Below, piece after piece: positions 1 through 59,674 of a stretch of 59,674 nt of DNA. The notes beneath the pieces were generated by a model. The model saw only the letters and a program-made list of their open reading frames with translations, searched no databases and was not told the origin of the DNA. Every line of letters starts with the position of its first letter. The stretch's first letter is position 1. The translations under genes were made by a program, and so were the position numbers. This DNA comes from Candidatus Brocadia sp. (GTDB lineage: Bacteria; Planctomycetota; Brocadiia; Brocadiales; Brocadiaceae): assembly GCA_021646415.1 (NCBI GenBank), contig SOEU01000019.1, forward strand, positions 1-59,674, read 5' to 3'.

Positions 1-2
1 GT

Positions 3-127
3 GATATCGATAGTCACTTATCATATTATTTCAGCTTGAAACAACTCGCTTTTGAAAAATAGTGCCTGCTAGGGTTTCTTTTTCAAACTTTTTTGTCAAA
101 GAACAGTTTCATTTGGCACAGTCTGTT
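3..127. repeat. terminal inverted repeat, left copy
   Basis: This 125-base stretch is the exact reverse complement of the last 125 bases of the window (59550-59674); identity stops at base 128. No gene lies in it. Two perfect copies exactly at both ends suggest a multicopy genomic repeat at which an assembly broke, rather than a functional unit ending here. I do not recognise it as the end of a known insertion sequence. Confidence 0.9.
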
Positions 128-180
128 AGCGTGACCGTAAAGAGATGCGAAATTATCCAGCACACGGACACGGAGAACGG

Positions 181-2007
181 TCACGATTCACGATCTTTTT
201 TCATTTTCCCCACAAGATAGATCATAAGAATGGTAATGTCGGCAGGGGAGACACCTGAGATGCGGGAGGCCTGTGCCAGGGAAACCGGGCGGATCTGGAC
301 AAGCTTTTGGCGTGCCTCTTTCCTGAGTTCAGAAATATTCTGGTAGTCAAGCCATGGGGGGATTTTATAATCTTCCATCTTTTTGAACTTCTCTATCTGG
401 ATTTGCTGACGCTCTATGTACCCCTTATACTTTACCTCAATTTCTACCTGTTCCTTTACTTCTTTTGATATTTGCCTTTGACTGAGTCCGGTGTCCATGG
501 CTAGTAAGTGATCAAAGGCGCTGTCTGGCCGACTCAATATTTTTGTAAGGGTGTCCGGCCCCACCATTTTTTTTCCCAGATAGGTCAGGATTTCCGTAAT
601 GGACTCCTCCTTTTCCTGTAATTTGTGCCATTGATGTTCTGAAATGAGTCCGTAACGGTACCCATATTTCATTAACCGTCTGTCGGCATTGTCATGTCTT
701 AAAAGAAGCCGGTATTCCGCACGGGAGGTAAACATCCGATAGGGTTCTTGTGTCCCTTTTGTAACAAGGTCATCGATCAGCACACCGATATATGCCTCAG
801 AGCGGCCCAGGATAAAAGGCTCTTTTCCCTGTATCTTCAGTGCCGCATTGATACCGGCCATAATTCCCTGGGCAGCAGCTTCTTCATAACCGGAGGTTCC
901 ATTAATTTGTCCTGCATGAAAAAGGTTTTCTACCAGTTTTGTTTCCAGGGATGGCTGGAGTTGGGTCGGTGGTACAAAATCGTATTCAATGGCATAACCG
1001 TAACGCAGTATTTCAGCTGATTCCAGGCCAGCAATAGAATGAACGATTGCCTCCTGAACGTCATGGGGCATACTGGTTGAGATCCCATTGCAATAAACCT
1101 CAAAGGTATTTAACCCTTCTGGCTCCAGAAATATCTGGTGTTGATCTTTTCCTGGAAAGCGTACAATCTTATCTTCTAAAGAGGGGCAGTATCTGGGCCC
1201 CACAGATTTAATCTGTCCCGTGTAGAGTGGTGCACGGGACAAGTTGGCCACAATGATTTTGTGTGTATCCGGGTTCGTATGAGTAATATAACAAGGGACT
1301 TGTGAACAGATAACCGATGCTGTTGAAAATGAAAAAGGTTGCGGATCTTCATCACCATACTGTGGTGTGAGTATCTTATAGTTAATAGTGCGGCCGTTAA
1401 GACGCGGGGGAGTACCTGTCTTGAGACGCCCAACCTCAAACCCCATCCTCCCCAAGGAATCTGACAACTTTTCTGATGAGAGTTCTCCAATCCGGCCACC
1501 AGAGGTTATAAACTCTCCGATATGGATAAGACCTTTTAAGAACGTCCCTGTAGTAAGGATGACAGCCCTTGCTCTATATGTAATGCCACTTTGACCAATA
1601 ATCCCGACTACCTTTTTATTATCGATGATGAGGTCGTCGACAACCTCTTGCCTCAAAAAAAGATTGTTCTGGCTTTCCACCCTTTTTTTCATGGATACCT
1701 GGTAGGCTTTTTTGTCGGTCTGGGCACGGGGAGAATGAACGGCAGGGCCTTTTTTGGTATTGAGCATACGGAACTGTATGCCTGTCTCATCTGTCACTTT
1801 TGCCATTTCACCACCGAGGGCGTCGATTTCCCGAACCAATTGACCTTTTGCAAGGCCACCGATGGCAGGGTTGCATGACATTTGGGCAATCGTATCCAGA
1901 TTTATCGTGAGCAATGCCGTACTCATGCCCATACGTGCAGATGCGAGGGCTGCTTCGCAGCCTGCATGTCCGGCGCCGACCACGATTACGTCAAATTCTG
2001 TATGCAT
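181..2007 (-). CDS. mnmG: tRNA uridine-5-carboxymethylaminomethyl(34) synthesis enzyme MnmG
   Basis: MnmG (GidA) is the FAD-dependent partner of MnmE and modifies the wobble uridine of tRNAs that read NNA/NNG codons. The protein (608 aa, slightly shorter than the usual 620-630) opens with the dinucleotide-binding motif VVGAGHAGCEAA and has the family segments SCNPAIGGLAKGQ, LKTGTPPR and, further on, GQINGTSGYEEAAAQG and the FTSRAEYRLLLR block. The ATG start at 2007 lies 3 bases past the rny stop, so the two genes are probably co-transcribed with rny first. The cytoplasmic role and identity are secure. The reading frame is intact to a TGA at 181. Confidence 0.97.
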   Translation of the reverse strand: MHTEFDVIVVGAGHAGCEAALASARMGMSTALLTINLDTIAQMSCNPAIGGLAKGQLVREIDALGGEMAKVTDETGIQFRMLNTKKGPAVHSPRAQTDKKAYQVSMKKRVESQNNLFLRQEVVDDLIIDNKKVVGIIGQSGITYRARAVILTTGTFLKGLIHIGEFITSGGRIGELSSEKLSDSLGRMGFEVGRLKTGTPPRLNGRTINYKILTPQYGDEDPQPFSFSTASVICSQVPCYITHTNPDTHKIIVANLSRAPLYTGQIKSVGPRYCPSLEDKIVRFPGKDQHQIFLEPEGLNTFEVYCNGISTSMPHDVQEAIVHSIAGLESAEILRYGYAIEYDFVPPTQLQPSLETKLVENLFHAGQINGTSGYEEAAAQGIMAGINAALKIQGKEPFILGRSEAYIGVLIDDLVTKGTQEPYRMFTSRAEYRLLLRHDNADRRLMKYGYRYGLISEHQWHKLQEKEESITEILTYLGKKMVGPDTLTKILSRPDSAFDHLLAMDTGLSQRQISKEVKEQVEIEVKYKGYIERQQIQIEKFKKMEDYKIPPWLDYQNISELRKEARQKLVQIRPVSLAQASRISGVSPADITILMIYLVGKMKKDRES

Positions 2008-2010
2008 ATA

Positions 2011-3567
2011 CTACTTTGCACGTTCAACAAAACGTGTTTCCCGAATTACGGTAACAACGACCTCCCCCGGGTATTCCAATTGTCCTTCGATTTCTTTGGC
2101 AATATCATAACACAACTTGGAAGCGGCCTTGTCATTTGTCTTATCCGGACATACCATCACACGTACTTCCCTTCCTGCCTGAATGGCATAGGCGCTTTCT
2201 ACACCGTTGAAAGAAGTTGCAATACTTTCCAGTTTCTCCAGTCGTTTAATATACTTTTCCAACGTTTCTCTCCTTGCACCTGGTCTTCCCGCAGAGATAG
2301 CATCAGCCGCACTTGCCAACACAGTATAAACAGATTCCACCGGTGTTTCTTCATGATGGCCGGCAATTGCGTTTACCACTTCAGGTCTTTCATCATAACG
2401 CTTTGCAAGATCAGCGCCTGCGATGGCATGAGTGCCTTCCATTTCAGGGCCTATAGCCTTACCAATGTCATGCAAAAGGCCGCATCTTTTTGCCAATGGG
2501 ACATCCAGTTTTAATTCGCCTGCAATGATACCCATGAGGTTTGCAACTTCGATAGAATGCTGCAGTTGATTTTGTCCATAACTCGTTCTATACTTAAGCC
2601 TTCCAACAAGTTTTATCAATTCCGGATGAATATTATGAATCCCTAATTCAAAACACGTTTGCTTTCCAGTTTCCTGAATAACCTGTTCTACTTCCTTTTC
2701 CGTTTCTTTCACAATTTCTTCGATATGTGCCGGATGAATTCTTCCGTCAAGGATCAGTTTCTCCATCGATTGCCGTGCTATTTCGCGGCGGACACTATCA
2801 AATCCAGAAAGGACGATTACGCCAGGGGTATCATCCACAATAACGTCAATTCCGGTTGCCTTCTCAAAGGCGCGGATGTTCCTTCCTTCGCGGCCGATGA
2901 TACGCCCTTTCATTTCATTGTTGGGGAGTTCAATTGAACTTACGATATTTTCAGCTGTTTGAGCTGCTGCGCACCGTTGAATAGCGGTGCTTATTAATGA
3001 TACAGCAGTTTGTTCTGCATTTTCCTTTGCTTCCACTATTTTTTTTGAAATCAGTTCAGAGCATTTGATGTCAAGCTCTTTTTCCAGCCGACTTAATAAA
3101 AGTTTTTCAGCCTCTTCTCTGGATAAATTAGAGATTTTCTGGAGGGCTTTATTTTCTTCTTCTATTAACTTTTCAAGTTCTAATCTCTTTTCGTCTAATT
3201 TTTTTTCTTTTATGGCAAAATTGGCAGAAAGCGTGTCAATATACCTTTCCTTTTTTGTTAATAACTCCATTTTGCGTTCCAGGTTATCTTCTCTTTTGCT
3301 CAACCTCTTTTCATGTAACCTTAACTCCATCTTTGTTTCCTGGGTTTCTTTTTCAAAAGCCTCTCTGCGTTGGTACAGTTCTGCTTTCGCTGCCAGTTCA
3401 GCTTCCTTCTTAATTTTTTCAGCCGCTTGTTGTGATTCTTCAAGAAGATGCTTTATCTTCTTTTCGCTGGCAGCTTGCCTCTTTTTGTATACGAGAATAC
3501 AAATAAAGTATCCAATGGCAAGGCATAGAGGGGAAAGGATGCATGCCAATAGTTGAAATAGTTGCAT
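2011..3567 (-). CDS. rny: ribonuclease Y
   Basis: RNase Y is a membrane-anchored endoribonuclease that starts mRNA decay. Visible in order: an N-terminal membrane helix (QLLACILSPLCLAIGYFICI), a long charged coiled coil (about residues 30-200), a KH domain with GREGRNIRAFEKATG, and an HD domain with the metal-binding HDIGK motif and a later GHHEE. The frame extends upstream to a TTG at 3606, but the ATG at 3567 places the membrane helix at the very N-terminus as in known RNase Y and gives 518 aa, the usual length. Neither start has a strong ribosome-binding site. The gene is followed after 3 bases by mnmG. Confidence 0.95.
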   Translation of the reverse strand: MQLFQLLACILSPLCLAIGYFICILVYKKRQAASEKKIKHLLEESQQAAEKIKKEAELAAKAELYQRREAFEKETQETKMELRLHEKRLSKREDNLERKMELLTKKERYIDTLSANFAIKEKKLDEKRLELEKLIEEENKALQKISNLSREEAEKLLLSRLEKELDIKCSELISKKIVEAKENAEQTAVSLISTAIQRCAAAQTAENIVSSIELPNNEMKGRIIGREGRNIRAFEKATGIDVIVDDTPGVIVLSGFDSVRREIARQSMEKLILDGRIHPAHIEEIVKETEKEVEQVIQETGKQTCFELGIHNIHPELIKLVGRLKYRTSYGQNQLQHSIEVANLMGIIAGELKLDVPLAKRCGLLHDIGKAIGPEMEGTHAIAGADLAKRYDERPEVVNAIAGHHEETPVESVYTVLASAADAISAGRPGARRETLEKYIKRLEKLESIATSFNGVESAYAIQAGREVRVMVCPDKTNDKAASKLCYDIAKEIEGQLEYPGEVVVTVIRETRFVERAK

Positions 3568-4328
3568 TTTACATTCATAAGCCGATTTGTCGGGCTCATC
3601 CTCCAAAAATAAAAAACAATCTTAGATGTAATACGAGATAATGAGAAATGAAGGTCGGGAAAAACGAAACTTGATGAAACCGTTTGGAAGAAATGCCACC
3701 TGAGCGAAATGCCAGTTTGAACAGAACTAGAATAGGAAATGAAGGACGGGATCTTTTAGAAATATTTCCCAAGAATTACATATTTTGACTTAAAGTACGG
3801 CATTGGCATAATATGATTATATAAAATGCCGTATCGATTATGGCAATAGCGCCATCTCTTTAAAGTACCTCTTGGACAAATCAGATTGGGCTTATTAAAT
3901 ATTTTTCCTTTAAGATCCATAATTGATTATCGTTAAATGACAATCATAAGAAGCAAAACAGTATATCAAAAACAACAGGTATCTTGTAGATATTGATATA
4001 CTGTTTTTGTTCATTTCTCCAACTATTTCTAATATAAAGATTTAATAATATCAGGGGCATTCCTTAGATCAGCGTTTCCCGAGCTTCTCTTTAAGACTTT
4101 TCCAAAAAGTATATAATACTGACAATGCATACCATGAAATTTTAAAGTTCGTTTTGAAACGTAACACATTCCTTCTGGAATGCTTTTGTCAGCGGTTTTT
4201 CATTTAAATCGAATTTTAAACTATCTTTTAAACCAAGTCAAGCGATTTTATATCCATATTATGAAAAGGGTTAAGAAATTATGAATCATAAGTAACTGTT
4301 TTTGATTTTTTATTTATTACCTTGATGC
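3568..4328. other. gene-free AT-rich intergenic region with hairpins
   Basis: No convincing reading frame is seen between the divergently transcribed rny and the lipoyl protein gene. Two inverted repeats stand out: TACGGCATT/AATGCCGTA around 3800-3830, and a 15-bp perfect stem at 3955-3969/3993-4007. A small RNA here is possible but nothing in the sequence demonstrates one. Confidence 0.5.
3955..4012 (+). terminator. hairpin with 15-bp perfect stem, terminator-like
   Basis: AAAACAGTATATCAA at 3955 pairs perfectly with TTGATATACTGTTTT at 3993, leaving a 23-base loop. The A/T flanks would give a U-run in either direction. There is no gene directly upstream on the plus strand, so this may end an unannotated RNA or serve as a structural repeat. 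Confidence 0.4.
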
Positions 4329-4357
4329 TTGACAAGAAAAATATCGCTAAGTATAAT
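4329..4357 (+). promoter_or_regulatory. consensus sigma70 promoter for the lipoyl-domain gene
   Basis: A perfect TTGACA (-35, 4329-4334) and a perfect TATAAT (-10, 4352-4357) are separated by exactly 17 bases. The start codon of the lipoyl protein is 90 bases downstream, with AGGAG before it. This is the best promoter match noticed in the window and predicts strong constitutive expression. Confidence 0.75.
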
Positions 4358-4446
4358 CTTTTCTTTCATCTTAATAGAGGTTTTCAATGAAAGACTAAAT
4401 ATTTTTTTTGCTAAAACCATTGCTTTGATAATTTAGGAGAATCCAT

Positions 4447-4755
4447 ATGAGAGTCGAAGTAGAATTACCAGAAGTGGAAGGAAATAATGGCGACGAAGCG
4501 ACAGTCTCTTTTTGGTATGTAGAAGAAGATGAAGAGGTTGAAGAGGGTGAAGACCTTGTCGAGATGATCACCGAGAAGACAACTTTTAATGTTACAGCTC
4601 CTGTGTCCGGCAGATTGTTAGAGATACTTGCGCAGGAAGGTGACGTAGTGAAAGTAGGTGATATTATGGCAATACTCGAAACTGAAGAGGAGGAAGAAGA
4701 GGAAGAGGAAGAAGAGGAAGAGGAGGATGAGGAGGAAGAGGAAGAAGAGGATTAG
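4447..4755 (+). CDS. free-standing biotin/lipoyl-attachment domain protein with poly-glutamate tail
   Basis: The first ~78 residues form a lipoyl/biotinyl domain like that of 2-oxoacid dehydrogenase E2 subunits: LPEVEGNNGDEATVSFW, then the hairpin ITEKTTFNVTAPVSG, where Lys44 is the expected modified residue, then GDVVKVGDIMAILE. The last ~25 residues are almost only Glu/Asp. No E2 catalytic domain, E1 or E3 gene is adjacent, so it is a single-domain carrier, comparable in layout to GcvH-like or lipoyl-carrier proteins but not identical to them. It has a good Shine-Dalgarno (AGGAG) and sits under a consensus promoter. Its partner enzymes are unknown. The coding strand is purely purine over the tail. 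Confidence 0.85.
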   Translation: MRVEVELPEVEGNNGDEATVSFWYVEEDEEVEEGEDLVEMITEKTTFNVTAPVSGRLLEILAQEGDVVKVGDIMAILETEEEEEEEEEEEEEEDEEEEEEED

Positions 4756-4949
4756 TTTTTCAAGCATCAAGCAATACGATGAGAATTACGTTCCTCGTTA
4801 TGCTTATCCATAGCACACAATGATACAACCATTTATCCCTCTCTATCTACCTCTTGTTGCAGGTGGATGGAAGGGGGTAAAAAAGCTTTATCCCAAAGAA
4901 CTTCCAGGGCATCAATAGTATTATGCATCTGTGTTAGACGAGATCACAC

Positions 4950-5990
4950 ATGTCTTTTAAAATCATCTCTTGCCAGGACCGTGTTGTGAAGTTATTTCAA
5001 AACGCTATTCTCAATGACCGTCTGGCACACGCTTATATCTTCGCTGGCCAGGAAGGCATCGGTAAAACATTATTTTCCAAAGAATTAGCAAAGACGATTT
5101 TTTGTCAACATCCTGGTGTGGATGCGTGCGATACCTGCAATTCTTGTAAAAGAATCACCAGTGATAATTTTTCTGACCTTTTTTTCATACTCCCTGAGAA
5201 AAACAGTCGGGTGATTAAAATTGAACAATTACAATACCTCCAGGACGTCCTGAGTGTCAAACCTCTGGAATCAAAGTATAAAATAGCAATTATACAATCA
5301 GCGGACAAGATGAACGAGGAGGCATCTAACTGTTTATTGAAAACTTTGGAAGAGCCTCCTTCCTATGCTATTATTATATTAATCGTAACCTCTTTAGAAT
5401 CAGTCAGGGAAACGATCCGGTCGAGGTGTCAAATAGTCCGGTTTTCTCCGTTATCAGCAACCGTGGTAAAAGACATCCTCATAAATCGGTTTCAACTGGA
5501 TAATAAACAAGCAGAACGATTAGCAGTCGTATCCAATGGCAGTGTTGAGAGGGCTACATTACTTTCCGGTACACATGCCCTTGAAAAGAAGAATTGGCTT
5601 GTTGACCGGATTTTGACATTAGAAATGAATGATAATTTAACTTTTTCAAAAGAATTATTCGAGGAATGGCATATCCAGGATCTGGAAGTATTAGAGGAAA
5701 AACGAACGTACGTAAAAGAACTGATACTTTCATTTCTTTTGTATTACCGGGACTTGCTTATTTGTAAGACAGAGGGAAGCGAGTTACCTATTTATTATAT
5801 TGATTGGAGAGATGCATTAATCTCGAAAAGCAAATCATTCTCTGAAGATGTGCTGTTCCGCATTATACACGTGATCAAGACATCCCTGGAACATCTTGAC
5901 CGTAATGCTAATATTACTTTATTACTGGAAAATATGATAACGAAGATACTCCATCTTCAATTTGGTTACAGAATACCATCTTTACAATAA
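4950..5990 (+). CDS. holB: DNA polymerase III subunit delta prime
   Basis: This is the clamp-loader subunit of the replicative polymerase (346 aa, normal length). It shows the AAA+ P-loop GQEGIGKT, a zinc module with Cys residues CDTCNSCKRI, the Walker B-like region IIQSADKMNEEASNCLLKTLEEPP and a sensor region (SLESVRETIRSRCQIVRF). The C-terminal half is the helical collar domain. The gene stands alone between the lipoyl-protein gene and a convergent secreted-protein gene. There is no strong ribosome-binding site before the ATG, but the family alignment begins here (FKIISCQDRVVKLFQNAI). Confidence 0.93.
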   Translation: MSFKIISCQDRVVKLFQNAILNDRLAHAYIFAGQEGIGKTLFSKELAKTIFCQHPGVDACDTCNSCKRITSDNFSDLFFILPEKNSRVIKIEQLQYLQDVLSVKPLESKYKIAIIQSADKMNEEASNCLLKTLEEPPSYAIIILIVTSLESVRETIRSRCQIVRFSPLSATVVKDILINRFQLDNKQAERLAVVSNGSVERATLLSGTHALEKKNWLVDRILTLEMNDNLTFSKELFEEWHIQDLEVLEEKRTYVKELILSFLLYYRDLLICKTEGSELPIYYIDWRDALISKSKSFSEDVLFRIIHVIKTSLEHLDRNANITLLLENMITKILHLQFGYRIPSLQ

Positions 5991-6146
5991 TAATTTTTAA
6001 TTCTTTAATGCCAACGGTAATCATGGCTACATTGTAATTCTCAGTAGCTACCTATGTCAGTAACAGTTCAAAGTTGCGGTTGTAGCGCGAACTTCAGTTC
6101 GTCAGAGCTGGTTCAATCTTGCAGTTTTCCTTTTGCTGAGATTGTA

Positions 6147-7556
6147 TTACTCTCTTCTCACCTTCACGGTTACAGTCGTCTTCAAACCGCTGGCTGCCTC
6201 GAATTTGACCCTTGCATTACCGGTCTTCTTCGTGGCTGTAATCGTAAATATAGCCTCACCGCTAGCGTCGGTATTTTGGCTTAACGGTGTAACTGATATA
6301 CGCCTCTTACCTGTCTTGATCTTCGCCGTTACTGTTTCACCCACAACCGGGCAACCTTCGCTACCTGCCACCGCTACCGTTACGTCACCGCTCTCTTCTC
6401 TCCGGAGTTTCAGCATTTTGGGAAATGCCTCTATGGATTCAGCTTCGCATAGGGGTGTAGGTGTTACTGCGGGCGTTGCCGCCAATGTTATAAAAGACTT
6501 TTCATCTCCGTACGTATTATGATCTTTATACTGCCCAACTATCCTATAGTAATAAGTTGTTACAGGTGATAATCCATTTATGTCGGCGCTTACCATGTCA
6601 TATGTCTCTGATTCACCTGAACCGTATGTTGCCACTGTACGGTCTAATGCCCCGCTGACCGTACAGTATTCGAACCACTTTGCTCCTATCGTCACATACT
6701 TCAGGATTCTTCCATGTAAAGTTGCCGAACTGGATGTTACATTTGTTGCATCATCTGTTATTACATCTGGTAGCTCCGTTGGTGATACTATTGGCGTTGG
6801 TGTTGCCGATATGGGTTGTAATTCAAAATCTAACGTTCGAGGGATACAAGGTTCTATGTCAATAAGTTGTGATAACGATTTGTAACCATCTGCTGATGCA
6901 GTAAGAGTATAAGCACCTCCACAACACCAAACCTCTTCTGGATCGAACCAAAGATAAGAACCATCTGCGTTTGTAAAAGATATTCCTAGACCAGCGCTAG
7001 CCTCAGTAATCATTGCGCCTTTAATACCTTTTTTAGTTAATGCATCTATTACCTTTCCAGGTATTATACAACTGCAATTATTGGTTGGATGTGGTGATGG
7101 TGTGACTATTGCTACGGGCGTCGCCGTTGCCGATAACGTAGCAAAGGACTTTTCTCGTCCCGTGCTTCCACCCACAATTACTCCACCAGGGTTAACGATC
7201 TGTGTTACAATCCTGTAATAATAAGTTGTGTCAGGAGACAATCCACTTATACCGATACTTACAGGTATGGCGCTACCAGTTGTCTCGCTAGTTCCAGTCA
7301 CATTTTGTGTTGAGGATGTACCGCTGTAATTGTCACGGGTCGTTCCGTACTCAAACCATACTGTTATTGTAAGAGGTTCAAAAAAATAACTAATAACATT
7401 CCCATTTAGGGTTGACGAGCTTGAAGTCACGTCCGTTGCTTCACATGTTGTCGCAACCAGCGGTGGTGGCGCCGCGCATGTTAAATTTGAACAAAAACCA
7501 AAGATGGCACAAACAATTAAAAAACAATAGGCAAGGATAAAAGATGTATTTTTCAT
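6147..7556 (-). CDS. secreted multidomain protein with fibronectin III-like and carboxypeptidase-regulatory-like domains
   Basis: It has an N-terminal signal peptide (about residues 1-28), then a fibronectin III-like domain ending in GLSPDTTYYYRIV, a Thr/Pro linker, a carboxypeptidase regulatory-like domain (CIIPGKVIDALTKKGIKGAM...), a second fibronectin-like domain with GLSPVTTYYYRIV, and a C-terminal Ig-like module beginning CEAESIEAFPKMLKL and rich in Thr/Lys. The two YYYRIV repeats are internal duplications. This architecture suggests an extracellular or cell-surface structural or adhesive protein. From memory, similar CEAESIEA-type C-terminal modules recur in anammox genomes. No enzymatic motif is seen and the partner is unknown. 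Confidence 0.85.
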   Translation of the reverse strand: MKNTSFILAYCFLIVCAIFGFCSNLTCAAPPPLVATTCEATDVTSSSSTLNGNVISYFFEPLTITVWFEYGTTRDNYSGTSSTQNVTGTSETTGSAIPVSIGISGLSPDTTYYYRIVTQIVNPGGVIVGGSTGREKSFATLSATATPVAIVTPSPHPTNNCSCIIPGKVIDALTKKGIKGAMITEASAGLGISFTNADGSYLWFDPEEVWCCGGAYTLTASADGYKSLSQLIDIEPCIPRTLDFELQPISATPTPIVSPTELPDVITDDATNVTSSSATLHGRILKYVTIGAKWFEYCTVSGALDRTVATYGSGESETYDMVSADINGLSPVTTYYYRIVGQYKDHNTYGDEKSFITLAATPAVTPTPLCEAESIEAFPKMLKLRREESGDVTVAVAGSEGCPVVGETVTAKIKTGKRRISVTPLSQNTDASGEAIFTITATKKTGNARVKFEAASGLKTTVTVKVRRE

Positions 7557-7881
7557 AGTTTTACCGCCGCCCTTACATTTTCAAAATAATATATGATTCA
7601 ATTCGGTAAGCGAAAGCGAGGTAAGCAAAGAGAAATGGTATCTGCACCTATTGTAATATGACACAGAAAGGTTGTTTTTACAACTCTTTTCAGAGGGAAG
7701 AACAAAACCTCCTCTATCGGTAGGACAAGCGTCCTCGCTTGTCATTATGATATCAACCGGGGACGGTTGACCTACCTCAGGGGATTTATAGGTACGTTTG
7801 ATACGGGAAAGGCCTTACACCTTATAAAGGTCGTGAGTGGCTTTAATTTTATTGAGATTTTTCAAAAAGCTAAATTGAAAA
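7557..7881. other. intergenic region with two hairpins downstream of ileS
   Basis: No gene is seen. Two short inverted repeats lie close together: GACAAGCG/CGCTTGTC (7724-7743, 4-base loop) and TCAACCG/CGGTTGA (7753-7770, 4-base loop). Both follow ileS on its strand and could act in its termination, though neither is followed by a clear T-run. Confidence 0.45.
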
Positions 7882-10698
7882 TTATTGAAGTGCGGTAACA
7901 CACCGGGCACATATGGTAGGATGTTCCTTGACGGTTCCCACGCTCTCTCTCAGGTTCCAGCACCTTTCACATTTTTTGTGTTGCGATACATTGCATTCTA
8001 TCCAAAGATTTTCGGTTAATTCCCCCTTCACCGCTTCGGATGTTATACTCTTATCCAAATTTACCTCAGACACAAGAAATATCATAGGAAGGTCTTTTTC
8101 GTAGCTTTTAAGGAACCGCCAGAGTTCTTCGTTTTCTGTATAAAGATTGACGGATGCCTCCAATGAGTTACCTATCAACTTGGCGGCACGCATCTTTTCC
8201 AGTTCCCTTGCCACATCGGTTCTTATATTGATTAACTTTTCCCATCTTTCATTGAGAGAGTTGTCTGTCCAGACAGGGACTTCTTTTGGAAATGTCGTCA
8301 AATGAACGCTGGAGACGTCCTCATCCTTATGGATAATTGCTGACCATACTTCTTCCGCCGTGTGAACAATAATCGGTGCGGACAATTTAACAAGGTTTAA
8401 CAGGATGTAATACATCACCGTCTGTGCGGCACGTCGCTCCTTTGAATTTTTGGGAAAGGTATAGGACCGGTCCTTCAAAATATCCAGATAAAAGGCACTC
8501 ATTTCCACCGAACAAAAGTTGTAGATATTATGAAAAACACGGTGAAATTGTAACGACTCATAGGCCGACGTAATGTTCTTAATTAATTCTTGTGTCTTAT
8601 GCAATGCCCATCGGTCTATTTCCAGTAATCCTTCATAGGCTATGGTATTTACCTTTGGGTCGAAATCGTAAAGGTTGCTGAGCAGATATCTGAACGTGTT
8701 GCGAACCCGTCTGTAGGCATCCGAACACCTGATGATTAAATTACGAGACACACTCATATCATTTTGATAGTCTAAAGAGGAAGTCCATAACCTGAGCACG
8801 TCAGCACCAAATTCCTTTAAAGCGTCTTCTACAGATATGAAATTTCCACGGGATTTGGACATCTTTTTTCCATGTTCATCAACAACAAACCCGTGTGTCA
8901 AGACAGATTTGAAAGGTGCTTTATCCCACGCACCAACCGATGGAAGTAATGAAAGCTGAAACCATCCACGGTGTTGATCCGTCCCTTCCAGATACAGATC
9001 GGCTGGATACGATAACTCAGTGCGCTTGTGTAAAACGGCATGGTGGCTTGAGCCAGACTCGAACCAGACATCGAAGATATCCATTTCTTTTTCAAACCGG
9101 TCACCCCCACATTGAGTGCATTTCGTATCAGGCGGTAAAAAATAAGATACCTCCTTGTAAAACCAAATATCGGCCCCTTCCTTCTCAAATTTGTCTCTCA
9201 CATAATCTATGGTCTTTGTATTTATATGTGCTTGACGGCAATGTACACAATGAAAGGCAGGAATGGGTACACCCCATGAACGCTGTCGGGAGATGCACCA
9301 ATCAGGGCGCTCCGAAATCATCTTTGCCATACGATTCTCGCCCCAGGAAGGTATCCATTTCGTCCGCTTTATCTCATCCAATACCTTTTGACGCAGGTTG
9401 TTATAATCAAGACTGACAAACCACTGCTCCGTTGCCCTGAAGATAACCGGATCATCACATCGCCAACAATGGGGATAGGAGTGGGCAATGTCTTTTTTAT
9501 CAAGTAACGCCCCTAACATCTCCAGTTTTTTAATTATCGCGTCGTTTCCTTCTTTTAAGATATTGAGCCCGGCAAATTCACCTGCCTCTTTTGTAAAATT
9601 ACCCTTTTCATCAACAGGACTTAACAGGGGTAAATGATATTTAATGCCGGTAAGATAATCTTCCTGGCCATGTCCTGGCGCTGTGTGAACACAGCCCGTC
9701 CCATCCGATAAGGTCACATAGTCTGCCAATACTACAGAACCTATTCTGTCTATAAAAGGATGCCGGTATTTTATACCCTCCAATAAACGCCCCTGTATCT
9801 TGCCGAGGTATTCGTAATCCTTGATTCCTAACGCAGATATGATTAATTCAGCCCTCTTATCAGCAAGGACAGTAATTTCTTTCTTTTGCGTTTTAGGATT
9901 CAAATAACGAATGGCAACATATTCATGTTCTGGGTGGATGGCGACTGCAACGTTTGCCGGAAGTGTCCAGGGGGTAGTTGTCCATATCATGATATACGAA
10001 TTATTGCTGTCTGCACCTTTGAATAAATTGTCGATACCGTCAGTGAGTTTGAAGTTTACATAAATGGATGGACTGGGAGTTTCTTCCCTATAGTCAAGTT
10101 CTGCTTCGGCAAGGGTCGTTTGTCCAAGTTCATTGGGACACCAGTGGACAGGTTTTTTGCTTCGATACACATATCCTTTTTCAACCAGTTTTCCAAATAC
10201 CTCGATGATGCCTGCTTCATATTTAGGATCAAAGGTCAGGTATGGATGTTCCCAGTTTCCCAGTATCCCAAGCGCCTTAAATTGAGTTCTTTGAAGTTTT
10301 ACAAATTTTTCCGCATATTTTTTGCATTTTTTCCGAATTTCTGGTTTTGTTAAATTTTTTCTTTCTTCACCAACTTCCTGCATTACGCGGTGTTCAATCG
10401 GCAAACCGTGACAATCCCAGCCGGGAACATAAGGCGCATCATAACCCTTCATTGTATGAAATCGTACAATGAAGTCTTTTAATATTTTATTCAAACCGGT
10501 ACCAATGTGTAGTTCACCAGTCGGGTAGGGGGGGCCATCGTGCAGGATATATTTTTCTCTCCCGGCACGTGTCTTGCGAACTTGCTCGTAGAGTTGATCC
10601 TTTTCCCACGTTTTTTGGATTTCCGGCTCTTTTCTGAGCAAATCCGCCTTCATGGGAAATTTGGTGGTGGGTAGATTGAGGGTGTTTTTATAATCCAT
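7882..10698 (-). CDS. ileS: isoleucyl-tRNA synthetase
   Basis: This class I aminoacyl-tRNA synthetase charges tRNA-Ile. The 938-aa protein has the HIGH-type motif PYPTGELHIGTGLNK, the editing (CP1) domain with TTTPWTLPANVAVAIHP, the second signature GKKMSKSRGN, the anticodon-binding helical domain, and a C-terminal zinc ribbon (CERCW...CARC). All elements of the bacterial-type enzyme are present and the length is normal. The ATG at 10698 is preceded by AAGGA at a slightly long spacing. The DUF167 gene lies just upstream on the same strand. Confidence 0.97.
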   Translation of the reverse strand: MDYKNTLNLPTTKFPMKADLLRKEPEIQKTWEKDQLYEQVRKTRAGREKYILHDGPPYPTGELHIGTGLNKILKDFIVRFHTMKGYDAPYVPGWDCHGLPIEHRVMQEVGEERKNLTKPEIRKKCKKYAEKFVKLQRTQFKALGILGNWEHPYLTFDPKYEAGIIEVFGKLVEKGYVYRSKKPVHWCPNELGQTTLAEAELDYREETPSPSIYVNFKLTDGIDNLFKGADSNNSYIMIWTTTPWTLPANVAVAIHPEHEYVAIRYLNPKTQKKEITVLADKRAELIISALGIKDYEYLGKIQGRLLEGIKYRHPFIDRIGSVVLADYVTLSDGTGCVHTAPGHGQEDYLTGIKYHLPLLSPVDEKGNFTKEAGEFAGLNILKEGNDAIIKKLEMLGALLDKKDIAHSYPHCWRCDDPVIFRATEQWFVSLDYNNLRQKVLDEIKRTKWIPSWGENRMAKMISERPDWCISRQRSWGVPIPAFHCVHCRQAHINTKTIDYVRDKFEKEGADIWFYKEVSYFLPPDTKCTQCGGDRFEKEMDIFDVWFESGSSHHAVLHKRTELSYPADLYLEGTDQHRGWFQLSLLPSVGAWDKAPFKSVLTHGFVVDEHGKKMSKSRGNFISVEDALKEFGADVLRLWTSSLDYQNDMSVSRNLIIRCSDAYRRVRNTFRYLLSNLYDFDPKVNTIAYEGLLEIDRWALHKTQELIKNITSAYESLQFHRVFHNIYNFCSVEMSAFYLDILKDRSYTFPKNSKERRAAQTVMYYILLNLVKLSAPIIVHTAEEVWSAIIHKDEDVSSVHLTTFPKEVPVWTDNSLNERWEKLINIRTDVARELEKMRAAKLIGNSLEASVNLYTENEELWRFLKSYEKDLPMIFLVSEVNLDKSITSEAVKGELTENLWIECNVSQHKKCERCWNLRESVGTVKEHPTICARCVTALQ

Positions 10699-10715
10699 AT
10701 AGATGAGTAATTTCC

Positions 10716-11009
10716 TTAAGATTCCAGGTTCAATAAGGATTTTAAATCTTCAAGGGTTAATCCTTCAATCATTAATCTCTTATCTCGTGATGTTTCGCCG
10801 GAAATGATATGGATAGAGGATTCATGAACATGCAGTGTGTCTGCTAAAAGTTCAATTACTGCCTTGTTTGCCTTGCCTTTTTCCGGGGCTGCTGTAACGG
10901 CTAATTTCAAGCGTCCTCCATATTCGCCTATAATACGATTTTTGCTTGAACCTGGCTGTGTTCGGATGGATAGAATAACGCCTGAGTTTGTAGTGACAAT
11001 ATCAAGCAT
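10716..11009 (-). CDS. DUF167 (YggU-like) family protein
   Basis: This is a small conserved protein of unknown function, about 97 aa from the chosen start. Family features: a basic RTQPGSSKNRI strand, LKLAVTAAPEKGKANKAVIELLA, and the closing SGETSRDKRLMIEG. The frame stays open upstream to an ATG at 11114, but the extra 35 residues come from a dispersed palindromic repeat (11066-11105) and the family begins near MLDIVTTNSGVILSI, so the ATG at 11009 is preferred. It sits 17 bases upstream of ileS on the same strand. Confidence 0.8.
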   Translation of the reverse strand: MLDIVTTNSGVILSIRTQPGSSKNRIIGEYGGRLKLAVTAAPEKGKANKAVIELLADTLHVHESSIHIISGETSRDKRLMIEGLTLEDLKSLLNLES

Positions 11010-11065
11010 ACGAATACTGGTAACTGTCCAATATCCAGTCGGGTTCTTTGAAATTTTATAACCGT

Positions 11066-11105
11066 CCCTCTTTCCCCTCCTTGCGAAGGAGGAGACGAAG
11101 GGGAG
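11066..11105. repeat. palindromic intergenic repeat, CCCCTCCTT/AAGGAGG family
   Basis: A C/T-rich arm (CCCTCTTTCCCCTCCTTGCG) meets a G/A-rich arm to form an imperfect hairpin. Related elements occur around 35395-35441, 46400-46440, 47465-47560, 48325-48360 and 54760-54800. It extends the DUF167 reading frame artificially. Confidence 0.6.
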
Positions 11106-11131
11106 GTCTTCCATCTGATATTGAACAACTA

Positions 11132-11410
11132 TTAATAAACTACCGAGAATTCATCGAATTCACCGGAGTATTCTTCCCTGCAGACATTTATATGTTCGAC
11201 AAAAGCACCGGGCGGTCCTTTTCTGCACCAATTTACTATCTTATCAACGGCATCCCTTTTACCTTCAAAAACAGCTTCAACACTGCCATCGAAACAATTC
11301 TTTACCCATCCTTTAATGCCAAATGATCGGGCCTTGTCCCTCGTGGAAGCGCGAAAGAATACTCCCTGAACCCTGCCGTGTACATAAACATGCGCCCTTG
11401 TCATAGGCAT
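11132..11410 (-). CDS. acyP: acylphosphatase
   Basis: This small enzyme (92 aa) hydrolyses the acyl-phosphate bond of acetyl phosphate and similar compounds. The family signature is complete: RVQGVFFRASTRDKA, with the catalytic Arg, then GIKGWVKNCFDGSVEAVFEG with the catalytic Asn, and the FDEF-type end. It is cytoplasmic. A second ATG two codons in is equally possible as the start. The gene follows the CcsA-type gene in the opposite order of transcription, 18 bases upstream of it on the minus strand. Confidence 0.93.
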   Translation of the reverse strand: MPMTRAHVYVHGRVQGVFFRASTRDKARSFGIKGWVKNCFDGSVEAVFEGKRDAVDKIVNWCRKGPPGAFVEHINVCREEYSGEFDEFSVVY

Positions 11411-11428
11411 ATGCTTATCTTCAAAAGA

Positions 11429-12280
11429 CTATTGTGATCCGTAAATATGTTCGCTCTCAGATGCGGAAGGTAAATAGTTTAAACCCACAAAGGTAAAGTT
11501 CACTATTCCAAACGCGAAGAGTAACCAGAATGCTAAAATAACAGAGGCCTTTGATTTGTTAACGTTCATTTTCGGCAAAACAAGGGGACTGTGTAAATAG
11601 ACCAGATATGCAAGCCACGTAATCAAAGACCACGTTTCTTTAGGATCCCACGACCAATAATCACCCCACGCTTTTTTTGCCCAAACCGCACCGGTAACCA
11701 TACCCAGGGTAAGAAAGGGAAATCCAAAAGCAACTATTTTATAGCTTAACCTGTCAAAATTTCTGGGTAATATCTCTTTCCCTTCATCACTTTCTTTATC
11801 CTCTTTACCCTTCCTGGCAAAAGGTTTAACAACTAAAAATATTATACTTGTTACAAATGAAATGCCAAAAGCAGCATATCCAAGCATATAGGTAACGACA
11901 TGTACTAACATCCAGTTACTCTTCAATGCCGGCATGATGGGTCTTATGGTATCATCCTGAAGTGTTGCATAGAGCAATATTAACATCGACAGGACGGATG
12001 CCAGGGCACCAACGACCCTAAAGTTATAAACGAATTCGAATATAATATAGACAAAGGCCGTGCAGCAGGCATAAAAAATGAGCGATTCATATAAGTTAGA
12101 AAAGGGCGGGTGCCCAGCTTCTATAGAACGTTTTGCTACCATCGCCAGATTCAGACAAAATGCTAAAATGAGCAATCCAAGAGATGTCCATTTTGTAGTT
12201 TTGGATCCCCAGATCTCTCTTACTATGTAGCTAATGGAAGCTATTACATATACAATCAACGTGACATTGATCAAACTCAT
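11429..12280 (-). CDS. ccsA: system II cytochrome c biogenesis protein, CcsA/ResC type (WWD domain)
   Basis: This integral membrane protein (283 aa) of the heme-handling family works with ResB/Ccs1 to deliver and attach heme to apocytochromes c outside the membrane. The tryptophan-rich WWD motif is intact (WGDYWSWDPKETWSLITWLAY) and flanked by conserved membrane histidines (HVVTYMLGYAAF and YLVYLHSPLVL). About eight membrane helices are visible. It starts 4 bases after the ResB stop and has a strong GGAGG, so the two form an operon. Family names vary: this WWD protein is called CcsA, ResC or, in some databases, CcsB. Confidence 0.92.
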   Translation of the reverse strand: MSLINVTLIVYVIASISYIVREIWGSKTTKWTSLGLLILAFCLNLAMVAKRSIEAGHPPFSNLYESLIFYACCTAFVYIIFEFVYNFRVVGALASVLSMLILLYATLQDDTIRPIMPALKSNWMLVHVVTYMLGYAAFGISFVTSIIFLVVKPFARKGKEDKESDEGKEILPRNFDRLSYKIVAFGFPFLTLGMVTGAVWAKKAWGDYWSWDPKETWSLITWLAYLVYLHSPLVLPKMNVNKSKASVILAFWLLFAFGIVNFTFVGLNYLPSASESEHIYGSQ

Positions 12281-12284
12281 TTTA

Positions 12285-14156
12285 TTATTCCTCCGCCTCT
12301 TTTTTTGTTTTTTTCCGCAGAAATGGCTTTATGTAAAATATAAATATAACCCCAAAACACAATGCACCAAAACCCGAGTACACTACCGGGATACCAGGGT
12401 CTTTAACAATTTGTAAACCGGAAAAATTTCCAGCCTCTGGATCGTAACTTGATTGATAAATAGCGTAGCCTTTGTATTTCAAAGGGTCGTTTACCCTGAT
12501 GGTTTTTTCCGCTACGGTTTGACCATTTTCTTCGATTCGCAATTTACTCGTGAAGTGCTTGATTGACTCGCCCGTGGATTCATAAACGAGTGCGAAATTG
12601 TTATCGGGATACCATGTGGCATATTGATTATTGGAGAACAACCAATCTTCGGTCTTTCCTCGTGGTCCATCAACTTCAACTAAAATAGCAGGTATCCCGA
12701 TCTCGTCTGATTTTTTTATAACTTCTCTTTTGAAATCGAAGGATGGGAAATATTTAGATACGGTAAGCTGATTCCCTGTATCGGCAATAGTATACTTCTT
12801 TTCCAATTCCCATGGTATGGTTTCTGCCACACGTTTGTCCTTTATATATGCAATTACCTGTTTTCCTTCGGGTGATTGAAAAATCCTTATGGTATTTTTT
12901 GCCATATAGGCACTGGCAATTCCACTACAGGTCAGTTTTACATTCTTATATTTCCCAGGATGCATTTTATCCCAGTCAGGAAATTTCTCAAATACCCAAC
13001 GGGTTTCAGCGCCTTCCGGGCCATTGATTTCTATTTGAACAGCTGGATTATCCGACGGTTGCTCATGTAAAGGCCTTTTATCTCCGTAATTAAGCACATA
13101 TTGTAACATTCTTATCGAATATTCAGTTCCTTCAAATTTAAAAACTTTATTTAATTCCAGAGAATAGTCTTGAGACAAACCCTGGCCAGCTATCGCTACA
13201 GATACCTTTGCATGTCCAGCCTCAACTGAGCTAATGGCTTTATCTAATTCTTCCTGGGAAGGCAGCCAGACATATTCTATTCGTAAATTTTGTTTTTTAT
13301 CCTCATAAGAGTTACGATCATGAGCTAATAACCATCCCTCTGCAGCAACCTTTTCAGACCCCATCAGCCTTACAAAAATAGCCGGGTTCTCGGGTTTGTC
13401 TGATGTATTCATCGGTTCTTGTTGTAATTCTGCATCTGGAATATAGTCTTTGATAGTTACCCGATAATCCGATCCCGGAACTCGTTGCCTTTTCCCAGGT
13501 TTAACATCCAGCACTTTTTGACGGTCTTTACTCTTTACATATGACACGAGTTGAAATTTCGGTTCATTCTTTTCTAATATGAAATCATCTAAAGCAATCG
13601 AAAATGGCAAATCTTTCTTGACGTAGTCCAATTTCCCCTGCCGGTTGATCAACTGGGTAAGAAAATAATTTACCGATTTCCCTTCGTAAACATTTACGCC
13701 GCCCTTTACGCCCAGTTGGAATTTTACAACACCACCAATCAATATTAAAACAAGGCTGAGATGAGTGAGAATGAAACCGGTCTGCAGGAAGGTATTTTTC
13801 CACCGCTTTATGGTACAACAAATAAGGTTGGCACAAAGCAATACCAGCAGGAATGAAAACCAATAGGAGTAGAATACATTCGATAATTGTGTTATTCTGA
13901 AAAAATTTGCAAGTCCGTATCCATATCTTGCCGTATATTCATCAAGGGTTTTTTCTTGCAGGATTACCGTTCCCAGGATACATGCCACAACCATTATCAA
14001 AATAATTGCTACCGCAAGTTTTACTGAGCAAAAAAAATCCCAAACTTTGTTGGTTTCCTTTGGCTTGTATCGATTTATCTGTTTCTGATTGATTTGCTTT
14101 GCAGTATCTTTTGTTTCTGTTATTGTGCGAGGCTGATTCTGTTTTCCATTTTTCAT
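12285..14156 (-). CDS. resB: ResB/Ccs1-like cytochrome c biogenesis protein
   Basis: This is the second system II component: three N-terminal membrane helices (VWDFFCSVKLAVAIILIMV, the FYSYWFSFLLVLLCANLICC region, and THLSLVLILIGGVVKFQLG), a large extracytoplasmic domain and a final membrane helix near the C-terminus (VYSGFGALCFGVIFIFYI). The VWDFFCSVKLA start of the core and the KYKGYAIYQSSYDPE block before the last helix are typical of ResB. The frame is open from a TTG at 14183; the ATG at 14156 was preferred, though neither start has a good ribosome-binding site. The very charged N-terminal 40 residues are probably cytoplasmic. Confidence 0.9.
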   Translation of the reverse strand: MKNGKQNQPRTITETKDTAKQINQKQINRYKPKETNKVWDFFCSVKLAVAIILIMVVACILGTVILQEKTLDEYTARYGYGLANFFRITQLSNVFYSYWFSFLLVLLCANLICCTIKRWKNTFLQTGFILTHLSLVLILIGGVVKFQLGVKGGVNVYEGKSVNYFLTQLINRQGKLDYVKKDLPFSIALDDFILEKNEPKFQLVSYVKSKDRQKVLDVKPGKRQRVPGSDYRVTIKDYIPDAELQQEPMNTSDKPENPAIFVRLMGSEKVAAEGWLLAHDRNSYEDKKQNLRIEYVWLPSQEELDKAISSVEAGHAKVSVAIAGQGLSQDYSLELNKVFKFEGTEYSIRMLQYVLNYGDKRPLHEQPSDNPAVQIEINGPEGAETRWVFEKFPDWDKMHPGKYKNVKLTCSGIASAYMAKNTIRIFQSPEGKQVIAYIKDKRVAETIPWELEKKYTIADTGNQLTVSKYFPSFDFKREVIKKSDEIGIPAILVEVDGPRGKTEDWLFSNNQYATWYPDNNFALVYESTGESIKHFTSKLRIEENGQTVAEKTIRVNDPLKYKGYAIYQSSYDPEAGNFSGLQIVKDPGIPVVYSGFGALCFGVIFIFYIKPFLRKKTKKEAEE

Positions 14157-14397
14157 AAGATTATCAAACTGAAAATAACTCAAAAATACTTTTACAACAA
14201 ACTATAAAATAATATCAATACATTACATAAATAGGCAAAGATTTCACAAACAATAACACTTTAGATTCAACTTTTAGCATCATTGAAGTGACAGAGTCTT
14301 TTTAGACTGGGGTTGTTTTGAAACTTGGTTTGCGAATTGTGGATAACGCAGGCTTGATGTATCCGGCTATTTACATTACTACAATTACTAAACCAAC

Positions 14398-14432
14398 GTT
14401 TCTTCCAATAACCTGCGGCTATTGGAAGAAAC
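14398..14432 (-). terminator. 13-bp perfect hairpin after the OmpA-family gene
   Basis: GTTTCTTCCAATA and TATTGGAAGAAAC pair perfectly around a 9-base loop, 18 bases past the OmpA-family stop codon on the minus strand. It lacks a strong T-run, so it may be a processing or Rho-assisted end rather than a classical terminator. Confidence 0.55.
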
Positions 14433-14449
14433 TATTTCCCTCAAACAAC

Positions 14450-15202
14450 TTATTTTTCTTCAATCTCTTCTGTTTCTTCGAATGTTTCTACCGGTATCTC
14501 TTCTGTCTGTTCCGTCAGCACGGGTTCTTGCCCGGTGATTAATGAAGTTTCTTTCGGGGGCAATGAAGCAACTGCAGTCAATATTAAAAATTCCACCCTT
14601 CTGTTTTCCTTCTTTCCGGCGGACGTACTATTGGTTGCGATGGGGCGATTTGGGCCGAACCCGGCAATGTGAATTCTTGCTCCAGGAATATTTTCACTCT
14701 TTGTCAAGAAGTGAAATACACTCAACGAACGTGCGGCAGACAAATGATGGTTTGAATCCCACAGGTGTTTCGTTCTTAAAATAGGGTCGGTATCAGTGTG
14801 ACCATCAATTCTGATGGCGATGCGTGGATTCTCTTTAAGGAAATCTGCCATTTTTTTCAAAGCCTTTTCTCCGGTAGGCTTTATTGTTGCGCTACCAGAG
14901 TCATAGAGCACTTTCTCCGGGAAAAGGAGCACAGGCCCTTCTACGGTATCTCTGACAGTTACACCCTCACCGATTGATTTTGCAAGCTTCCTGAGTTTAT
15001 CCATCTCCTCTTCGCTTGCCCTAAGCTTGTCCGATAGAGAAGAAAGCTGTCCGTTAAGCCTGGCGATTTCGTCAGCTTGGTCTCTTATTGTAATTGCCTG
15101 TCTTCTGTTCAAATTTCTGAGCTCGCTCAACTCGGCACAACCTGACATTCCTACAAAGGCTAATAAAAGGAAAAACTTCGCGTATTTCCTATATTTAGAC
15201 AT
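14450..15202 (-). CDS. OmpA-family peptidoglycan-binding lipoprotein
   Basis: The product (250 aa) is predicted to be an outer-membrane or periplasmic lipoprotein: signal peptide FFLLLAFVGMSGC with the Cys as lipidation site, a coiled coil (LRNLNRRQAITIRDQADEI... to about residue 90), then an OmpA C-terminal domain with IRIDGHTDTDP and RRVEFLI, which bind peptidoglycan. A short acidic Glu/Thr-rich tail follows. An ATG at 15202 with GGAGG 8 bases upstream sets the start; the frame upstream to 15283 is not part of the gene. The layout resembles Pal/YiaD-type proteins that tie the envelope to the cell wall. Confidence 0.9.
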   Translation of the reverse strand: MSKYRKYAKFFLLLAFVGMSGCAELSELRNLNRRQAITIRDQADEIARLNGQLSSLSDKLRASEEEMDKLRKLAKSIGEGVTVRDTVEGPVLLFPEKVLYDSGSATIKPTGEKALKKMADFLKENPRIAIRIDGHTDTDPILRTKHLWDSNHHLSAARSLSVFHFLTKSENIPGARIHIAGFGPNRPIATNSTSAGKKENRRVEFLILTAVASLPPKETSLITGQEPVLTEQTEEIPVETFEETEEIEEK

Positions 15203-15371
15203 TTTTTTTCCTCCAGTTGGTGAGGCGGAATAAAATTTTAAGTGCATCACGAAAACAGCTAGAAGTATCCATAATGAAAACAAACTATAACATGTGCCTT
15301 ATCCGTTTTCAAGCGTTTTTTCAATGAATTTTATTTTTTGTAATGACGCTGTAATTATTTTAAATATCTGG

Positions 15372-15755
15372 TTATTTGTAAACCTTATCAGGGTCGAATA
15401 TCTTGCTTTCTGCAATCTGAAAACTATCTGTCTTTGGAATATACTCTCGATAAAAGCATGTTTTATAACCTGCATGACACGCAGCAACATGCTGCTCCAC
15501 AACAAACACGAGTGAATTTCCTTCGCAATCGAAAAACACCCTTTTTACAAGCTGAATATGACCCGAAGTTTCTCCTTTAATCATCAGACGGTTTTGAGAA
15601 CGGCGAAACACATGTACCTTGCCTGTTTCAATCGTTTTTTCAACGGCGTCTTTGTTCATATAACATAAGGTAAGTACCTTTCCATCCAGCTCATCTACTA
15701 TTATCGAGGGAATAAGCCCCTTTTCATTAAAGTGTAATTTTTCCAATAATTGCAT
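15372..15755 (-). CDS. hisI: phosphoribosyl-AMP cyclohydrolase (HisI)
   Basis: HisI opens the purine ring of phosphoribosyl-AMP, the third step of histidine synthesis. The protein (127 aa) carries MNKDAVEKTIETG, the RSQNRLMIKGETSGH segment and the zinc cysteines ACHAGYKTCFYR. Its metal-binding stretch reads DCEGNS where the family normally has three alternating aspartates (DCDGD type), an unusual substitution. No other his gene is nearby, so it is a stand-alone monofunctional form. It has a clear ribosome-binding site (AAGGAG). Family membership is firm; full activity is less sure. Confidence 0.9.
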   Translation of the reverse strand: MQLLEKLHFNEKGLIPSIIVDELDGKVLTLCYMNKDAVEKTIETGKVHVFRRSQNRLMIKGETSGHIQLVKRVFFDCEGNSLVFVVEQHVAACHAGYKTCFYREYIPKTDSFQIAESKIFDPDKVYK

Positions 15756-15794
15756 AAGGAATCTCCTTTTATTTGACTGTATTAAGGCATTTTT

Positions 15795-16517
15795 TTACGG
15801 ATCTGATGTTTTATATTTGTTTTCGGATTCAGGAGTTATTTTGTGATTTAGAAATTTGTTACCGTGCTGGGATTTCTCCGACTTAAACGTTACAATTTTC
15901 TTGTATAAACTTTTGGCCGTATCTTCAGGATTATCAGCATACATAATACTTGAAATGACAGCGACACCATCCACCCCACTTGCTAAAACAGTTTCTATGT
16001 TTTTTTCATTGATTCCACCCAGCGCTATAACGGGTATCGTAATTTCATTTTTCAACTTTCGAATTTCTCCTGAACCGGTGGGTTTCAGGAGTCCTGCCTT
16101 AGAAGGTGTATCAAAGATCGGTCCAAAGGTGATGTAATCTGCCCCGTAGCCTTGGGCTTGTAATGCCTCTCGACGATTATGGGTAGATAGGCCAATCAGT
16201 TTTTCAAAACCAAATAATTTCCTCGTTATGTTAAAAGGAAGAGACTGCCAGCCCAAATGCACGCCGTCTGCTTCTACCGCCAAGGCAATGTCGATCCTGT
16301 CGTTGATGATTAAATTTGCATTGAAATCCAAAGTTATCTTTCTCAGTTCACATGCTAAGGAATAAAGTTCATAAGTAGAAAGTCCCTTTTCCCTTAATTG
16401 TACCGTCTTTACACCACCCCTGAGGGCTAATTTTATTGTATCCAGAAATGGATGTTTACAAAGATTCCTGTCCGTAATTAGGACAAGGGAAAGATTATCT
16501 CTGTGTCGTTTTTTCAT
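15795..16517 (-). CDS. thiE: thiamine-phosphate synthase
   Basis: ThiE joins the pyrimidine and thiazole phosphates to make thiamine monophosphate. Its TIM-barrel motifs are present: VLITDRNL, TVQLREKGLS, LIINDRIDIALAVEADGVHLG, YITFGPIFDTPSK and IPVIALGGI. The frame extends to a TTG at 16592; the ATG at 16517 (MKKRHRDNLSLVLITD) fits the family better. The last ~25 residues go beyond the barrel and look disordered. No TPP riboswitch was recognised upstream. hisI lies downstream on the same strand at a 39-base gap. Confidence 0.9.
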   Translation of the reverse strand: MKKRHRDNLSLVLITDRNLCKHPFLDTIKLALRGGVKTVQLREKGLSTYELYSLACELRKITLDFNANLIINDRIDIALAVEADGVHLGWQSLPFNITRKLFGFEKLIGLSTHNRREALQAQGYGADYITFGPIFDTPSKAGLLKPTGSGEIRKLKNEITIPVIALGGINEKNIETVLASGVDGVAVISSIMYADNPEDTAKSLYKKIVTFKSEKSQHGNKFLNHKITPESENKYKTSDP

Positions 16518-16592
16518 CTCCTTTAATATGTTGTTTCCTTCCCCTATATCTTCCTTTATTTCCCAACGTTTTCCTAACAATCCTTGATACAA

Positions 16593-17176
16593 TCAATGGC
16601 TCCTGGACTTATAAATAGCGCATACTTAAGCATTTCATCCAATAGTGTGTAATGTATGCAGGAAAATGAAGTTTTTCAATAAAGATTCAACAATATCGTT
16701 TCTGTTTCCGAGAGTCAATCTTATTTTTAGTTGAAGTTCAGTTACGGCTCCCATCAGTTCATCTATTATCCTTTGGGTTTCTCTTGCCTGTCCTCATACC
16801 GCAGTTGTGTCTTTTGCTACCTTACTGCAAGAAGCATAAAAGACAAATCACCTGGGTTTTCTGTAGGGTAGCACCTGATCCGGTCAATACCTCATGGCAA
16901 TTGCTTCTCTGAACAAGTATGTCTTTGATGATAAAATAAGATTATCTGCTTGACCCTTTCATTTTTTCTACCAAGGGTAAATGCACATTGTCCTTCAGTA
17001 AATAGTTACGAAAATTGCCGTATTGTGTTGTCAAATGATACAAATATGTCATTTTTACACTAAAAAACACAAAAATGTATAACCAAATCCTTTTTTCAGG
17101 ATGCGGGTTAAATAACGGAACAGGTTCAGTTACAGAAAACTGATTAACTTTCCATAAATTAAAATAAAGGGATAAA
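16593..17176. other. intergenic region, possible decayed coding remnant on the minus strand
   Basis: No intact gene is seen between thiE and the diguanylate cyclase. On the minus strand a frame is open from about 16793 to a stop at 16635 (52 codons, helical composition, RIIDELMGAVTELQLKIR) and continues past an upstream in-frame TGA. It may be the tail of a dead gene, but I cannot name it and chance is not excluded. Confidence 0.3.
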
Positions 17177-18865
17177 ATGCGGGTCGGACAACGTTTGGGA
17201 CTTGGTTTTGGTATTATCCTTGTATTAATGATGGGAATGGTTTTTTGTATCTCCTTTTCTCTTTATAGGATTGGGAAAACACAAAAAACAGTTGCTGTCC
17301 ATACTTCTAACATGAAAACTTTTAAGGAGTTAAGCGAGCATTTAGAACATTGGCTTATAACAGTGAAAGAAATTATAAAACAAAGAGACATATTACATGT
17401 AGACTATCACAAGATATTAGAAATATCTATAGAGAAGGAAATAAAAGACATAGACCTGGATACTTACGAGGAAGGTGCCAGTAAACTTCTAAGTGAAATT
17501 GTGCGGTTATTTCACAGTCTTAGGAAATTAGATACTAGGATGCAAATGTATCTTAGAACAGGTAATAATATATCCAAAGCAATAAAAATGGATGAGGTAA
17601 TAAAAACATTTGAAATGGATGCATCCAAGCTTCAGAAAGTGTTAGCCGCCTTTGATGAAACGATTGCTTCAGCATATAAACAGACTATTGCTTCTTCAAA
17701 AAAAGTAGAGAAAAATTGCTGGCTTTCTATGTATATTGTTGTGGCGGTAGCGGTCATTTTTAGTATCGTTTATGCATATCTTCTAACAAGGGGTGTAACA
17801 AAGCCATTGAATTTACTGAGTACAGCAACAAAAAGAATTGCCAATGGGTCATACGATTCAATACTCAGGGCAAAATCATCGGCCGAAATAGAAGAACTTT
17901 TTAACGCCTTTAATACGATATCTTTAAAACTAAATAAGTCGAATAGGAAACTTGCACAAACATATAAAACTATTAAAGAACAAAAGGACTTTTTTAACAC
18001 CATCCTTTCAAACACAAAGGATATGATTTTTGTAATTGATAAAGAAAACAAAATCGAGTATATGAACAATGCAGCGGTGAAAGAATACGGGTATGCGGTG
18101 GGAAGGTATTGTTATCATGCAATATGTAATCAGGAAACCCTCTGTCATCAATGTGGGATAAAGGAGGCCATGAAGGGGCAGACAGTAAAAATGGAAAGGA
18201 CTATTCAGGGGAAGATTTACGATTCTATTATTGTGCCATTTGTAAATGGAGATATACATGTTTCTAAATTAGAGATTCTCAGGGACATTACAGAAAGGAA
18301 ACAACTTCAAGATGAACTTGAAAAGTTATCGATTACGGACAAACTGACAGGTTTGTACAATAGAAGATACTTTGATGATATTTTAGAAAAAGAGGTACTG
18401 AGGGCAAAGCGCCATCAACACGATATAAGCCTGTTGTTTATCGACATAGATAAATTCAAGCATTTTAACGATGCGTATGGACATGCTGCTGGCGACAAAG
18501 TATTGCAACGCCTGGGAAGTTTAATACAAAAACAAATACGAAAGGGAATCGATATACCATGCCGATACGGTGGTGAAGAGTTTGTCATCATTTTGCCAGA
18601 AACTACGAACCGGAGTTCCGTTACCATTGCCAATCGTATACTGAATGATTTCCGGAATATTAAATTCCGCGTCCCCTTGAAGAATAAAACGGTTCAAAAG
18701 ACAATAAGCATTGGTATAGCTGAACTCGGTTCTTATAATAACGCAAAGGCATTGTTTGTTAATGCAGATGAAGCAATGTATAAGGCAAAAAAACTGGGTG
18801 GAAATAGGGTCTGCGAATATGAGTTTAATGCATCCTTAAGATCTGCTGATTTTTTAGTATTGTGA
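17177..18865 (+). CDS. membrane sensor diguanylate cyclase (HAMP-PAS-GGDEF)
   Basis: This 562-aa protein should synthesise cyclic di-GMP in response to an envelope signal. Order: membrane helix (about residues 8-30), periplasmic helical sensor region (to ~175), second membrane helix (MYIVVAVAVIFSIVYAYLL), HAMP linker (TRGVTKPLNLLSTATKRIANGSY), coiled coil, a PAS-like domain with a cysteine cluster (CYHAICNQETLCHQCG), and a GGDEF domain with the active-site motif RYGGEEF. The Cys cluster could make the PAS domain redox- or metal-responsive (inference). It stands alone as a single gene with AAAGGG before the ATG. Confidence 0.93.
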   Translation: MRVGQRLGLGFGIILVLMMGMVFCISFSLYRIGKTQKTVAVHTSNMKTFKELSEHLEHWLITVKEIIKQRDILHVDYHKILEISIEKEIKDIDLDTYEEGASKLLSEIVRLFHSLRKLDTRMQMYLRTGNNISKAIKMDEVIKTFEMDASKLQKVLAAFDETIASAYKQTIASSKKVEKNCWLSMYIVVAVAVIFSIVYAYLLTRGVTKPLNLLSTATKRIANGSYDSILRAKSSAEIEELFNAFNTISLKLNKSNRKLAQTYKTIKEQKDFFNTILSNTKDMIFVIDKENKIEYMNNAAVKEYGYAVGRYCYHAICNQETLCHQCGIKEAMKGQTVKMERTIQGKIYDSIIVPFVNGDIHVSKLEILRDITERKQLQDELEKLSITDKLTGLYNRRYFDDILEKEVLRAKRHQHDISLLFIDIDKFKHFNDAYGHAAGDKVLQRLGSLIQKQIRKGIDIPCRYGGEEFVIILPETTNRSSVTIANRILNDFRNIKFRVPLKNKTVQKTISIGIAELGSYNNAKALFVNADEAMYKAKKLGGNRVCEYEFNASLRSADFLVL

Positions 18866-18919
18866 TAGTGCGGTAGTGGTCGTTTTGGGAACCTGTGGGA
18901 AAAACCTTTTGGTCTAGAA

Positions 18920-20206
18920 CTAATGCGGCGGGCGCTCAGTGTGATGAAATATGCCAAATAATTTTTTGATGGTTTCTACATATCGGTATCCACCTCCATT
19001 CTTTGCCTCTAGTTTGGCAACTTTAGCAGGATGATGGAGGAGCTTGTTTATGGTGCGTTCCATGGTGTAAACAACTTGCTCCCAGTCTCCATTGTCTACA
19101 CTTTTTAGTTTGGGCCTTAAACGTCCTAACTCTTCTTTCCCAACGCTATGAAAATGATTGCGTAATTGGGTTATTGCTGGTTCTATCTTCATTTCCTCAA
19201 GTCTTGCCATGAAGTGTTCTACCTCCTCTTCAACAATAGAACGGCATTTCTCCACCTCCCTGGTTCGTTCGTCAATATTCTGATTCACAACAGATTGTAA
19301 GTCATCAATATTGTAAAGATAGACATTATCAATGTTGGCGACATCGGGTTCAATATCCCTGGGCACGGCGATGTCTATGAGGAACATAGGATTGCCCCTT
19401 CGATGCCTGATTGCTTCTTTTACCTGGTCGACGTGGATTACATAATGCGGAGCAGAGGTTGAGCTAATGATAATATCGGCTTTAGCAAGGTATTCACCCA
19501 GTAATTCGTATTTAATGGCCTGGCCCTGAAAGGCATTGGCAATTTCCTGGGCGCGTTCAAAGGTGCGATTCGCAACCACAATGGTACGTGCCCCTTCTTC
19601 GTAGAGATGCTTTAACAAAAGTTCACACATTTCACCGGCACCCACCACGAGGACCATTTTGCCTGTGAAATCTTGAAATATCTTCTCAGCAAATTCCACA
19701 GCAACAGAACTGATAGAAACCTTTCCCTTCCCAATGGATGTCTTGGTATGTATGATTTTAGCAACATTGAGTGCCTGCTGAAATAGTTGGTTCATAACCT
19801 TTCCAGTGGCCTCTTCCATGGATGCCATCGTGTATGCTTCCTTGACCTGCGAAAGGATCTGCGACTCACCAAGCACCATAGAATCAAGACTGGCAGAAAC
19901 AAAGAAAAGATGGTTCACGGCACGACCATCTTTATAGTGGTACATGTAGGGAGAAAAGCTGCTTAACTCAATTTTGTGAAAGTCCGCAAGGAATGAAAAG
20001 ACATCTTCTACTTTAATAGTATCTTCTATAGATGACACATACATTTCTACACGGTTACAGGTTGATAAAATAACAGCCTCTGCCGTTTGATGTCTGTTGA
20101 GAAATAGTGATAAGGCGGCAGAAATATTATTGGCATTAAAAGCCAATTTTTCCCTGATCTCTACCGGGGCCGACTTATGATTAAGTCCAATGACCAGAAT
20201 GCTCAT
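18920..20206 (-). CDS. hemA: glutamyl-tRNA reductase
   Basis: HemA reduces charged glutamyl-tRNA to glutamate-1-semialdehyde, the first step of C5-pathway tetrapyrrole synthesis. Visible: VIGLNHKSAPVEIREKLAF at the start, the catalytic Cys in STCNRVEMY, GESQILSQVKEAY, the NADPH-binding VLVVGAGEMCELL, and the C-terminal dimerisation domain. At 428 aa the length is normal. The start is the ATG at 20206 with AAAGG upstream rather than the TTG six bases earlier. A HemX-like membrane protein precedes it in the same transcript, a classic arrangement. Confidence 0.96.
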   Translation of the reverse strand: MSILVIGLNHKSAPVEIREKLAFNANNISAALSLFLNRHQTAEAVILSTCNRVEMYVSSIEDTIKVEDVFSFLADFHKIELSSFSPYMYHYKDGRAVNHLFFVSASLDSMVLGESQILSQVKEAYTMASMEEATGKVMNQLFQQALNVAKIIHTKTSIGKGKVSISSVAVEFAEKIFQDFTGKMVLVVGAGEMCELLLKHLYEEGARTIVVANRTFERAQEIANAFQGQAIKYELLGEYLAKADIIISSTSAPHYVIHVDQVKEAIRHRRGNPMFLIDIAVPRDIEPDVANIDNVYLYNIDDLQSVVNQNIDERTREVEKCRSIVEEEVEHFMARLEEMKIEPAITQLRNHFHSVGKEELGRLRPKLKSVDNGDWEQVVYTMERTINKLLHHPAKVAKLEAKNGGGYRYVETIKKLFGIFHHTERPPH

Positions 20207-20241
20207 ATTCAAACCTTTGTCTAACTTAGTCTACTATAGTA

Positions 20242-21108
20242 TTACTGTATATTTAAAATCTCATTATGCGTTTGTTCGCTAACCTTCTGGAAGGCATGTT
20301 TGGATCCCATAAAGAAGGTTCCGATAAAAGTAAAAAGCACCAGACAAAAACCGGCGATAGTCAATAAAGCGATTCTGGTACCGTGAAAAGATGCGACAAG
20401 TCGCATATGTAACAGTGCTGCATATATAAGCCAGGTGGCCAAACCTAAGACAACTTTATAATCCAGGTACCACAGATCTCCTAAAATATTTTGTGTCTTG
20501 ACCCAAAATGTACCAAACACAAGCCCAAGCGTAAGTAACGGGAAACCAAAAGAAATCGTCTTCCACATCAGCCTGTCAATTCCTTCTAGTGACGGTAACT
20601 TGTTAAAAAGCGGACCAAATAGTTTGTGTTTCAGTTGTCTTTGTTGCGTGAGATACATGACGCTCAGGCTAAAAGATATCGTAAAGGCAGCATAGCCTAC
20701 GAATATGGGGATAATGTGCGCTACAAGCCAGAAATTCTGAAGGCTCACGGTAATTAATAAGTTTCCCCCGTCAAATGTAAGCGCCCAAATAGAGAGTGCA
20801 GTAACGACAGGCATTAAGAATGTATCTAAAGATGGCAGCTTGTAAAGATAATCCAGATTGATGAAAACAAAAAGAACACACCACAGTAAGGATACGAAGG
20901 ATTCATAGACATTTGTTATAGGGATATTACCGGATTCGAGACCCAGGAATACCAGGAAACCGCTGTGGATAAAAAAACCCATCATCATGGACCACTTGGC
21001 TACTTTTTTGTTAAAAAAAGTGGGCTTTATAATAGAGCCAACCGACCAGACAGAAGAAACAAAATACAGGATTATGGAGATAATAAAAGGTATATGAGAT
21101 AGCATCAT
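20242..21108 (-). CDS. HemX/CcsA-like membrane protein beside hemA
   Basis: This polytopic membrane protein (288 aa, about eight helices) is of the cytochrome c assembly family and is paired with hemA as in many bacteria, where HemX modulates HemA levels or takes part in heme handling. Conserved parts include HIIPIFVGYAAFTISFSLS and FGFPLLTLGLVFGTFWVK. The position of the WWD motif is degenerate (LGDLWYLDYKVVLGLATWL) compared with the intact motif in the CcsA gene at 11429-12280, which argues for a HemX role rather than heme export. It begins with two consecutive ATG codons. Confidence 0.85.
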   Translation of the reverse strand: MMLSHIPFIISIILYFVSSVWSVGSIIKPTFFNKKVAKWSMMMGFFIHSGFLVFLGLESGNIPITNVYESFVSLLWCVLFVFINLDYLYKLPSLDTFLMPVVTALSIWALTFDGGNLLITVSLQNFWLVAHIIPIFVGYAAFTISFSLSVMYLTQQRQLKHKLFGPLFNKLPSLEGIDRLMWKTISFGFPLLTLGLVFGTFWVKTQNILGDLWYLDYKVVLGLATWLIYAALLHMRLVASFHGTRIALLTIAGFCLVLFTFIGTFFMGSKHAFQKVSEQTHNEILNIQ

Positions 21109-21203
21109 AAGTTAATAAGTGTAAAAAATAAGTATTCATTAATCAATCAAAATTTTAAAACATCGTATCTTCGTTAATAGATATGTTTTTTGGATTTTTT
21201 TGA

Positions 21204-21232
21204 TTGACAAAAACTCCGTTGTCCGATACCCT
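21204..21232 (+). promoter_or_regulatory. candidate sigma70 promoter of the sulfur-mobilisation operon
   Basis: A perfect TTGACA (21204-21209) is followed 17 bases later by TACCCT (21227-21232), a weak -10. It lies in the AT-rich gap between the divergent HemX-like gene and the DUF1858 gene and would leave a leader of about 150 bases. Confidence 0.45.
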
Positions 21233-21387
21233 TAACTTCGTAACGACGATTACAGATTAACGTGGGTGTAGTATCGTGAAAATTTTATTTATGATTTCTG
21301 TTTTATTGTATTTATTGATTCTGTAGGGAATTTTTTTGTGATATTTTTAAAATAATCCCTAAAATTTTAATGAGGAATTATAAATTT

Positions 21388-21615
21388 ATGGCAGAAGTTA
21401 AAAAAATAACAAAAAAGACGAGCATAGGAGAGGTAATTAAGCAATATCCGGAAGCTGAGGCTTTCATAAAAAAATATTTTGGAGCAGGTTGCTTTACGTG
21501 TCCAGGATCAAAGATGGAAGATATTGCATTTGGTGCTGCTATGCATAATATTGATCCGGAAGTCATTATTGAGGAATTGAACGAAGTTATTGAAAAGAAA
21601 AAAGTTAATCAGTAA
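21388..21615 (+). CDS. DUF1858 domain small redox-type protein
   Basis: This 75-aa cytoplasmic protein matches the DUF1858 / ScdA N-terminal-like family, whose members carry a CxxC-type pair and sit near Fe-S or hybrid-cluster proteins. The core is SIGEVIKQYPEAEAFIKKYFGAGCFTCPGSKMEDI, where the GCFTCP pair could form a redox disulfide or bind a cluster. An earlier in-frame ATG at 21370 is possible. It is the first gene of a tightly packed operon with an Nfu-type scaffold (18 bases downstream), an E1-like enzyme and a cysteine desulfurase, which suggests a role in sulfur or Fe-S transfer. Confidence 0.85.
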   Translation: MAEVKKITKKTSIGEVIKQYPEAEAFIKKYFGAGCFTCPGSKMEDIAFGAAMHNIDPEVIIEELNEVIEKKKVNQ

Positions 21616-21633
21616 ATAAAAAGGAGAATTCAC

Positions 21634-21852
21634 ATGAAAGAGAAAGTAGAAGAGGCATTGAAACATATCAGACCTGCATTGCAAGCAGATGGTGGGGATA
21701 TTGAATTGGTTGATATTCAGGGAGGGGTTGTAAAGGTGCGCTTAAGAGGCGCATGTGGATCTTGTCCAAGTGCACTCATGACGCTAAAATATGGCGTTGA
21801 GGAGCGCCTCAAAGAGGAGATTCCTGAAGTAGAATCAGTCGAACTCGCCTAG
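21634..21852 (+). CDS. NifU C-terminal domain (Nfu-type) iron-sulfur scaffold
   Basis: This 72-aa single-domain Nfu protein binds a [4Fe-4S] cluster between two subunits and passes it to client proteins. Signature: IRPALQADGGDIELVDI and LRGACGSCPSALMTLKYGVEERL, with the CxxC ligand pair. It has AAGGAG before the ATG. Its place between a DUF1858 protein and sulfur-transfer enzymes fits Fe-S cluster assembly. Confidence 0.93.
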   Translation: MKEKVEEALKHIRPALQADGGDIELVDIQGGVVKVRLRGACGSCPSALMTLKYGVEERLKEEIPEVESVELA

Positions 21853-21929
21853 CTCGTGTGTTGAATGTCATACATACATATATTCATTGTATAGGAAGTT
21901 TGATATTATTTAAGAGGTTTTTAGGGTGA

Positions 21930-21953
21930 CACGGACAAACTTGTTTGTCCGTG
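21930..21953. repeat. palindrome CACGGACAAAC/GTTTGTCCGTG
   Basis: An 11-bp perfect stem with a 2-base loop lies in the 219-base gap of the operon. Related sequences occur at about 32413-32445 and 41003-41054 (each CACGGACAAAC... followed further on by GTCCGTGCC), so it is a dispersed repeat rather than a gene-specific terminator. Confidence 0.6.
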
Positions 21954-22071
21954 CTTTGCTTGTATAATCTGAAAAGAAAGATTGCAGCATTTTCTTTGTC
22001 AGAAAAACATCTAAATCTCAGTGGTTTTGGTGGTTAATTTTTATTCAAATTTCACAGCGAGGAGTTTCTGA

Positions 22072-22749
22072 ATGAGTTTAGTATTGGGTCCAATCCATCA
22101 TTGGATGTACGGGAAGATTAAAACCACGGAGGCAAGAGAATTCGCTATCGTTTCTGAATTTAAAGCGAAATATGGTGCTGAAGCGGATAAAATCCTGGAA
22201 CAGGTTTACAAAAAATATCCAAAATCGAGTGTTAGTAAACCCTTAGAAGAACTCTTAGCCAATAAACCTATTCATCAGGGAATTCAAAGCCTTATTGTAG
22301 AGATAGAATCACGTGAAGCTGCCATTATTGCTGCTTTTTGTGCTAAGTATAGCGATGCCGCAAAGGTGGCTGCTGATGCTGCCCGCAAGCATGGCATTAG
22401 TTGCGGGAAAGAGGCTATCAAGGGCAAAGGGCTATCAACGGCAGATTGTGGCAATACGTCAAAGACTTTTGAGGTGATGGGAGACTACCTCTGCGATGGA
22501 ATGCCTTGTGACCGGGGCGCACAGGTGGTGACGGATTCTGAAAAAGAAACAGCCTGGGACCATGAGAGCTGCGTTCATGAGTCATACTGGAGAGATGCAG
22601 GTGCAGACTTTTTAACGATGTGTAACATCATCAATGAATGGATTGCAGGGTTTGGTGAAGGAATAAATTCTCATATAGAGTATAAAAGAGAAAAAGCCCT
22701 TGCGGCAGGCGATCCTTCGTGTTTGAGTAACTTCAAAATAAAAACGTAA
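22072..22749 (+). CDS. cysteine-rich protein of uncertain family in sulfur operon
   Basis: This 225-aa cytoplasmic protein has no firm match. It has two similar helical halves in its first 120 residues (EAREFAIVSEFKAKYGAEADKI and ESREAAIIAAFCAKYSDAAKVA look like an internal repeat). The C-terminal half has scattered Cys residues (DYLCDGMPCDRG, HESCVHESYW, MCNIINEW) and ends AAGDPSCLSNFKIKT. The last part weakly recalls the L-2-amino-thiazoline-4-carboxylate hydrolase-like family, which usually ends in a similar GD-x-C-x-F motif; this is a guess from memory. Its stop codon is 1 base before the E1-like gene, so it should act with it. Confidence 0.6.
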   Translation: MSLVLGPIHHWMYGKIKTTEAREFAIVSEFKAKYGAEADKILEQVYKKYPKSSVSKPLEELLANKPIHQGIQSLIVEIESREAAIIAAFCAKYSDAAKVAADAARKHGISCGKEAIKGKGLSTADCGNTSKTFEVMGDYLCDGMPCDRGAQVVTDSEKETAWDHESCVHESYWRDAGADFLTMCNIINEWIAGFGEGINSHIEYKREKALAAGDPSCLSNFKIKT

Positions 22750-22750
22750 C

Positions 22751-23776
22751 ATGTCAGAACGTTATGCACGGCAGATATTATTCTACGGCATAGGTGATCA
22801 AAGGCAAAAAATACTTATGCAGAAGAATGCCGTGCTTGTTGGCTGTGGTGCATTGGGCTGTACCTCTGCAAATCTTCTTGTCCGTAGCGGGGTGAAGTGC
22901 TTAAAAATTATAGACCGTGATTATATCGAAGAAAGTAACCTGCAACGCCAATCTTTATTTGACGAAGAAGATATCAACAAAAACCTTCCAAAAGCTGTTG
23001 CCGCACAAAAGAAACTCCAAAAAGTTAATTCTCATGTCCAGGTTGAATCATTCATTGCAGACCTCAATCCATCGAATATTGAAACCCTTTTAGAAAGCGC
23101 TGATATTATCATTGATGGAACCGATAACTTTGAAACCCGGTTCCTGATGAATGATTATTGCGTGAAAAAGGGGATACCATGGATTTATGGGGCTTGTGTC
23201 GGGAGTATGGGTTTGACCATGAACATTGTCCCATCGAAAACCCCGTGTCTCCGATGTATACTTGAAAATATTCCACCCCCCGGAACTATCGAAACATGCG
23301 ATACGGAAGGAATTATTGCACCCATTGCCAGCATGATTGCTTCCATTCAGGTAGCAGAAGCGTTAAAAATCTTAACGGATAATTTTGAGAGTTTGAGGAA
23401 AGGTCTTTTACATATTGACCTCTGGTGCAATGAAATAAAAAAGCTGCACGTAGAAGATATCAAAGAGAAGTCCGATTGCATAACATGCAAGCAACGCGAT
23501 TATGAATTCTTATCGAAAAATACGTATTCAATGATAACCTCCTTGTGCGGTAGAAACGCCGTACAAATTTTACACCTTAACGGATCAATACTAGACTTAA
23601 AGAAGCTTGCAGGTAGGCTGGAAAAAGTAGGAGACGTGTCTTTTAATAGCTTTTTGTTACGGTTGAAGATCGGTAAATACGAGTTAACGGTATTTACCGA
23701 TGGTCGGTCAATTATTTCAGGTACAAATGATGCCTCTCTCGCAAAGGGGCTTTACGCAAAATATATAGGGATGTAA
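22751..23776 (+). CDS. ThiF/MoeB-family E1-like adenylyltransferase
   Basis: This enzyme adenylates the C-terminus of a small sulfur-carrier protein before sulfur loading. Visible: nucleotide-binding VGCGALGCTSANLLVRSG, DRDYIEESNLQRQSLF, DGTDNFETRFLMNDYC, the zinc pairs CLRC and CITC, and a Cys in IETCDTEGIIAP at the usual ThiF catalytic position. An extra C-terminal domain of ~90 residues begins LCGRNAVQIL. No ThiS/MoaD-like carrier ending in Gly-Gly is encoded in this window. It sits 1 base after the Cys-rich gene and 2 bases before the cysteine desulfurase, a clear operon that implies sulfur delivery. Confidence 0.9.
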   Translation: MSERYARQILFYGIGDQRQKILMQKNAVLVGCGALGCTSANLLVRSGVKCLKIIDRDYIEESNLQRQSLFDEEDINKNLPKAVAAQKKLQKVNSHVQVESFIADLNPSNIETLLESADIIIDGTDNFETRFLMNDYCVKKGIPWIYGACVGSMGLTMNIVPSKTPCLRCILENIPPPGTIETCDTEGIIAPIASMIASIQVAEALKILTDNFESLRKGLLHIDLWCNEIKKLHVEDIKEKSDCITCKQRDYEFLSKNTYSMITSLCGRNAVQILHLNGSILDLKKLAGRLEKVGDVSFNSFLLRLKIGKYELTVFTDGRSIISGTNDASLAKGLYAKYIGM

Positions 23777-23778
23777 AT

Positions 23779-24927
23779 ATGATCTATTTAGATAATGCTG
23801 CAACGACGTTTCCAAAACCAGAGGCTGTATACAAAACAATGGATATTTTTTACCGGACACTGGGCGCCAACCCGGGGCGTTCAGGGCATAGGATGGCGGT
23901 AGCAGCAGAAAAGGAAATTGAAGATACCCGCAATGTTGTTGCGCGATTATTTGGTATTAAAGATTCCAGGCGGCTTATTCTTACGTTTAATGCTACTGAT
24001 GCGATTAATATGGGAATTAAAGGGCTACTCAAACCGGGCGACCATACCATCACAACCTTTCTCGAACATAATGCAGTATCTCGTGCCCTTCATGGCCTCG
24101 AAAAGAAAAAAATAATTACGGTAACCAAGATTAGAAATTCTCCAGAAGGTTTTGTTGATCCAGACGATATCAAAAACGCCATTACATCCAAAACACGACT
24201 AATTGTTATGGCGCATGCCCCGAATACCCTTGGTACCATCCAACCGATCCAGGAAATCGGCAAGATCGCAAGGGAAAATAATGTTCTTTTCATGGTCGAT
24301 GCTGCTCAAACTGCCGGGGTATTTGAAATTGACATTGACAAATTCTTCATTGACATGCTCGCCTTTACGGGGCACAAAGGACCACTTGGACCAACTGGAA
24401 CAGGGGGGTTATACGTAGGAGAACGGCTAACTTTAGATCCCTGGAGGGAAGGGGGGACGGGTTTCGAGCCAGCCTCATTGTCTCAACCAGAAGAATTACC
24501 CTTCAAACTGGAGAGCGGTACTCCCAATACGGTTGGGATTGCAGGTCTACGGGCCGGGATTGAATACGTTTTATCAAAAGGGATTGATACAATCAGGGCA
24601 CACGAACAACGATTGACCAATAAAATTATACACGCCTTAAAGGATGATCAGCGCTTTGTTTTGCATGGTACAACGGACATATCCCGAAAGGTCGGTATCC
24701 TGTCAATAAATGTAAAAGGATTTAAACCTGCAGAGGTCGGTGCCGTTCTCGATCAATCCTTTGATATTGCAGTACGTCCGGGTCTTCACTGTGCGCCGTT
24801 TGCCCACCAAATGATGGGGACATTTCCAGACGGTACTGTGAGAATCAGCCCGGGATTATTTAACACAGAAGAGGACGTAGACCAGCTCATAAAAGCGCTG
24901 GATAAAATTGCAAGCGAAAAGTTATAA
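23779..24927 (+). CDS. cysteine desulfurase family aminotransferase class V
   Basis: This PLP enzyme (382 aa) releases sulfur from cysteine as a persulfide. It starts [17 protein letters not shown]; the PLP-binding Lys lies in [18 protein letters not shown], and the persulfide Cys in [16 protein letters not shown]. The overall pattern matches the subgroup with a GLHCAP motif rather than classical IscS. It is translationally close to the E1-like gene, so it probably hands sulfur to that enzyme, its carrier or the Nfu scaffold. The frame is intact and length normal. Confidence 0.93.
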
Positions 24928-24947
24928 ATGAACGTAAGATATGGGGC

Positions 24948-26057
24948 ATGTCAGACAAAAAAGATTATTATGGGCTATTAGGGGTAGACAGGACTGCTTC
25001 GAAAGAAGAAATCAAAGCAGCTTACCGTGCATTAGCGAAGAAATTCCATCCTGATCTCAACAAAGATAATCCTAAACTGGCTGAAGAAAAGTTCAGGGAA
25101 ATATCCGAGGCATATGAAGTACTTATTGATGACGACAAGAGGGAAAGATATGACCAGTATGGTCATGCGGGGGTTGCTTCAGATTTTAGCAAGGAAGGGT
25201 TTACCTGGCGGGATTTTAGCCACGTAAGTGATCTGGAAGACATTTTCGGACACGATATCTTTTCTGATTTTTTTGGTCGTGGCAGCATCTTTAGCGACTT
25301 CTTTGGCACACGCAGATGGGGTTTCGTGCAACCGGAGGAACCGGTTAAGAGAGTCCGGGTTGAAATTACCCTGGAACAAGCGTATAAAGGCGTTAGCACA
25401 GAGGTCGCTATCCCTCATATGGAAAAATGCACAGATTGTGGTGGGTCGGGCGCTGCAAAAGGTACGATTCCCAGGACTTGCACGAATTGTAAGGGAGGGG
25501 GTGAAGTGCAACAGGATCAACTACAAGGTTTTGGCAGGATTATCAAAATCGGTGCCTGTCCTGTTTGCAGAGGCCGGGGAAAAATCATTGAACACCCGTG
25601 CCAGAACTGTCACGGGAGCGGCGAGATACAAAAACTGGACAAGATCAAAGTCAAGATACCCCCAGGGGTGGATAATGGAACAACTTTAAGGGTTACAGCC
25701 GATAAGGCTGCAGGGAGGTTGAAGGATGATGTTTACGTAATTGTCTCTGTACAACCACACCCCATTTTTCACAGGCAAGGAAGCGATATTTATATGGAAA
25801 CAACCATTTCGTTAATTGAAGCAACTCTGGGTTCAAAGATTGAAGTGCCTACATTAGACGGAAATGCCTTGATGAAAATTCCACCAGGAACACAGACTGA
25901 AACCCTGTTCCGGTTGAGGGGTAGTGGCATGCCTTATTTAAAAGGCCGTGGATTCGGCGACCAATATGTGCGGGTAATTGTCCTCACCCCCAAGAACTTG
26001 ACAAAAAGGCAGAAAGAATTACTGGAAGAATTTCAGGCGATTGAAAGGGAAAAATAA
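24948..26057 (+). CDS. dnaJ: chaperone protein DnaJ
   Basis: This Hsp40 co-chaperone (369 aa) stimulates DnaK. It shows the J domain with HPD ([11 protein letters not shown]), a Phe-rich linker ([18 protein letters not shown]), the zinc-finger region with four Cys repeats ([32 protein letters not shown]) and the two C-terminal substrate-binding domains. No dnaK or grpE is adjacent. It follows the cysteine desulfurase after 20 bases and may be co-transcribed, so it could help Fe-S assembly as HscB does (inference). Confidence 0.95.
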
Positions 26058-26069
26058 TAAGGGAATTAC

Positions 26070-26609
26070 ATGAAAAACCGGGATTTTTTAACAATTATAA
26101 ATAAAAGCTTTGTTAATGCAGGGCGGTATTTTGTAGCAGTGGCCTCTATTCTTACAATTTTGGCCTCTGGTTTTTTGATATTTTCAGGGATTTGGGAGTT
26201 TGTGAATGGTATTCCAGACATATTGAATTTTTTGTTTAATCATGGTGAACATCGTGTAGAACTCTCTGTGCACTTTATTTCTGCCATAGATTTGTTTATG
26301 GTTGCCGTGGTGATGTTTGTTATGGGGATTGGACTCTTCGAATTGTTTGTAGACAAAGACCAATCTATTGCCTACCCGTTCTGGTTGAAAATACGTGATC
26401 TCACTGATTTAAAAGAAAAACTGATTGCAGCGGTTGTTGTGGTCATAGTCATCACTTTTTTAAAGCACATTGTAATGTGGGAGAACCCCTTAGAAACCCT
26501 CTATTTTGGCGGTTCAATAGCTATTGTTATCATGGCGATCACACTCTTCTCGAAGTTGGTGGTAGGCGATGAAACACGAAAAAAGAAAGATGAAGAGACA
26601 AAACAATGA
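26070..26609 (+). CDS. YqhA-like (UPF0114) membrane protein
   Basis: This integral membrane protein of 179 aa has about four helices: YFVAVASILTILASGFLIF, an internal HFISAIDLFMVAVVMFVMGIGLFELF, LIAAVVVVIVITFL and GGSIAIVIMAITLFSKLVV. The pattern IDLFMVAVVMFVMGIGLFELFVD and the closing region are characteristic of the UPF0114 family, whose function is unknown. It starts 12 bases after dnaJ with AAGGG upstream, so it belongs to the same unit. Its last codons overlap a vestigial copy of the next gene's 5' end. Confidence 0.82.
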   Translation: MKNRDFLTIINKSFVNAGRYFVAVASILTILASGFLIFSGIWEFVNGIPDILNFLFNHGEHRVELSVHFISAIDLFMVAVVMFVMGIGLFELFVDKDQSIAYPFWLKIRDLTDLKEKLIAAVVVVIVITFLKHIVMWENPLETLYFGGSIAIVIMAITLFSKLVVGDETRKKKDEETKQ

Positions 26610-26690
26610 ATTAAATTTCCATGAGCTTAATTATTCCCCCAGACAAAGATTTGCTGTTTTCTTATTGGAAAATGCATGGAAATTGTGAAA
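26590..26690 (+). pseudogene. vestigial copy of the 5' end of the following gene
   Basis: Read from the ATG at 26590, this overlaps the UPF0114 stop codon and begins MKRQNNELNFHELN, matching MERQHNELNTHNLD of the intact gene at 26851. After one frame change it continues DKDLLF, again as in the intact copy (both DNAs share GATTTGCTGTTT and CTTATTG). It ends after about 30 codons. This looks like a partial duplication or a leftover of an older gene start. Confidence 0.65.
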
Positions 26691-26850
26691 CTATGGAACC
26701 ACAGAAGCAGCAATAAATGTTATAAAAAATAAAAAATCCTGTGTGTCATGTCTCTTGTGTTGTACACCTTACGGTAAGAAATTGCTTTTTATTGTTAAGT
26801 TTTTAACAATGCTAAAAGTTGTTTTTAAAATAGCTTACAAAGGAAAAAAG

Positions 26851-27648
26851 ATGGAAAGGCAACATAATGAATTAAATACACATAACCTTGACTCTCTCTC
26901 TGATAAGGATTTGCTGTTTCTTATTGAAAACTATGTAACGAAGAGACAAGACTATGAGTATATAGCAAATCTCATTAATGGAGATGCAGATATTATTTCA
27001 AAGCTGGTTGATAGTGATCGTGTTTTTGAAAAGGTGATGCGTGAAGGGAATATAATCCTTCATTCATCACCTTATTTTTTATTTACCCTACTCCTCAGAA
27101 GGGTATTTAAACTAAAAAAAGACGACGCAGATTTTGTCGATAATATCGTTGAGGAATTGAATAGTACTGAACCGCAATATCCCTGGAATAGGAATAAAGT
27201 GCTACGGTTGTTAAATAGCACCGATGTGTCAAATTATCTTGCAAATATGCTTGCCATGTTTGTACAGACGTCCAGGTTATTCAAGATGGAAAAAGACGAC
27301 GAAAAACAATACCGGTATATTATCGACATGATTGAAGAGATTCAGCGTTCCGATAGTGCCCGGAGATTTTATATCTACTGTCATATTGGTAATTACACGT
27401 TGTTCTTCACTGGCATGTTTCCAGAGTACATCGAACAGAAATTTAAATATAAAAAGACCCTGATAGACAGCCGGTATTATGTAGACTTTGGGAAAACCTA
27501 TTTTGGTCTGGCTTCGGAACATGACATGGCAAGGCGGCATGAATTGGGTGATACCCTACATTCCCTGTCAGAGGGGTTTGAAATTATCACAAAATTACTC
27601 CAATACCTGCGCCATGAGTATCTCGTATCCTATAACCTGAAGATGTAA
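26851..27648 (+). CDS. hypothetical protein, helical, cytoplasmic
   Basis: I do not recognise this 265-aa protein. It is largely helical and charged, with no signal peptide or membrane segment and no obvious catalytic motif. It contains KDLLFLIENYVTKRQDYEYIANLINGD and a His-bearing central stretch HSSPYFLFTLLLRR. Further on are FYIYCHIGNYTLFFTGMFPEYIE and a tail with FGKTYFGLASEHDMARRHE. The start is the ATG at 26851, preceded by AAAGGA at good spacing; the frame upstream to 26743 is unlikely to be translated. It is the last gene before the convergent hydrogenase cluster. Confidence 0.7.
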   Translation: MERQHNELNTHNLDSLSDKDLLFLIENYVTKRQDYEYIANLINGDADIISKLVDSDRVFEKVMREGNIILHSSPYFLFTLLLRRVFKLKKDDADFVDNIVEELNSTEPQYPWNRNKVLRLLNSTDVSNYLANMLAMFVQTSRLFKMEKDDEKQYRYIIDMIEEIQRSDSARRFYIYCHIGNYTLFFTGMFPEYIEQKFKYKKTLIDSRYYVDFGKTYFGLASEHDMARRHELGDTLHSLSEGFEIITKLLQYLRHEYLVSYNLKM

Positions 27649-27724
27649 GTGTGTGTAAAATTTGTTTGATACTAACCGTTTCTTGCAGGAAGTGAGCATG
27701 GTGCTTCATCTATTCAACAATACA

Positions 27725-27834
27725 CAGCGTCATTAATCAGATGCGAATATGTCATTCCCGCAGAAGCAGGAATCCAGAAAAACACTGGATTTCGGGTCAA
27801 GCCCGGGATGACAGACAGTAGTAAACTTATGTCG
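27725..27834 (+). repeat. 110-bp dispersed repeat, copy 1
   Basis: It begins CAGCGTCATTAATCAGAT and ends AAACTTATGTCG, with inner hairpins (TCATTCCCGCAGAAGCAGGAA, GGTCAAGCCCGGGATGA). An inverted, closely similar copy lies at 34940-35049. The two copies flank the whole hydrogenase cluster in opposite orientation. Confidence 0.8.
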
Positions 27835-28096
27835 CTAAGTAAATCTCGATGTTTTCAAGCAAAACTTCCTGGGATTGCGGGTCAGTCACATCAGTCAGGA
27901 CTTCGATATTTAACCGGGCCCCTTCGGCAACTGTTCCCAGCGAGGCATGGATGAAGTGTTCGCGGAAATGGTCCGGAGAGATATGGGATAATGCACCAAG
28001 TTTAACTATCACGCCGGTCACCCTGCTTGCACCTTGCTCATGTGCCAAGGACGTTATCTTGCGTATAAGGTCTTTAACGAGAAAAAATTCGTGCAT
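27827..28096 (-). CDS. HypA-like hydrogenase maturation protein lacking the zinc domain
   Basis: HypA inserts nickel into NiFe hydrogenases. The protein (89 aa) keeps the nickel-binding N-terminus MHE and the family strand-helix pattern (VTGVIVKLGALSHISPDHFREHFIHASLGTVAEGARLNIEVLTD). It stops where HypA normally has a zinc ribbon with two CxxC pairs and contains no cysteine at all. Length is therefore short of the usual ~113 aa. It is the last gene of the group 3b hydrogenase cluster, 6 bases after the protease gene. It is probably a specialised, zinc-less HypA; truncation by the adjoining repeat is an alternative. Confidence 0.8.
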   Translation of the reverse strand: MHEFFLVKDLIRKITSLAHEQGASRVTGVIVKLGALSHISPDHFREHFIHASLGTVAEGARLNIEVLTDVTDPQSQEVLLENIEIYLAT

Positions 28097-28102
28097 AGGT
28101 AT

Positions 28103-28585
28103 TTAAATTCCAGAATTCCGGATATCTTGTTGTACACGTATCGTGACTTCTTGCACTGCTTTATCGACTTCTACAGATAATCCAGCGCCAGCCTCAAAGC
28201 ATTTCCCTTCAATACCATAGACGATGAGACGATTCGGTAGCTGGTTGAGTGCCCGTGCCAGTTCAATGGTTTCAGCGACACCAAAGGCATGTGTGGAATA
28301 ATGGAAAAGATTTGACGGGATGGGTTGATCACGTGCATCAAACCGAAGAATGGTTCCCGGCCTTGCTCCAGAATAAACTGCATCAATAAGGATGACGGTA
28401 TCGGCATCCTTCCATGACTCCATTAATGACAGTCCTTCACCGCTTTCTTCAAGGACATAGACATGATCATGTGCCTGTTTCTTCAGACATTGAGCAACAT
28501 GAAGTCCCACAGCATCATCGCTGCGGTACGCATTACCAATGCCAATTATGAAGACAAAGGGGTCGTCCCATTTTTTGCCTTTCAT
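28103..28585 (-). CDS. hydrogenase maturation protease (HyaD/HycI/HoxW family)
   Basis: This endopeptidase trims the C-terminus of the NiFe hydrogenase large subunit after nickel insertion. The N-terminal IIGIGNAYRSDDAVGLHVAQ carries the nickel-sensing Asp, and later LIDAVYSGARPGTILRF and the HAFGVAETIELARAL segment match the family. At 160 aa the length is normal. It lies between hydA and the HypA-like gene on the minus strand and should process the His end of DPCISCATH in HydA. Confidence 0.93.
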   Translation of the reverse strand: MKGKKWDDPFVFIIGIGNAYRSDDAVGLHVAQCLKKQAHDHVYVLEESGEGLSLMESWKDADTVILIDAVYSGARPGTILRFDARDQPIPSNLFHYSTHAFGVAETIELARALNQLPNRLIVYGIEGKCFEAGAGLSVEVDKAVQEVTIRVQQDIRNSGI

Positions 28586-28698
28586 GTGGTTACCATTTTT
28601 ACAAATAATTACGATTCACGATTTGTGATCTACGATTTTAAATCCCAACTCACAAATCATAAGTCGGAAAACCTAAAATAAATTATTATCCTGATTTT

Positions 28699-29988
28699 CT
28701 ATTCCCGGTTAACATAAAGCTTTAAAAAATGCGTGGCACATGAGATGCACGGATCGTAATTGCGTATTGCCTGCTCACATTGCAGCGTAAGTTTTTCGGA
28801 AGGGAGATCCAGATATTTCGGGATAAACTGCCAGAGATCATTTTCAATGGTCTTCTGATTCTGAGATGTGGGTGGAACAATCTTTGCGTCAATAATCACA
28901 CCATTATCATCGGTACTATAACGATGGTAAAGGATTCCTCGCGGCGCTTCAGTGCAACCGTAGCCCGTACCGGCTCGTGGTTGAACTTGCACTGACGGTT
29001 TATCGGGTCTTTCATATTGATCGATGATGCGCAATGCCTCATCGCAGGCATAAAGGATCTCCACACTCCTAACGATAATGCTTTGAAACGGATTGTTGCA
29101 GACGTACGAAAGTCCGGCTGAATGCGCCGCTTCTTGCGTCATCGGGGAGAGCCGGTTGAAGTTTAGATTATACCTGGCCAGAGGGCCAACGAAATAAGCG
29201 CCGCGTCCTTTGATGATGGAATGTAACGCATTGGAATATGGTACGTGCTCTTCGACAAAAGAATCATCATAGTCACGCACGGAAATGTCTAATCCCTTGT
29301 TCGAGACAAGTCTCCCCTCGTTGAAAGGATATTCGCCCGGATGGCAAAGGGCAACAAATTCATAGTCTTGCTCAAAATCGGGAAAATCCAGTGTGGCAGT
29401 CCAGCGGACAGTTTCAAGGGCTGCATCACGTGCCCATTTCAGACGTTCAGCAAGAGGTTCAAGTTCGCGTTTTGCGGGCACTTTGTAAAAACCTCCGACA
29501 CGCACATTGATAGGGTGGATTTCCCTACCGCCAAGGAATGCTACTATCTCATTTCCCGCTTTTTTCAGTTGCAGTCCACGCTGTACAAGAGCGGGGTGAT
29601 CTTTTGCCATCTGGATCGCATCGGTGTAACCTAAAAAGTCTGGTGCATGCAGCATGTATACATGGAGGGCGTGACTCTCGATCCATTCGCCACAGTAAAT
29701 GAGTCGACGAAGTGCACGGAGTTGCCCATCGACAGTAACACCAAATGCATCTTCCATCGCATGTACTGCACTCATCTGGTAGGCGATTGGGCATATTCCA
29801 CAGATGCGTGCCGTAATATCAGGGGCTTCGCTGTAATTGCGCCCCTGTAAGAATGCTTCAAAAAAACGTGGCGGCTCAAAGATCTTCAGTTTGACATCCG
29901 TTAGGCTATTGTCCTTGATCTTGACATACAGGGCGCCCTCACCTTCGACACGGGCAAGGTAATCCACTTTGATCGTTTTATTTTTCAC
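28699..29988 (-). CDS. hydA: group 3b NiFe hydrogenase (sulfhydrogenase) large subunit alpha
   Basis: This is the catalytic large subunit of a cytoplasmic bidirectional NAD(P)-linked hydrogenase, able in some relatives to reduce sulfur. The N-terminal nickel ligands are in [19 protein letters not shown] and the C-terminal ones in DPCISCATH, followed by only nine residues (FLKLYVNRE) as the cleavable tail. The GTG at 29988 ([20 protein letters not shown]) with a G-rich Shine-Dalgarno matches the family start; an ATG at 30015 lies inside a repeat-like sequence (ATTCTGAGCGAAGCGAAGAATC). A 269-base gap separates it from the small subunit gene. Confidence 0.93.
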
Positions 29989-30257
29989 CCGAAAATCCCC
30001 CCGCTGCACTGCCATTCTGAGCGAAGCGAAGAATCCCGTTTTGACAAGACACTTCTCCTTTGGCTCAGGGCGACATTTTTCATTATTGGATAATTACTTT
30101 TCTGATATCGTAATATTAACTTTCTTTACAAGCAGACAAAAGACAAAAGCTATAGTATGGGACTCAGCTTGAGAGTTATGTAAAAATACCATTCTGTATA
30201 TGTATAAAGCAAGAAATTTAAAATGGTGTGAGGGTTTTGGAAAGGGGGGCTGAATTC

Positions 30258-31049
30258 TCATCTTCTGTCTTTATTTTCATGTGCTTCACTTTCCTTACGA
30301 AAAGGCTCGGAGTAACCATAGAAGCTACGAAAGCTTCTTACAAGATTCTCTTCCTTCACCCCAAGATGGGCAAACCATGAACTCAGTGAAGCCGTGTTCG
30401 GTGTTTCCATCGGACCGTAGCAACTATAACAACCTCGGTTATACGCTGGGCATATTGCGTTGCATCCGGCATGGGTGACCGGTCCAAGGCATGGTATGCC
30501 CTGTGCCACCATCACACAAACGGTTCCGCGACGTTTGCACTCAATACAAACACTATATGCCGGAACATTTGGTTTTCGTCCATACAGAAAGGCTCCAAGC
30601 ACTTCAAGAAGTTGACGTTTGTTAATGGGGCATCCCTGCAGTTCAAAATCAACATGGACATGGCTGGCAATAGACGTTGATTTGTCGAGTGTTTCTATGT
30701 ATTTCGGAGATGCATACACGATGGAAATAAACTCATTTACATTCTTAAAGTTGCGTAACGTTTGAATGCCGCCGGCCGTAGCACATGCACCAATGGTGAC
30801 GAGTACTTTTGATACCTTGCGAATCTTCTGAATACGCGCAGCATCGTGTTGCGTGGTGACAGATCCTTCAACAAGGGAGAGGTCGTAGGGCCCTTTTACT
30901 ACGGCACTCGAAGCTTCTGGAAAGTAAGCAATCTCAACCTTGCCGGCCACGGTAAGCAATTCGTCTTCACAGTTTAAGAGGCTCAACTGACAACCATCAC
31001 AGGAGGCAAATTTCCATACGGCAAGTTTGGGTTTTCGGTTTTTATTCAT
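30258..31049 (-). CDS. hydD: group 3b NiFe hydrogenase small subunit delta
   Basis: This electron-transfer small subunit (263 aa) carries Fe-S clusters next to the NiFe site. It starts [23 protein letters not shown], with the proximal-cluster CxxC, followed by [34 protein letters not shown], and a Cys-rich end ([23 protein letters not shown], then [15 protein letters not shown]). No twin-arginine signal is present, as expected for a cytoplasmic group 3 enzyme. It lies between the gamma and alpha genes in the usual order. Confidence 0.93.
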
Positions 31050-31127
31050 AGTACTTAGAAAAGATGAAATTTACTACAGTCATCATGCCGCCTTTGCAGC
31101 ATCCTGAAGATCATAAAAATATTTTAG

Positions 31128-31157
31128 ATGTTTCGGTGAATCCCACACCGAAAACAT
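31128..31157. repeat. hairpin ATGTTTCGGTG/CACCGAAAACAT
   Basis: An inverted repeat sits in the 283-base gap between hydG and hydD. A second, looser one (GCTGGTTCAGTC around 31178 with GATTGAACCAGC around 31278) encloses most of the rest of the gap. The gap holds no gene. Confidence 0.55.
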
Positions 31158-31332
31158 CACGGCGTCGCTCAAGGCTGGTTCAGTCTTGCAGATTGAATCA
31201 GATATTTGAACGGCACACGAAAGCTTGTACTCGTGCTGTGAGATGGAATTATACCAAATGTTTCGGTTCAATCGAGGACGATTGAACCAGCGAAAGAGTT
31301 CTGCATCTACTTATATGAAGCGATGAACTATT

Positions 31333-32166
31333 TTATATTTCTCGTTTTCCAAAGATGTTTTTGATGCTATCGTAGCGAAACACAGGGCCATCTTTGCACA
31401 CAAAGGTAGGCCCGAACTGACAGTGACCGCAAAGGCCAATTCCACATTTCATATTCCGTTCCATTGAAATAAAGATGTTTTCTGGGTTTACTCCGCTTTT
31501 TTGCAGTTCTATTACCGCGAAACGCATCATTATTTCAGGGCCGCAAATCATTGCCACTGTTTGCAGGGGATCAAATTGGGCTCTGGGGATGAGCATGGTT
31601 ACGACACCAACATTACCTTGCCAATTTCCTGTAGCGCTATCGACGGTGACTTTTACTTCTACATCAAAGCGTCCGTTCCATTGTTCTAGTTCTTGGGCGT
31701 AGAGTAAGTCCTGTGGTGTCCTGGCACCGTAAAGAAGAGCGATTTTCCCGTATCTTTTGCGATTTGAAATGAGTTGATACATTGCCGGGCGTAAGGGTGC
31801 AAGTCCAATCCCCCCCGCCATAAGAACAAGATCTTTCCCTATCGCTTCATCTACAGGCCAATGACTTCCAAACGGGCCTCGCACTCCCAGCACATCTCCG
31901 CGTTTTAGTTTGTGCATGGCTTTCGTTACTGTCCCCACTGCGCGTGTCGTGTGCTTGAGTATATCCGGTATGGCCGGGTCTCCGCTGATGGAAATTGGTA
32001 CCTCTCCCATGCCAAACACATAGAGCATATTGAACTGTCCGGCTGCAAATGAAAATTCATCAATACCGTTCATCGGTTTCAGTTCGATGGTGAATGTATC
32101 GTGTGTTTCCTTCTTCACCCGTTGAATACGAAACGGAGTGGGGAACATTGGACTTTGGGTGTACAT
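31333..32166 (-). CDS. hydG: group 3b hydrogenase subunit gamma, FAD/NAD(P)-binding
   Basis: The diaphorase subunit (277 aa) moves electrons between NAD(P)H and the Fe-S chain. It is a ferredoxin-NADP reductase fold: a FAD-binding barrel with FSFAAGQFNMLYVFG, a nucleotide-binding domain with LVLMAGGIGLAPLRPAMYQL and YGARTPQDLLYAQEL, and a C-terminal [2Fe-2S] site CGIGLCGHCQFGPTFVC. The frame runs upstream to 32349, but the first 61 residues come from repeat DNA; the ATG at 32166 with AAAGGA and MYTQSPMFPTPFRIQ matches the family start. Confidence 0.93.
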   Translation of the reverse strand: MYTQSPMFPTPFRIQRVKKETHDTFTIELKPMNGIDEFSFAAGQFNMLYVFGMGEVPISISGDPAIPDILKHTTRAVGTVTKAMHKLKRGDVLGVRGPFGSHWPVDEAIGKDLVLMAGGIGLAPLRPAMYQLISNRKRYGKIALLYGARTPQDLLYAQELEQWNGRFDVEVKVTVDSATGNWQGNVGVVTMLIPRAQFDPLQTVAMICGPEIMMRFAVIELQKSGVNPENIFISMERNMKCGIGLCGHCQFGPTFVCKDGPVFRYDSIKNIFGKREI

Positions 32167-32326
32167 TGTATTCAATTCCTTTAGTCTTAAATTAGGTTGG
32201 GTTTTAAAAGACGCAAACCCAACGACTCTCTTGTTATTCCGAACGAATGTGTGGAATTCTGACATCGTAAGATTTCTCTTTGCGATGATGACAGGCAAGG
32301 GCGCCTGTCCCACGAGGACAGCTTGT

Positions 32327-32389
32327 GTAGGGTGCGTCCTACACACCAAAACAATCCATCGTATGGATGGTGCGTAGGACGCACCCTAC
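32327..32389. repeat. long palindrome GTAGGGTGCGTCCTAC/GTAGGACGCACCCTAC
   Basis: A 16-bp perfect inverted repeat has a second stem (ATCCAT/ATGGAT) inside its loop. It sits in the 297-base gap upstream of hydG. The termini resemble those of a small non-autonomous element. Confidence 0.75.
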
Positions 32390-32463
32390 AGAATTGAAAT
32401 TCCTTAACATTAAATCAGCACGGACAAACAAATTCGTCCATGCCACCGTTTACTGCTGATATC

Positions 32464-32931
32464 CTAAGTGTGAATACCATAAATATCCAGAAGTTGTAAT
32501 CTTGTTGTCTCCAGCCGTTGCGTAATGATATAGGCAAACCGTTTCAGCAGTTCGTAACCAAGGTCATGATCTTGTTCGCATTTTATCCGCAAACATTTTC
32601 CATCCAGGGCAATGGCTCGGGTGAGCTCAAGAGCCCGTGCATCGTAATGCCAGTGATATGGGGGAATGAGCCATGACCAACCGAGCACCTCGCCCTCTCC
32701 TATAGTCTGAATGGTAATAGGGCCACGATCCTGTGTAAATATTTCAAGGGACACTTTGCCATGCCGAATAATGTAAAAATTGTTAGCCTCTTCACCTTCA
32801 CGTAAGATAAACTGTCCGGCATCAAACCGCACATTGGATGCACATCCCACAATAATTTTAAGATGCTTCTGTTCGAGGCCTTTTAAGAATGGATGTTCTG
32901 CCAGATAAGGTTCGAGTGTATGCATCTGCAT
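32464..32931 (-). CDS. cyclic nucleotide-binding domain protein in the hydrogenase cluster
   Basis: This single cNMP-binding domain (155 aa) has no helix-turn-helix. The jelly-roll signature is visible: FDAGQFILREGEEANNFYIIRHGKVSLEIFT, then GEGEVLGWSWLIPPYHWHYDARALE, and a C-terminal helix with the KRFAYIITQRLETTRLQLLDIYGIHT end. The phosphate-binding Arg/Glu of true cAMP receptors is not obvious (GWSWLIPPY). It is commonly found in group 3b hydrogenase operons, between the beta and gamma genes, and may be a structural or regulatory subunit rather than a transcription factor. Confidence 0.88.
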   Translation of the reverse strand: MQMHTLEPYLAEHPFLKGLEQKHLKIIVGCASNVRFDAGQFILREGEEANNFYIIRHGKVSLEIFTQDRGPITIQTIGEGEVLGWSWLIPPYHWHYDARALELTRAIALDGKCLRIKCEQDHDLGYELLKRFAYIITQRLETTRLQLLDIYGIHT

Positions 32932-33076
32932 TTTTGTTCTCCTGGATTATTTCACTACAGATACCATCGGAATTCCACAAGATTAAGATTATTATACCGC
33001 GTCATTTAAATTGCTTTTGGTATGCGCCATCGCAGCAACAACTTTTTTAGTATTTACTCGCTGTTTGATAGTGAAT

Positions 33077-34267
33077 TCATTCTTTACGATTGTAAGGTTT
33101 TTTCTCCGTACCCTCTGTGATTTCTCTTTTTAAAATAGGTTCACTTTCACGAATAGCACGGGCTTCTTCTGTGATATCAATCGCAACAGGGCACCAGGTG
33201 ATGCAGCGTCCACAGCCAACGCAACCCGATGTGCCAAACTGGTCAATCCAGGTTGCAATTTTGTGTGTCATCCATTGGCGATAGCGGGCCTTTGTCGAAG
33301 ATCGGACACTTCCTCCATGGATATAAGAAAAATCCATCGTGAAGCACGAGTCCAGTTTCCGCCAACGTTCAGCGTGCTCGCCCGTTAAATCGGTTACATC
33401 TTCCACGGTTGTGCAAAAACACGTCGGACAAACCATGGTGCAGTTAGCGCAGGTCAAACAACGTTCTGCGACATTTTCCCAACGTGGATGTTCGTAGTTT
33501 CTGTAAAGCAGGTCTTTGATGTCCGTGGTGTCCATACTCCTGCCCATTTGTCCGACAGTTTTTTTTATCACACTGTCAGCAGAAAATATTTCTTCTTCAT
33601 TTGCTTTCCTATATGGAACCGCATGGAGGATCTCTGCTCCCAATTCTGTGCCTGATTCAATCACAAAATAGTGTCTGTTATCTTCCAAAATTTCGGTCAT
33701 TGCAAGATCAAAACCGAATGTTGCCCTCGGGCCTGTATTCATCGATACGCAGAAACAGGTACCGCCAGCTTTCCCACAGTTAATAGCAAGGACAAAAGCA
33801 TCCGCACGTCGCGATTTATAATGAGGATCAACATATTGTCCATTCATGAAGACTTTATCCTGAATTGCAATGGCATGCATATCACACGAGCGGACGCCAA
33901 CAAAGGCAAACTTTGTGGCATCTCCATTCTCTGCAACAATTTGAAAACTATTGCCCACGCGTTTGGCCTGCCACAGGCGTAATGCCGACGGGAGCAGGAA
34001 TTTTTTCCATGAGTGCGGGCCGGCAACATAACCAAAGAGCGCCTGGTCATCACGCTTCTTGAGTCGATAGGTACCGCCATCCTGTTCATCTGTCCACCCA
34101 ACGGGTAAATCTGCAACCGAGTTCAACTCGTTATATACAATAGCGCCTTCACCTAGGGTAGGGCCCACAATCCGATAGCCTTTTTGGATGAGAGTATCAA
34201 GGAGTTTCTGGAAGTGATCTCGATCCAAAATAAACGTATCTTTATTTTCTGATGGCGGTTCTGTCAT
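33077..34267 (-). CDS. hydB: group 3b hydrogenase subunit beta, 4Fe-4S ferredoxin type
   Basis: This Fe-S subunit (396 aa) is the first gene of the cluster. The N-terminal two thirds form the family-specific domain ([47 protein letters not shown]), and the C-terminal part has two 4Fe-4S sets: [16 protein letters not shown] and [17 protein letters not shown]. It transfers electrons between the gamma and delta subunits in the cytoplasm. An ATG start and normal length are seen; a 145-base gap follows before the cNMP-binding gene. Confidence 0.92.
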
Positions 34268-34313
34268 AAAGCCATGCCTCTTTTTTGACGCAAAAAAACC
34301 ATCCGTTTCTTTT

Positions 34314-34736
34314 TTACTTTGGCATTATCTTTAACCATTCATCCATGGTAAGCACGGGTACAATTTTTCCGGTTTGACTGGGTACCAGCGGAAGAAAGAA
34401 TTCTACTGCTGCGCCGTAATCGCTTGCTTCAAAGATAATAAAATAATCATGTTCTGTAACTGTTACGTATGCTCCCAGTATCTTGATACCCTTTTCTTCG
34501 GCCAATTTTCTTCCTTCCCAGAACTTACCCAGCATCTTAGCGCCATCTCCGCTCCTGCCGGGGCAATTTTCAGGGGTATGTGTCCAGTGAGCGACGTAGA
34601 GTGTTCTTTTTTCAGTGGCACCGACTGCCCACTCCGTTTCCTTTTCATGATGATTGGCATATATATTATGAGTACTAAAAATTGTGGCTGCAAACATGAC
34701 AAATGCACCAAATAAGGTAATTTTCAGTTGTTTCAT
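34314..34736 (-). CDS. secreted DUF3303/GYD-like small protein
   Basis: This 140-aa protein has a signal peptide (ITLFGAFVMFAATIFSTHNIYA) and a mature part of ~110 residues. The order RTLYVAHWTHTPENC, EEKGIKILGAYVTVTEHDYFIIFEASDYGAAVEFFLPL and TGKIVPVLTMDEWLKI fits a dimeric alpha-beta barrel fold of the GYD/DUF3303 kind. The function of that family is unknown. The gene is upstream of hydB on the same strand with a 46-base gap, but an exported protein is unlikely to be part of the cytoplasmic hydrogenase. Confidence 0.75.
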   Translation of the reverse strand: MKQLKITLFGAFVMFAATIFSTHNIYANHHEKETEWAVGATEKRTLYVAHWTHTPENCPGRSGDGAKMLGKFWEGRKLAEEKGIKILGAYVTVTEHDYFIIFEASDYGAAVEFFLPLVPSQTGKIVPVLTMDEWLKIMPK

Positions 34737-34939
34737 GCGGTCTTTTCCCCCTTTTGAATAAGTTTCAGTGCTTAATTATACTAATATGCAATATTTATAG
34801 TTTACCTTTTCTATGGAAAATATAGCACAAAAAGAGGCCAGAAAACAACCGAAAATCAAGACGGAGATGAGTGGGAAGGGATTAACGGTACATGCAGGAT
34901 TATTACCAGTAGTCGCCTTCATGGAGAAATTATACATAA

Positions 34940-35049
34940 CGACATAAGTTTACAACTGTCTGTCATTCATGGTTTGACCTGGAATCCGGTGTTTTTCTGG
35001 ATTCCCGCTTTCACGGGAATGACATATTCGTATCTGATTAATGACGCTG
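34940..35049 (-). repeat. 110-bp dispersed repeat, copy 2 (inverted)
   Basis: Reverse complement of this stretch begins CAGCGTCATTAATCAGATAC and closely matches copy 1 at 27725-27834, with scattered substitutions. Confidence 0.8.
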
Positions 35050-35206
35050 CGTATATTATGCGTTCGGGTAAAAGTGATTTTTGCCTTTGACTCCGGGTAT
35101 TTTGGGTGCTGAGGACACAGCACAGGGAGATGATATGTCTCCATCCCGGTTTTTGACCCGAACGAGTCGAAAAAAGATAAAAACCGAAGCACGAAATTTG
35201 TGAGTC

Positions 35207-35239
35207 AACCCTGTCAGGGTTTAAAACCCTGACAGGGTT
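35207..35239. repeat. perfect palindrome AACCCTGTCAGGGTT/AACCCTGACAGGGTT
   Basis: A 15-bp perfect stem has a 3-base loop (TAA). Each arm is itself nearly palindromic. It is probably a mobile intergenic palindrome; no gene ends nearby in a way that would need a terminator. Confidence 0.75.
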
Positions 35240-35394
35240 AATTTTATTCATAATTTTTGCTAAAAATGTCAAAATCATCTTCGGAAGATACTACGCCTTT
35301 CCCAAGACTCTGCTTGAGAAAGGTGGCCCTAAAGGGCAGGTATAACTACAACAACCTTGAACAATTAAACCAAACCCGAAATACCAGCAGCATT

Positions 35395-35441
35395 ACAACC
35401 CCCTCGCCCCCTAGTTTATTAAGGGGGAGTCAGGGGGTTGT
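35395..35441. repeat. hairpin ACAACCCCCTCGCCCCCT/AGGGGGAGTCAGGGGGTTGT
   Basis: An imperfect inverted repeat with C-rich left and G-rich right arms, upstream and downstream of no recognisable gene. It is of the same general type as 11066-11105 and 54760-54800. Confidence 0.65.
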
Positions 35442-35537
35442 CTATGCCACGAAACTTCCTCCATGAACTGAACTATATAACAAAACATCGACAAAATATT
35501 GTTGATTATGAGGCGCTATGCGCCTTTCAGAGAAGGA

Positions 35538-36734
35538 TTAGTATGCAAACTTTGGTGTAATATAAAAACTGCAATAAGCTACATTTTCCATTTCATCCAT
35601 TACACGCCTTTCCAGATCTTTTGAAATCTGTTTGAATTCATCTTCAACAACTTCTTCTCTCAAGTCAATATCAGCAACGATGATTATTCTTTCCTGAGAC
35701 GCTGCAACAACCCGAAAGTCATGATAGTTAACAATTTGAGGAAGGGATTTCAGTATCTTTTGAAATCGTGCCTCTGTAGCGTGAATTTCGGGAGTCATTT
35801 CCATGACCGGATCCATATGACATACGGCGTCACCGCCGAAAATCTCCCTAAGTTTGCGTTCGCTCAGTTCTGCAATTTCATGCATCTCAACAGGTCCCAA
35901 TCTTGCAGGTATTTCAGCATGGAAAGAAATTAAGAACATTGATCCATAGTCATGCACGATGATCTCATGAACATCCTTAATACCATCGATAGATTTTGCT
36001 GTTTCCCGTATTTTCCGAATAATATCTTTCCCGGGAGCCTGGCCAAGAAGAGGTACAATTGCTTCTCTCCCGTGAGTATAGCCTAAAAATAATAACCAGG
36101 CCGACATTAAAATACCAATGTAGCCGTCTATCTTTGGGGAATGAAGGTAATGGCCTACAATCAGCCCCCCGGCAACGGTAAGCGTCATTACCGCCTCAAT
36201 GTTCTGGTGGGCTGCATTCGCAAGGATGGCGTGAGAATTAACTCTTTTTCCAAGAAAGTGAACAAATTGTGCAAGCCAATGTTTCACGATAACAGTACTG
36301 AAAAGGATCCAGGGCAGTGCAGGCCAGTAAAGGAGTTCGTGGGGTTTAATCGTCTGGTGAAGCGATTTTTCACCAATCTGAATACCGGAAACAAACAAGA
36401 AAATCGACATAATAAGTGGGGCGATATGCTCCATTCTCCCATGGCCAAACGGATTCTTTGCGGTAGCCGGTCGAGCCGTTATCTTGAAACTGATCAAAAG
36501 GATAACTGAGTTGGCCAGGTGTGAGAGGAGATGGAAAGCCTCGGCAACCACTGATACAGACCCCACCACAAAACCAAGGGTCATTTTTAAAAGAAACAGA
36601 ACAATGGTCGCATAAATGCCAATCAAACCAGCAATGAACCCATACTGGATACGTACGGTTTTGTTGTCTGTATTATCAAAATCTTTGATAAGCAGGCATG
36701 CTACTTTTCTATTGAATTCCTCAAGAAATTTCAT
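35538..36734 (-). CDS. cation diffusion facilitator family transporter with unusual metal ligands
   Basis: This proton-coupled divalent metal exporter family member has 398 aa. Six membrane helices are seen in the first ~220 residues and a long C-terminal cytoplasmic part with two ferredoxin-like metal-sensing stretches (IDGIKDVHEIIVHDYG and PQIVNYHDFRVVAAS). Helix 2 reads AEAFHLLSHLANS (Glu65, His68, His72) and helix 5 HAILANAAHQNIEAVMT (His176, Glu180), where the family normally has ADxxHxxxD and ADxxHxxxD. The aspartate ligands are thus replaced by His/Glu/Asn. The substrate is not predictable. No operon partner is seen. Confidence 0.88.
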   Translation of the reverse strand: MKFLEEFNRKVACLLIKDFDNTDNKTVRIQYGFIAGLIGIYATIVLFLLKMTLGFVVGSVSVVAEAFHLLSHLANSVILLISFKITARPATAKNPFGHGRMEHIAPLIMSIFLFVSGIQIGEKSLHQTIKPHELLYWPALPWILFSTVIVKHWLAQFVHFLGKRVNSHAILANAAHQNIEAVMTLTVAGGLIVGHYLHSPKIDGYIGILMSAWLLFLGYTHGREAIVPLLGQAPGKDIIRKIRETAKSIDGIKDVHEIIVHDYGSMFLISFHAEIPARLGPVEMHEIAELSERKLREIFGGDAVCHMDPVMEMTPEIHATEARFQKILKSLPQIVNYHDFRVVAASQERIIIVADIDLREEVVEDEFKQISKDLERRVMDEMENVAYCSFYITPKFAY

Positions 36735-36848
36735 TTTCTACAGATATTTTAGTCAAGATAATGTGTGGCTTTGTAATCAAACATTTGTAATAATAATAAT
36801 TATAAGGGAAAAGGTCGTCAAAACCAAATTTAAGAATGGAGAAGTTAT

Positions 36849-37118
36849 ATGGATCAGAATGCTGGAAAAGGTTACACGGAATATCAAAAGAAGGTGATTA
36901 AGAATTTTTATGAAAACAAGGACCTTCGCCTGATACAAAGGCTAGGGGAATTAGTCTCAGATTTATATTTGGAAACGAGTGAAAAAAAGAAGGAATCAGG
37001 ATGGAAAAAGATTAAGAAAATGCTCCTTGATTTGAAGGTACATCCGAATGAGGCAGAATATCTGACAAAGGATAAGAATCTTTCAGTACTTTCGAAGAAA
37101 TTGGCAGAGATGTATTAA
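36849..37118 (+). CDS. small helical hypothetical protein
   Basis: This 89-aa charged, all-helical cytoplasmic protein (GYTEYQKKVIKNFYENKDLRL, QRLGELVSDLYLETSEKKKE, WKKIKKMLLDLKVHPNEAEYL) has no Cys and no known motif that I recognise. GGAG lies 7 bases before the ATG. It is divergent from the cation transporter with a 114-base gap. It is likely real given its codon pattern and ribosome-binding site, but the function is unknown. Confidence 0.7.
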   Translation: MDQNAGKGYTEYQKKVIKNFYENKDLRLIQRLGELVSDLYLETSEKKKESGWKKIKKMLLDLKVHPNEAEYLTKDKNLSVLSKKLAEMY

Positions 37119-37357
37119 TATTTTGGATTATAGAGAACTGCATGAATTTGGTAGTTCCCTTGTTGCGTCTCAGAGCCGGAATCTGGAAGTCAGATTCAGA
37201 AGTCAGAAAAAAAGCAGTATAAACAGCATAAACCATTCAAACCGCTTTGTTCTGAATTCTGACTTCTGGCTACTGCATTCGGACCTGGATAGTTACCAGA
37301 TGAAAAAGTATGCAGGAATAAACATTCATGCCATATTTCTACCTCTCTGTTTCAACT

Positions 37358-38332
37358 TTATTTCTCATTTTTGGCTTTTTTATATAAAGTGAAGTAGCCC
37401 TCCGCATCTTTCTCCATGCCTTTAGCCTTGTATGCAGTTCCAATATCATGGTAAATCTCCACGTTATTCGGGTCAGACATTACAGCTGTCTGGAATGCGT
37501 TAAGTGCATCATCGTATTGTTTTTTCTTCATGTAATTTTTGCCGAGCCGATATTGGGCATCTGCATTACTTACATTAATGTCGACCGTTTTATTATAATA
37601 TTGGATGGCTTCATCTACCTTTCCTGTTTTATCGTACAATAAGGCAATATTATAGAGTGCATTTTCATGTCCTGGATCGATTGACAGTGCCTTGTTATAT
37701 TCTATCAAGGCTTCTTTATCCATCCCTTTCATCGAATAAACGATACCAAGGTTCGAATAGGTTATTGCAAGATTTGGGTCTAGTTCTATACGTTTCTTCA
37801 ATGTTTGTACTGCATCATCGTACTTACCAATCTTTGTATATGCAATACCCAGAAGGGAATAAGCAGAACGATATTCGGGATTGATTTGGATTGTTTTATT
37901 AAATGCCTTAATTGCTTTGTCAAAGGCACCTTTATCGAAGTACACCGAAGCAAGATTATAATGTGTATCGGCGTCTTCAGGCTTTTTTTCTACAACCTTC
38001 TGAAAGGTTTCAATGGCTTTGTCATACATCCCCTTTTGTGTGTATGCCAGACCAAGATTTTTGTATGCCTCTAAGTTATTGGGGTTCTTGGCCAATGACT
38101 TCGTAAACATTTCAATTGCTTCGTCATAAAGGCCATATTGCGCATAGTTCAAACCTTGTTTATAAAATTCATTAGCAACGTCAATCGGGAATGCTGGCTT
38201 ATCTCTTTTCATTTTATCATTACTTTCAGTTGTAACGATACCCTCTTTAGAAAAACAATAGGTTGGATGCAATATCGTTATAATTGCAAGGCTACAAATA
38301 GCAGTTGTACCAACAATCTTTTTACTATTCAC
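37358..38332 (-). CDS. exported tetratricopeptide repeat protein
   Basis: This 324-aa protein has an N-terminal signal or anchor segment (IVGTTAICSLAIITILHPTYC) and seven full TPR units plus one partial (for example LGLAYTQKGMYDKAIETFQKVV and LGIAYTKIGKYDDAVQTLKKRI). TPRs mediate protein-protein contacts, here probably outside the cytoplasm. The start is a GTG at 38332 with GGAGAAGG upstream. No enzymatic domain is present and the partner is unknown. Confidence 0.9.
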   Translation of the reverse strand: MNSKKIVGTTAICSLAIITILHPTYCFSKEGIVTTESNDKMKRDKPAFPIDVANEFYKQGLNYAQYGLYDEAIEMFTKSLAKNPNNLEAYKNLGLAYTQKGMYDKAIETFQKVVEKKPEDADTHYNLASVYFDKGAFDKAIKAFNKTIQINPEYRSAYSLLGIAYTKIGKYDDAVQTLKKRIELDPNLAITYSNLGIVYSMKGMDKEALIEYNKALSIDPGHENALYNIALLYDKTGKVDEAIQYYNKTVDINVSNADAQYRLGKNYMKKKQYDDALNAFQTAVMSDPNNVEIYHDIGTAYKAKGMEKDAEGYFTLYKKAKNEK

Positions 38333-38466
38333 GATTCCTTCTCCTCTGGTTTAATTTAAAAATTGGACTGAAAAAAAACGAAATATACAAAATTAGATTG
38401 AAAACAAAAACATAATGAAAATCTTTGCTATAGCGAATTATATCCGTGTGTGGATAGTGATTCAAC

Positions 38467-39333
38467 TTATCTTTTAAATCGGAAAAGCATTTTTCCGAAA
38501 TAGAGCAACATTAATATTACACAGAGGAGTGCGACATCAGTCGGGCCTGTTGGAAGGTCAAAACGATATGAAATGTAAAAACCAGCAAAAGATGCAATAA
38601 CTCCAATGGCCGATGAAACGATGCAGAAAAGCGGGATTCCACGCGTGACCATTCGCGCCGCAACTGGCGGTATCAATAGAAAGCCGAATATTACCAGCGG
38701 GCCTACGGTCATAACCCCGAAGGATATAATTATACCGATAATAAGATAAAGCATAATGTCCCATAGGATAACCTTTTTCCCAATGGTAGTCGCCATATCA
38801 ATGTCATATGATACCAATATAAAGTTACGATGAAAACCGATTAGAACAATAAAGACCGTGCCGTAGATGGCAAGCATTGACCATAGATAAATATCCGGTA
38901 TGGAAATAATCTCTCCCGTAAGCATAGAAAGTACTTCTGATTTTCCATACGGATTCCAGGAAACAAACAATATAGAAACCGCTCCTGCTATTGCATAAGT
39001 AAACCCTATGCGGTTTTCAGTAAATCCTTTCCGTCTGCGTTCGAGAATGGCCAAAACAAAGATTGTGATAAGGGTGAAGACTACAGAACCTGTCAATGCC
39101 ATGACCTTTTCGGATTCCATATGGTAGAAAAAATGCCATCCAAGGGTATGTAATAGAAATGCAAAGGCGACACCTGCATTTGATACCTGAGGCAGGGCTA
39201 TACCCAAGAGGATCATACGACGCAGCACAAAAAAAATGCCTACCTGAGGGCACACAAACCCCACGATCAATCCTGCATAAAAGGCGTTTCGTAAAAGGAA
39301 ATCTGGACTAAGTATATCTAAAAGTTGTTCCAT
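38467..39333 (-). CDS. metal ABC transporter permease (ZnuB family)
   Basis: This membrane subunit (288 aa, about eight helices) belongs to a zinc/manganese-type importer. Family features: NAFYAGLIVGFVCPQVGIFFVLRRMILLGIALPQVSNAGVAF near the start, and later FGVMTVGPLVIFGFLLIPPVAARM. It is the third of three adjoining genes with the ATPase and the solute-binding protein upstream on the same strand (9-base gap). Metal specificity cannot be read from the permease alone. Confidence 0.92.
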   Translation of the reverse strand: MEQLLDILSPDFLLRNAFYAGLIVGFVCPQVGIFFVLRRMILLGIALPQVSNAGVAFAFLLHTLGWHFFYHMESEKVMALTGSVVFTLITIFVLAILERRRKGFTENRIGFTYAIAGAVSILFVSWNPYGKSEVLSMLTGEIISIPDIYLWSMLAIYGTVFIVLIGFHRNFILVSYDIDMATTIGKKVILWDIMLYLIIGIIISFGVMTVGPLVIFGFLLIPPVAARMVTRGIPLFCIVSSAIGVIASFAGFYISYRFDLPTGPTDVALLCVILMLLYFGKMLFRFKR

Positions 39334-39342
39334 GTATAATTT

Positions 39343-40047
39343 TCACTGAGTCGGTATTTCATCGATCCTTGATAAAGAAAGTATCTCTTCCAATGAGCCA
39401 AGTACTATTTTATAGTGATGAATATGGATTATTTTTTTTACCCATCGTGGAATATGATGAACCTCATGGGTGATCATCATAATCGTTAATTGGTGCTTTT
39501 TGTGGAGTCCTGAGATAAGTTCAATGATCATTTTTTGAGCAAGGACATCAAGCCCTGTAATGGGTTCGTCAAGCAGCAAAACATTTGGCCGTGTTGCCAA
39601 TGCCCGTGCTATAAGTATACGCTGTTTCTGTCCCCCGGACAATTCGGAAAAAAATTCTTTTTTTAAATCCAGCATTCCAACGTCTTTTAAGCATTGTTCT
39701 ACCAATAAATGATCGGTTTTGGAAGTGGGACAAAATGGTTTCCTCTGTCCGAAAGTACCCATCAAAACGACTTCTTCCGCGGTAAATGGATATATTTCGT
39801 CTAAGTGTTGACGCTGTGGTACATAACCAAATCTTGGGGCATAATCGTCACCATAAATGATAGATCCATGGATCGGGGAAATAATGTGCAGAATGGTCTT
39901 AAACAGTGTGGTTTTGCCACAACCATTTGGTCCGAATAAGACTGCGAATTCACCCTTTTTTAAAGAAAAATTAATGCCGCTAAGAATAATATTCCCGCTA
40001 TATCCAATAGCAACGTCTTTTAATGTAATACAGTTTTCGGTATTCAT
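39343..40047 (-). CDS. metal ABC transporter ATP-binding protein (ZnuC family)
   Basis: The ATPase (234 aa) powers the importer. Walker A is GPNGCGKTTLFKT, the signature is LSGGQKQRILIARALA, Walker B is VLLLDEPITGLDV and the switch His is in MMITHEVH. It starts 6 bases past the stop of the binding-protein gene, so translation is likely coupled. Confidence 0.94.
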   Translation of the reverse strand: MNTENCITLKDVAIGYSGNIILSGINFSLKKGEFAVLFGPNGCGKTTLFKTILHIISPIHGSIIYGDDYAPRFGYVPQRQHLDEIYPFTAEEVVLMGTFGQRKPFCPTSKTDHLLVEQCLKDVGMLDLKKEFFSELSGGQKQRILIARALATRPNVLLLDEPITGLDVLAQKMIIELISGLHKKHQLTIMMITHEVHHIPRWVKKIIHIHHYKIVLGSLEEILSLSRIDEIPTQ

Positions 40048-40053
40048 ACGTGG

Positions 40054-40959
40054 TTAAGATTTGGTTTTGAGTGCCGTTACAATCTGATTAATAGTATAAT
40101 CAAAAAGGTCAAGATAGTCTTGAATTTCTTTTTGCCCTCCGACCATAATCGGTAAAACGACAACCTTTGCCCCTGTCCGTTCAGAAACAAATTCAGGAAT
40201 TTTGCGTTCACGAAATTGTTCAATAAGAATAAGTTTTACCCCTTCATCTTTCATCATGGGGATAAGGGTATTGAGATGGGAAGGTGAAGGGGGAATTCCC
40301 GGTTTTGGTTCAAGCTCACCTATTACATTCAGATTAAACCTTTTTGCAAAATAGGGGAAAGTCTTGTGATAAGTGACAATTTTTGTTCCTTGAAAAGGGT
40401 CCATCATTTTTTGCCATTCTGGCAATTTCTGATCAAGTTTTTTTATAAAATTGTTTAAGTTATCTTTATAATAATTACAATTTTCTGCATCAATTTGGCA
40501 GAGCCGGTCACAGACATGGGTAGCGACTATTTTCCCATTTAAAGGATCCAGCATGATATGGGGGTTCCCGAAGGGGTGGATGTCTCCAGCAGCACGAGTG
40601 AGTGCTGTGGGTACCTCTAAAATATGAACCCCGGAAGATGCAACAATATATCCAGAATTTCCCGGAAGTATTTTTTGATTTCTTGCACTTAAAACCAACG
40701 GCGGTAACCAGCCCATCTCTAACTGCAATCCTCCCTCAATAAGCATATCTGCTTTATTAAGCTTAACAATAAAACCGGGTTTTGCATCTACAAAATGCGG
40801 ATCTTCTGTCGGTTTAGAAATGGTAGTTATGTTAACTTTTTCTTTTCCGATTTCACTAACTAAAGCGCTTAGGTCAGATGTTGTTGCAACGATATTTAAC
40901 TTTGCCTGGGCAACGGATACCCAGCTTAATACACATAACAAGTAAAGAAATATTTTCAT
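40054..40959 (-). CDS. metal ABC transporter substrate-binding protein (ZnuA family)
   Basis: This periplasmic metal-binding protein has 301 aa with signal peptide KIFLYLLCVLSWVSVAQA. Candidate metal ligands are His in PTEDPHFVDAKPG, His in HPFGNPHIMLDPLNG and His in TYHKTFPYFAKRFN, followed by the IPEFVSERTGAKVVVLPIMVGG end. A His-rich loop typical of some zinc binders is missing. The start is the ATG at 40959 with AGGAG 7 bases upstream; the frame to 41040 is not used. Confidence 0.92.
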   Translation of the reverse strand: MKIFLYLLCVLSWVSVAQAKLNIVATTSDLSALVSEIGKEKVNITTISKPTEDPHFVDAKPGFIVKLNKADMLIEGGLQLEMGWLPPLVLSARNQKILPGNSGYIVASSGVHILEVPTALTRAAGDIHPFGNPHIMLDPLNGKIVATHVCDRLCQIDAENCNYYKDNLNNFIKKLDQKLPEWQKMMDPFQGTKIVTYHKTFPYFAKRFNLNVIGELEPKPGIPPSPSHLNTLIPMMKDEGVKLILIEQFRERKIPEFVSERTGAKVVVLPIMVGGQKEIQDYLDLFDYTINQIVTALKTKS

Positions 40960-41098
40960 AAAAAAACTCCTGAGCAAATAGCCATTATTGTTCCAAATTA
41001 TACACGGACAAACAAGTTTGTCGTTCGACTGAGTGCTCACGACGAAGTCCGTGCCACCCTTTAAAGTTTTTTTGCGTGACCTCTGTTGTTAACAGTTT

Positions 41099-42772
41099 TT
41101 AAAATTTATGCGCCCCATGTGTACCCAGTAAAAATTCGAATTGCAGGAATACAGAATGTTCTGAAGTATCATTCCCTAATATATCATCGTAATTGTATTG
41201 TAACCGAATTTTTGAAAATTCCGATGGGTAAAAGGTAAGATTGGGAGAGAGTCTCCAACGTTCAAATCCTAAAGGATCGGTTGCTCCTTCTTCTCCATCT
41301 ACATAGTCTCCCCGTAGTCCTGCCATCCACCGTTTTTTAAATCCCCACATGATTTGAGAATATACACCCCAGTTATCCAGCACTTCATCGGGCAGACCGG
41401 CATTTATATCTTCACTGGCCTCGAAACGTCTCCCCATGACCTCAGTCTGCCATGTTATAAATGGAAAACCACCTTCAGCATATCTGGATTTCCATTTCCA
41501 AAACATATCTACACCGTAGATAAGCGTATTTTTATCTCTTCCTGTAGAGTTTGGTCCAAAGGCTGCAGAGGCACCCAATAAAATAGTCTGTTCCTCTGTC
41601 AGATCAAAAGAGGTTGCAATACGGGGAACGTAAAGCAGATCTTCCATAGCGCGCACACGCGTCTCAACTGCCTCCCGTCCAAACAATGCCTCTTCATTCC
41701 TGAAACTATGAGCCGTTTCTCCCTGGCTGTCCTGTACCGTAAAGAAGAGTTCCGTATAGATATCTGTCGGGGCTATCCAGGAGATTCGTGCTCCGGGATT
41801 TCGCAGTCCATCTGCGCCCAAAAATCGACCATTCACCAAGGGTTGATCAGCATAATCCCATACATGGGGATGCGTGGGATTTAATCTGCCAAATTCCGTA
41901 AAGAAAGTACCTGCCTTTACTTGTAAATTCAAGGGGAGAGACATTGAGGTCAAATAGGCCTCTTCCACTTCAAGAAACGATTCACCCTCTTTATCAATTT
42001 GAAAGATGATAAAGGCATTTCCGTAAAAATAAGGATCTACTGCTCCCTGAAATGATGTTTCCAGATTTTGCACGGTAAATCCACGTTGTATGGGGTCATG
42101 AGCACCCGTCTCGAGGCTTTCCAAATCTTCAGCGGTTGAAGCCGCTGCTGAAAATAATCCAATGAAAGAGAGTCCCATATAAGTCCCTCCTGCGCTCCAT
42201 AAAGTTATCGGCTGAGCGGGAGACCATTGTCCAATGCTTGGACTTATGGATTGGTCTGGTGTGGCAGTTGAGGGTAACGCAGATTCCGCAGGTGAAAGGG
42301 ATAAAGCTTGAGAAGGTAGAGGTGAAGTTGTGCTTGTATCTGTCTGTTTCGGCAAGGGTTCTTCTTCTGCCACAGGGGTTTCTAAGGTTTTTGTTTCTAC
42401 CCCGGCAGTAGTTACCTCGTCCTCTTCTAATATGTGTGATTTTTGTTTTTCGAGTTCTTTTTTTTCTTTTTCAAGAGTAGCGATCTTTTCCTGCATCTCT
42501 TTAAAACGGATATCATAATCCCGTTTCATATTGACAAGCAGTTCCTTCATACCCTGAAGTTGACCAACAATCTCATCAAATTCATCCTTACTAATACTAA
42601 TTTCTTTTGTACCTTCTGCAGTTTCTTCTTGTCCTTCTGTGATGCTCATCGGTTGAGAATCTTTATCGGTTGTTGACGTTACTTCGCCATATACTCTGGT
42701 AATTGAGAACGGCCGTTCATCGCCGCCTGCAATGAGTATGCATGCGAGCAATGTATAGATTATCCATCTCAT
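41099..42772 (-). CDS. outer-membrane porin-like protein with N-terminal coiled coil, in metal-uptake operon
   Basis: This 557-aa protein has a signal peptide, then a coiled coil (DEIVGQLQGMKELLVNMKRDYDIRFKEMQEKIATLEKEKK, about residues 65-115), a Pro/Thr/Ser-rich linker and a C-terminal domain of ~370 residues with alternating aromatic beta strands (GTFFTEFGRLNPTHPHVWDY, YTELFFTVQDSQG, RLSPNLTFYPSEFSKIRLQYNY) ending in a typical barrel strand (VFLQFEFLLGTHGAHKF). The coiled coil may bind peptidoglycan or stalk the barrel. Placed just upstream of the ABC genes, it probably brings the metal across the outer membrane. Confidence 0.87.
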   Translation of the reverse strand: MRWIIYTLLACILIAGGDERPFSITRVYGEVTSTTDKDSQPMSITEGQEETAEGTKEISISKDEFDEIVGQLQGMKELLVNMKRDYDIRFKEMQEKIATLEKEKKELEKQKSHILEEDEVTTAGVETKTLETPVAEEEPLPKQTDTSTTSPLPSQALSLSPAESALPSTATPDQSISPSIGQWSPAQPITLWSAGGTYMGLSFIGLFSAAASTAEDLESLETGAHDPIQRGFTVQNLETSFQGAVDPYFYGNAFIIFQIDKEGESFLEVEEAYLTSMSLPLNLQVKAGTFFTEFGRLNPTHPHVWDYADQPLVNGRFLGADGLRNPGARISWIAPTDIYTELFFTVQDSQGETAHSFRNEEALFGREAVETRVRAMEDLLYVPRIATSFDLTEEQTILLGASAAFGPNSTGRDKNTLIYGVDMFWKWKSRYAEGGFPFITWQTEVMGRRFEASEDINAGLPDEVLDNWGVYSQIMWGFKKRWMAGLRGDYVDGEEGATDPLGFERWRLSPNLTFYPSEFSKIRLQYNYDDILGNDTSEHSVFLQFEFLLGTHGAHKF

Positions 42773-42907
42773 ACTATTCTCCTGTTAAACGCCTCGAAAT
42801 GAGAAGATTAGGAATAATTTAACGTTTAGGAATTCAATGTAGGGGCACGGTGCACCGTGCCCCTACGGGCTTAGTGTCTTTGTGTTTTAATGGACTAAAT
42901 TATGTAG

Positions 42908-43327
42908 CTATGCAGAAAAACAGGAGAATGAGGGAGGCGGACGGATGGTAAAATTATGGATGGGTAAAGATGGAATGGCGGGGTTGGAATAATATGCAAG
43001 ACTGATGTAGATACACTCGCATTGTGCATCTACTGATAGAAATCGTGCTGAGGTTGAAGGTGTCTTCAGCCATTGACAGATTTGACATGTTTCGGAGTCG
43101 TGCTGATAACCGTTTTCTGAAATCTCAATGTGTGAAGTATGAGAGGTGTCAATAGTCTTCCGTGCGAGAGGATGTTGCTTGTGGTTACAATGCTGGGTAT
43201 TTAAAAAACTATTGTGAAAACCTCCGAGTGTTAAACACAACAGTAAATAGGGAAGAAGAGTCGAAACAAACAGGATATTTGTTCGATTTTTGTTTCTGGT
43301 AAAATACTTCGTTAATGGCATATACAT
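42908..43327 (-). CDS. small His/Cys-containing exported protein, DUF2946-like
   Basis: The protein (139 aa) has an N-terminal hydrophobic segment (ILFVSTLLPYLLLCLTLGG), then a His-rich part (NTQHCNHKQHPLARK, HTSHIEISENGYQHDSETCQIC) and a tail ending TIRPPPSFSCFSA. The CQICQWL and closing PPPS motifs recall DUF2946, which occurs in metal-responsive loci. It lies 135 bases upstream of the porin gene on the same strand. A role as a periplasmic metal buffer is inferred from composition and context only. Confidence 0.6.
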   Translation of the reverse strand: MYMPLTKYFTRNKNRTNILFVSTLLPYLLLCLTLGGFHNSFLNTQHCNHKQHPLARKTIDTSHTSHIEISENGYQHDSETCQICQWLKTPSTSARFLSVDAQCECIYISLAYYSNPAIPSLPIHNFTIRPPPSFSCFSA

Positions 43328-43413
43328 TGGAGAAAAATGTTATTTAACCTTCAAATAATGCAAGGCATGCTAATACCTTTTTCACGGTAAGTCAAGCGAA
43401 AATCTTAAAAGTC

Positions 43414-44619
43414 TTATGGTTTCCCTCTCAGCATCCTGTTCCAATAAAACCATGGTAAAAAATATTTCTTAAGCAACCACATACTGTATCTCTCCTTTGA
43501 TGGATCCAAAGGAAATGTAGGGGTCGGTTTTTTGTCATAATCAAATTCTGTTAAGAGTAATTTTCCATAGCCGGTTGCTATCGGACAGGAGCCGTAGCCA
43601 TTATATTTTATTGCGTTCGGGATACTACCATCATTCATATACTGCAATAAATTCTCCACAACGACTGGCGCCTGCTTTCTGACCGCAGCGCACGTTTTTG
43701 CATTAGGGGTGCCTGATGCGTCCCCCAATCCAAATACATTCATATATCGTTTGTGTTGCAAGGTATCTTTGTCTAAATCAATCCATCCCGCCTGATTTGC
43801 CAGGGGACTTTCTTTGATGAAATCAGGTGCTGACATGGGGGGAGTGACATGAATCATATCATATTTCATCGTTACTTCACTTACCGGCTTTCCTTCCTCT
43901 AACAGATCAAAAACAGCTTCCCGTGTACCGTACTTAATTTCTTTCAGATTGTGATGCCAGCATGTTTTTATACCGTACCGGTGCACAACCTTTGTAAGGG
44001 TATCAGCAAAAATCTTTATTCCAAATATCTCACCGGCAGCAGTGGTAAATCTTACCTCTGCCTTGTTTAAAAGTCCTTTCCTTCTGAAATAATCGCTGGC
44101 TAAATACATGGCCTTTTGTGCGGCGCCTCCACACTTCATAGGGGTATTTGGCTGAGTAAAAATGGCAGTTCCGCCCCGGAAATTTCTTATGCATTCATAC
44201 GTATAGGGAGCAAAATCAGGGCTATAATTGCTGCACACACCATTTTTGCCCAGAGATTCCTTTAACCCATGAATCTTATGCCAGTTGATCTGAATGCCAG
44301 GACAGAGGACTAAATAATGGTACTGTATCTTTTCTCCCGATTTTAATACTACTTTATTTTGATCGGGTAGGAGTTTTACTGCAGCGTCTTTTATCCACCG
44401 GGCATTTGCAGGAACAACATCGCCTTCATTTCTCACGATTGCCTTTGTATTGAAGATACCGGCTCCGACAAAGGTCAGACCGGGTTGATAGTAGTGTTTT
44501 GCTGAAGGCTCAATGATAGCAATATCTAAGCTGTTATTTTTCCTAAAAAGTGTTGAGGCAACGGTAATGCCTGCTGACCCCCCTCCAACGATTACGATTT
44601 GATGATGTCTGAACCCCAT
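43414..44619 (-). CDS. sulfide:quinone oxidoreductase-like flavoprotein, variant cysteine set
   Basis: This FAD enzyme (401 aa) of the mitochondrial-like SQR type oxidises sulfide and reduces quinone. Visible: FAD motif IVGGGSAGITVASTL, HYYQPGLTFVGAG, a Cys at 129 (GVCSNYS) and 163 (PMKCGGA), and the C-terminal amphipathic end (SMWLLKKYFLPWFYWNRML). The second catalytic Cys, normally in a GDC motif, is replaced (FGLGDASGTPNAKTCAAVRKQAP), with Cys310 nine residues further on. The second paralog at 51699-52892 keeps GDC. It could use Cys310 instead or have another substrate. Confidence 0.9.
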   Translation of the reverse strand: MGFRHHQIVIVGGGSAGITVASTLFRKNNSLDIAIIEPSAKHYYQPGLTFVGAGIFNTKAIVRNEGDVVPANARWIKDAAVKLLPDQNKVVLKSGEKIQYHYLVLCPGIQINWHKIHGLKESLGKNGVCSNYSPDFAPYTYECIRNFRGGTAIFTQPNTPMKCGGAAQKAMYLASDYFRRKGLLNKAEVRFTTAAGEIFGIKIFADTLTKVVHRYGIKTCWHHNLKEIKYGTREAVFDLLEEGKPVSEVTMKYDMIHVTPPMSAPDFIKESPLANQAGWIDLDKDTLQHKRYMNVFGLGDASGTPNAKTCAAVRKQAPVVVENLLQYMNDGSIPNAIKYNGYGSCPIATGYGKLLLTEFDYDKKPTPTFPLDPSKERYSMWLLKKYFLPWFYWNRMLRGKP

Positions 44620-45240
44620 ACTTTTCCTTAAAGGTTTAACTTGATTGTATAAGAATTTTCATTTTATTTGAGCGGATCTTCAGTAGGGTGGGTTAAACAG
44701 AGCAAACACACCATTTACAAATACCGTGAAGGTGGATTCGGTGTAAAAAAACAACGCCTTAATCCACCCTACTTATAATTTATCCTGCGGCAATCTGTCA
44801 AAATTATGTGCAATCTTTATCCTGGCAGTAAAGCCGTGGGCAAATTACCTTTTTCTTTCCCTTACAAGCAAAAACAAGAGCAAAGAATGAAACCACAGAG
44901 CGCACAGAGGAATATTCTGTGATTTTATAAAGGAATTTTCCTTGTAAATCAGGAGTTTACAAGGATTTCCTGTGTACTCTTAAATAAGTTTTGGCAATGC
45001 CGGAAAATATATGGGGATAAAAATTTGTCGATGAATTTAGACAAATTATTCTAGCTTCTTGGATTTATATTGCTGAATAAGTATTCTCACGTTTTTCTTT
45101 GTGCAGTTTAATTTGTTATATCGTAAGACATTATAAGATATTTACGAAATTTAACTGTGAAGGAATTTGTTTTGCATAACTCAATCTATACGATTACGTG
45201 ATTATCTTATAACTTTTATTTTTTGAAAGGAGGATGGAAT
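44620..45240. other. intergenic region between SQR-1 and the cytochrome gene
   Basis: No gene is seen. It contains a 90-bp palindrome-ended element (44683-44772) and a 9-bp perfect hairpin CCTTGTAAA/TTTACAAGG (44940-44964). The last ~100 bases are AT-rich and should hold the cytochrome promoter, which I could not place exactly. Confidence 0.5.
44683..44772. repeat. 90-bp MITE-like element with GTAGGGTGG termini
   Basis: The terminal inverted repeats GTAGGGTGGGTTAA and TTAATCCACCCTAC differ by one base. Related right ends (GCTTAAGCCACCCTAC, GCTTAATCCACCCTTA) close larger repeat blocks near 46466 and 48385. Confidence 0.65.
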
Positions 45241-45708
45241 ATGAAGAGGATCATTTTTTTGGGTATTGGTCTGGCAGGAATAGTGGGTTTAATGAACGGG
45301 GTATATCATTCGCCATCTCTGGCAGAGGAAAAGCAAGCGCGTGTCAACTTACCCATCAAGAGACTTACCAGTGAAATGGAAAACAGGGTAACGAATATGA
45401 TCGAAGGGATATTAGAGGGTAATCTGAATTACGTGAAGCAGGAGGCTGGTGCCCTTCCCGATCTGGGCAAAAAGATACTCGATAACTTTTTTCCGAGAGG
45501 TCAATGGTTTATGATGGCAGAAGCCTTGAATCCTGAGGAGACCAAAAAACGAAGAGCGGTTTTTACTGACTATATAAACAAGATGGATGCACATGTGAAA
45601 GAAATTCAAAAAGCTGCGGATTCAAATGATGAAGGAGCGACATTAACCGCCGTTACGGATTTAGTACAAAAGACGTGTATTGAATGCCATAAATTATATC
45701 TTAAGTAA
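45241..45708 (+). CDS. exported class II-like monoheme cytochrome c
   Basis: This 155-aa protein has a signal peptide (IIFLGIGLAGIVGLMNGVYHSPSLA) and one heme c site near the C-terminus (QKTCIECHKLYLK). A single CxxCH at the end of a four-helix-bundle-like sequence is the class II (cytochrome c'-type) layout. The start is the ATG at 45241 with AAAGGAGG upstream; a TTG six codons earlier is unlikely. It is periplasmic and divergent from SQR-1, and its presumed role is electron transfer or gas binding. Confidence 0.88.
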   Translation: MKRIIFLGIGLAGIVGLMNGVYHSPSLAEEKQARVNLPIKRLTSEMENRVTNMIEGILEGNLNYVKQEAGALPDLGKKILDNFFPRGQWFMMAEALNPEETKKRRAVFTDYINKMDAHVKEIQKAADSNDEGATLTAVTDLVQKTCIECHKLYLK

Positions 45709-45759
45709 CTACTGGATGGGAATTATAGATTCCAATCGTAGCGATTGGTCGGGTATAAA

Positions 45760-45806
45760 GGTGGCGTGCAGATAACTACAAGATCTGCATGCACCTTTTT
45801 ATATTT
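45760..45806 (+). terminator. Rho-independent terminator of the cytochrome gene
   Basis: A 13-bp stem (GGTGGCGTGCAGAT with a one-base bulge and one G-U pair, against ATCTGCATGCACC) has a 9-base loop and is followed by TTTTTATATTTT, 52 bases after the cytochrome stop codon. Confidence 0.78.
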
Positions 45807-45851
45807 TGATATATTGCAGGATTTTATTTTTAGGCTGGAAAGGAGATGTTC

Positions 45852-46172
45852 ATGTGTAAGAGATTTATTATAACCCTCGGTATTTTACTTGCCATGGCCT
45901 TTACAGGTGGAATTATTGGAGAGTTGTCTCATACCATGGTTTTTGCCCATGGGCATGGCCGTCACCACGGGTGTGATCATTGTGGGCATTATGTATGTCC
46001 GGGTGATTGCGGGAAATGTGAAGAGTGTATAGCAAGGCGAAAGGCTGCAAAGGAAGCGGCCAAGAAGTGTGAAAAATGCGGACATGAAGAGTGCCCCGGC
46101 AATTGCAACAGGTGCGTTGATTGCTTACAGGAGAGAATAAATAAATTGGAAAAAGAGTTAGAAAAGAAGTAA
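45852..46172 (+). CDS. small exported protein with duplicated Cys/His metal-binding motif
   Basis: This 106-aa protein has a signal peptide (FIITLGILLAMAFTGGIIGE), a short His-rich stretch (HGHGRHHG), then two copies of the same Cys pattern: CDHCGHYVCPGDCGKCEEC and CEKCGHEECPGNCNRCVDC, each C-x2-C-G-H-x2-C-P-G-x-C-x2-C-x2-C, with a basic helical linker between and a C-terminal helix. Twelve Cys in total. I know no named family. Metal chelation (zinc, copper or similar) outside the cytoplasm is the likely job. The ATG at 45852 has AAAGGAG at 6 bases. Its leader DNA matches that of the next gene. Confidence 0.75.
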   Translation: MCKRFIITLGILLAMAFTGGIIGELSHTMVFAHGHGRHHGCDHCGHYVCPGDCGKCEECIARRKAAKEAAKKCEKCGHEECPGNCNRCVDCLQERINKLEKELEKK

Positions 46173-46485
46173 GAGTTCAGTTTACAGCAGAGGCCGCTAA
46201 GGTCGCCGAGATTATGAAAGAAGGAATTAAGATTAACGGAAAAAATTAAACATTTCATGCTAAATGGGCAGGGTGGACTTCGTCATGATGGTTTGACAAG
46301 CTCACCATGCACGGCACCCCACCCTGAGCCTGTCGAAGGGTCAGTCGAACGGTTAAGACGCTGTCTTTTGCGCCGAATACACCTTCATATTACCCATTAC
46401 CCACCCTCAATCCCCTCCTGGGAGGGGACTCAGGGGTGGGTTCCTGTCGCTTAAGCCACCCTACCCAACTGGAAAGGAGATATTT
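46173..46485. repeat. intergenic repeat block, copy 1
   Basis: No gene. From about 46262 the block runs GGGTGGACTTCGTC..., CAGTCGAACGGTTAAG, ACACCTTCATATTACC, an AATCCCCTCCTGGGAGGGGACT hairpin and ends GCTTAAGCCACCCTAC at 46466. A close direct copy, shorter at its left end, lies at 48240-48385. Confidence 0.65.
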
Positions 46486-47181
46486 ATGCGTAGGAAATTT
46501 ATTATAACCTTTGGTATTTTACTTGCCACTGCCTTTACCTGTGGAACAGTCGGCATGTCCTACCGGACAGTTTTTGCCAATGAGCATAAGCATGAGCATG
46601 AGCATCACGGTGTCCATGCAGGTGAAAAATACAGTGTAAAAGGTGTCTTCGTCGAGGGATGTAACTGCAATATACCATGTGCCTGTGAATTATTCGGATT
46701 GGAGACGGGCTGTCATACGGTAGCTGTACTGTCTTTGAGTGATAGTAGTTATGACGGTGTAGATCTGTCAGGCGCAAAGATCGCCTACGCAACAAAACCT
46801 GGTGATTGGGTCATTATTTATATCGATGCAAAAGATGATCAACAGAAACAAGCGGCCATCAGGTTTACCAAGGGTATTTTCGGCAATTACGGCAAAGTCG
46901 AGAAGGCCGATAGCGCTAAAATTGAATTTTCTGGAAAAGATGGCAATTACACCGTTAAGGTCGATGATGGCAAGATTATGCAACTGACAACTGAACCGGT
47001 TCTCGGTGGGGACAACAAAACCCCTGTAATGCATACAAATACCAAAAGTAAATTGACCCCGGTTTTTATGCAGGGCAGGGTTATCTCTGGTAGTTTTAAC
47101 GACGGTGAACGGAAATTTGAACTGAAGGGTAGTAACTCTTACTTTAACGCAAATATGCATTGCGAAGGTAGTTCCGAATAA
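46486..47181 (+). CDS. exported DUF1326-family protein
   Basis: This 231-aa protein has a signal peptide (FIITFGILLATAFTCGTVG), a His-rich stretch (EHKHEHEHHGVHAG) and the DUF1326 core with GVFVEGCNCNIPCACELFG, GDWVIIYIDAKD, QAAIRFTKGIFG and a C-terminal IMQLTTEPVLGG part. DUF1326 is of unknown function; the four closely spaced Cys and the His stretch suggest metal or redox chemistry. Its ribosome-binding site and signal-peptide DNA resemble those of the preceding gene, so the two share a duplicated leader. Confidence 0.85.
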   Translation: MRRKFIITFGILLATAFTCGTVGMSYRTVFANEHKHEHEHHGVHAGEKYSVKGVFVEGCNCNIPCACELFGLETGCHTVAVLSLSDSSYDGVDLSGAKIAYATKPGDWVIIYIDAKDDQQKQAAIRFTKGIFGNYGKVEKADSAKIEFSGKDGNYTVKVDDGKIMQLTTEPVLGGDNKTPVMHTNTKSKLTPVFMQGRVISGSFNDGERKFELKGSNSYFNANMHCEGSSE

Positions 47182-47784
47182 AATTTTGCACTCAAATCTC
47201 CCGAATCACATTTTCGATAATCGTTGGACAAATCAAGTGCTGTTTCGGCATTAATGTTTTCCTAAAATTTCTGCAAAGTGGAAAGGTTTTGGTGGGAAAA
47301 CCTACGCATTTGAAGAGGCACTCGAAGAGAGGGGGAAACAACCATTAGGGCATTAGTATTTTTCATAAATAAGCCGGACGGGAGAGGGGAGTTTTTGGCA
47401 GACATTTGCCGTGTATCTAAAAAGTTGCTACTAAAGGAGGCATAACTTATATTTCAAACAAAAATTTCCTCCCCCCCTCCGATGGGGAATAAAGGGGAAG
47501 GATCCACTCAATAAAGGGGACAAACAACTGTCCCCCGCTGGCGGGGGTGAAGGAGGTGGACTGGCATTGCAAAAATCGATATTTTAAGTCGCCGGAGGTC
47601 TAATTTATGAAAAGATTTCAATCTTCTATGATTCCCTGCAGGTAGGCCAGGAAGAGGGATACAGGGATGAGTAAGTTTGCCAGAACACACCCCCGGTCCA
47701 TCTTTTTAGAGGGGAGATAAAAAGTCTGCCGAAGACAGCCTAACTTAAGTCGCTTTTATGCATACTTAGGCATTTCAAACCGAT

Positions 47785-47816
47785 GTGTAGTGTCAAGGCG
47801 CGCCTTGACGCTACAC
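47785..47816. repeat. palindrome GTGTAGTGTCAAGGCG/CGCCTTGACGCTACAC
   Basis: A 32-base nearly perfect palindrome with no loop. A relative lies at 53779-53806 (GTAGTGGCAAGGCG/CGCCTTGCCGCTAC). Both carry the same one-base asymmetry in the arms. Confidence 0.75.
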
Positions 47817-48239
47817 TGTTTAACTCGATCCAAACCCTTCCCCATCTTCATGTGGATTTGGTTTGGGATAGCAACGGTCGAGAAACTCCGGCTCAAAAAA
47901 AGTAACATTTTCGCCATTTGAAAATTGTCTTTAAATAAACCGTCACCGCTTGTTCCCAAACCATGTGCTGAACTTGTTGAAGCATCCGTTTGGGAACACA
48001 ATTACAGAGAAACTGAGTTTCTCGTTCAGTACACTCCCAAATCATGTCCTCATGGAGATGGGGAAGGAGTTTGGGAGCGAGCAGCTAAAAAATAAGGTTT
48101 TACCGTCTGCATAGCGCGAACTTCAGCTCGCAGGACATCGACATAAATGTCGTGCTATATGTTCCGACTTGCTCGAGTCAGGATGTTTTTCAAAAAAGTA
48201 AACTGTTTCGAAAAAACCAATTTATTGTGTTTTATAGGG

Positions 48240-48385
48240 CGGCATGGACTTAGTCGTGAGCGCTCAGTCGAACAATTAAGGCGCTGTCTTTTTCGTCGAA
48301 TCCACCTTCATAATACCCACCCCTCAATCCCCTCCTGGGAGGGGACTCAGGGGTGGGTTCTCTGTCGCTTAATCCACCCTTATAT
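48240..48385. repeat. intergenic repeat block, copy 2
   Basis: Direct copy of the block at 46262-46466: shared CAGTCGAAC, GGCGCTGTCTTTT, CACCTTCATA, the CCCCTCCTGGGAGGGG hairpin and the CGCTTAATCCACCC end. Confidence 0.65.
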
Positions 48386-48473
48386 AATTATCTGTATTTT
48401 TGGTGAAAGATTGAGCGATTCCTTAATTGACACCTTGTAATGAATACACAATTTATCGGGAAGGAGGATTTAC

Positions 48474-49856
48474 ATGTATTTTAAACAAATTGAAGTGCCG
48501 GGAATCGGTTGCCTTTCCTATGTGATTGGTTGTCCCGCCGCAAAAGTTGCTGCAGTTATTGATCCGAAAAGAGATGTACAGGATTACCTTGATATCGCAA
48601 GAAATCAAGGAATGAAGATAACGCATGTTATCGAAACGCACATCCATGCCGATCATGTGAGCGGCAATTTAGAAATTCGCTCCCGTACCGGCGCTGATAT
48701 CTATTTTCATGAAACAGCACCCGTCTCCTTTGAACATAAAACCTTAAAAGAAGGGGATTGTATAGAATTAGGTACGGCAAAACTCGAGGTGGTTTATACT
48801 CCAGGACACACACCGCATTCTCTCTCTCTTTTAGTAACTGATAAAAGCCGATCAGAAGAACCATGGCTCATTCTCAGCGGCGACCTTCTTTTTGTTGGAG
48901 ATATAGGAAGGCCTGACCTGGCAGGAAAGGAACTGTTAGAACAGCAGGTAGAAAATCTTTATGAAAGTATTTATAAAAAACTTGGTAAATTATCCGACCG
49001 TTTAGAGGTATTTCCTGCACATGGACAAGGTTCGCTTTGCGGGAGAGGAATGAGTTCTAAAACCAGCACTACTCTGGGATATGAGCGCCGCACAAACCCT
49101 CTGCTCAGTCTTGATTCTGTGGATGAATTTAAAAAGCACTTCATGCAGGAATATCCCGCCCGTCCAAAGAGTTTTTCACACATTATATCGATGAACGCGA
49201 AAGGTGCGCCATTGCTGAATAGACGCGCTGATAACAGACCTCTTACTCCTCCTCAATTCCGGGAAGCAATGGGAAGGGGTGCAAAGATTCTTGATACAAG
49301 AGATGCGCCTGCGTACGGTGGCGTGCATATTCCGGGAAGCATTAATATTGGCTTTGGAAGTCAAATGGCCAACTGGATTGGCATGGCAGTGGAGCCAGAG
49401 TCGGATATCCTCCTTGTCTTTACCGAAGATGAAAAGTATCGGGACATGTGTACTCTCCTTTACAGGATTGGTTATGATAATATTCTTGGGTATTTGCAAG
49501 GCGGCATTCCCGCATGGCAGGAGCTTGGTTATCCGATAGAGAGGCTTTCCCAGATGTCGGTGCAGGAATTACAGGAAGAAGTTAAAAGAAAAATCTATCT
49601 GCATATAGTTGATGTAAGGGCGGAAGCTGAATGGAATAAAGGGCACATAGAAGCAGCCGAACATTTGCCATTACCGGAAATGCTTCTTAAGGATGTGTAT
49701 CTGCCAAAAGGAGAAAAAATTATCGTTACCTGCCGTGTAGGATATCGTGGGAATATAGGGGCCAGTTACTTACAAATGCGTGGATTTACCAATGTGCACA
49801 ATCTTGCCGGTGGAATGCAGGCATGGGCTAACGCAGGGTTTCCGTTAAAGGTATAA
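48474..49856 (+). CDS. metallo-beta-lactamase fold hydrolase fused to two rhodanese domains
   Basis: This 460-aa protein is of the persulfide dioxygenase-like kind. The MBL domain has ETHIHADHVSGN (His56, His58, Asp60, His61), TPGHTPHS, LSGDLLFVGDIGRPDL and VFPAHGQGSLCG. Rhodanese domain 1 (ILDTRDAPAYGGVHIPGS) has no Cys at its active-site loop (VFTEDEKYR), while domain 2 has VTCRVGYRG and is probably active. Such fusions oxidise or move sulfane sulfur made by SQR. A strong AAGGAGG precedes the ATG. It heads the run TauE - DUF1641 - SQR-2. Confidence 0.93.
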   Translation: MYFKQIEVPGIGCLSYVIGCPAAKVAAVIDPKRDVQDYLDIARNQGMKITHVIETHIHADHVSGNLEIRSRTGADIYFHETAPVSFEHKTLKEGDCIELGTAKLEVVYTPGHTPHSLSLLVTDKSRSEEPWLILSGDLLFVGDIGRPDLAGKELLEQQVENLYESIYKKLGKLSDRLEVFPAHGQGSLCGRGMSSKTSTTLGYERRTNPLLSLDSVDEFKKHFMQEYPARPKSFSHIISMNAKGAPLLNRRADNRPLTPPQFREAMGRGAKILDTRDAPAYGGVHIPGSINIGFGSQMANWIGMAVEPESDILLVFTEDEKYRDMCTLLYRIGYDNILGYLQGGIPAWQELGYPIERLSQMSVQELQEEVKRKIYLHIVDVRAEAEWNKGHIEAAEHLPLPEMLLKDVYLPKGEKIIVTCRVGYRGNIGASYLQMRGFTNVHNLAGGMQAWANAGFPLKV

Positions 49857-49886
49857 TATTATTTTTGCTTTTGTCTCTTCGGGAAA

Positions 49887-50026
49887 ATGCAGCTTAATCT
49901 AACTTACCAGCAAATTACCGATAATCTGAATTCATCAAGAGAACTTATAAGCCGCTTGCTGAAAAAATGGAACACCTCGGTAAAATAAAACTGAGCAGGA
50001 ATTCGATCGAGCTAATCAATATGTGA
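49887..50026 (+). pseudogene. fragment of a Crp/Fnr-type helix-turn-helix regulator
   Basis: Only the DNA-binding end is left. From 49887 the frame gives LTYQQITDNLNSSRELISRL, the typical Crp/Fnr recognition helix. After a one-base frame change in a run of A it continues KMEHLGKIKLSRNSIELIN and ends at 50026. No cNMP-type sensor domain is present upstream (the MBL gene ends at 49856). It suggests that the sulfur genes once had a dedicated Crp/Fnr regulator. Confidence 0.7.
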
Positions 50027-50084
50027 TATTCATTAACTTGCCATGAACAGATAAGCAATCAATTTTGCCATTCAATTTTAGGAA

Positions 50085-50882
50085 ATGGAGATTATTGGTT
50101 ATACCGCTTCGGTTATTATTGGAATTTCACTTGGCCTTATTGGTGGAGGTGGCTCTATACTCACGGTGCCGGTGCTGGTTTATCTTTTCGGTATTGAGCC
50201 GGTTCTTGCCACTGCGTATTCACTTTTTATCGTCGGTGTTACAAGTCTTGTTGGCGCTTTGCCCAAATACAGGCAGGGGCTGGTGGAGCTGAAAACTGCG
50301 GTCATCTTTGGCATACCATCCATAGCTGCAGTTTTTGTTACCCGCAAATTTCTTGTGCCGCTAATTCCTGATCATCTTTTTAGCGTGAGTGGCCTTGAAA
50401 TAACCAAACCTGTTTTTATCATGGTTTTGTTTGCCTTCTTCATGGCTTTTGTTTCTTACTCCATGATAAAAAATGAAATAAAGGAAAATGAAGATCAGCA
50501 GCCACAACGATTTAATTACCCCATGATAGTGCTGGAGGGAACTTTTGTTGGTATTCTTACCGGGCTTGTAGGCGCCGGCGGGGGATTTTTAATTGTTCCT
50601 GCTCTGGTAGTATTCAGCAAACTGCCGATGAAAATGGCTGTAGGAACTTCATTGCTTATTATAGCTGTTAAATCATTGATTGGTTTTACCGGTGATCTTG
50701 CTCACTATACCATGGATTGGCAAATGCTGCTTATTGTTACAACAGCAGCCACTGGCGGAATATTTATTGGCAACGCCATGAATAAAAAAGTTCCCGGGGA
50801 AAGGCTGAAAAAATCGTTTGGCTGGTTTGTGCTGGGGATGGGTATTTTTGTTATCGTAAAAGAGTTTTTTTTCAATAAGTGA
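50085..50882 (+). CDS. sulfite exporter TauE/SafE family membrane protein
   Basis: This 265-aa permease with about eight helices exports organosulfur or sulfite-type anions or acts in sulfur exchange. Two repeats with the family GxxGGGGG motif are seen: IGISLGLIGGGGSILTVPVLVYLFG and GILTGLVGAGGGFLIVPALVV. The gene sits between the MBL-rhodanese fusion and DUF1641/SQR, in line with export of a sulfur oxidation product (inference). An AGGAA directly before the ATG is a weak ribosome-binding site. Confidence 0.92.
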   Translation: MEIIGYTASVIIGISLGLIGGGGSILTVPVLVYLFGIEPVLATAYSLFIVGVTSLVGALPKYRQGLVELKTAVIFGIPSIAAVFVTRKFLVPLIPDHLFSVSGLEITKPVFIMVLFAFFMAFVSYSMIKNEIKENEDQQPQRFNYPMIVLEGTFVGILTGLVGAGGGFLIVPALVVFSKLPMKMAVGTSLLIIAVKSLIGFTGDLAHYTMDWQMLLIVTTAATGGIFIGNAMNKKVPGERLKKSFGWFVLGMGIFVIVKEFFFNK

Positions 50883-50924
50883 TGTGACAGGTTGATACAA
50901 AAGAAAAGAACGTGAGGATGAACA

Positions 50925-51635
50925 ATGGAATATGACAAAACGAAAGAACCCGCGCCACAAGAAAGCCTGGATATTCCCAAAATAACGGAACTCTTAACGC
51001 ATCTGTCCGTGCGGATTGATTCCCTCGAAAGATCGTTAGCAAACATGGAGGGTATTACTAAAAAACTTCCTGTGGTAATGGCGATAACAACCGATTCAAT
51101 TGACGAGTATTATCGAAATGCTGTAAAATCCGGGATTGATATTGAAGAACGCTGTAAAAAAGTGGGGGAAATGTTAATCCAGATTACCGACCCCAAAAAA
51201 ATCGATACCCTTTCCCAGGTAATAAAAAATATAGATACCCTGGCTTTACTCCTGAAACAATTCGAGAGAGTGCCTGACACCCTGGCAATGATTGTGGATT
51301 CATTTGATGAACTGTGCAAAAATGCTGAACGATCAGGAATCGATTTCGGATTGATCATGAAACAGGGAAAAGATGCAGCATCAAAAATGAACGGGCTTCT
51401 CAGATCAGACGAGTTGAAAGTACTCATGAATTCCGGCATTCTGAACCCTAAGGCGGTACATATAGTAGCGCAAGCCGGATGCGCGCTTGCGGATTGCAAA
51501 GAAGATCGTCCTCAGAAAATTGGAATATTAGGACTGATAAAGGCGTTAGGAAATTGTGACCTGCAATGCGCACTCGGATTTCTTATCAGTTTCGGTAAAC
51601 GATTTGGGCGTTTGCTCAAAAATAATGGATTGTAA
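50925..51635 (+). CDS. DUF1641 domain protein, SQR-associated
   Basis: This 236-aa, mostly helical cytoplasmic protein has a C-terminal DUF1641 part (KAVHIVAQAGCALADCK...GILGLIKALGNCDLQCALGFLISFGKRFG). DUF1641 genes are commonly next to SQR-type genes, and the function is unknown; a membrane-associated accessory role for SQR is a common proposal. Cys residues in AGCALADC and GNCDLQC stand out. It is 63 bases upstream of SQR-2. Confidence 0.87.
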   Translation: MEYDKTKEPAPQESLDIPKITELLTHLSVRIDSLERSLANMEGITKKLPVVMAITTDSIDEYYRNAVKSGIDIEERCKKVGEMLIQITDPKKIDTLSQVIKNIDTLALLLKQFERVPDTLAMIVDSFDELCKNAERSGIDFGLIMKQGKDAASKMNGLLRSDELKVLMNSGILNPKAVHIVAQAGCALADCKEDRPQKIGILGLIKALGNCDLQCALGFLISFGKRFGRLLKNNGL

Positions 51636-51698
51636 CGACTGAACAGAAAAGCACAAGAGCTTTTCCCTTAATACTCTCAGCACAGAGGAGATCTTTCC

Positions 51699-52892
51699 AT
51701 GTCACAAAAAGATACATATCAGGTAGTAATTGTCGGCGGCGGTACTGCCGGTATTACGGTAGCAGCGCAATTAAGCAGGAGCAGTAATCCCACCGAGATT
51801 GCCATAATCGAACCTTCAGAGAAACACTATTATCAACCAATATGGACACTTGTTGGTGCAGGGGTATTTTCCCGGGAGATATCCGAAAAGAACACAAAAG
51901 ACGTCATACCTTCAGGGGTTGTCTGGGTAAAGGACAGGGTTGTCCGATTTGATCCTGAAAACAATAATCTCACCACGGAAACAGGGAAGACAATAGAATA
52001 CAAATATCTGATTATTGCTGCTGGAATTCAGCTTGATTGGGACAAAATTTCCGGTCTAAAGGAATCAATCGGAAAAAACGGTGTTTGCAGCAATTATTCT
52101 TACCAAACCGTCAATTCAACCTGGGAAAGCATCAGCAATTTTAAAGGCGGTAATGCCATCTTTACACAACCAAACACTCCTATTAAGTGCGGCGGAGCTC
52201 CGCAGAAAATCTGTTATCTGGCAGAACACTATTTCCGGAAATCAGGTGTACGGGAAAAAAGCTCCATTACCTTTGCGCTTCCGCAAGGGGTTATTTTTTC
52301 CGTGAAAAAATATGCAAACGCGCTTGTGGAAGTAGCCAAAAGGAAAGGAGTCGATGTTAGGTATCAGCATAATCTTGTGGAATTACGGCCAGATAAAAAG
52401 GAGGCCGTCTTTAAGAAGGTGGAAACAGGGGAGGACGTTATCATGAAATATGACATGATTCACATCACCCCGCCGATGAGCGCCCCTGATTTTTTAAAAA
52501 ACAGCCCGCTTGCCAGTGAAAACGGATGGGTGGACGTACATAAAGACACCCTGCAACATAACCGTTTTGAAAACATCTTTGCGATTGGCGACTGCAGCAG
52601 CCTTCCTACATCAAAGACCGCGGCGGCTATCCGGAAGCAGGCGCCGGTACTTGTCAGAAATTTGTTGGCGAAAATAAACGGAACACCCTTGATGGATTTT
52701 TACGACGGTTATACCGCATGCCCCATTGTAACCGGATACGGAAGTCTCATTCTTGCAGAATTTGATTATAAGTTAAATCCCCGGGAAACCTTTCCTTTTG
52801 ACCAATCGCAGGAACGTTACAGCATGTACGCCTTGAAAGCTTATGTTTTACCAAGGATGTACTGGCATGGCATGCTGAGGGGGCGTGCATAA
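51699..52892 (+). CDS. sulfide:quinone oxidoreductase (SQR), canonical cysteines
   Basis: This is a flavoprotein (397 aa) of the type that oxidises sulfide at the membrane and gives electrons to quinone. It has IVGGGTAGITVAAQL, HYYQPIWTLVGAG, Cys130 (GVCSNYS), Cys164 (PIKCGGA), Cys299 in the GDC motif (FAIGDCSSLPTSKTAAAI) and an amphipathic C-terminus (YALKAYVLPRMYWHGML). The catalytic pair Cys164/Cys299 matches mitochondrial-type SQR. It ends the run MBL-rhodanese, TauE, DUF1641, and makes sulfane sulfur for the MBL-rhodanese enzyme. GAGGAG precedes the ATG. Confidence 0.94.
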   Translation: MSQKDTYQVVIVGGGTAGITVAAQLSRSSNPTEIAIIEPSEKHYYQPIWTLVGAGVFSREISEKNTKDVIPSGVVWVKDRVVRFDPENNNLTTETGKTIEYKYLIIAAGIQLDWDKISGLKESIGKNGVCSNYSYQTVNSTWESISNFKGGNAIFTQPNTPIKCGGAPQKICYLAEHYFRKSGVREKSSITFALPQGVIFSVKKYANALVEVAKRKGVDVRYQHNLVELRPDKKEAVFKKVETGEDVIMKYDMIHITPPMSAPDFLKNSPLASENGWVDVHKDTLQHNRFENIFAIGDCSSLPTSKTAAAIRKQAPVLVRNLLAKINGTPLMDFYDGYTACPIVTGYGSLILAEFDYKLNPRETFPFDQSQERYSMYALKAYVLPRMYWHGMLRGRA

Positions 52893-53029
52893 TTATTTAT
52901 GGGCAGAAATTGTAAAAGGGGCTTTAATCTGTGTGCCACCGCCCCATGATAATGGCAATAAAAAGGTTGAAGATGCAATTTCAGTTTGAAAAGGTATCTA
53001 TAGAAATATGATTAAGAGAGAGAAGAGAT

Positions 53030-53756
53030 ATGATACGAACTCATGGTAAATTAATAATTGTTTCAATATGTAGAATTACCATTGCAGCAGTGTTTTCTGT
53101 TATTGTTTTTGGTTTTGTTCATTTTCAACAACCTGCTGCTTTTTCACAGCCTGAGAGTAATTCTTATTATTGTACTTAATAGTGTTATTGTAGAGAATTA
53201 TTGGTCAGAAACAAAAATGTCACCCCTGGAACGAATGTTATTTATGGCCCAGCTGGATAATCCAAAAGGGAGGCCTTTTACCGTTGGTGAAGAACAGCGG
53301 AAGTGGCTGAAAAAGGATCTTTCCGGCATCAGCAAGGCCACACCAATCGTTGTTTTTTCTCACTCGCCTTTATACAAATATTATAAACCATGGAATTTTT
53401 GGACGGACGATGCAGAGAAAGTCCAGCAATTGTTAGCTCCGTTCAAATCAGTAACGATTATACACGGCCATACCCATCAGGTGCTTACCAATAAAATAAG
53501 GAACATGATTTTTCACGGTATGTTGTCCACTGCATGGCCCTGGCCTTATGCGCCTGAGGGTATTCCGGCACTTACCATCCAAATGGATAGGGCAGACCCG
53601 TTTAACCAGTTTGATGGCACCGGATGGGGAACAGCAGACGTTATTTCCCGGGGAAATATTAACAAAACCTATCAGCTCTGGGACAGGAACCCGATGGTGG
53701 TTTCCTACGAGAACGTATTAGCTAACAGAGAGCCGGTAGCGGGTCCTTCGTATTAG
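53030..53756 (+). pseudogene. split or partly deleted metallophosphoesterase
   Basis: An ATG at 53030 begins a signal-peptide frame (LIIVSICRITIAAVFSVIVFGFVHF) that stops at 53177-53179. The downstream frame then carries the C-terminal half of a metallophosphoesterase: VVFSHSPLYKYYK and TIIHGHTHQVL with the metal-binding histidines, and a normal end. The N-terminal catalytic motifs (D-x-H, GD-x-x, GNHE) are missing, so an internal deletion with frame change is likely. The protein was probably periplasmic. Confidence 0.65.
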
Positions 53757-53778
53757 TAGCGTGCAAAAGATATTTTTT

Positions 53779-53806
53779 GTAGTGGCAAGGCGCGCCTTGC
53801 CGCTAC
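53779..53806. repeat. palindrome GTAGTGGCAAGGCG/CGCCTTGCCGCTAC
   Basis: A 28-base nearly perfect palindrome between the split metallophosphoesterase and the cytochrome gene. Same family as 47785-47816. Confidence 0.75.
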
Positions 53807-53897
53807 GGTCTTTTCCGGCTCGTTCGGATTAGGCGATTTAAGGGATGAGATTTTAAACTTTTATGATTCTCTTCAAAAATTATTAAGGGAGATAACA

Positions 53898-54614
53898 ATG
53901 AAGATCGTATATAAGATTTTTTTCAGTTTTTACCTGTGTCTGGTAATGGTTGCGTATGCTGCACAAGCGGAAGATATTTCTGGCGGCAATACATCGAATG
54001 ATGTCCGGCCGTCAGGGGAAAATGCCGTGCAGGTTGTTACTGCCTGTGATGGGAGGAAAAAGGTGATCGTGGAAGGATGTAATGAAGGAGAGGTCATGCC
54101 AGCACACAAAGCGAGAAAGGCAGCGGAACTTCTGATGCAACTCATGGAATTCTGTGAGGAGGAAATTACTGCGAAATTACCGAAAACCGAGATGTTTATC
54201 CAGCTTTCTGTCAACGGCATGCCATATGTTACCGTCAGGGATACAGAAGAAATACCCCTTGTATTAGTACATGGAGGAAAATCGCATACGGAAAGGGAAA
54301 AGAAGGTATGGGCAGCTGAAATGGATCGTATGATTAGTGAAGGATATGTGTTGTTTCATAACCCCAGCCTTGGCAAAAACGGGATTTCCTGCGACATGTG
54401 CCATCCGGATGCGGCAAACACTCACCCGGAAACATATCCCAAATATCAGACACAAATGAATAAGGTAGCTCTGCTGAGAGACATGGTAAACTGGTGTATT
54501 GAAAACCCCATGGAAGGAGAAAAGCTTGCAGAAGATGATCCCAAAATGAAGGCTGTAGAGGCATACATACTTTCTGCTCGTGTTGGCAAGATACTCGATC
54601 CGGGCAAGCATTAA
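53898..54614 (+). CDS. exported SoxA-like monoheme cytochrome c
   Basis: This 238-aa protein has a signal peptide (IFFSFYLCLVMVAYAAQA) and a heme motif CDMCH at about residue 167 within GISCDMCHPDAANTHPETYP. The sequence after it (VALLRDMVNWCIENPMEGEKLAEDDPKMKAVEAYIL) follows the pattern of SoxA/TsdA thiosulfate-type cytochromes. A second Cys (VNWCIENP) is at the position conserved in SoxA. No SoxX, SoxYZ or SoxB gene lies in the window, so a role in thiosulfate oxidation is only a suggestion. GGGAG precedes the ATG. Confidence 0.8.
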   Translation: MKIVYKIFFSFYLCLVMVAYAAQAEDISGGNTSNDVRPSGENAVQVVTACDGRKKVIVEGCNEGEVMPAHKARKAAELLMQLMEFCEEEITAKLPKTEMFIQLSVNGMPYVTVRDTEEIPLVLVHGGKSHTEREKKVWAAEMDRMISEGYVLFHNPSLGKNGISCDMCHPDAANTHPETYPKYQTQMNKVALLRDMVNWCIENPMEGEKLAEDDPKMKAVEAYILSARVGKILDPGKH

Positions 54615-54759
54615 TAGGATACCGGGAAAGATCTTTTTGATAGTAAAGAACAAGGAAGTACCACAAGAGGTTACGGTAGAGGCCGGTAAGTCTACCGCCG
54701 CAAATTTTGAGTTAAAAAGAAGAAGATAATCGCTGACCAAAACAGACCAGGTTGTAACC

Positions 54760-54800
54760 TCCCCTCTTTCCCCTCCTTCGCAAGGAGGGGAGAAAGGGGA
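54760..54800. repeat. palindrome TCCCCTCTTTCCCCTCCTT/AAGGAGGGGAGAAAGGGGA
   Basis: A near-perfect inverted repeat between the SoxA-like cytochrome and the radical SAM gene, in the same family as 11066-11105. Confidence 0.75.
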
Positions 54801-54843
54801 TATCATTCAAAAAATATTCTTCGCTTCGGGAAGCATTTGCAAA

Positions 54844-55779
54844 ATGATCATTTTTGGACCGGTTCCATCCAGGCGTTTGGGGCGCAGTCTTGGTATTAAC
54901 AACATTCCACCGAAAGTTTGCACCTATTTATGTGTTTATTGCCAGGTGGGGTGCACGATACGAATGCTGGTCAAACGCCGTGAATTTTATAAACCCGATG
55001 TTATTCTGAAAGAAGCGGAAGAGAAAATCGAGAAGGTAAGGGAATCAGGAGAATCCGTTGATTACCTTACCTTCGTGCCAGACGGTGAGCCTACCCTGGA
55101 CGTCAATCTCGGTCAGGGGATCGAACGGATGAAATCGTATGGGATTAAGATTGCAGTAATTACCAATGCATCCCTCATCTGGCGTGCAGATGTCAGAGAA
55201 GACCTTATGAAGGCTGACTGGGTCTCTTTCAAGGTAGATTCTATCCGGGAAGATATTTGGCGCACGATCAATAGGCCTCACAAAACTTTGCAATTAGCCT
55301 CGATTTTAAACGGGATGCTTGAATTTGCTAACGTTTATAGGGGAGAACTGGTGACAGAGACGATGCTCGTAAAAAACGTTAACGATGACGAAGATCATGT
55401 ACGGGCGTTTGCTGATTTTCTGGTTTAGTTAAAGCCCGCCAAGGCATACCTGGCCATCCCCACAAGACCACCTGCCGAGAAATGGGTACAGTATCCACCG
55501 GAAGAGAAAATCGTCCGGGCCTACCAAATTTTTCGTGATAAAATCAACTGTGTAGAATACCTAATTGGCTATGAGGGAAATGCCTTTGCCTTCACGGGAA
55601 ATGTAGAAGAGGATCTCTTGAGCATCACGGCAGTGCATCCCATGAGTGAGGATGCGGTAAAAGAATTCCTGGATCGGGCAAAGGCAGATTGGCCCATTGT
55701 TCATGAGTTAGTTGCCCGCGGTCAGCTTATCAGGAAGGAATATGATGGAAAGATTTTCTATATGAGGAAGATTCATTGA
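54844..55779 (+). pseudogene. radical SAM protein interrupted by an in-frame amber codon
   Basis: The N-terminal part is a normal radical SAM domain with FGPVPSRRLGRSLGINNIP and the cluster motif CTYLCVYC, through NDDEDHVRAFADFLV. A TAG at 55426-55428 stops it. The same frame then continues without further stops through LKPAKAYLAIPTRPPAEKW to a TGA at 55777, giving 311 codons in all, the full length of the family. One point change (for example CAG or GAG to TAG) accounts for the break. A first product of 194 aa is possible; recoding is not excluded. Confidence 0.85.
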
Positions 55780-55874
55780 TAATTCCTTATAGCCCGGTTA
55801 GTTTGCGGATCTTCCGTCATCTTTTGTTGCTTGAAAAACTGATGATCTGACGTCACTGCCACATTGAGGGATGT

Positions 55875-56096
55875 GAAATACAGAATTCGGCGGGTCCGCT
55901 TATTCTCGTGGGAGATGCCTTTCACAATTTTGTTGACGGGGTAGTCATTACCGCGTCTTTTCTCACGTCTTTCCCCCTTGGGGTGGTAACTGCGCTTGCG
56001 GTGATTGCACATGAGATACCCCAGGAAATAGGGGATTTTGCAATCCTTCTTGCAGGAGTGGGAACTATTGTTTTGTTTCATTTGCAACATGAATAG
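55875..56096 (+). pseudogene. ZIP-family metal transporter fragment
   Basis: The frame encodes about 73 residues of the ZIP core: GPLILVGDAFHNFVDGVVI (metal-binding HNFVDG) and VIAHEIPQEIGDFAILL (HEIPQE). The N-terminal helices and the C-terminal helices after GTIVLFHLQHE are missing, so it is a remnant and not a working transporter. It is followed directly by the FeoA-like gene. Confidence 0.75.
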
Positions 56097-56106
56097 AAAG
56101 GAGGTG

Positions 56107-56517
56107 ATGTTTTTTAACCATGGGAATAAAAGACTAACCGATTTAAAACCAGGTGATTCAGGGAAGGTAACGGATATGGAAGGAGGTTGTGAGGCACAGA
56201 GAAGATTCAATGAGTTGGGGCTTACTGAAGGGACAGAGGTAACCCTAAAGGCGTATCCCCATTACGGCAAACAGTATGTTAGGCGTCAGGGAACGAAGAT
56301 CGTAACGGAAGACATAAAGGAGTTGCTTTCCTTGCTACCAGCGGAACACGGAAAGTGCAATAAATTTGACAGGGAATGGATAAAAGAGGGCAACGAAATA
56401 GAAATTATGCGCAGACTCGACCCTGAGAGTGTCACCTTTATGGTAATGAATGATGGGAAATCTCATGTGCTGGGAGCAGGTCTGACAGAAAAGATATTTG
56501 TGGTGAAGGCGCTATAA
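56107..56517 (+). CDS. FeoA-domain protein, extended
   Basis: FeoA is an SH3-like cytosolic partner of the ferrous iron transporter FeoB. The protein (136 aa) begins with a FeoA core (RLTDLKPGDSGKVTDMEGGCEAQRRFNELGLTEGTEVTLK) and has a second, similar portion at the end (EWIKEGNEIEIMRRLDPESVTFMVMNDGKSHVLGAGLTEKIFVV), nearly twice the usual 75 aa. The GAAAGGAGGT is very close to the ATG at 56107, so the start is uncertain (GTG at 56104 or ATG at 56089 are alternatives). No feoB follows, so it is an orphan here. Confidence 0.8.
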   Translation: MFFNHGNKRLTDLKPGDSGKVTDMEGGCEAQRRFNELGLTEGTEVTLKAYPHYGKQYVRRQGTKIVTEDIKELLSLLPAEHGKCNKFDREWIKEGNEIEIMRRLDPESVTFMVMNDGKSHVLGAGLTEKIFVVKAL

Positions 56518-56528
56518 AAGGAGAATTT

Positions 56529-56660
56529 ATGGAGAAAAGCAGGCTTGAAAAGGGTGGTTTCTTCCTTAAAGAGATAACCCATGCCCTCTGCGAAAGTCCC
56601 TTATCTCCCTTAGACCTAAAACAAGCGCGATTTTTAAAACCTCGCCTGTTTTACGTCTAG
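56529..56660 (+). CDS. possible 43-codon small ORF after the FeoA gene
   Basis: Begins MEKSRLEKGGFFLKEITHALC behind AAAAGGAG with good spacing, 11 bases after the FeoA stop. I know no match. An imperfect inverted repeat (TAAAACAAGCGCGA near 56618 with TCGCCTGTTTTA near 56642) overlaps its 3' end and may be a terminator, which makes real coding doubtful. It could be the start of a truncated gene. Confidence 0.3.
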   Translation: MEKSRLEKGGFFLKEITHALCESPLSPLDLKQARFLKPRLFYV

Positions 56661-56774
56661 AGTGATTTCAAAACCTGCTGTGTCGAGCGGTCTGTCCTCC
56701 TCGGAATTCAGATATTGTTCATATTATTTTTATCCGTTGAGGAGAACATTTGCCGTAAACATTCCCAATTAATG

Positions 56775-57821
56775 TTATTTTTTCGATACTCTTCCCTCTG
56801 CGATTTTCTGCCGGGCAAGCTCATCGGCAACTTCAGAGGTAATCCTTCCCTCCTGCTGCGCTGTTTCGAATATTCTTAAGGTGGCGTCGTACAGACCTGA
56901 TATCTTTTTCATTACCTCGTTTACATCATATTTCCCAAAGATATCGCCTGATGCGTTGAGCATGCCCCCCGCATTGATTACATAATCAGGCGCGTACAAA
57001 ATACCTCTGTCGTAAAGCATTTTACCGTGGCGCGCTTCGGCAAGCTGGTTGTTCGCAGAACCTGCAACAATACAGGCTTTAAGCTGGGGAATGGTGTTGT
57101 CGTTCAGCACTCCTCCCATTGCACACGGAGAAAATATATCAGCTTCCTGCGAATAAATTTCCCCGGGGGCAACCGCCTTTGCCCCATAGTTTTCCACCAC
57201 ATGAACAACAGCTTCGGGATTCACATCGGCAACGATGAGTCCTGTGCCGGCCTCATGCAGATTTTTACAGAGATGTTGACCTACCTTGCCAACCCCCTGC
57301 ACCGCTACCGTAAGCCCCTTGAGAGTATCACGGTTAAGCTTATGTTTTACTGAAGCCCTTATGCCATGAAAACATCCAAGGGCAGTAAAAGGTGAGGGAT
57401 CGCCAGTTTTCGCCAAACCGAAAACATAGTTACTCACCCTTGCAAAAATTTCCACATCCTCAACGCCAATGCCGATGTCTTCTGCCGCGTAATATTGTCC
57501 ACTCAACTTCTGAACATACCGGGCAAATGACGTAAGGAGTTTCTCATTCTTCTCTTTAAGCGGGTCGCCGATGATTACCGCTTTTCCTCCTCCCAGAGGC
57601 AGACCGGCAAGCGCATTCTTATAACTCATTGCCCGGGAAAGCCGAAGCACATCATACACGGCATCACTCGTGGTGGCATAAGGCCACATTCGACATCCAC
57701 CGGCGGCAGGCCCTAATGTAGTGTCATGGATGGCAATAATGGCAAACAGACCAGACGTTGCGTCACGACAAAACAGAACTTGTTCATGATTATCGTATTC
57801 ACTGTTATCAAAAACGGACAT
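56775..57821 (-). CDS. Leu/Phe/Glu/Val dehydrogenase (leucine dehydrogenase type)
   Basis: This NAD-dependent amino-acid dehydrogenase (348 aa) interconverts branched-chain amino acids and 2-oxo acids with ammonium. The substrate-binding stretch GPAAGGCRMWPYATTSDAV, the catalytic Lys in LPLGGGKAVIIGDP, and the nucleotide-binding VAVQGVGKVGQHLC are present. It has AAGGAGG before the ATG. It could fix ammonium or use amino acids for nitrogen. It stands alone. Confidence 0.93.
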   Translation of the reverse strand: MSVFDNSEYDNHEQVLFCRDATSGLFAIIAIHDTTLGPAAGGCRMWPYATTSDAVYDVLRLSRAMSYKNALAGLPLGGGKAVIIGDPLKEKNEKLLTSFARYVQKLSGQYYAAEDIGIGVEDVEIFARVSNYVFGLAKTGDPSPFTALGCFHGIRASVKHKLNRDTLKGLTVAVQGVGKVGQHLCKNLHEAGTGLIVADVNPEAVVHVVENYGAKAVAPGEIYSQEADIFSPCAMGGVLNDNTIPQLKACIVAGSANNQLAEARHGKMLYDRGILYAPDYVINAGGMLNASGDIFGKYDVNEVMKKISGLYDATLRIFETAQQEGRITSEVADELARQKIAEGRVSKK

Positions 57822-57934
57822 AGAGATTCCTCCTTAAATAATCATAGTGAAACATCCTCTACCGCAGAGGAATTCCGTGCAGGGTTCCTCTTTTCCCAGG
57901 CTTTTTCTTCAATTCAAGACACATACTAAAATAC

Positions 57935-58238
57935 TTACGGTTTCTTTATCCTGTCTTTCCAATAGTCTGGATTTCTCTGTAAATTTGCAACTACAACTGC
58001 AACAACAAGAATCTCTGTGTCCAATATCTGGTATATTATTCCATAGAGAAAGCGGCGCAGTTGGTATCGGTGGGTATCGTTTGTAAAGGGTGCCAGGCAT
58101 GTGGGAAATTCTTAATTCGGTCAAAGGCATGGAGTGCTTCAACTAACAATGCATCTCCCAATCCACCAGACTCAGAATGTAATATTCAATAGACTTATCA
58201 AGCTCTATTTGAGCTATTTCAAGGAATCTTATCTGCAA
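57935..58238 (-). pseudogene. frameshifted RelE/ParE-type toxin
   Basis: Reading across two frame changes, the minus strand gives LQIRFLEIAQIELDKSIEYY, GLGDALLVEALHAFDRIKNF, HAWHP, then DTHRYQLRRFLYGIIYQI and NPDYWKDRIKKP, a complete RelE/ParE toxin pattern (the RYQLRRFPYxIxY signature). Frameshifts lie near 58167 (after IEYY) and near 58081 (after HAWHPL). The TTG at 58238 would overlap the end of the antitoxin gene. The toxin cannot be made as one protein. Confidence 0.8.
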
Positions 58239-58456
58239 TATTTCCGGTATTTTAATAGAACTTCGTCAAATGTTACAGTCCTGATCTTGCCGGCCTGATA
58301 TGCAGCGATCCTTTCTTCAACCTCTTTGCGCCATAAACTGTCTATCTGTTTGTCCGGTTGTTTCAGACTATCCAGAAGGTCATCAACAAGAGACGCCCTT
58401 TCCTTGAGCGGAAGTGTCAATGCCTCTTTTAGTATTTTCTCAGATTTTACGGCCAT
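58229..58456 (-). CDS. antitoxin of a RelE/ParE-type addiction module
   Basis: This 75-aa protein begins with LKEALTLPLKERASLVDDLLDSL, the helix pattern of the putative addiction module family, and ends IRTVTFDEVLLKYRKYCR. It is intact, with an ATG and a normal length. Its toxin partner directly downstream is broken. It would no longer have a toxin to block, but may still regulate its own promoter. Confidence 0.85.
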   Translation of the reverse strand: MAVKSEKILKEALTLPLKERASLVDDLLDSLKQPDKQIDSLWRKEVEERIAAYQAGKIRTVTFDEVLLKYRKYCR

Positions 58457-58599
58457 TTTTGTGACTCCGAGTGATTATTCGTTATTATTATCCTTATTTA
58501 TAGGTTCGAAAACAATCAAACAAGCTTAGTCACATTCTAATAATTTTATAACAATAGTCAATCACTTAATCGGTTTAATCAATGGCAGGTTAACCGTCA

Positions 58600-58872
58600 G
58601 CAATGGTAGCAGAGCTGAGCGGTGATGGTGAGATACCGTGCCTGATAAAGTGGTGGCCCAAGGCTTCGGTCATAGAAAAAGGCTGAGACGGGAAACAAGG
58701 GAACATAGGTGGAGGCAAAGAAAATCGGAAAGGCACACCATAAGGAGGAGTAATCTCACCGTTACTAGACAATCTCTACCTGCATCTTTTGGACAGGATA
58801 TGGGCGAGACAACGACTGGAGAAGAAACTCGGAGCCAGAAAGTACGCTTTGCCGACCATTCTTTCCAGATAA
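58600..58872 (+). pseudogene. group II intron reverse transcriptase/maturase remnant
   Basis: One frame gives DGEIPCLIKWWPKASVIEKG, a TGA, GGGKENRKGTP, a TAA at the position of the usual Gln of GTPQGG, then GVISPLLDNLYLHLLDRIWA and LEKKLGARKYALP before the next stop. This is the segment just before the YADD catalytic box of LtrA-type proteins. Two in-frame stops and no YADD show it is dead. It is GC-richer than most of the window. Confidence 0.8.
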
Positions 58873-58966
58873 CGGTTGACCTCAGGCCGCGGCCCGTTAG
58901 GAACGTAGTGCCTGCAGCGAATAATTGGGCACCTCCCCACTTTACGGTGACACACCACAGGTATGA

Positions 58967-59509
58967 CTAAATGCCGGCCGGGAGCTTTGATGCCATCAGC
59001 TTGCGGCGGTTCAACCTTCTGCCATCTACGATAAATGTTCCATCACCTACAGCGTGAACCGTGCGCTTCTCTCTCCGAGCCGGAGCCGCGTGCGCGGCAA
59101 CGGCCTCCAGCACAACGATATTGTGCTTCCTGACGATGTCGATGACTCTGCACTCGATGTTAGCAAGACACTCCTTAATTAAGGGAGCCTTGACCATTTT
59201 TCCCGGCATGGGTGTGAGCTTGAACCTGGTGAATTTGTCCGTGTCTACGCCTGAGCATGTACCTATGCCAACCACCTTATCCAGCATATCTACGGTGGGA
59301 ATAGCGATAACGCACTCCCTGGTCCTTCTGAGAGCACGAAAGGAGTAATTCCACGCCCCAGTGGTCATGGCAAATCTGGGCGTGAAGTCCATCACCATGG
59401 TCCAGGAGATGGTCATGATGTTGTTCTTCTTCCCATCATTGGTGGTCACCAGAATGACTGGCCCGGATTCCATTAGTGTAAAGGCCTTGCTTAGCTTCAA
59501 CAATCTCAT
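58967..59509 (-). CDS. flavin reductase-like domain protein
   Basis: This 180-aa FMN-binding split-barrel protein of the flavin reductase/DIM6 type has GPVILVTTNDGKKNNIMTISW, FTPRFAMTTGAWNYSF, ECVIAIPTVDMLDKVVGIGTCSG and a basic C-terminus. It is intact, likely cytoplasmic, and may reduce flavin or an unknown substrate. It is GC-richer than the genes in the left part of the window and lies next to the intron remnant, so it may have been acquired by transfer. Confidence 0.9.
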   Translation of the reverse strand: MRLLKLSKAFTLMESGPVILVTTNDGKKNNIMTISWTMVMDFTPRFAMTTGAWNYSFRALRRTRECVIAIPTVDMLDKVVGIGTCSGVDTDKFTRFKLTPMPGKMVKAPLIKECLANIECRVIDIVRKHNIVVLEAVAAHAAPARREKRTVHAVGDGTFIVDGRRLNRRKLMASKLPAGI

Positions 59510-59549
59510 AGATACCCCTGCTCAGAGTTGTGTAAGGTTGGGTTGAGCA

Positions 59550-59674
59550 AACAGACTGTGCCAAATGAAACTGTTCTTTGACAAAAAAGTTTGAAAAAGA
59601 AACCCTAGCAGGCACTATTTTTCAAAAGCGAGTTGTTTCAAGCTGAAATAATATGATAAGTGACTATCGATATC
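59550..59674. repeat. terminal inverted repeat, right copy
   Basis: Exact reverse complement of bases 3-127. It begins just after GGGTTGAGCA; no gene lies in it. Confidence 0.9.

Follow-up and report, generated by a model that had tools for sequence, protein, structure and literature searches.

The 59,674-nucleotide stretch of Candidatus Brocadia DNA analysed here (the window) contains, at 45852-46172, an ORF for a predicted exported protein of 106 residues, in which a module of six cysteines and one histidine, C-x2-C-x-H-x2-C-x3-C-x2-C-x2-C, occurs twice in tandem. We lean towards the view that this double-module protein is a Sec-exported, metallothionein-like metal-binding protein that buffers, stores or hands over zinc or copper outside the cytoplasm; the sequence, its conservation, an N-terminus like that of a signal peptide, purifying selection and recurring metal-gene neighbours are observed, while metal binding, the identity of the metal, the compartment and the buffering role are inferred. 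The near-complete genome of 3.8 Mb to which the window belongs, as contig 19, is that of a Candidatus Brocadia-like anammox bacterium and has its close matches in Candidatus Brocadia and Candidatus Kuenenia hertensis.

Gene structure and the two modules

The ORF as listed begins at ATG 45846, which abuts the motif AAGGAG (45840-45845). ATG 45852, with this motif six bases ahead of it, was preferred on account of the motif and of all orthologues, which bears out the ORF and start codon of the original prediction. The parts of the gene are as follows.

45839-45845, + strand: ribosome-binding site AAAGGAG before ATG 45852 (sequence; kept in Brocadia orthologues)
45852-46172, + strand: gene for the putatively exported Cys-rich double-module protein, 106 aa plus stop
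45852-45947, + strand: putative Sec-type signal peptide M..VFA, without twin arginine (sequence and alignment A1)
45948-45971, + strand: His-rich mature N-terminus HGHGRHHG (alignment A3)
45972-46028, + strand: module 1, CDHCGHYVCPGDCGKCEEC (alignment, DNA pattern search)
46029-46067, + strand: basic linker IARRKAAKEAAKK, predicted helix (AlphaFold2 secondary structure, low confidence)
46068-46124, + strand: module 2, CEKCGHEECPGNCNRCVDC (alignment, DNA pattern search)
46125-46169, + strand: charged C-terminal helix LQERINKLEKELEKK (alignment, low-confidence AlphaFold2 models)

Cleavage of the signal peptide is predicted after Ala32, counted from ATG 45852 (Ala34 of P0001), and Ala at position -1 is invariant in the 12 sequences of alignment A1. 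Export had been proposed originally and agrees with this N-terminus, which resembles a Sec-type signal peptide; a His-rich segment does precede the modules, the linker between them is basic, and the predicted motif C-x2-C-G-H-x2-C-P-G-x-C-x2-C-x2-C holds literally in both copies. The mature part of 74 residues contains 12 Cys, 7 His and a single aromatic residue (Tyr), with no Trp or Phe. Many cysteines and few aromatic residues are typical of metallothioneins, and the composition of the protein, which is small, Cys-rich and nearly free of aromatics, favours metal binding.

Searched as a DNA pattern, the Cys/His spacing occurred at two places in the window, namely the two modules, and in none of 100 dinucleotide-shuffled sequences; chance would not be expected to yield either copy of the motif. 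In a gap-free alignment the modules share 12 identical residues of 31 (six of the 12 being residues other than Cys), with a score (z = 8.7) that none of 5000 shuffles reached. Since they align end to end far above shuffled sequences, they very probably arose by internal duplication.

Conservation and distribution

Intact orthologues were found in 12 cases including the window, spread over six genera that all belong to one order. Neither the 12 Cys nor the module-1 His ever changes across these orthologues (alignment A1), while the module-2 His is replaced by Tyr in one of them. The mature protein opens with His-x-His in all 12, His1 and His3 being invariant, and the C-terminal helix sequence ERIKKLEKE is conserved (alignment A1). 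Among Brocadia-type genomes, the mature part showed dN of 0.04-0.07 and dS of 0.45-0.84 (dN/dS about 0.06-0.11), which supports the coding status of the ORF, whereas the signal peptide drifts (dN 0.17-0.33). Therefore, selection protects the ligand-rich mature part. This strong purifying selection, together with the invariant 12 Cys, module-1 His and His-x-His, argues for metal binding.

The occurrence of the gene is patchy: even within the same genus and family, several genomes lack it. One more genus (G043, L053) encodes a variant protein with just one such module, and a single-contig genome (G021) carries a decayed orthologue broken by a frameshift (L037, about 9816-9990). Outside the order, a module profile searched against 392 genomes of the phylum gave just two marginal partial matches (E = 0.009). 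A scan for close relatives in 84,980 species genomes, which distant relatives would escape, returned four anammox-group loci and one false positive (L025), the zinc site of a valyl-tRNA synthetase. Plasmids, phages and viral contigs gave no match. The double-module protein thus appears confined to anammox bacteria and their close relatives, where alone we found it.

Single-module proteins also exist. A relative from a different family of the same order, KCDKCGHDKCPGDCSKCPDC, is encoded by two tandem genes, and at about 155-572 of L040 (G033) two exported single-module peptides with the same Cys pattern stand in tandem. With KCDKCGHDKCPGDCSKCPDC as the query, short exported peptides of the form CDKCGH...DCKCECHHKH were retrieved from the window's own genome. 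Short exported CxxCGH peptides lie in G000 at 10382-10555 of contig 42 (L028) and 396200-396376 of contig 2 (L029). Peptides of this CxxCGH..CxCxCH kind form a multi-copy family in the order; in the class, 36 of 75 genomes gave matches, some of the weaker ones in the signal peptide only. Like the double-module protein they carry CxxCGH after a signal peptide and end in a Cys cluster; in contrast to it they have one module and the C-terminal spacing C-x-C-x-C-H. The short and long forms may be related, through a weak link.

Proposed metal binding, known families and alternative readings

As the original prediction had named no known family, so the databases assign the protein to none. No family was hit at E up to 1 in Pfam or NCBIfam, the best E-values against PDB sequences were 0.2 (single sequence) and 0.31 (profile), and PHROGs yielded nothing but an endolysin match (E = 0.19). 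When 39 relatives were searched with PF02069, the model of bacterial metallothioneins, nothing exceeded its cut-off and nothing matched at the double-module locus. A resemblance to the MLL CXXC finger (CGxCxxC) was rejected as homology because of its E-value of 0.54 and its different spacing. The original prediction had named a zinc-finger or ferredoxin family of known role as grounds for giving it up; no significant match to one was found in Pfam, NCBIfam or PDB. No relevant paper was found in the open-access literature on anammox metallothioneins or Cys-rich proteins. Structure prediction, also suggested originally, was performed twice with AlphaFold2 and gave low-confidence models (pLDDT 63-64, pTM 0.28-0.32), of which the first had no Foldseek match in the PDB. 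These weak models, and the absence of a homologue of known function, count against the metal-binding reading.

If the protein binds metal, removal of the signal peptide would leave about 74 residues beginning with His-Gly-His, which is predicted to bind Cu(II), Ni(II) or Zn(II). Cu(II) and Ni(II) are known to bind at an N-terminal X-X-His, the ATCUN site, and by its sequence the mature N-terminus would be a site of this type. Each module of six Cys and one His would fold round soft metal ions, Zn(II) or Cu(I), so that the two modules form small metal-thiolate knuckles with a helix after each, and the protein could serve metal buffering, storage or hand-over in a periplasm-like space or the anammoxosome. 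The low-confidence models put a helix straight after each module, an arrangement compatible with the knuckle-plus-helix zinc fold of SmtA (PMC10612145), although a fold cannot be proved from models of this quality.

A further point against the preferred reading is the strictly fixed spacing, which suits a folded zinc-finger-like domain no less than it would a loose metal sponge. We consider it unlikely that this is a small exported zinc-finger-like protein, in which zinc would be structural rather than cargo and the basic or charged helices would bind a partner protein or other molecule. Its almost absolutely fixed Cys/His positions, the CxxCG knuckles with the last CxxC starting a predicted helix, as in treble-clef fingers, and the conserved ERIKKLEKE helix are what such a protein would show; however, seven potential ligands per module exceed the need of one structural zinc, the conserved His-x-His N-terminus would be an additional metal site, and the likeness to PRT1, ZZZ3 and MLL CXXC fingers is no better than E = 0.2.

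The C-x3-C-x2-C-x2-C spacing within each module also allows CPGDCGKCEEC to be read as a reversed ferredoxin-like motif of an iron-sulfur protein. Clusters preassembled in the cytoplasm need Tat export. The signal lacks a twin arginine, so a cluster of this kind would not be exported, and no ferredoxin family was matched in Pfam, NCBIfam or the PDB; we regard an iron-sulfur protein as very unlikely.

The metal-binding reading, which we prefer, can be compared with known systems. The original description as metallothionein-like is borne out by the ligand-rich composition. The protein lies outside the family PF02069 and probably works like a metallothionein, judging from composition and inference. 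In SmtA, a zinc-finger fold of the GATA type goes together with a cluster of several metals (PMC10612145). Like SmtA/BmtA (PF02069), the double-module protein is small and Cys-rich, with His and few aromatics, but it differs in its Cys spacing, tandem modules, signal peptide and want of a PF02069 match. Csp1, an exported Cys-rich metal store, is a Cys-lined four-helix bundle exported by Tat (PMC7558416). The present protein, likewise Cys-rich and apparently exported, has instead a Sec-type signal (no twin-arginine motif in any of the 12 signal peptides), Cys modules of 19 residues and, in the low-confidence models, only two short helices in its mature part. ZnuA, ZinT and ZepA, zinc proteins that are exported, likewise have a His-rich mature N-terminus (PMC10957091), a point in favour of metal binding; export and a zinc-gene neighbourhood are further shared features, whereas ZepA has its His sites on a larger fold (PMC10957091) and here the Cys modules dominate. 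Being exported, modular and restricted to one order, the protein would be a new form of metallothionein-like protein.

It is conceivable, though doubtful, that a family of exported Cys/His metal-binding peptides peculiar to the anammox lineage, the double-module form included, provides these bacteria with a zinc/copper buffer or metallochaperone system dedicated to the space outside the cytoplasm; this would be a class of metallothionein directed to a compartment and not described before. To our knowledge, the bacterial metallothioneins described fall into few sequence families and act in the cytosol. Anammox cells rely on very many metal enzymes within a membrane-bound organelle, and an exported modular metallothionein, if true, would show how they control metals outside the cytoplasm. 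The double-module protein, small, conserved and readily expressible, lends itself to a direct test of this question.

Neighbouring genes and a copied 5' end

Upstream of the double-module gene the window has a cytochrome c' gene, and between the two is a strong hairpin with a T run (about 45759-45800) that appears terminator-like. Downstream are DUF1326, MBL-rhodanese, TauE-like and SQR-like genes. The opposite strand carries an SQR-like gene and Znu zinc-uptake genes (ZnuA and ABC subunits), with a CDF cation-efflux gene farther away. Znu genes are also near the double-module gene in four Brocadia-type genomes (G001, G003, G004 and G005), and a NosL-like gene is nearby in three others (G010, G018 and G025). 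In certain genera MBL-rhodanese and SQR genes are repeatedly found close by, but in G013 and G033 no MBL-rhodanese, SQR, Znu, CDF, NosL or cytochrome c' gene is in the neighbourhood. Cytochrome c' is a neighbour in some Brocadia-type genomes only, and beside the decayed copy in G021. A specific link to the sulfur and cytochrome genes, as proposed originally, is not supported; such neighbours are not general.

There is no fixed operon, and metal handling is the neighbour type that recurs most. The recurring Znu, CDF or NosL genes point to metal handling and, with the many shorter exported peptides of the order, favour the metal-binding reading, which is weakened by the variation of neighbourhoods between genera and by G013 and G033, where no metal gene is near. 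Cysteine is a suitable ligand for Cu(I), Zn(II) and Cd(II), and the neighbours, which in many genomes include zinc genes (Znu, CDF) or a copper gene (NosL), suggest zinc or copper as the bound metal.

The cysteines of an exported protein could form disulfides instead, which also counts against metal binding. A disulfide-rich or thiol redox protein working with the sulfide/persulfide genes nearby (SQR, MBL-rhodanese) would account for the several CxxC pairs and for the presence of these genes in several genomes. However, its disulfides would not need the conserved His residues, G013 and G033 have no sulfur genes near the double-module gene, and Pfam gave no thioredoxin-family match. We judge such a role quite improbable.

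Rfam gave no match in the surrounding 4 kb, and a promoter scan found no convincing site and identified no metal-responsive promoter. On the minus strand at 42908-43327, upstream of the Znu genes, is a small conserved protein with CxxC and several His, which presumably resembles the DUF2946 type; Pfam gave no significant match for it.

Part of the double-module gene is duplicated nearby.

46469-46617, + strand: partial copy of the gene's 5' end, comprising ribosome-binding site, signal peptide and His tract and joined to the DUF1326 gene at 46486-47181

The 78 nt from 45835, spanning the ribosome-binding site and signal peptide, recur at 46469-46546 with 86% identity, and weaker similarity continues through the His tract to 46617. 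Some other genomes of the order have a DUF1326 gene with another signal peptide. The copied signal of G001 is interrupted by an in-frame TAG stop. The DUF1326 region is flanked by two copies of an intergenic repeat (46341-46462 and 48264-48380), the pieces of which are 80 to 100% identical and which could represent a small mobile or REP-like element.
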